A stretch of DNA of 22,371 bases from IMG/VR virus record IMGVR_UViG_3300025086_000275, positions 1 to 22,371 of that record, one strand, 5' to 3'. The notes under the pieces are model-generated. The model saw only the letters and a list, made by a program, of their open reading frames with translations, was not told the DNA's origin and made no database searches. The DNA is from a virus. Positions 1 to 22,371 of this stretch are shown one piece after another (the first letter of the stretch is position 1; each line of letters opens with the position of its first letter). The position numbers were made by a program, and so were the translations under genes.

Positions 1-27
1 TAAAAATTCAAAGATACTTTTGGTCAT
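1..27 (-). CDS. Start of a further gene, cut by window edge
   Basis: An ATG on the minus strand at 27-25 opens a frame of nine codons (MTKSIFEFL) that runs out of the window without a stop. It begins 12 bases after the stop of the tail-fibre chaperone gene, and AGGTG sits four bases before the ATG as a possible ribosome binding site. The spacing matches the tight packing of this operon, so a real gene is likely. Nine residues are too few to say what it encodes. Confidence 0.4.
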
Positions 28-39
28 TGTACACCTAAC

Positions 40-468
40 TTATGGTTTCGTTGGCCACGTCACCGAGGACGGAAACCCACTTTGGCTCGGCACATCACGC
101 AATGCCTGTCTGTAGGTGGCCATATCTGCAGATAGCGTCTGGTCCGACAGTGCGTGGTGGTCGGTGTCGAACAGGCGTTGATTTCTTTCGCTCCTGACGT
201 ACTCACTGGCAACATCAGTCGGCCTTGAATTGACAGACCAAGATTGTGTCCAGACACCATCCGCCAGAACCGGATTGTTCTCCACGACCTCTTGTGTCGC
301 GTAATCGCAAGTTGGCTTGGTCGTTTCAGTCACCGTGTGGACGCCGTACTCGTTTAGTGTCGCCTCTGGTATCTCAGCCGGAAAACTTGTGTTTGGGTTG
401 TCTTGTTTTAGTTGCCGAAGCAAGTACGGAAACTCGTCAACAGCATCGTCTTTGATTTTAACGTACAT
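40..468 (-). CDS. Phage tail fibre assembly chaperone-like protein
   Basis: This 142-residue protein closes the fibre cluster and probably helps fold or trimerise the fibres or adhesin encoded just upstream. The C-terminal third carries the pattern I associate with phage tail assembly chaperones: RSERNQRLFDTDHHALSD at residues 92-109, then YRQALRDVPSQ at 119-129 and a final WPTKP. The N-terminal half (MYVKIKDDAVDEFPYLLRQL) is the part that usually varies between phages. A strong GGAGG lies five bases before the ATG, and only 14 bases separate it from the adhesin stop codon. Family assignment comes from remembered motif shape, not a search. Whether the protein remains in the virion or acts only during assembly cannot be seen. 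Confidence 0.72.
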   Translation of the reverse strand: MYVKIKDDAVDEFPYLLRQLKQDNPNTSFPAEIPEATLNEYGVHTVTETTKPTCDYATQEVVENNPVLADGVWTQSWSVNSRPTDVASEYVRSERNQRLFDTDHHALSDQTLSADMATYRQALRDVPSQSGFPSSVTWPTKP

Positions 469-482
469 ATAAGCCTCCGTGT

Positions 483-1187
483 TTAAGGCGTTAGACGAAG
501 AGTGGCAGCACCTAAGTCTCTACTCGGAGTACCAGAGCCAGAGATGTCGCTTACATCCTCGTAGGGAATGGAAGGGTTGAGGTTGTACCAAACAAGTGTG
601 CCGCTGGACGTATTGCTGCTGATATAACGGAAACAATTACCGCAAGCGGTGTAACCGCTGACAGAAGGTGATGACCGCGAATTGTCGTCTTGATAGTGCA
701 GAGCGATTAAAGATGCCTCACCCGCAGTCCACGGCCCCGCATACGGCGGGTCGTCGCGATCAGAGATGTCTGCATATACACTACGGCTAGAGACATTTCT
801 AAACGCCACCATCACAGAAGATGGGCAAACGAAGGTAGAGGTCGTTCCGACACGGCTAGTATTCAAGCTGAAACTGGTGTCAGAAGATGTTGTGAATTTC
901 GTCCAACAGTTAACGAAGGAACTGCCGGACATGCCGTAGCCCCAATATGCCTCGGTCCAGCCCGTGACCGACTGATTTCCGTACATACTAACGTCGTCAC
1001 TAATAAAAACGACTAACAAGTCGCCAGACTGGACGCCGGAAATCGCGCTGCTTCCGAAACTGACGTAGGGCGATATACCCGTCGATGAGCTAGTTTCAAT
1101 GCCATTGGCGAAACCAACGAATGATATGCCGCTGCCGCCACCGCCGGGACCGGATTGAACGGCCGAGAGTAATTTCTTGCTCAACAT
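483..1187 (-). CDS. Putative tail-tip adhesin / receptor-binding protein
   Basis: The ATG at 1187 shares one base with the fibre stop codon (TAATG), giving a 234-residue protein. A start further upstream at 1229 is possible in frame, but it would overlap the fibre by 43 bases and place arginine-rich residues before the natural-looking N-terminus MLSKKLLSAVQSG. That short helix-like segment is followed by a Gly-rich linker (GPGGGGSG) and a Ser/Thr/Gly/aromatic-rich body of beta-strand character, with cysteine pairs near residues 93-120 and 196-199. Location after the long fibre and before the assembly chaperone suggests a receptor-binding tip or adhesin. No named family is recognised with certainty, and the role is inferred from composition and position. 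Confidence 0.6.
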   Translation of the reverse strand: MLSKKLLSAVQSGPGGGGSGISFVGFANGIETSSSTGISPYVSFGSSAISGVQSGDLLVVFISDDVSMYGNQSVTGWTEAYWGYGMSGSSFVNCWTKFTTSSDTSFSLNTSRVGTTSTFVCPSSVMVAFRNVSSRSVYADISDRDDPPYAGPWTAGEASLIALHYQDDNSRSSPSVSGYTACGNCFRYISSNTSSGTLVWYNLNPSIPYEDVSDISGSGTPSRDLGAATLRLTP

Positions 1188-4100
1188 TATGATACCACCG
1201 CGCCGTATAGGCCGCCAACCGACCTCCACAGTACAATTTGAGTATATCCGGTGGTGGCGAGTGTCGGCGCACTACCACCCATCCAAGTCATTGTCGGCCA
1301 CGTCGCGGTGTAACCAGAGCCGTCGGCTAGCATTAGCAACATGGCCTGCCCACTGCTAAAACCTTCAGTGAAGGTGGTATTGCTGGCCAGCGTCTTGTAT
1401 TGGATTGTACCGTTGAGGGGACTTATGTAAGTGCCGGTAAAGTTGTAGATTTTCTCGTCGATGGCATTTTCTAAGTCCAATCTTCCGAAGACTTTCGTAT
1501 AACTACTGGTGGTGTGTAGGGCGTCTGCCATAGCGCCATCGTCAGCAGTGCCGTCTTCATTGACGGTTCTAATTTTTACCGTCCCTATATTGTAATTATC
1601 GCCAGAGGTTAAGGCATAACCGGAAATCTGGGCAAACTTCTCAGCATCGCCGTTGTTTTGTTTTCCGTAGAAGTTGATGTGGCCAATGTCTTCGTAGCCT
1701 GTCGCACTGCTTTTGTCGTAGTAGATGTTAACTTCAGCAGGAGCAGAAGTGTCTTTTGCATCCAGCTTGTCTACTGTCACAGTGTCTTGAACGGTTACTG
1801 CACCAGTAACTGTCCCGCCTGATAACGGCAGGAACGAGCCACCACCGCCACCGCCACCAGTTGACGCGAAGGTAACACTGTCACCAGACGCATCAGTCGT
1901 GATTGTCATGCCGCTGCCGGCGACCAGCGTCAGCGTGTCTGTGGAACTGTCTGCAACGACGTTGCTCTGTCCTGAGACGGCAATGGTCTTGAAGCTGTCG
2001 CTTGCACTACTGCCGCTGGAGCCATTCGCTGCCGATGTGATGCGACCCTGCGCGTCCACCGTGATATTTGAGTTGGTGTAGCTACCCGCACTGACCGAGG
2101 TGTCGGCCAGTTTGGCTGCCGATACTGCATCGTCCGCAATCATGCCAGTGGCGACTGACTGGCTGTCACCTGTGCCGACCAGTGTGCCTGTGTTTGTTGG
2201 CAAGGTCAGGACCGCCGATGACGCAGCGGAGTGTGGTGCTGCTTGCACTGTCTGGGCGTGGGCGTTTCCGCTTTCACAGTAGAATTTTACTTTCGACACA
2301 TTACCCGTGCCGGTGCGGATGTCTATTTGACCGTCCGCTAAAGTGATGCCGCCACTACTGCCATTGCCGTCAATAATTCCAGTGCCAGTTGTCGTTAGAT
2401 TGCCGGTTACATTAGTGTTCTTTTTTAACTGTACCGACGTTTCTTTCAGACGCATGATTTCAGTTAGTGCAGCAGCAGTGCTTGCTGTGGCCGGACCAAG
2501 CTGAAACTGCATCTGGGAGTTGTCTGTGCCGGTATTGTCAGTGTTGACGTGGATGCGTCCAGCCTGACCTGTTTGTTCTGGAAAGCCATTAGTGTGATTA
2601 AAAGTGACGTTTGCGTTTCCGTAGCCATCGTTGATAGTCAGCGCAGCGCCGCCAGACCCACTGCCTGATATGACATTGCTGGTGGTCTTTACCTGCCCTG
2701 TGCCAGTTAGGTTACCGCTGAAACTGTCGGCAGCGTCGGAACGCAGGAAACTTGCGCTGTCAATGCCATCCAGTGTGGCAGCGTCGATGTTGAGGGCGTC
2801 GATGTCTGACTTGGTTTGGTCAGCGGTTGCGTTGTTTTCGATGCCGTTTAGCTTCGACAGCAGCGCATCTGTGAGGGCATTGGTGTCACTATTGTTCTCG
2901 TAGGCCGTCTTGATTTCTGCGTCAGACTGGTCAGCGGTTGCACTCGCTTCGATGCCGTCCAGCTTTGTGCCGTCCGCCGACACATCTCTACCATCGACGG
3001 TCTGTGAACCGGAGAAAGTGATGTTGCCGGTCATCTGGCCACCTGCCAGAGGCAGCTTGGTTGCTATGGAATTAGTGACCGTCGTGCTGAAGTTAGCGTC
3101 ATCGCCTAGAGCAGCAGCTAGTTCGTTGAGTGTGTCCAGAGTAGACGGTGCGCTATCGACCAGGTTGCTTACAGCGGTGTCAGCATAGTTGGTGTAGTAA
3201 CTGCCCTGTTGCCCGTCTAGCAGGTCCGCATCTAGGCCAGAGCCTGTGCCGTCTACAGTTTTGACTGAGGTCAGGATTTCAGACGCTGTCTGGTCCGCTG
3301 TAGCTGAAGCTTCTATGCCGTCTAGCTTGCTGTGGTCGTTGTCGGTGAAAACATTACTGTCGGTTGCACTCTCTACGAGTGTGCGGATTTCAGCGGCAGT
3401 TTGGTCGGCAGTGGCAGATGCTTCTATTCCGTCAAGTTTAGAGTGGTCAGCGTCCGTAAAGGCGTTGGTGTCAGAGTTGCTCTCATACGCTGTTTTAATT
3501 TCACTGGCCGTTTGGTCAGCGGTGGCTGATGCCTCAATCCCATCCAGCTTGCTATGGTCTGCATCAGTGAAAACATTGCTGTCACTGGCGCTGCCGACCA
3601 GCGTTCTAATTTCGGCGGCGGTTTGGTCTGCCGTGGCACTCGCTTCAACGCCGTCCAGCTTTGCCTTGTCAGCGGCAGACATCAGGCCGGCAGAGTCCGA
3701 AGCAGCAGCAGGGATACGAGCGTCGTCTATTGTGCCGGTGAGCTGCGCGGCATCGATAGATTTGTTTGTCAGCGTCTGTGTGCCGCTAAGTGTTGCGACA
3801 GTGCTATCGATTGAGAGACTGACAGCCCCAGCAGTCCCGCCTCCGCTCAAGCCGGTGCCAGCCGTGACCTCTGTGATATCGCCGGGCGGCAGAGCTTCTG
3901 GGTTGCCGGTTGTGGCGTTAAAGCCCAAGGCTTTACCTTTCCGAGTATCCTTGTCGGGCAGGGTCATATCGATATCGGTGGGGTCAAACTTTGGCGCGGT
4001 GAGGGCGCGGCCGGCAGCTTCTTCGCGCTCCGCTATCTGCATCGTTAATGTGTCAAAATCACTTTCCAAAGCATCGGCAGTAATGTTGCCGCCAGCCGTG

Positions 4101-4423
4101 TAAACGCTAGTCCGGGCAACAGCGATATCAGATATTATTGTGACAACTTGGTTTTGCGTTGGCCGGTGGTCTATCCCAGCGCCACTGTCGTGTTTAAATT
4201 TTACGACACAAGTGCCATCAGCTTTTAACCCGGCAGCGGCAGAACCGCCAGTAGTGGCCTTAATGTCGTAGTGTGTTCCTTCGGTTTTTTGTGTGCCTTC
4301 AACAAATACTTTGATGTCGGTTGTTGCGTTGGATTGAAACGCTACAGAAAACTCCTGCTGGTTCGTCCCAGACACAACAGCCCTAATCCGTCTTGTTTGG
4401 TCATTTACTGAAAACTGAGCCAT
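1187..4423 (-). CDS. Long tail fibre with T7-type adaptor domain and 37-residue repeats
   Basis: This 1078-residue fibre starts with a T7 gp17-like adaptor (residues 1-180: FSVNDQTRR, then SDIAVARTSVYTAGGNITA and SDFDTLTM), the part that docks on the tail nozzle. Next is a shaft with six copies of a 37-residue repeat containing KLDGIEASATADQT, four at about 255-390 and two at 487-555. A DADLLDGQQGSYYTNY motif typical of phage fibres lies near 398-413. A run of seven glycines precedes SFLPLSGGTVTGAVTV, a motif common in fibre shafts, and the C-terminal quarter is a distinct, likely receptor-facing head. The N-terminal domain is paralogous to that of the 450-residue fibre just upstream, two bases away. 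The ribosome binding site is weak, so translation may be coupled to the upstream fibre. Confidence 0.9.
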   Translation of the reverse strand: MAQFSVNDQTRRIRAVVSGTNQQEFSVAFQSNATTDIKVFVEGTQKTEGTHYDIKATTGGSAAAGLKADGTCVVKFKHDSGAGIDHRPTQNQVVTIISDIAVARTSVYTAGGNITADALESDFDTLTMQIAEREEAAGRALTAPKFDPTDIDMTLPDKDTRKGKALGFNATTGNPEALPPGDITEVTAGTGLSGGGTAGAVSLSIDSTVATLSGTQTLTNKSIDAAQLTGTIDDARIPAAASDSAGLMSAADKAKLDGVEASATADQTAAEIRTLVGSASDSNVFTDADHSKLDGIEASATADQTASEIKTAYESNSDTNAFTDADHSKLDGIEASATADQTAAEIRTLVESATDSNVFTDNDHSKLDGIEASATADQTASEILTSVKTVDGTGSGLDADLLDGQQGSYYTNYADTAVSNLVDSAPSTLDTLNELAAALGDDANFSTTVTNSIATKLPLAGGQMTGNITFSGSQTVDGRDVSADGTKLDGIEASATADQSDAEIKTAYENNSDTNALTDALLSKLNGIENNATADQTKSDIDALNIDAATLDGIDSASFLRSDAADSFSGNLTGTGQVKTTSNVISGSGSGGAALTINDGYGNANVTFNHTNGFPEQTGQAGRIHVNTDNTGTDNSQMQFQLGPATASTAAALTEIMRLKETSVQLKKNTNVTGNLTTTGTGIIDGNGSSGGITLADGQIDIRTGTGNVSKVKFYCESGNAHAQTVQAAPHSAASSAVLTLPTNTGTLVGTGDSQSVATGMIADDAVSAAKLADTSVSAGSYTNSNITVDAQGRITSAANGSSGSSASDSFKTIAVSGQSNVVADSSTDTLTLVAGSGMTITTDASGDSVTFASTGGGGGGGSFLPLSGGTVTGAVTVQDTVTVDKLDAKDTSAPAEVNIYYDKSSATGYEDIGHINFYGKQNNGDAEKFAQISGYALTSGDNYNIGTVKIRTVNEDGTADDGAMADALHTTSSYTKVFGRLDLENAIDEKIYNFTGTYISPLNGTIQYKTLASNTTFTEGFSSGQAMLLMLADGSGYTATWPTMTWMGGSAPTLATTGYTQIVLWRSVGGLYGAVVS
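2759..2965 (-). repeat. Second cluster of fibre 37-residue repeats (two units)
   Basis: Two more copies of the fibre shaft repeat, at residues 487 and 524 of the long fibre. The first reads KLDGIEASATADQSDAEIKT and the second is more divergent (KLNGIENNATADQTKSDIDA). The 37-residue period is the same as in the first cluster, so this block probably arose by duplication of the first and then diverged. Confidence 0.75.
3254..3661 (-). repeat. First cluster of fibre 37-residue repeats (four units)
   Basis: Four tandem units begin at residues 255, 292, 329 and 366 of the long fibre, exactly 37 residues (111 bases) apart. Each opens with KLDG(I/V)EASATADQT and continues with an AEIRTLV or SEIKTAY half, then DSNVFTDADHS or DTNAFTDADHS. 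Units 1 and 3 share the RTLV form, whereas unit 2 (and unit 5 in the second cluster) shares the KTAYE form, suggesting duplication of a 74-residue pair. The last unit is cut short by a DGTGSGLDADLLDG segment. Codons vary between units more than amino acids do, so the protein repeat is maintained by selection. Confidence 0.85.
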
Positions 4424-4425
4424 GG

Positions 4426-5778
4426 TTACGTCTTTATGATGAAGTTAAGAATGATCGTCGGCTGAATGTTGTTTACGGCGGTGCCGGAACCCGTGTTCGC
4501 CAGTGAAGCGGTGTGGTTTTGTGTTGTTGTTACTCCAGTGTTTCCGTTTATAACAGACGAGCTAGTCGTGCCAACTTGCGTTGCACCTCCGCCAAAGCCA
4601 CCAGTTGCAATGTGTTCCAATCCGTTGACGCTTATTACGCCACTGCCAGAGGCGCGCTGTCCAAAAACAGTGACGCTGTTGACGGCGTGGGTGTGGGCCG
4701 GAAGGTGCGTTTCTTGCAGGTCTTGGACTTCATCACCGCCAGTATCGCCAAGCGTGGCCCCGGTAATTGCGTCATCTGAATTTGACTGAGACGATGTAAT
4801 TCTGCTGGCCGCTGAACCACCCATATCGTCTTTACCGGCGGCAACCCGGCCACGCAGATCGGGCAGGTTAAAGTTATCGCCGCTACCACCGTATGTGTAA
4901 CCAATAGCTGAAAACAAGTTTGCGTATTCATTGCTGTTGGCGGTTTTTGATAAAGATTGCCCATAGGCTAGTAGCCACCCAGTGGGGGCTGAAGTCCCTG
5001 CGTAGGGCATAACCATGCCCGACACGAAAGCTGCGCCTGTAGCCAGCTTTCCGGCGGTCACAGCGCCATTTGCGATTTGGTCAGTCCCCACAGCATTGTC
5101 TGCGATGGCGGCTTGCGTGACTGCATCTGCTGCTATCTTCTGTGACGTTACTGCCCCAGTCCCGATAACCGCTGCCGTAATAGCATTGTCTGCAACTTTA
5201 GCCGTGGTGACAGCATCATCAACAAGCTGGGCCGTATCAACCGTGTTCAGCGGCTCTAGAGTGCCCGGCAGACAGGTAACGCTTCCGTCGTTGTCGAACG
5301 CAAGATATTTGTTTTTCCGCGTATCTTTTGCGGGCAGTTGCATTGATGTGGTGGTTGGGTCACTGACCGGGCCGTGGACTGACCTCGACAAAGTTTCTTC
5401 ATTGTCGCCAGCTATCATTGTCAGTGTGTCGAAATCTGATTCAAGACTGGCAGCGGTAATGTTGCCACCGGAGCTGTAGACGCTAGTCCTCGCGATAGGG
5501 ACGTCGCTAACTACACTCACACGCGTATTTGCGGCTGGCGTATAATTTGTAGGCGACGTTATGAAATTTACCTTGCCGGTGCCATCGGCATTAAGGCCGG
5601 CAACATTGGAGCTGTTCACAACATTGTAATGTTGCCCTGCCGTTTTCAATTCATCATCGACATAAACCTTAATGTCAGAAACAGCATTAATCTGAAAAGA
5701 AAACGGAAAAGAAGATACCGAGCCGTCGCCGTCAGATACGGTTCTACGAACTTGGTCGTTCACCGAAAACGTAGCCAT
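4426..5778 (-). CDS. Short tail fibre with T7-type adaptor and tail collar domain
   Basis: This 450-residue fibre has three parts. Residues 1-165 are a T7 gp17-like adaptor (FSVNDQVRRTV, VPIARTSVYSSGGNITA, SDFDTLTM) that should dock on the tail. Residues 176-250 are short repeats of about ten residues built on DDAVTTAKVADNAITAA-type units, probably a trimeric shaft. From about residue 252, GMVMPYAGTSAPTGWLLAYG and FNLPDLRGRVAAG are the hallmark of the phage tail collar domain. The C-terminus (about 313-450) is Gly/Ser/Thr rich with NHTA and IQPTIILNFIIKT, as in collar-type fibre tips. The start follows an AGAAGGGA element 8-9 bases upstream. It is followed after two bases by a longer paralogous fibre, so this phage seems to carry two fibre types. 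Confidence 0.92.
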   Translation of the reverse strand: MATFSVNDQVRRTVSDGDGSVSSFPFSFQINAVSDIKVYVDDELKTAGQHYNVVNSSNVAGLNADGTGKVNFITSPTNYTPAANTRVSVVSDVPIARTSVYSSGGNITAASLESDFDTLTMIAGDNEETLSRSVHGPVSDPTTTSMQLPAKDTRKNKYLAFDNDGSVTCLPGTLEPLNTVDTAQLVDDAVTTAKVADNAITAAVIGTGAVTSQKIAADAVTQAAIADNAVGTDQIANGAVTAGKLATGAAFVSGMVMPYAGTSAPTGWLLAYGQSLSKTANSNEYANLFSAIGYTYGGSGDNFNLPDLRGRVAAGKDDMGGSAASRITSSQSNSDDAITGATLGDTGGDEVQDLQETHLPAHTHAVNSVTVFGQRASGSGVISVNGLEHIATGGFGGGATQVGTTSSSVINGNTGVTTTQNHTASLANTGSGTAVNNIQPTIILNFIIKT

Positions 5779-5825
5779 CAGCCAATCCCTTCTTCTAGAT
5801 GTTGTACATCAAAGTTAACCATTTG
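5779..5825 (-). promoter_or_regulatory. Short spacer with inverted repeat before the fibre genes
   Basis: This 47-base gap separates the largest ejection protein from the fibre operon segment and is one of the few spacers in the window longer than 20 bases. It holds an inverted repeat at 5798-5810 (minus strand GATGT-ACA-ACATC, five-base arms) and the ribosome binding site of the short fibre. The hairpin has no T tract, so it is not an intrinsic terminator. It could be an operator or a processing site, but nothing decides this. Confidence 0.35.
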
Positions 5826-8800
5826 TCAGCGCGTACCGAATGGGTCTAACTTCCGCTCATTTTGTGCTTCTGCTGCGTCTATCTCATCTGCTGTTGGCTC
5901 AAACAACATGCCGGGGTTGCGGCCTCTATAATCCGCATAGGCGTCACGCTGATTGACCAATGCGCGAAGTTCTGGGAATTCGTACAGCATCAAATCCTTT
6001 GCCCATTTTTTGTGTTCTGCATCGATGCCGCGCAGCAGCTCAATCTTTTCCTTTGGCGTTGAGCGCCTGTCTTTTTGAAAAGCTACATCGAACCGCTGAT
6101 TGTACCCTTGCGTATTATTTCTATCGATAATCGTTTGCGCGAACCGGCTGACAGAATTGCTTGGCACCTTGCCCCCGTATTTGGTTGAGAAATAATCATC
6201 GGCAAACTCGCTTCGCTCCGGATAATTATACAGCTCAATGTAGCGGTCATACTGTACAGCATTAAGTTTCAACATCGGCTCGTTCATAGATTGCGGCAGC
6301 ATACCGAAGCCGAGGCCCAAGCGTTCCAGCTCTTCATTGACGATGTTAGCCTGCGGTAACTGCTGCACCCGGTAAGGCACGAAGCTATGCCAAATGTTTC
6401 CGCGCAGGCGTCCATCTTCCAAGTTATGCACTTGGCCTTGGAAGCGCGGCTCATACCAACGGTTGCGGCCAATCGGCAGGTCAGCAGACAGACCCGGCGT
6501 CCGGCTTCTAGCGTACTGCAACGCTTCGTATATGCCGCGAATCTCTGGCTGCAATCCAACGCCTGGCACATAGTTGTATCGGCTGTCAGGAATTGTTGAA
6601 CGGGCAAACGGGTCAAGATATCTTTCGGTCTGGGCCATTAGCGATTGTGGCGCTAGGCCAACAGTCCCTATCTGTTGCCCGACGACTAGCCCAGACGTGG
6701 CTGCCTGCTTTGCCAACAACTGGCGCACACGGTCTATTTTGCTTTCGCTTGGCGCAAACGGGCTGCCAGCAATATCCAGCATTTCACCTATAAACTGCGT
6801 CATAGGCAGCGCCGTGCCGACGTAGCGGCTAGTCGCTAGGCCTACATTGAGAGCCAAATCGTCAGCCATCTCCACACTGTCAGCATATTCCAGCGTGTCA
6901 GCCGTGTCCACCCACGCAGCTAATAGCCCGCTCATTGGGTCATACCGCTCATAGCCTATCCATTCCCATGTGCCGTTATCTTTGCGTATGCCGATAGAGT
7001 AGGGGCGGTTGTTCTCTAGCCATGTGCGCCGCTGTTCTGCGTTTGTCGGGCCATACCCAGTGATAGTGAAGTCATCGCTGTACATGCCTTTTGCTAGGCT
7101 CATAGTCGTCGCGGCTAACGCACTTCCAGTAGCAATGCGAGACATAGCTTCGCGCCGGTCAGCCGCGCTGCCTCTGATAATTTTATCGCGTAGGACGCTA
7201 GGCATAGCGATTGCCAAAGGTGTGCGCTCTGTGATGCGGCGCATGACTTGCGTTGGCGTTTTGTAGAACGGCACCCAGATTTTAACTAGGGGATGGGACA
7301 TGAACCCTGATAGCTGGCCGAGCGCACCGGGCAAGTCATCTTGGAAGGTGACCATGCGGGCAAACTCTGAACCTTGCTCAAAGGCGCTTTCGCTATGAAG
7401 CGTTGTCAGATACGCAGCGCTTGCTTTTTCTTGTGCAACATCCTTCGCATCGCCTGCTTGCCGTGCGGCGCGGAACGCATCAGTCTGTGCCCGTGTAGCA
7501 AGCGCCTCGATTTGCATGCCCCGCGCCATTGACTTGGAAAACTCATCCATGGCAATCATCGGGCGAAAACCCTGTAGGCGCATCATCACGCCAAAGCCGT
7601 CGAAGAAATGCGCGGCCGCACTTTCTACAGCGCCGCCACCTTCAGCTCGGTTGCGTAGCCCTGCACCCTGACGGCTAACAGCCCGCATATCTACATCCAG
7701 CCGGCTTGTCTGGTCTGTCATAGACCGCTCATGTTTTAAGGCATGAAAGCCTGCCCGCAATGCCTGGCCGAAATATTTTGGCTGCGCGGCAAGCATTGCA
7801 AAAGCTTCCTTTGGCCGACCTTCAAGCGCCCGCTCCAGCACCAGCATTTCAGCGTGTACGACGTTACCGGCCATGTTGAAGCTGTGTGTCAGGAAGTTTG
7901 ACAGCAGGGCTGACTGGTAAATCTCGACCATCATGTCAGCGCCACGGCGGGCGATGCTACGCCGCGCAAACTTATGGCGGCTGCCGTCAGCAGGCAGCCT
8001 GTCATAATAATGAATGAACAATGCAAGCGCGTCTTCGCCGCCATAGGCCTCAATAAACTGGTCGATGTTGTCAGCGTCCACGATAGCGCTTGGCCCACCC
8101 GTCTGCTGTGTTGTTTCCAGCATAGTCCGCATTGACTGGACACGAGCCTTTGACGGCGCGGCTATAATCTTCTGTGTTGCGAGTGTCCGGCCAATCGCCT
8201 CTTGAATGCCGACAAGCTGGATTGACGCATACCCCTCTAGGCTAATGGCTTGTGCAGCCCGTACTTGGTCGGCTATGTCGCCGCTGTCCTTTGCAATCTT
8301 TATCAGCCGCTGTGCTTCTAGCTGTAGCGCCAGCACGGTACGACGCGCTGCAAGTATTTCAGAATCAGTAAACGGCCGGTCACCCGGCTCACGTTGCATC
8401 AACTGTAAAAAGATATCTGCCGAGCCGATACGGTTAGCATCCTCAATAACCTTCTTAAAACCGCGCTCACCAGTCCTTAGTATCCGCTGGCCTGACTGGG
8501 TAACAATGTCTTTATACTGCGTATAGGTGGCGCTTATAAGGCCAGCAAGCTCTTGCTCGGCCTGTGTCATTGGGTCATCTAATGTCTGCCCATCAGCGGA
8601 TAGCGCAATCTTAGAAAGGTTGGGTCGTATTTTTTTGAGGTTGGGAAGTAACACTTCCATGCCGTCATCTGGCGCGTCAGCAAATGCGCCTAACTCAGCC
8701 ATTTCTTCGGCAGTAGCGCGGCGCACCATAATGTCACCGCTTTCGTCAACGCGGACCAGCGGCTCCTCGACGGTAACTTGTGGCGCTTCGCCGGGCTTTG

Positions 8801-9002
8801 TTGGCTTGTTAATAACGTCAGCGCGGGCAGGGCCGGGCTGAAAGATAGCGTCTGTTGCTTTGCGTAAAAAGCCAGAAGCTGCAATTTGTACCGGCTCGGC
8901 CTCTGGCAAATCAGCACCCGGCGACAGTTCCGGCATCATGTCCGGCTGCGCGTTTTGCTCTTCGACGATTTGCTCGTCAAGGCCGTCTTTAGGTATCGCC
9001 AC
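5826..9002 (-). CDS. Giant internal virion / DNA-ejection protein
   Basis: This 1058-residue protein occupies the position of T7 gp16, the last internal protein before the fibres, and probably forms part of the conduit for DNA entry. The start is a GTG one base after the previous stop, with AGGGGG five bases upstream, so GTG is preferred. Residues 1-110 are acidic and low-complexity, 140-300 are helical. Residues 541-605 (SEFARMVTFQDDLPG, then HPLVKIWVPFYKTPTQVMRR and ERTPLAIAMPS) form a motif recurring in large phage ejection and polyvalent proteins. A hydrophobic stretch lies at 617-640 (ATGSALAATTMSLAKGM), followed by ITGYGP at about 646 and PYSIGI at about 667. No lytic transglycosylase motif was found. 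Role by position and composition; family membership is from memory of the motif. Confidence 0.8.
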   Translation of the reverse strand: MAIPKDGLDEQIVEEQNAQPDMMPELSPGADLPEAEPVQIAASGFLRKATDAIFQPGPARADVINKPTKPGEAPQVTVEEPLVRVDESGDIMVRRATAEEMAELGAFADAPDDGMEVLLPNLKKIRPNLSKIALSADGQTLDDPMTQAEQELAGLISATYTQYKDIVTQSGQRILRTGERGFKKVIEDANRIGSADIFLQLMQREPGDRPFTDSEILAARRTVLALQLEAQRLIKIAKDSGDIADQVRAAQAISLEGYASIQLVGIQEAIGRTLATQKIIAAPSKARVQSMRTMLETTQQTGGPSAIVDADNIDQFIEAYGGEDALALFIHYYDRLPADGSRHKFARRSIARRGADMMVEIYQSALLSNFLTHSFNMAGNVVHAEMLVLERALEGRPKEAFAMLAAQPKYFGQALRAGFHALKHERSMTDQTSRLDVDMRAVSRQGAGLRNRAEGGGAVESAAAHFFDGFGVMMRLQGFRPMIAMDEFSKSMARGMQIEALATRAQTDAFRAARQAGDAKDVAQEKASAAYLTTLHSESAFEQGSEFARMVTFQDDLPGALGQLSGFMSHPLVKIWVPFYKTPTQVMRRITERTPLAIAMPSVLRDKIIRGSAADRREAMSRIATGSALAATTMSLAKGMYSDDFTITGYGPTNAEQRRTWLENNRPYSIGIRKDNGTWEWIGYERYDPMSGLLAAWVDTADTLEYADSVEMADDLALNVGLATSRYVGTALPMTQFIGEMLDIAGSPFAPSESKIDRVRQLLAKQAATSGLVVGQQIGTVGLAPQSLMAQTERYLDPFARSTIPDSRYNYVPGVGLQPEIRGIYEALQYARSRTPGLSADLPIGRNRWYEPRFQGQVHNLEDGRLRGNIWHSFVPYRVQQLPQANIVNEELERLGLGFGMLPQSMNEPMLKLNAVQYDRYIELYNYPERSEFADDYFSTKYGGKVPSNSVSRFAQTIIDRNNTQGYNQRFDVAFQKDRRSTPKEKIELLRGIDAEHKKWAKDLMLYEFPELRALVNQRDAYADYRGRNPGMLFEPTADEIDAAEAQNERKLDPFGTR

Positions 9003-9003
9003 G

Positions 9004-11859
9004 CTAACCCCCTAACTCTAGTAAAGCCTGGTCCTGCACGGCCAAAGCTTCACCATAGTCTGTAAAGACGGGCAGACTGTTGTAGTCAACGCCGCCAAAA
9101 TAATTTGGGTCATAAACAAAGAAAACCACGTCCGGCTCGCCGCCATTAAATTTTTTAAATGTTTCTTTGCTCCACCCTTCAGGCGCTTCAGCATCATTCC
9201 ACTTGAGGCGGGACACAGGACGGAAGCCAACAGTCTCGTAGATGTCGGGCAGGTATGTGTTGAAGGCATCGAGTTTCTTGCCGCCCATATCCACCGCTGC
9301 TTGCAGCATGGCGTATGAGCTGCCCTTAGCTTCGCCGGGGCCGGCAAATACGGCTACGACATCACCATCTGGCTTGATGGCAAAGCCGCTGCCTCCTTCT
9401 GTTCTGAAAAGCTGCATGCCAGACAGGTCTTCGGCAGACTTGATTTCTACCTGTGCGCCCATCGGGTGGTCTGCCATAGCGGCGACCATGTCGTCATGAT
9501 ATTGCTGTGAAGTGCTTGCATCGACCTGTGTGATGCGGGGGATGTTTAGTCCGGCAGTTTCGTATCGGGCTTGGACGGCTGGGTTAGGCTCTAAAACCCG
9601 TCCCGCTCCATCATCTGTTCCACTTCTTGCTGTGTAAGGCCCGGATGGCGTTTCATCACCTTCTGCGCGATTGAGGTCCGCAAGCCGCCTGTCGGCTCTG
9701 ACGGTACGCTGCTTGGGGTTGGGGTCCCTGAAGCCTGGGAGCGTTGTTCCCGGTTCAGCCGTAACTTCGTCAACATCGCCTCGCTGAACGCTAATTCCTG
9801 CTTGTCCATCTAACTTTCCTATTCCTTCGCTAAAGCTCTCTGGAATAGACCTAACGCCGAGGTCAGTGTAGAGAGCCTGCTCGTAGTACCACATGATAGC
9901 CTGAATGTCTTGTTCTGACAACTCGAGGTCCGAAAGCTCGGTCTGCACCTGTCGGGCAAACTCCTCCATGCGGCGACGTTCTGTGGCGTTTCTCGGCTGC
10001 GTCAGCTCCTCACCATAGCGGTCAGTCTTGCTAGCATCGCCCAGTGTGCCGAAGTATCTGTGATAACCACGGGTAAACCAGACGTCCTTGGTTGTTCCTT
10101 CCAGCCCGTTAATGTTTAGTGAGAACTGACCGGTTTTGTCACCGAGGATGCGGGCACCGATAAACATCGCGTCTTTGCCGCCTGACAAACCAGACGGTGC
10201 GCCGCTGAACCCTGCCTCTTTGCGGAGAGCTGTCAGCTCGGCTAGCGAATGTGGGCTGAGCCACCAATCAGCAAAACCCTCTTCGCCATATTTTTGTATG
10301 AGGAAGTTGATTAGCTTGAGGCCTTTGGCCACGGCAGGCCCACGGCGACCAAAGCCGGCGTCAGGAATGCCTTGGACGGTAGAGCCGGGGGCTGGGGGTG
10401 TCTCTAAAGCCTTGCCGTTATTTAGATACTCCAGCATCTGAGCTGTCGCTATTTTAGAATTTAGTGGAACTTTGTTGCCATTAGAGGTTGCGCCTGCAAT
10501 AGCCGACCAAATAACTCGGTGCGTTTCATTATCGCGCAGGCTTTCCAGCCCCGGTATTTGGGACGCCATGTCGAAAGTCATCACAATGTCTTTGTCATAC
10601 CAGCCTTTGCCGGATGTCGGGGTGGTTAGCTGGTAGCGGATTTCAGACGCGGCATCAGTCACGGCTGTGGCAAAGTCGGCATCGTCATACTGGTCGAGGG
10701 ACCGGCCGTGCCTCTCAACAGCGAACTCATCGACATACTGCTGAACATGCTTAATTTTGGGCCGGCCCGTTTTATTGGTTGCATCAACAGTAGCAATCTC
10801 AGACACGCGGCCGGCACCTTTTTCTTCTCTAGTTTGCAGCGCGTTTTTCGCAGCCACTAGCAATGGGTCAGGGTCAACACCAGATGTCAGCGTCGTGCCG
10901 CCAGCAGCTTCGTCGAGCCGTGCCTGTGCGCCTTCGCCCAACTTGACAAGACCACGCCTGCCGCCCTCTAAGACTGCCGCGCCGCCCGCACCAAGCCGGT
11001 CACCAAGCACCGCGCCTGTCGCTCCGGCCGCAGCAACACTAGTCGGGTCTATTGCGTCTTGTACACCAGCCTCAACAGCAACATTCTGCCGGGCAAGATT
11101 GTCAGCCGCCGCATACACAGCGCCTTCAGCCCCCAGAGCGGCTGAAACAGCCGTTGGCTTGCTAATTACCATCTGCTTCAGCAAATCACGAAAGGCCATC
11201 TTGGTAAGCTTCTGGCCGGCCATCTTGCCAGCGGTGCCAATACCGAAGGTTGTAAGGCCAACCCAGTTGAATGGGTCGGACGCCATATTGAGAGCATCAC
11301 GGCCAAAGTTGCTGGCGAGGATGCCATTGCGGTCACCAGTCTCCAGAAGATAGTACATCGCCTTGTGGACAGGCATAGGCGCACTTGAAAGCTGGGCAGT
11401 GTTCACAGCCATTGCGGTTATGTTGTTTTCGAATGTTGAGATAAAGCGCACACCATAACGAGCGTAATCTTCTGACGTCATTTCTTGGTCGCCGGTCATT
11501 GCCATTGTTATCAGGTTCTGGCTGCGTGACTTTGGCGACAGGTAGTCATGCAATATTTTGCTGGCTGTTGCCCAGTACGGGTCGTCGAGCTGGCTGCCTT
11601 CGGGCTGCTCAACAATCTCGTCCAGACCACCGGGCACAAACAAGGCGTCGGGCAGGGGCCGGAACAGCCCACGGTTCAGGTCGTATGTGTCACCTTCAGG
11701 GCTGTTAGGCTCAATACCGTCAGGGTACTCGCCCCAATTCATTGGCGGCTCACCCACGCCTTCCTGCGTTTCGCCCGTGATGGGATTGCGATAAACGAAA
11801 GAGTTGGTGCCCTGCCTAGCCGCATCCCCCTCTCTGAACATTTTGCTGTAATCATCCAT
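9004..11859 (-). CDS. Large internal virion / ejection protein with GNAT-like C-terminal domain
   Basis: This 951-residue protein lies between two other ejection-protein genes and is probably packaged in the head. Residues about 195-300 are rich in Ala and Gly (GLTTFGIGTAGKMAG, then SVAAAGATGAVLGDRLGAGG), a glycine-zipper-like stretch seen in phage proteins that enter membranes. Residues 350-640 form a globular region with VIWSAIAGATSNGNKVPLN and FADWWLSPHSLAEL, which I recall from large polyvalent phage proteins. About 680-780 looks disordered. From about 788, a domain ends with LDAFNTYLPDIYETVGFRPV (863-882) and EPDVVFFVYDP, which resembles the last strands of a GNAT acyltransferase fold. 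An out-of-frame gene candidate sits inside the linker. The ATG follows the upstream stop by three bases. Confidence 0.75.
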   Translation of the reverse strand: MDDYSKMFREGDAARQGTNSFVYRNPITGETQEGVGEPPMNWGEYPDGIEPNSPEGDTYDLNRGLFRPLPDALFVPGGLDEIVEQPEGSQLDDPYWATASKILHDYLSPKSRSQNLITMAMTGDQEMTSEDYARYGVRFISTFENNITAMAVNTAQLSSAPMPVHKAMYYLLETGDRNGILASNFGRDALNMASDPFNWVGLTTFGIGTAGKMAGQKLTKMAFRDLLKQMVISKPTAVSAALGAEGAVYAAADNLARQNVAVEAGVQDAIDPTSVAAAGATGAVLGDRLGAGGAAVLEGGRRGLVKLGEGAQARLDEAAGGTTLTSGVDPDPLLVAAKNALQTREEKGAGRVSEIATVDATNKTGRPKIKHVQQYVDEFAVERHGRSLDQYDDADFATAVTDAASEIRYQLTTPTSGKGWYDKDIVMTFDMASQIPGLESLRDNETHRVIWSAIAGATSNGNKVPLNSKIATAQMLEYLNNGKALETPPAPGSTVQGIPDAGFGRRGPAVAKGLKLINFLIQKYGEEGFADWWLSPHSLAELTALRKEAGFSGAPSGLSGGKDAMFIGARILGDKTGQFSLNINGLEGTTKDVWFTRGYHRYFGTLGDASKTDRYGEELTQPRNATERRRMEEFARQVQTELSDLELSEQDIQAIMWYYEQALYTDLGVRSIPESFSEGIGKLDGQAGISVQRGDVDEVTAEPGTTLPGFRDPNPKQRTVRADRRLADLNRAEGDETPSGPYTARSGTDDGAGRVLEPNPAVQARYETAGLNIPRITQVDASTSQQYHDDMVAAMADHPMGAQVEIKSAEDLSGMQLFRTEGGSGFAIKPDGDVVAVFAGPGEAKGSSYAMLQAAVDMGGKKLDAFNTYLPDIYETVGFRPVSRLKWNDAEAPEGWSKETFKKFNGGEPDVVFFVYDPNYFGGVDYNSLPVFTDYGEALAVQDQALLELGG
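9591..9809 (-). CDS. Nested out-of-frame small gene candidate (72 residues)
   Basis: A 72-codon frame lies entirely inside the 951-residue ejection gene, on the same strand in another frame. Unlike the other out-of-frame reading frames here, its product looks like a real protein: mixed charged residues, no serine/arginine skew, and a coherent C-terminus reading SIAQKVMKRHPGLTQQEVEQ followed by MMERDGF. An AGGA lies seven to eight bases before the ATG (ATAGGAAAGTTAGATG). The host frame at this place encodes a Pro/Asp/Arg-rich linker with little constraint, which is where overprinting is easiest. The function is unknown. It could be a nested gene or a fortuitous frame; the ribosome binding site and composition favour the former. 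Confidence 0.5.
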   Translation of the reverse strand: MDKQELAFSEAMLTKLRLNREQRSQASGTPTPSSVPSEPTGGLRTSIAQKVMKRHPGLTQQEVEQMMERDGF

Positions 11860-11862
11860 CGC

Positions 11863-13632
11863 TTAAAACCCCGTCGCTGGTTTTCCAGCGGCTTCCAAAT
11901 CGTCTGCCAATTTTAGCAAGTCTGTGTAATGGTCTATGTCAGCTTGGTTTTGTGAAGCCACTGCTGCGTTTAATTTCGCTTCTACGCTCGCACGGGTCAT
12001 GTTCGACAGTTTTCCAAGGCCCACATCAATCCAGTCTTCCTGCCCGGTTTTCGTAAGCGTGTCGTAGTTTGCATTCAGCCAAACCATAGCATCAAAGTCA
12101 CGGCCACCATTTGGTGCTTCGCGCAGCGCACGGCGCATTGCCACTTCTACTTTGTTCAGTGTGTTCCATTGCCAAGTATTTAAAACACTTCTATCGGCCA
12201 CCATGCCCACTGGCAGCGCCAACCGTTTACGCACTTCTATAAGCGCGTCATTAAATCTGCCGGTCTGGCGTGAGCGGACAATTTCGCTATAAGATTTCCA
12301 GTCAGCGTAACTCAAGGTTCTGGATAAAAGATATTTGTCTAGCTTGGCAAGCGTCAGGGTAACATCCATGTCGTTGATTTGCGTGTCCAACATGAATCTT
12401 GTGCTTTCTTCCGTTTTTAGAGCAAACGAAAAACCTTGCCCATCAGTAGGCATCATCTCCTGATATTCTAAAGCTTTTGCTGCCCCGCCCTCCATTCCAG
12501 CTAACTGGTTAACCGCCACTTTAAATTTTTTTAATGCCACTAGCGGGTCTGTAAATGCTTCAAACAGAATTTCATTAATGTCCTGTTCTTTGGCCGCAAT
12601 CGCCTTATTTATGCGGGCTTCATTAAAGTCGCGTATCGTGTTCTCATCATCAATGCTGTCTCGCCATACCTGCCGCGCTTCTCGGATAGCGGCGAGGCGT
12701 TGTTCGCCGTCAAGGATACCAAGTGCGGCTTGGACACTTTCCGGCAACATTTTGCTGCCCGACTCGATTTGCGTGAAGATGAGGTGACTGTTATCGCTGT
12801 CAATGACGGCGTCGGTAATTGTATTTGTAGCTGCCGCAATGACTGCATCGTCAAATTCGTTAGCAAGCGCTTCAATTTCAGCCGCACTAAAATAATATGA
12901 CGCCGCGTCTATCAACAGCTTTTCCTTCATAGCTGCAATGGTTTCGGCAGTCGGCGCAAGGGCAACTTCTCGGCCGTCGCCGCTTTTCACTTTGCCGCCG
13001 GCAAAAATCTTTCCAAGGTTGTCTTTAGTAAGCTGCCAGCTAGCCTCCCAGTTTGTTTTGCGGCGTGTTTTTTCACCATTCAGCCATTGTTTCGAATAGG
13101 CCTCATATTCAGCGTTTCCATAGATGCTGAGATTAGCCCTATAGTGTCTAGCCATAGCAGGGTCAGTGCCGTCCAGTGTGCTTGCATATCCTGCAACGAC
13201 ACTGTCGATAGACTCAGATACGGCGTTAGGCGCTGTATTGTTGTTGATGCCTTGCGTGATAATGTTGGTAATGTCGCGCTTGGCAAGGTAAGTCAGCTCA
13301 TCGCTGACCGCTTCCATCGATGCTTTCCGGGCGGCCCTGCCAAACACTGTGGCTTGGTCGCCGGACAGGTCGATAGGCTCACCTCGGTTTTTCGCATCCA
13401 TTAATTGCTTGCGTGTCGGCGCGTTTGTTGCGCCGTATTCAGCGCCTTCGATTTGCGCCTTGTTTTCGGCCATTGAAAAGAAAAAGCCGGATAACCTGTC
13501 GAGGTTTGCCGATATCTGTGCATAGCCCCGCGCACTCGCCTCTTGCGCTGCAAAATCAATGCGTGGCGCTCGGAGCGTTAAACCTTGGCGTTTATATCTC
13601 AGTTTCTCTGCCATTACGCTACGGGTTCCCAT
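11863..13632 (-). CDS. Internal virion / ejection protein (gp15-like position)
   Basis: This protein of 589 residues follows the gp14-like gene and precedes the two giant ejection proteins, the slot of T7 gp15. It is predicted to be largely helical and rich in Ala, Glu, Lys and Asn, with no signal peptide or membrane segment, fitting a component of an internal core. Recognisable features are YKRQGLTLRAPRIDFAAQEA near the N-terminus and long amphipathic helices afterwards. Two starts compete. ATG at 13632 overlaps the previous gene by 14 bases and has GGGG four bases upstream. ATG at 13614 (giving MAEKLRYKRQG) begins four bases after the previous stop but has poorer spacing from GGGA. No enzymatic motif is visible. 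The assignment rests on order and composition. Confidence 0.7.
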   Translation of the reverse strand: MGTRSVMAEKLRYKRQGLTLRAPRIDFAAQEASARGYAQISANLDRLSGFFFSMAENKAQIEGAEYGATNAPTRKQLMDAKNRGEPIDLSGDQATVFGRAARKASMEAVSDELTYLAKRDITNIITQGINNNTAPNAVSESIDSVVAGYASTLDGTDPAMARHYRANLSIYGNAEYEAYSKQWLNGEKTRRKTNWEASWQLTKDNLGKIFAGGKVKSGDGREVALAPTAETIAAMKEKLLIDAASYYFSAAEIEALANEFDDAVIAAATNTITDAVIDSDNSHLIFTQIESGSKMLPESVQAALGILDGEQRLAAIREARQVWRDSIDDENTIRDFNEARINKAIAAKEQDINEILFEAFTDPLVALKKFKVAVNQLAGMEGGAAKALEYQEMMPTDGQGFSFALKTEESTRFMLDTQINDMDVTLTLAKLDKYLLSRTLSYADWKSYSEIVRSRQTGRFNDALIEVRKRLALPVGMVADRSVLNTWQWNTLNKVEVAMRRALREAPNGGRDFDAMVWLNANYDTLTKTGQEDWIDVGLGKLSNMTRASVEAKLNAAVASQNQADIDHYTDLLKLADDLEAAGKPATGF

Positions 13633-14179
13633 ATGGCCCCAACCCGCCGTGATATACCGGCACGTTGCCGGACGGCAGGAACATATTTGTAAAGCCGTCA
13701 GTTGGATAAAGCTGTCCTGCTTTCAGAACACTGCCCATGACGCTCATCATAGCGTTAGTCCGCGCAGCTTTCATGGTGTTTGCCGCCGCCGTCCGGTAAA
13801 TGCCGGCCTGATATTTGGACATGTCTTCTGCTATCGCCGCGTTGTCACGGCTGATTGAAAACTCTGTTACGCCTTGGCGCATTGAATAAGTGTTAATCAG
13901 GTCAACGCTCTCGCCAGCGCTAAACGGGCTAAGACCCCCAGCAGACGACCTGGCCGTTGTTGCGGCCATCACAGCGTTCATAGTTTCTAATACTTGGTTG
14001 CCTTCCTGTCGTGCCTTAACAGCCTCTAGGCGGCCTTGCAGCTCCGTCTGGGTGGCCTGTGCTTGGTACTGGTATGCCGTCGCTCTGGCCTCGTTCATTT
14101 TGGACGCAGCGCCCATAACGCCCATAGCCACAGACATCATCGCTAGTTGCGGGCCACCGATTGCTCCCATGAATGCCAT
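13619..14179 (-). CDS. Internal virion protein, gp14-like
   Basis: This 186-residue protein directly follows the tail nozzle gene, as gp14 follows gp12 in T7 apart from gp13. Residues 1-26 are hydrophobic, with many Met, Ala and Gly (GPQLAMMSVAMGVMGAAS), suggesting membrane insertion. Residues 27-75 are a Gln/Glu/Arg-rich likely coiled coil, and a second Met/Ala-rich segment (ANTMKAARTNAMMSVMGSVL) lies near 133-152. That layout matches small ejection proteins that insert in the outer membrane in T7-like phages. AGGA lies seven bases before the ATG, and the gene starts one base after the tail nozzle stop. A second ATG three codons in is possible but less well spaced. Confidence 0.75.
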   Translation of the reverse strand: MAFMGAIGGPQLAMMSVAMGVMGAASKMNEARATAYQYQAQATQTELQGRLEAVKARQEGNQVLETMNAVMAATTARSSAGGLSPFSAGESVDLINTYSMRQGVTEFSISRDNAAIAEDMSKYQAGIYRTAAANTMKAARTNAMMSVMGSVLKAGQLYPTDGFTNMFLPSGNVPVYHGGLGPYGNP

Positions 14180-14180
14180 G

Positions 14181-16253
14181 TTATTGTCCTATGCTTACTT
14201 TGTAGTCCATCGCCAAGACGGTGAAGAACACCGGCTGGCTTTGACTGATGGTGATTTGTGCGTCCCGGTCATAGCCCAAGAAGCCCTGCGTTTTCTTAAC
14301 GCCTGTAAATGTCGGCACTGCGCCACTGCCAGACAGCGGCAATGTCTGCAAAGAAATGTCACGCCCATTGAGTGTGATGTTCTGGCTGCGATACAAAACG
14401 GGTGTCACTTCCAAAATACGACGGCGCTGCGACTGCACCGTGCCGCTAGGCAGGCGCGGCTCAAACGGCTGCGTCTTTACGGTCACGGTGTAGTTAATGC
14501 CTACCTCGGCATAGCTTGTCGGTGTGCCGCCCATTGTGACGGAGCCAGAGCTGACTGTGCGGTCAGTATCGACAATGTCATCCCTGATAATCTTTACCGT
14601 CTTTGCTTCTAAATGCGAAAGGTTAGAAGCCGTGGAATTGGAAGGGAGCGCTTGGTCGGGCGATACGGGATTCGCATAATACTGAATAGCAGAATCAGTT
14701 GTGCGGTCATCGTCAAACACCTCCAGATAGTATTTTGTGGCGCTGTTGATGGTGCGCTTAACAATTACATAGATGTCATCCAAATCAACGCCGACATCGA
14801 CAAAGTCGCCATCTGTCGTGAAGGTGGATGGCGCGACAATCTGCTGGGGGCGATTCAACATGAACGCTGCGATGGTGCCGGCAAAGCCGGTGCTAGCATG
14901 CCTGTAACCTGTCGTGGAGCTGCCGTTTACAATCAGCAGCAGGTCGCCCTCTGTGGTGTCGGTGGAAGGACGTAGAGCCATCCTTTTAGGGTCTACAATC
15001 ATATGTGACGATAGCAGGGAGATATTATTCGCCACGTAGGACAGCTCTACGTCACTGAACAGCATTTCTCGCAGAGCCTTGCCCTGCCGCTGTATGAAAA
15101 GGGTGCCGCCTTCAGCAGCCTGTGGCCGGATGCCAAACTTGCTGCCTCGGCGTGTTGCTGACTTGACCGTGATGTTAGATGGGGTAATCGGGTCAAGGTC
15201 GGCTTGCGGGACAAAGAACTCGGCCCCGGTTGTGAATATCTGAAGGTCACGGCCAGAGCGGATGCCGGTGATGGCGTTGACACTGTCCGTAGACAGCGTG
15301 GCTATAATGGCGTCATCGTCCAGCGCCTCGGCCATCTTAAAATTAAAAAAGTCTCCAACCTTTGAGCCAAACAAAGTAGTCGGCTTGTCGGCACTGCCGC
15401 CAAAGTACAGCCGGCCTTCGTGAAAAGAACAGGTTCGCGGCCAGCCACGGGTATTTGACCACGCATCTTCATAGCCTGTTTCCAGCTCCCAGGAGCCGCT
15501 GGCTATCGCGTCGGTGGAGAAAAACGGTATTTCGGTAACGGCAGTGACAACCGTGCCGCTGGTATATTTTACAATTCTGGCCCTGCCAAAATCATCCAGA
15601 GCATTAATGTACTGGTCTACATGCGATGACGTAAACACACTGCTGCCGGCTGTGAGGGTTATTGTCCCTTCCACTGCTGATGGTGTAAGCGTTGCCGAAG
15701 GGTTGCTTGTACTAAGCGTAAAGGCAAGTTTTGGCTTGGTCAGCGATAATGCAGAGGCAGTCCATGTTGTGTTGTTTGCACCGCGCACAAGCTTAAATGG
15801 CGCAAAATTTTCATTCGTGATGATGAGCGTGTCAGCCGACTGCGTATAATAGAGCTTGTCCATGTCAAATGTGCTGACGTCGTATAGTGTGCCGACACTA
15901 TAGTCGAGATAATCATTGCCGCTGCCGTTGATGTTGGCCAGCAGTTGCAGGTCTGCATAGAAGCGGAAACGGATAGTCGTCTGGTTGTTGAAGGCCGACG
16001 CGACAATCATGAAGTTTTGCGTTGTCGAAAACTCAAACGGTATGAGCGCTGAACCATTTGCCGGGTTGTCAGCCGTTATGTCTTTCAGAAAGCGCAGGCC
16101 GGGACGGCGGCTGAAACCACCTTGCGGTTCGAACACCACATTGTCGGCCGTGTCCACCGAAGAATAATACTGTTGCAGGTCGATGCGGCCGCGCAGCAGC
16201 GGGTCCAGCTCACCAACCGTGAAGTTTGCTTGGTACTGCTGTATCCGGCTCAT
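14181..16253 (-). CDS. Tail tubular protein B (tail nozzle)
   Basis: This 690-residue protein forms the distal nozzle of the short tail below the tubular protein A ring, and the fibres should attach at their junction. The N-terminus (residues 8-56: NFTVGELDPLLRGRIDLQQY then VFEPQGGFSRRPGLRFL) is the signature I associate with T7 gp12-like proteins. A CSFHEGRLYFGGSADKPTTL segment near the middle is typical of the beta-propeller-like body. Length is close to T7 gp12 (about 790) and to marine podovirus relatives. It overlaps the tubular protein A stop by four bases (ATGA) and has GGA seven bases before the start. The pairing with tubular A makes the call firm. Confidence 0.93.
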   Translation of the reverse strand: MSRIQQYQANFTVGELDPLLRGRIDLQQYYSSVDTADNVVFEPQGGFSRRPGLRFLKDITADNPANGSALIPFEFSTTQNFMIVASAFNNQTTIRFRFYADLQLLANINGSGNDYLDYSVGTLYDVSTFDMDKLYYTQSADTLIITNENFAPFKLVRGANNTTWTASALSLTKPKLAFTLSTSNPSATLTPSAVEGTITLTAGSSVFTSSHVDQYINALDDFGRARIVKYTSGTVVTAVTEIPFFSTDAIASGSWELETGYEDAWSNTRGWPRTCSFHEGRLYFGGSADKPTTLFGSKVGDFFNFKMAEALDDDAIIATLSTDSVNAITGIRSGRDLQIFTTGAEFFVPQADLDPITPSNITVKSATRRGSKFGIRPQAAEGGTLFIQRQGKALREMLFSDVELSYVANNISLLSSHMIVDPKRMALRPSTDTTEGDLLLIVNGSSTTGYRHASTGFAGTIAAFMLNRPQQIVAPSTFTTDGDFVDVGVDLDDIYVIVKRTINSATKYYLEVFDDDRTTDSAIQYYANPVSPDQALPSNSTASNLSHLEAKTVKIIRDDIVDTDRTVSSGSVTMGGTPTSYAEVGINYTVTVKTQPFEPRLPSGTVQSQRRRILEVTPVLYRSQNITLNGRDISLQTLPLSGSGAVPTFTGVKKTQGFLGYDRDAQITISQSQPVFFTVLAMDYKVSIGQ

Positions 16254-16879
16254 CTGACATCCGTAAGCAGATAGTCACCGACGACAGACGGGGTCTGGCC
16301 GCCAGCATCAATGTTTGCTGCCTGACGGAAATAGCCGCCCCGGAATCCTTCAGCCGCTGTTCCAAGCGCAACTGAGCGCCAGTATTCAGACTTTTGCGTC
16401 TGGTCAGTTATGATTTCGGCGAGATGCCACGCCATCTGATACGCCAAGAGCGTGACGAAATAAGTAGGCATAGAGCCTTCAGCCACAGCTTTCTGATAAT
16501 CGATATGGACCTCTGTCGCCTCGCTCATCAAGACTGCGCCGCCGGCCGCAGACTGTGCTATTTCCCAATTTTTAAAGAGTGCCGCGCCAGCAGACGAGCT
16601 GGTGCGAACCGCGCGAGGCACACCCAGCAGCATGTCGTTGGGTAGCAGATACTGGTAGGTCCACTCGTTCTGTGGGGTGTTGCTGTCGCGTGTGAGCTGC
16701 GCTTTCGCAACGGTAAACGACCACGGGTACATGCCCATCGTCGTCAGTTTCACTTCATTATAAATTGTATTACATGCCGTGCCGGCGGGGGTTCCGTCAC
16801 TAAAAGACGTAATGGCTTCCGCTCCTAAAAGCAGCAAGCCCTTGTTGCAGATGCCAACATCTGTATCGCCAGCGGCCAT
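16250..16879 (-). CDS. Tail tubular protein A (gatekeeper/adaptor ring)
   Basis: At 209 residues this matches T7 gp11 (about 196) in size and position, directly before tubular protein B. The protein makes the ring between portal and nozzle. Sequence features include ICNKGLLLLGAEAITSFSDG near the N-terminus and YNEVKLTTMGMYPWSFTVAK at about 40-60, the usual pattern for this family (a start on counting residues followed by an aromatic PWSF motif), and TYQYLLPNDMLLGVPRAV further on. The start has AGGAG six bases upstream. That ribosome binding site lies just after the terminator hairpin that follows the capsid accessory gene, so its translation is independent of the capsid cassette. Confidence 0.93.
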   Translation of the reverse strand: MAAGDTDVGICNKGLLLLGAEAITSFSDGTPAGTACNTIYNEVKLTTMGMYPWSFTVAKAQLTRDSNTPQNEWTYQYLLPNDMLLGVPRAVRTSSSAGAALFKNWEIAQSAAGGAVLMSEATEVHIDYQKAVAEGSMPTYFVTLLAYQMAWHLAEIITDQTQKSEYWRSVALGTAAEGFRGGYFRQAANIDAGGQTPSVVGDYLLTDVR

Positions 16880-16890
16880 CCAAAACTCCT

Positions 16891-16919
16891 AAAGAGAAGA
16901 GGGGGCGGTTGCCCGCCCC
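16891..16919 (-). terminator. Hairpin terminator after the capsid cassette
   Basis: On the minus-strand transcript, GGGGCGG (16919-16913) and CCGCCCC (16908-16902) make a perfect seven-pair GC stem around a GCAA loop, a GNRA tetraloop. The next eleven bases are CTCTTCTCTTT, a pyrimidine tract with seven T. It sits between the 93-residue capsid accessory gene and tail tubular A. In T7 the main late terminator is in the same place, just after the capsid gene. The T tract is interrupted, so read-through to the tail genes is expected. Confidence 0.75.
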
Positions 16920-16926
16920 GCTCAGA

Positions 16927-17208
16927 TTAGTCGCTATCGGTTTGCGCGATAGTCGTGCCGTCTGAGACATCGACCACACCTGATGCGTTTGACACAACAG
17001 TGTGGAGGGATGATGCCAGCGTACCGCCAGTGCTTGTCACTGAAATGATGACGTCACCAACCACGACATCGTCAGACACATCGTCGAAATACGAGGCCGT
17101 GTTCAAAGTCGCAACTGTATCAGTCGTCGTATAGGACCAAACCTGTGGAGCCGAGCCTTTCTTAGACTGGCCGCCGATAGGATTCCATCCTGCTCTTGCA
17201 AATGCCAT
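16927..17208 (-). CDS. Small capsid-associated protein, putative head decoration
   Basis: This protein of 93 residues lies between the major capsid gene and the terminator, so it probably shares a transcript with the capsid and is made in similar amounts. It begins MAFARAGWNPIGGQSKKGSA, then QVWSYTTTDTVATLNTASYF, followed by beta-rich Thr/Val/Ser/Gly sequence and an Asp-rich end (SDGTTIAQTDSD). I recall very similar small proteins next to the capsid gene in other environmental podoviruses, always of unknown function. A role as a head decoration or capsid-stabilising protein is inferred from position and composition. AGGAG sits seven bases before the ATG. It starts 11 bases after the capsid stop. 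Confidence 0.75.
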   Translation of the reverse strand: MAFARAGWNPIGGQSKKGSAPQVWSYTTTDTVATLNTASYFDDVSDDVVVGDVIISVTSTGGTLASSLHTVVSNASGVVDVSDGTTIAQTDSD

Positions 17209-17219
17209 TGTTCCGCTCC

Positions 17220-18071
17220 TTAACTCTCGTCACAGACGACGTCTACAATGCCTTCAACGTCAATCGCACCAGCACCCATCGAAAGCATCGCTGTAATTAA
17301 AAAGCTAGTCTTTTCAGGTACATAGTTGATTTCTGTCTTAGGCGCGATGCCCACAGCGCAACCCAGCGCTGAACGATGGAATGCAAAGCATGTCCTGTCG
17401 TTAGAAGATTTGGGCAAGCCACCTTCGTCACGGTCACCAACCATGTGGAACGTAAAGCCCATCATGGTATTAATTTGACCGCCAACCAAAGCCTGCAGCT
17501 GCTGGTAATCTCCTGAAACAGCCCGCTCATCACCCAGTAAGCCAGCAAGGTTGTTGGCATGAATGACAAAGTGACGGTCTGTTGCAGGCACGTTCAGCGC
17601 ATCCAAAGCTTTCTTGGCTGCGATGATTTTACCAACATTCAGGTTTGACGCTGCCGCTGAACCAGATGTAACCACGGTCTTGGCGACAGTTGAACCAGCC
17701 GAGGCGCTGTTAAGGGCATCGATGATAATCTGGTCTTCACGGCGGCCGATAGCGTTACCAACAAGCTGGGCCAGCTCTTGACGTTCGTCAAAGTTAACCT
17801 TGGCTTGGTTGAACACATCGCTGTATTCCGCTGCTACATAGTCTGTAAGGCTAACGGAAACCTGGCTGAACGCGCCATTGATTGGCACGACATCGGTCTG
17901 AGGTGAACGGACAGAAGCCTGACCCTTACCTACCTTCGGAAATTTTACGGTGTCTCCGACTACACCAGTCCGCATCCGCGCAGTGCCGCGAAGCTGGGCA
18001 GCGGCCTGATAGGCCTGATGCACCTCTGCTTCGAATAGCTGTACAAATGCGGGAGAGAGGTTCGTTGACAT
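17220..18071 (-). CDS. Major capsid protein
   Basis: This 283-residue protein is the shell subunit, placed directly after the scaffold. It lacks a signal peptide and begins MSTNLSPAFVQLFEAEVHQA, followed by GDTVKFPKVGKGQASVRSP, with the mix of an N-terminal arm, beta strands and a central helix (AIGRREDQIIIDALNSAS) expected for an HK97-fold capsid of the short type. Later segments such as MGFTFHMVGDRDEGGLP and PEKTSFLITAMLSMGAGAI match the P-domain and A-domain style of podovirus capsids. The 5' side is unusually well equipped: a 233-bp non-coding leader and a perfect AGGAG (18082-18078) six bases before the ATG, fitting very high expression. No slippery site for a T7-style 10A/10B frameshift was seen. 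Confidence 0.92.
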   Translation of the reverse strand: MSTNLSPAFVQLFEAEVHQAYQAAAQLRGTARMRTGVVGDTVKFPKVGKGQASVRSPQTDVVPINGAFSQVSVSLTDYVAAEYSDVFNQAKVNFDERQELAQLVGNAIGRREDQIIIDALNSASAGSTVAKTVVTSGSAAASNLNVGKIIAAKKALDALNVPATDRHFVIHANNLAGLLGDERAVSGDYQQLQALVGGQINTMMGFTFHMVGDRDEGGLPKSSNDRTCFAFHRSALGCAVGIAPKTEINYVPEKTSFLITAMLSMGAGAIDVEGIVDVVCDES

Positions 18072-18120
18072 ATCTCACTCCTGATTGAACCAAAACAAAA
18101 CTTGCGCCTTGATAGGTTAT

Positions 18121-18135
18121 CGGGGAGTGGCCCCG
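18121..18135 (-). promoter_or_regulatory. Short GC hairpin competing with the leader fold
   Basis: On the minus-strand transcript CGGGG (18135-18131) pairs with CCCCG (18125-18121) around a CCACT loop. The first arm uses bases 18135-18133 that also form the closing stem of the three-way junction. The two structures are therefore mutually exclusive. No T tract follows directly, so this is not a normal terminator. Confidence 0.4.
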
Positions 18136-18189
18136 GCCTCTGGCTATGCAGTACGTCTGCACCCGGTGTATTTCTACACGCCAGACCGG
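18133..18189 (-). ncRNA. Candidate three-way-junction RNA in the capsid leader
   Basis: Read on the minus strand: CCGGTCTGGC (18189-18180) pairs with GCCAGA (18144-18139) and, after a two-base bulge, CCGG (18136-18133), giving a ten-pair closing stem. Inside it are two perfect hairpins. The first is GTGTA-GAAA-TACAC (18179-18166) with a GNRA tetraloop. The second is GTGCAG-ACGTA-CTGCAT (18162-18146), six pairs with one G-U. Linkers are 0, 3 and 1 bases. The tetraloop reads GAAA only on the transcribed strand, supporting an RNA role. No match to a known riboswitch, ribozyme or tRNA is recognised. It lies about 60 bases before the capsid ribosome binding site. Confidence 0.5.
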
Positions 18190-18213
18190 CCCTGTGGGTT
18201 ATCAGTCGTTTTT

Positions 18214-18242
18214 AAAATATACTACAAGCTGCACCTTGTAAA
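18214..18242 (-). promoter_or_regulatory. Promoter-like element for the capsid gene
   Basis: The minus strand reads TTTACA (18242-18237, five of six to the sigma-70 -35 box), then TATATT (18221-18216, five of six to TATAAT) after 15 bases, or TATTTT (18219-18214) after 17 bases. It is followed by AAAAACG, and transcription would start near 18207. An 18-base dyad fills the spacer. A phage-encoded RNA polymerase promoter is equally possible, as T7 puts a strong one before its capsid gene, but no second copy of this sequence was noticed in the window. Confidence 0.45.
18223..18240. promoter_or_regulatory. Operator-like 18-base dyad
   Basis: TACAAGGTGCAGCTTGTA on the minus strand (18240-18223) is a palindrome except for one central-flanking pair: arms TACAAG and CTTGTA, with TGCA in the centre. 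It overlaps the -35 box and spacer of the promoter-like element. It could bind a dimeric regulator or be part of a phage polymerase promoter. Confidence 0.5.
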
Positions 18243-18247
18243 GACTG

Positions 18248-18297
18248 CAAACGCTACATCTGGTTTTTGTATGTAGTCATTCCAGACGTTACGTTTG
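18248..18297 (-). other. Long imperfect hairpin after the scaffold gene
   Basis: On the minus-strand transcript CAAACG (18297-18292) pairs with CGTTTG (18253-18248), then after a two-by-two internal loop ACGTCTGG (18289-18282) pairs with CCAGATGT (18263-18256) with one G-U. The loop is 18 bases. This makes 14 pairs, beginning nine bases after the scaffold stop and ending just before the promoter-like element. The following sequence CAGTCTTT is only weakly T-rich, so a processing site such as RNase III or a weak terminator are both possible. Confidence 0.5.
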
Positions 18298-18305
18298 AGA
18301 AGCGT

Positions 18306-19133
18306 TTAGCCATACCGTTTCTGAAACTCTGCTTCGACCTGCCGCGTATAATTCATGTCGGAACCATAGCGTGGGTCAGCCATCTTGCTTTGCATTGCCG
18401 CCCGGAAATCATCCTCTGATGCGCCGGCTTCAGCGACATCGGCGATAGGGATTTGCGACATATCACCTGTCATGTTGCGGACTTTCTGCATGAGGCGCTG
18501 CCCGATAGCCGTGCCGCCCCACATATTGATTTCTGCCCGCTCCTGCTCGGAAATGACGCCCTTGCGCTCTAGGCCATCGGCCCAGTCAATATTGGACTTG
18601 ATGATAGCGTCAGCATTTGCGCCCAGAGCTTTACGCTCAGTTTCAATGTCAGCTTGAATCGCCGCGCCGTTATCGACTGCAAGGCTAGTGATGGTTTCGG
18701 CCAGTTCAGAAAAGGCCGCCTGATTGATGCCGTACTTTTGCGCCCACTCAAGGTACGAGCTTGCGACAGGGTCATCCATCTCGACCCCGGCCTCACTCAG
18801 GACAGCTAGGTCATAGTTCCCATCCTTGGGCGGCTTGTGGTCGCCATGATGAAACTTTTGCTCAAGCTCCTTCTGGCTTTTGACCATGCCTTCTAGGTCT
18901 GGCCCTTCCTTTTCGTCCCAGTGCTTTTCAGGGAACCATTCCGGCCGCTCGTAGATTTCGCTCTCATCCTTGCTCTCAGCCGGCTGGCTGTCTTCCGCAA
19001 GGTGGCCGATTTCCTGATTCTCCTCACTGGTTTTGTCCTCTGCTAGAGCGGCGGCGGCCATCAGCCCATCAGGAGCCGGCGCTTCTGCCGGTTGTTCCTG
19101 TGCCTGCTGGTTATCATCTTGGCTCATCGACAC
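18306..19133 (-). CDS. Capsid scaffolding protein
   Basis: This 275-residue acidic protein lies between portal and capsid, where T7 has gp9. Residues 1-60 are Gln/Glu/Asp/Ala/Pro-rich and disordered. A motif RPEWFPEKHWDEKEGPDLEG with KSQKELEQKF (about 62-95) followed by KPPKDGNYDL is typical of this scaffold family. The rest is helical with a basic C-terminus (YTRQVEAEFQKRYG), the usual capsid-binding end. The start is a GTG at 19133 with GAGG seven bases upstream; an ATG two codons later (19127) would have a 13-base spacing and is less likely. It overlaps the Bbp19-like gene by 20 bases, so its translation is probably coupled. Confidence 0.88.
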   Translation of the reverse strand: MSMSQDDNQQAQEQPAEAPAPDGLMAAAALAEDKTSEENQEIGHLAEDSQPAESKDESEIYERPEWFPEKHWDEKEGPDLEGMVKSQKELEQKFHHGDHKPPKDGNYDLAVLSEAGVEMDDPVASSYLEWAQKYGINQAAFSELAETITSLAVDNGAAIQADIETERKALGANADAIIKSNIDWADGLERKGVISEQERAEINMWGGTAIGQRLMQKVRNMTGDMSQIPIADVAEAGASEDDFRAAMQSKMADPRYGSDMNYTRQVEAEFQKRYG

Positions 19134-19413
19134 GGTTCATCCTCTGTTCAATTTCACGAAAAATGCTGTTCTGGCCTTCGCGGGCAAACCCGAATGAAGG
19201 GTCAGCGCCGGGCACCCATGCAGGCTGATTGACCGTGATAGAACGCAAGTGTTCTAAAACTTTCTTGCCAGCCTCAGTCTCGAAGCAACGCTTGAACTGT
19301 ATGTCCAAGTCGCGCTGAAGGTCTACGTTCTGGATATGGATAGGCTCGGCGTCGGCCTCGACGCCATCCCAGCCAATAGAATTTATTGACCGAATTTTAT
19401 CTGCCTGATTCAT
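19114..19413 (-). CDS. Bbp19-like small head-associated protein
   Basis: This 99-residue protein lies between portal and scaffold, overlapping the portal stop by four bases (ATGA). Residues 38-90 (FKRCFETEAGKKVLEHLRS, then FAREGQNSIFREIEQRM) have the shape of the Bbp19 family, first named in Bordetella phage BPP-1, where a one-domain protein lies near the portal. That family is of unknown function. A role in head assembly or DNA packaging is inferred from its neighbours. The N-terminal 35 residues are not recognised. Family assignment is from pattern memory, not a search. Confidence 0.6.
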   Translation of the reverse strand: MNQADKIRSINSIGWDGVEADAEPIHIQNVDLQRDLDIQFKRCFETEAGKKVLEHLRSITVNQPAWVPGADPSFGFAREGQNSIFREIEQRMNRVDEPR

Positions 19414-20960
19414 TCAGCGGCTTCCTGTTCTGGTGGCAATATGCCCTGCTGTTGCGCGGCCATCTGTGCGGCTTCCATCATCTGCTGCTGCATCATCTGG
19501 CGCTCCTGCTGCGAGGTACGCAACTCTGCCGGGATGCCGAGCTGGTCGGCAATATAGTCGCCTACAGCTTCCATCCTGATGAGCGTCTGGCCCACCGGGC
19601 CGAGGCTTTGGGCTATCTGCATAAAGGTCATAACCTCATTGAGCTTCTCGGCGTTGTTTGCCATCGCCAGCGGGCTGACCGGCACAACCTGTACCTCTAG
19701 GCCGTTTACCTTTAGCGGCAGGTCAATCATCCCCATTTCATCCATCAGCTCTAGCGTCCGGCGTACAATCGGGAACATTGTTTCGCTGATGAGCCTGCCA
19801 AAAGCACTGCCCAAGTTAGCTGATAGCTCAGACAGCTTTGCATTCACCTCTGTGGCAGAACGGGCGCTCATGTTCTCCGGCGTCAAGCTCTCATCCAGCA
19901 AGGTCTTCTTGATGTTAACGCGCAGGTCGTTAGCGACAATCTGCGATAGATTAGCATCCCCAGACCGGGGCAGCGGGGCTAGGGAAGGACCCCGTGGACC
20001 GCCGTTGGAGGAAACACCGATAACGGCTCCGGGCACGATAGAGATGGTCTGGGGATTTAGGACGCCGTCATCAACCGCTGTGAACACGCCGCCAATAGAA
20101 ATGCTGGCGTTCTTCAGGGTTAGCTCAACGACTTTGTTTAAAGTCTTAATGTCAGGCAAAGCGTACAATACAGGACCGCGCCCATATCGCTCGTTCGAAG
20201 CCTTCATGTAGCGGCTCACAACAAACGGAAACGACTTTAAGTCGCGGTGTACAATCTTTACATCTTCTTCCAACGCCATCAGGCAATAGTAGATTTGGCC
20301 TTGCTCGGTGTAGGTGGCCTCAAGCAGCTCGACAGTTTCAGTCGGGTCTTCAGCGTATTTTTTAGTCAGCTCATCAGGAATGTCAGCATCAGGCCATTCC
20401 TGCTGGATAAGCCTGAAGGGCCGGCGAAACTTGCGGTAGACCGTATCGACGGTGCCATTTGGCCCTTCCTCGAAGCAGACATGATAGGCCGGAATAGGCG
20501 TATAGCGGATAGGCGTGACTTCATCGCCCGGCTGGATGAGCATGACAGCCGTGCCAACGGCAAGGTCTAGCAGGAATTCGCCCATTGCCAGGTCAAAGCC
20601 TGACTGCATCATCAGGCCAAACATGCGCTCATTGTAGAAGTCCAGCGCCTGCTGCGCCTCAATCTCCCGCTCTTTCGGGATTTCGTTGCCCGGCTGCAAC
20701 CGGCACCAAGGTCTTTGCGGAGGAAACAAGGACGATTGGATGCGATTTGCAAACCGGGCTGTTGAGTGAATTGCGGTGCTGTCGAACACGCGTTTCATTT
20801 TATTCTGGCCGGGCACGGCCTGTTCGTAATATCCGTCGTAGAGGTTTCGCATGGGAAGCGCGTACTCATACGCTTCCTCATAGATAGCCCGCCACTGTTC
20901 TTTATGCGTGTTGGCTTTCTTGTAGCGCTTCTTCAGCTCTTGTGTGGACAGTTCAGCCAT
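19410..20960 (-). CDS. Portal protein (head-to-tail connector)
   Basis: This 516-residue protein matches T7 gp8 (about 536) in size. The dodecameric portal is the vertex where terminase packages DNA and tubular protein A later docks. The N-terminus has RYKKANTHKEQWRAIYEEAY (11-30) and PGQNKMKRVFDSTAIHSTAR (about 50-69) followed by NRIQSSLFPPQRPW, the signature of podovirus head-tail connecting proteins. The centre has a typical FPFVVSRYMKASNERYGRGP stretch, and the C-terminus (QQERQMMQQQMMEAAQMAAQ) is a Gln/Met-rich helix that would make the inner barrel. The ATG lies inside the stop region of the 41-codon small gene. Confidence 0.95.
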   Translation of the reverse strand: MAELSTQELKKRYKKANTHKEQWRAIYEEAYEYALPMRNLYDGYYEQAVPGQNKMKRVFDSTAIHSTARFANRIQSSLFPPQRPWCRLQPGNEIPKEREIEAQQALDFYNERMFGLMMQSGFDLAMGEFLLDLAVGTAVMLIQPGDEVTPIRYTPIPAYHVCFEEGPNGTVDTVYRKFRRPFRLIQQEWPDADIPDELTKKYAEDPTETVELLEATYTEQGQIYYCLMALEEDVKIVHRDLKSFPFVVSRYMKASNERYGRGPVLYALPDIKTLNKVVELTLKNASISIGGVFTAVDDGVLNPQTISIVPGAVIGVSSNGGPRGPSLAPLPRSGDANLSQIVANDLRVNIKKTLLDESLTPENMSARSATEVNAKLSELSANLGSAFGRLISETMFPIVRRTLELMDEMGMIDLPLKVNGLEVQVVPVSPLAMANNAEKLNEVMTFMQIAQSLGPVGQTLIRMEAVGDYIADQLGIPAELRTSQQERQMMQQQMMEAAQMAAQQQGILPPEQEAAE

Positions 20961-21078
20961 ACGCTTTAGTCGCCTTCTTTTTGCTGTACCTTTTGGCCGT
21001 CTTCTTTCGAAGCGCCGTCATCTTGCTGTCCATCTTTTTGGCCATCGGCCTCTTGGCTCCTTTGGCTCCGTACATCAT
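20953..21078 (-). CDS. Small lysine-rich protein (41 residues) before portal
   Basis: ATGATG at 21078 begins a 41-codon frame ending in TGA at 20953, eight bases inside the portal gene. GGGAGG lies four bases before the ATG, the best ribosome binding site in this part. The product starts MMYGAKGAKRPMAKKMD and continues ALRKKTAKRYSKKKATKAYG: about a third Lys or Arg, few acidic residues. Such tiny basic proteins may bind DNA or act as internal or packaging accessory proteins. Function is unknown. A competing frame (20966-21118) overlaps it; either or both may be used. Confidence 0.55.
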   Translation of the reverse strand: MMYGAKGAKRPMAKKMDSKMTALRKKTAKRYSKKKATKAYG

Positions 21079-21118
21079 CTGCCTCCCGGTGTTTCGGGTT
21101 TCGTCTGAACTGGCGCAT
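20966..21118 (-). CDS. Small hydrophilic protein (50 residues) in competing frame
   Basis: The ATG at 21118 shares one base with the stop of the 85-residue gene (TGATG), the same junction used between the gp13-like protein and that gene, so coupled translation is plausible. The 50-codon product is very hydrophilic: an N-terminal RQFRRNPKHREADD part, then Gly/Gln/Lys/Asp-rich sequence (DGQKDGQQDDGASKEDG). It overlaps the 41-codon lysine-rich frame over most of its length. The low complexity could be a by-product of the A/G-rich sequence coding for the other frame, so I rate this lower than the 41-codon gene. Confidence 0.4.
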   Translation of the reverse strand: MRQFRRNPKHREADDVRSQRSQEADGQKDGQQDDGASKEDGQKVQQKEGD

Positions 21119-21375
21119 CATCCACGGGGATTTCGGCCAGCGCCTAGAGTTTGCGACAGGCCTTCTGTTGCGGCGGTATCGCGCCCACGGGCCGTAGCGT
21201 CACCCGTCATAAGCTGCGCCATGCCACCTGCCGCTCTGGCGCGACGGCGCGACGTTGTCCGTCGTCTGGCATTGACCTCGCGTTGTTGTTCACGATTTTC
21301 CTGACGCTCTATGCTTTCCTCCAGACGGGAAGGCGGCGGCGGTGGTGGTTTCGGCCTAGAAAAAATTGCACCCAT
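21118..21375 (-). CDS. Proline/arginine-rich small protein of unknown function
   Basis: This 85-residue protein starts MGAIFSRPKPPPPPP, has a Glu/Gln/Arg-rich helix (EESIERQENREQQREVNAR), an arginine cluster (RRRTTSRRRARA) and a flexible Gly/Thr end. Short proteins with an N-terminal MG..FS.PK and a proline run are frequent near podovirus portals, but their role is not known to me. The ATG overlaps the stop of the gp13-like gene by one base (TGATG). Charge and position suggest a head or packaging accessory protein; this is inference. Confidence 0.7.
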   Translation of the reverse strand: MGAIFSRPKPPPPPPSRLEESIERQENREQQREVNARRRTTSRRRARAAGGMAQLMTGDATARGRDTAATEGLSQTLGAGRNPRG

Positions 21376-21869
21376 CAGAACATCCTTGAATACATCCAGT
21401 AGTCCGCGCCGTCAGGTCCATACCTACGCAGCAAACCTTCCCTCTCAAAATGACATCGTTGTGCCCACCTGTCAGCGCGTTCATTGCGCGTATGAACCGT
21501 GAATTGTAGCCGTTTCGTGTTGGTTTGCTCGGCTGCGTACTCAAAAAAGCGCAGTGAGGCGCGGTGCATGGCGATGACTTTGCGGTCAATTTTGTTGGAT
21601 GGAATCAGCCATGCCTCGGATACGCCGGGCCAAAGCTGCCACATCCCGAACATGGCGTAGATTTCGCCGTCGCCGATAGCTGTATAGGCAACCCCTGTTT
21701 GTGCATAGGCCTGCAAATAATCCTGAAAGCCGCCAAACAGCTCTAGGTTTCTCCGGTCAAACTCGTTCAGCTCACAAACGTATAGGTGGCTGGGCTGCCA
21801 CTCGACAATCTTATGCCGGGGGTAGTCCATCCGCATGATGCGGTTTAGGGTTTCAAGTGAATACGTCAA
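21375..21869 (-). CDS. gp13-like GNAT-fold virion protein
   Basis: This protein of up to 164 residues has the order seen in T7 gp13 and other GNAT-fold phage proteins: a short N-terminal part with HKIVEWQPSHLYVCELNEFD, a middle strand pair (YTAIGDGEIYAMFGMWQLWP, EAWLIPS), a helix of Arg/His and Ala, then QFTVHTRNERADRWAQRCHF and a final YWMYSRMF strand. The typical acyl-CoA-binding R/Q-x-x-G-x-G/A signature is not obvious, so it may be structural rather than enzymatic. The frame opens with TTG at 21869, 16 bases inside terminase, with AGGTG nine bases upstream; an ATG at 21836 would give 153 residues without a clear binding site. In T7 gp13 lies after the tail genes, here before the portal. 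Confidence 0.72.
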   Translation of the reverse strand: MTYSLETLNRIMRMDYPRHKIVEWQPSHLYVCELNEFDRRNLELFGGFQDYLQAYAQTGVAYTAIGDGEIYAMFGMWQLWPGVSEAWLIPSNKIDRKVIAMHRASLRFFEYAAEQTNTKRLQFTVHTRNERADRWAQRCHFEREGLLRRYGPDGADYWMYSRMF

Positions 21870-22371
21870 AGTCTAACACCTTTGCATTGACCGGCCGCGC
21901 CATGCGGCTGGGGCTTTTGGTCATAATCTTATGCTCGGAACCAAGCAGGCAGTAGCCGGCGGCGTCACCCACATGCGAATGTTCGTTCTTATTGGGCGTA
22001 TCGCGGAACCGTTCATGGCCGGCACCGACAGCCACACGCTTGAAGTGGTAACCGCCGGCTAGGCTCTTACGCAGGCGCACACACTTTCTATCAATCATAA
22101 AGCCGGGCTTGCCGTCGATCAGTCGGCCCATCGGTATCGCCAGCGCTTCCCGTCTGGTGCGGAATTCGTTAGTGGCAGTAGGCCGGGCTAGGATGCCGTG
22201 TGTTTTAAGGTGGTCGAAAGCGGTTGTCTCAAATATCTGGTCGCGCTGCGTACCGGCCGGGTCGCCCCATGTCAGCACTTCCATCCGGGGAAACCGGGCC
22301 TCTAACTCGCTCTTGAGCTGATGACAGAACCGCTCAAGGCCCATGTCGAAGGTGACCAGTTCATGCAGCAC
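21853..22371 (-). CDS. Terminase large subunit, C-terminal nuclease part (incomplete)
   Basis: Only the last 172 residues lie in the window; the ATPase half is beyond the edge. This part is the RNase H-like nuclease that cuts concatemeric DNA at packaging ends. VLTWGDPAGTQRDQIFETTA at about 32-50 holds the first catalytic Asp (D37 of this fragment), ALAIPMGRLIDGKPGFMIDR lies around 76-95, and NKNEHSHVGDAAGYCLLGSE around 128-145 holds the last conserved Asp (D136) in the typical SHVxDAxxY context. The internal Met at the window edge should not be taken as a start. The final 20 residues (SPSRMARPVNAKVLDFDVFT) follow the nuclease domain. Confidence 0.95.
   Translation of the reverse strand: MLHELVTFDMGLERFCHQLKSELEARFPRMEVLTWGDPAGTQRDQIFETTAFDHLKTHGILARPTATNEFRTRREALAIPMGRLIDGKPGFMIDRKCVRLRKSLAGGYHFKRVAVGAGHERFRDTPNKNEHSHVGDAAGYCLLGSEHKIMTKSPSRMARPVNAKVLDFDVFT

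Follow-up and report, generated by a model that had tools for sequence, protein, structure and literature searches.

The capsid gene is normally the most highly expressed gene, and phage coat proteins of the MS2/R17 type have translational operators, in which a hairpin tied to a capsid gene carries conserved unpaired A and Y bases. Structured phage RNA can also act near a promoter: putL of HK022 is about 70 nt long and forms two stem-loops just downstream of PL (PMC9378689). RNAs of the put class contact the beta' zinc-binding domain, and termination is suppressed. Furthermore, a base-paired 5′ end blocks RppH and 5′-dependent RNase E, a rule derived from E. coli (PMC3997798). Here we describe a structured RNA family that precedes the capsid gene of a group of tailed phages; its membership, fold and location were computed, and its function we infer.

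The window, meaning the whole stretch of 22,371 nt analysed here (record IMGVR_UViG_3300025086_000275), is a 22.4-kb virus fragment. An initial annotation had drawn a compact three-way-junction RNA at 18133-18189, a segment flanked by a scaffold gene (18306-19133) and by the gene of the major capsid protein (17220-18071). Our analysis agreed that the RNA is a structured, coding-strand capsid leader. However, the drawn span turned out to be the middle of the real element only, since the conserved RNA runs from 18207 to 18105. The features of the locus are as follows.

18214-18242, minus strand: predicted sigma-70-type promoter, TTTACA, 17 nt spacer, TATTTT; start expected near 18207
18105-18207, minus strand: whole conserved leader RNA, about 103 nt (covariance-model match of 108-109 bits, E about 1e-21 to 4e-23), made of P1, P2 (with P2.1 and P3), P4 and a tail to GGCG; predicted capsid mRNA 5′ end
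18184-18207, minus strand: hairpin P1, GACUG-[AUAA]-CCC-ACA-GGG-[C]-CGGUC
18199-18202, minus strand: internal loop of P1, AUAA (18202-18199) opposite C18189
18141-18183, minus strand: P2 domain, a short three-way junction, UGGC (18183-18180) with GCCA (18144-18141) around P2.1 and P3
18166-18179, minus strand: hairpin P2.1, GUGUA-GAAA-UACAC, 99.4% paired, all five pairs covarying
18147-18161, minus strand: hairpin P3, UGCAG-ACGUA-CUGCA, two-set E <= 0.05 for 5/5 pairs
18114-18139, minus strand: hairpin P4, AGG-[C]-CGGGG-CCACU-CCCCG-[AUAA]-CCU
18078-18081, minus strand: Shine-Dalgarno GGAG, which with the following UG is complementary to CACUCC of P4
17220-18071, minus strand: major capsid gene (283 aa; phrog_3437, E 3.6e-51)

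The leader at 18105-18207 was the sole covariance-model match within the record. Elsewhere in the window, an acyltransferase-like gene (21375-21869, minus strand) adjoins the terminase, where Methylophilales phage MEP301 has a putative acetyltransferase, and a tail-fibre-like protein (1187-4423, minus strand) carries repeated KLDGIEASATADQT units in its middle. Rfam 15 covariance models gave no match at the gathering threshold in the window or 10 relatives, and at relaxed E-values the window leader matched only P36 (12.7 bits, E 4). Twelve further relatives likewise had none at the gathering threshold, with weak matches outside the leader positions, and no description of this RNA was found in the open-access literature. 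The earlier statement that the RNA matches no known family was thus borne out for Rfam, and the family, absent from Rfam 15, appears to be undescribed.

We then considered how widely the leader occurs. A search with the capsid returned 80 viral loci, in which one leader recurs upstream of the start codons, and searches with three diverged capsids gave the same capsid-leader context. A DNA pattern for the middle of the leader matched about 80 viral loci; among the pattern matches listed, every full RNA directly preceded a capsid homologue, and the remaining matches lacked it and were due to chance. A pattern search of genomes identified one MAG contig, again upstream of a capsid gene, and with a permissive viral pattern the only true RNA in 80 viral loci and one MAG contig was that of the MAG, the viral matches being chance hits. 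Two covariance models, R1 and R2, were built from an alignment of leaders (A3), and a third, R3, models the MEP301-like clade. In diverged clades, the A3-derived models still recognised the leader at E values as weak as about 0.01. Of the R2 matches in 540 kb with E <= 1, 39/39 sat at a capsid leader, and 684 kb of control phage loci yielded no convincing false match. One RNA copy was present in each of the 11/11 viral records with a true match and one in MEP301.

Many related phage contigs have a homologous leader before the capsid gene, and so do the isolates MEP301 and Vibrio phage CKB-S2. The MEP301-like leaders, aligned separately, follow the same fold plan with CHHA replacing AYAA. R3 matched leaders L201 (E 5e-7) and L042 (E 1e-5), and R2 matched L042 as well (E 1.4e-6), indicating that the clades are joined through intermediates. 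CKB-S2 has both P1 and P4, a combination seen in 0/3000 shuffles, while other Vibrio relatives were without the two hairpins. By eye, HTVC010P-like pelagiphage leaders (L414-L493) carry a hairpin resembling P4, in which AGAA or AUAA faces a C and the inner helix varies; the full element and a P1 of the same kind are absent from this group. The leader of Roseobacter phage CRP-118 (L094, an autographivirus) also has a P4-like hairpin, GG-C-CCCU-UACG-AGGG-AUAA-CC, as do 5.7% of shuffles.

The case for the full element rests on comparative evidence, since the energy of its 103 nt is weak evidence (z -1.9). In A3, a MAFFT alignment of 44 distinct leaders made from sequence only, 98% of cells pair in the best structure (P1, P2, P2.1, P3 and P4), and double changes occurred in 15/27 pairs, which 0/500 shuffles reached. 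Unconstrained RNAalifold recovered P1, P2, P2.1, P4 and part of P3. A6, a cross-clade alignment of 39 leaders from covariance-model matches, showed double changes in 29/30 pairs across divergent clades, though it was fitted to the structure and is thus biased in its favour. Relatedness between sequences can look like covariation, so we used a tree-based null (our own implementation after R-scape), in which the substitutions of each branch are placed at random sites. Under this null, 20/30 pairs of A6 reached two-set E <= 0.05, 10 passed the one-set test and no pair outside the structure was significant. Six of 30 pairs passed the two-set test in A3, and in A5, the separate MEP301-like alignment, 3/19 passed the one-set test with none outside the structure; as many of the leaders are related, all these counts are of non-independent events.

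Individual helices differed in their support. P1 covaried in A3 (GC/AU, CG/GC/UA and UG/AU/CG), and on A6 two-set E <= 0.05 was reached by 6/8 pairs of P1 and 5/5 of P2.1. P2 was paired in 91% of cells with some double changes, and no pair was significant against the tree null, so the three-way junction is less certain than its hairpins. The P3 loop usually contains CGU; a pairing of this CGU with the P2.1-P3 linker was dropped, as CGC loops occur by eye without a matching change.

The fold of the middle segment could be reproduced as it had been drawn. The minus strand of 18133-18189 formed a closing stem of 5+5 bp with an AG bulge around two hairpins, the first being GUGUA-GAAA-UACAC, with junction linkers of 0, 3 and 1 nt. 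Its minimum free energy was -25.5 kcal/mol, compared with -16.1 +/- 2.7 for shuffles (z -3.4; 1/200 as good). The GNRA loop is indeed present on the minus strand only; the plus strand folds too (-23.6), so the strand is not set by energy alone. However, the ten-pair closing stem was not conserved. The initial annotation had proposed covariation as the check on its three stems: all ten pairs of P2.1 and P3 were significant on A6, and the outer closing stem failed. At its outer five pairs (CCGGU/GCCGG), as many as 8/44 leaders of A3 lacked the pair at a given position and double changes were absent; in A6 these five were 77% paired, with no significant covariation. They are a trait of the window sequence. 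Conservation is limited to the inner 4 bp (UGGC/GCCA, P2). CGGUC (18188-18184) pairs instead with GACUG (18207-18203), outside the span first drawn, to form P1, and the GCCGG side belongs to the 3′ hairpin P4. The GAAA loop, found in 26/39 aligned leaders, is replaced or lost in other clades and so is not the core of the element; the core is a duplicated internal-loop motif that lies outside the first reading.

The position of the element suggests where the capsid mRNA begins. In the window, 6 nt separate the -10 box from P1, and TTTACA-N17-TANNNT had this single match (0.06 expected). A generic promoter scan gave 15 sites including this one, with 14.3 expected by chance; as this is near the chance level, support for the promoter is comparative. 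Of 45 distinct leaders, 39 had their best sigma-70-like promoter placed so that its -10 ended 5-10 nt before P1, a spacing from which the capsid mRNA is expected to begin with this RNA. The start of this mRNA at the first base of P1 is therefore strongly predicted. Within the promoter spacer (18239-18224, minus strand) lies an imperfect palindrome, ACAAGGTGCAGCTTGT. This dyad is kept in relatives with altered letters (ACAAGA..TCTTGT, ACAAAC..GTTTGT) and is absent in several other clades; its retention despite letter changes suggests an operator to which a regulator would bind. Farther upstream, at 18271-18253 (minus strand) and about 10 nt from the -35, the window carries TACAAAAACCAGATGTAGC, and relatives carry GTACAAATACCACATGTAGC and similar sequences; the TACAAAAACCAGATGTAGC element is a possible activator site.

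With these observations in mind, we propose that the RNA is a cis-acting 5′-terminal leader that makes the capsid mRNA, transcribed by the host, more stable, and that its duplicated loop is a putative binding site; we put the probability of this reading at about 0.42. Host RNA polymerase would start the capsid mRNA at a dedicated sigma-70-like promoter in the gap between scaffold and capsid gene, and the leader would form the first ~100 nt of the message. The intrinsic terminators just upstream in 15/47 genomes, with 0/48 just after the capsid gene, speak for such a separate unit, and the lack of an RNA polymerase in MEP301 (PMC8024684) speaks for transcription by the host. P1 would hold the first transcribed bases in a helix, followed by the middle domain (P2 with P2.1 and P3) and then P4. 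The base-paired 5′ end may hinder RppH and RNase E and thereby raise capsid output, while the duplicated C/AYAA loop may dock a protein, or an RNA packing that locks the fold. A helix at the mRNA 5′ end, expected of such a stabiliser, is predicted here by the promoter spacing and the covariation of P1, and 5′-end protection would be the simplest reading consistent with position. Protection of the mRNA, one of the roles first suggested, is thus the leading function as part of this full stabiliser reading. However, simple 5′ protection needs a hairpin only and leaves the invariant loops and the fixed middle domain unexplained, which makes an additional bound partner or tertiary packing likely.

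These loops are the most distinctive part of the element. P1 and P4 share an internal loop in opposite orientation, 5′-G-AYAA-C-3′ versus 5′-G-C-C-3′, in which AYAA is nearly invariant and the flanking helices covary. In A6, AYAA stood opposite C in 39/39 leaders in the P1 copy and in 34/39 in the P4 copy, with GYAA opposite U in the other 5 (L050, L051, L031, L037 and L260). This both-sided C.A to U.G swap inside the P4 loop (A6 columns 131-151; E 0.004) may be a single event, and it suggests that the C/AYAA loop is probably an A.C wobble adjoining a YAA bulge. A kink-turn was rejected, as the YAA bulge is followed by covarying Watson-Crick pairs (mostly C-G) and not by tandem G.A and A.G, and a hammerhead core did not fit. 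A strict descriptor found P1 and P4 together in 48/98 non-redundant leaders, compared with 0.6 in shuffles and 2/632 windows elsewhere; its thresholds were chosen after examples, and shuffles and off-target windows were scored at the same thresholds. The two hairpins are a nearly constant 41-48 nt apart in clades with both middle hairpins.

A protein-bound operator is one of the two main rival readings, the other being a put-like antiterminator, though we consider it doubtful. The two inverted loops would be bound by a protein of phage or host (perhaps a dimer), or by the scaffold or capsid protein itself, and capsid translation would be repressed or activated. The near-invariance of the loop within helices that all covary, its inverted duplication and the single copy of the RNA, before capsid genes only, are consistent with this. 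The loop class also shifts jointly from clade to clade, P1 and P4 either both having AYAA or both having CHHA, an agreement that is overstated because the descriptor demanded the same first loop base in both hairpins. However, no candidate protein was identified, and P4 ends 33-57 nt from the capsid start codon, so a bound protein would not directly cover the ribosome site. Moreover, HK97-fold capsid proteins are not known to act as RNA regulators, which also counts against an operator.

Another reading, modelled on the put RNAs of HK022 and unlikely in our view, is that the nascent leader binds host RNA polymerase and makes it read through late-gene terminators; more broadly, its two inverted C/AYAA loops would engage either the polymerase or some dimeric factor and set late-operon processivity. 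Like putL (PMC9378689), the leader is a predicted promoter-proximal multi-hairpin RNA in a phage using the host polymerase (MEP301 encodes no RNA polymerase; PMC8024684), and the predicted start-site position recurs in the 39/45 leaders. A GC-rich terminator-like hairpin also lies downstream (16919-16902, minus strand), beyond a small gene located after the capsid gene, and could limit transcription to the capsid gene and one more. However, a genome has two put RNAs, located on early operons, whereas this RNA occurs once and is tied to the capsid in all clades. An intrinsic terminator precedes the promoter just upstream in 15/47 genomes, and none was found <=150 nt after the capsid gene (0/48). 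If true, such a mechanism would be transcription control of a new class, whether RNA-only or protein-assisted.

Nearest-neighbour energies for the window leader preferred another fold over the conserved one (-37.0 vs -29.8), so the conserved fold must either arise as the RNA is being transcribed or depend on a partner or on tertiary contacts to hold it. The alternative GGCC/GGCC pairing was thermodynamically favoured in the window, but it was not kept by evolution and showed no covariation, and we rejected it. CACUCC of P4 (18128-18123) is complementary to the Shine-Dalgarno region GGAGUG (18081-18076) on the minus strand, and this complementarity tracks within the clade (UUACUCC/GGAGUAA, UUUCC/GGAAA, UCCUCC/GGAGGA). 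In the window's clade, a two-state translational switch might operate, in which open P4 frees CACUCC to pair with GGAGUG, and the ribosome site becomes free once P1 and P4 form. Consistently, the window Shine-Dalgarno was 17% unpaired in the free ensemble versus 44% with P1 and P4 enforced, and the P4/Shine-Dalgarno match scored 5.74 within a leader versus 5.16 when swapped (0/1000 permutations, relatedness ignored). However, the pairing is confined to part of one clade (mean P4-Shine-Dalgarno pairing 0.16 over 46 leaders) and the alternative state lacks covariation, which makes the switch improbable.

A processed small RNA, as the initial annotation had also suggested, or a ribozyme is very improbable: the RNA is compact and GC-rich, but it had no Rfam ribozyme or sRNA match, showed no conserved strand-scission core and is always joined to the capsid gene. 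A chance fold in a GC-rich spacer, to which the modest energy z-score of the full element might point, is already refuted by the covariation and the cross-clade covariance-model matches.

The shape of the leader has been kept while its letters changed, most likely to protect or regulate the phage's most needed message. This RNA family, new to Rfam 15, is fixed to the capsid gene of an abundant marine and freshwater phage group that includes relatives of pelagiphage HTVC010P. Unusual as an RNA element, the duplicated inverted loop with its C.A to U.G swap suggests a single bivalent partner. As the leader is carried by isolates with cultured hosts, MEP301 on Methylophilales and CKB-S2 on Vibrio coralliilyticus, the question of how polymerase-less phages reach high capsid output becomes testable.

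Compared with described systems, the leader resembles candidate structured RNAs from metagenomes (e.g. PMC2864571) in having been found by covariation, and differs in matching no Rfam 15 family. With MS2/R17-type operators it shares conserved unpaired A and Y bases and a tie to the capsid gene; unlike them, it carries an internal loop, twice and inverted, in tailed dsDNA phages, with a binding protein that is only putative. HK022 putL and putR are likewise phage-encoded structured RNAs with bulged hairpins in a system using host RNA polymerase (PMC9378689), and the promoter-proximal position of putL is matched by the promoter spacing in 39/45 leaders. This likeness is one of architecture and position; put RNAs are about 70 nt with two stem-loops and occur in two copies on early operons, whereas the leader is about 103 nt with four hairpins and occurs in one copy before the capsid gene. 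The stabilising 5′-terminal stem-loops of E. coli (PMC3997798) and, by prediction, the leader place a helix at or near the 5′ terminus of a strongly expressed mRNA; the former are simple hairpins without conserved sequence, whereas the leader has nearly invariant duplicated loops and a fixed middle domain.
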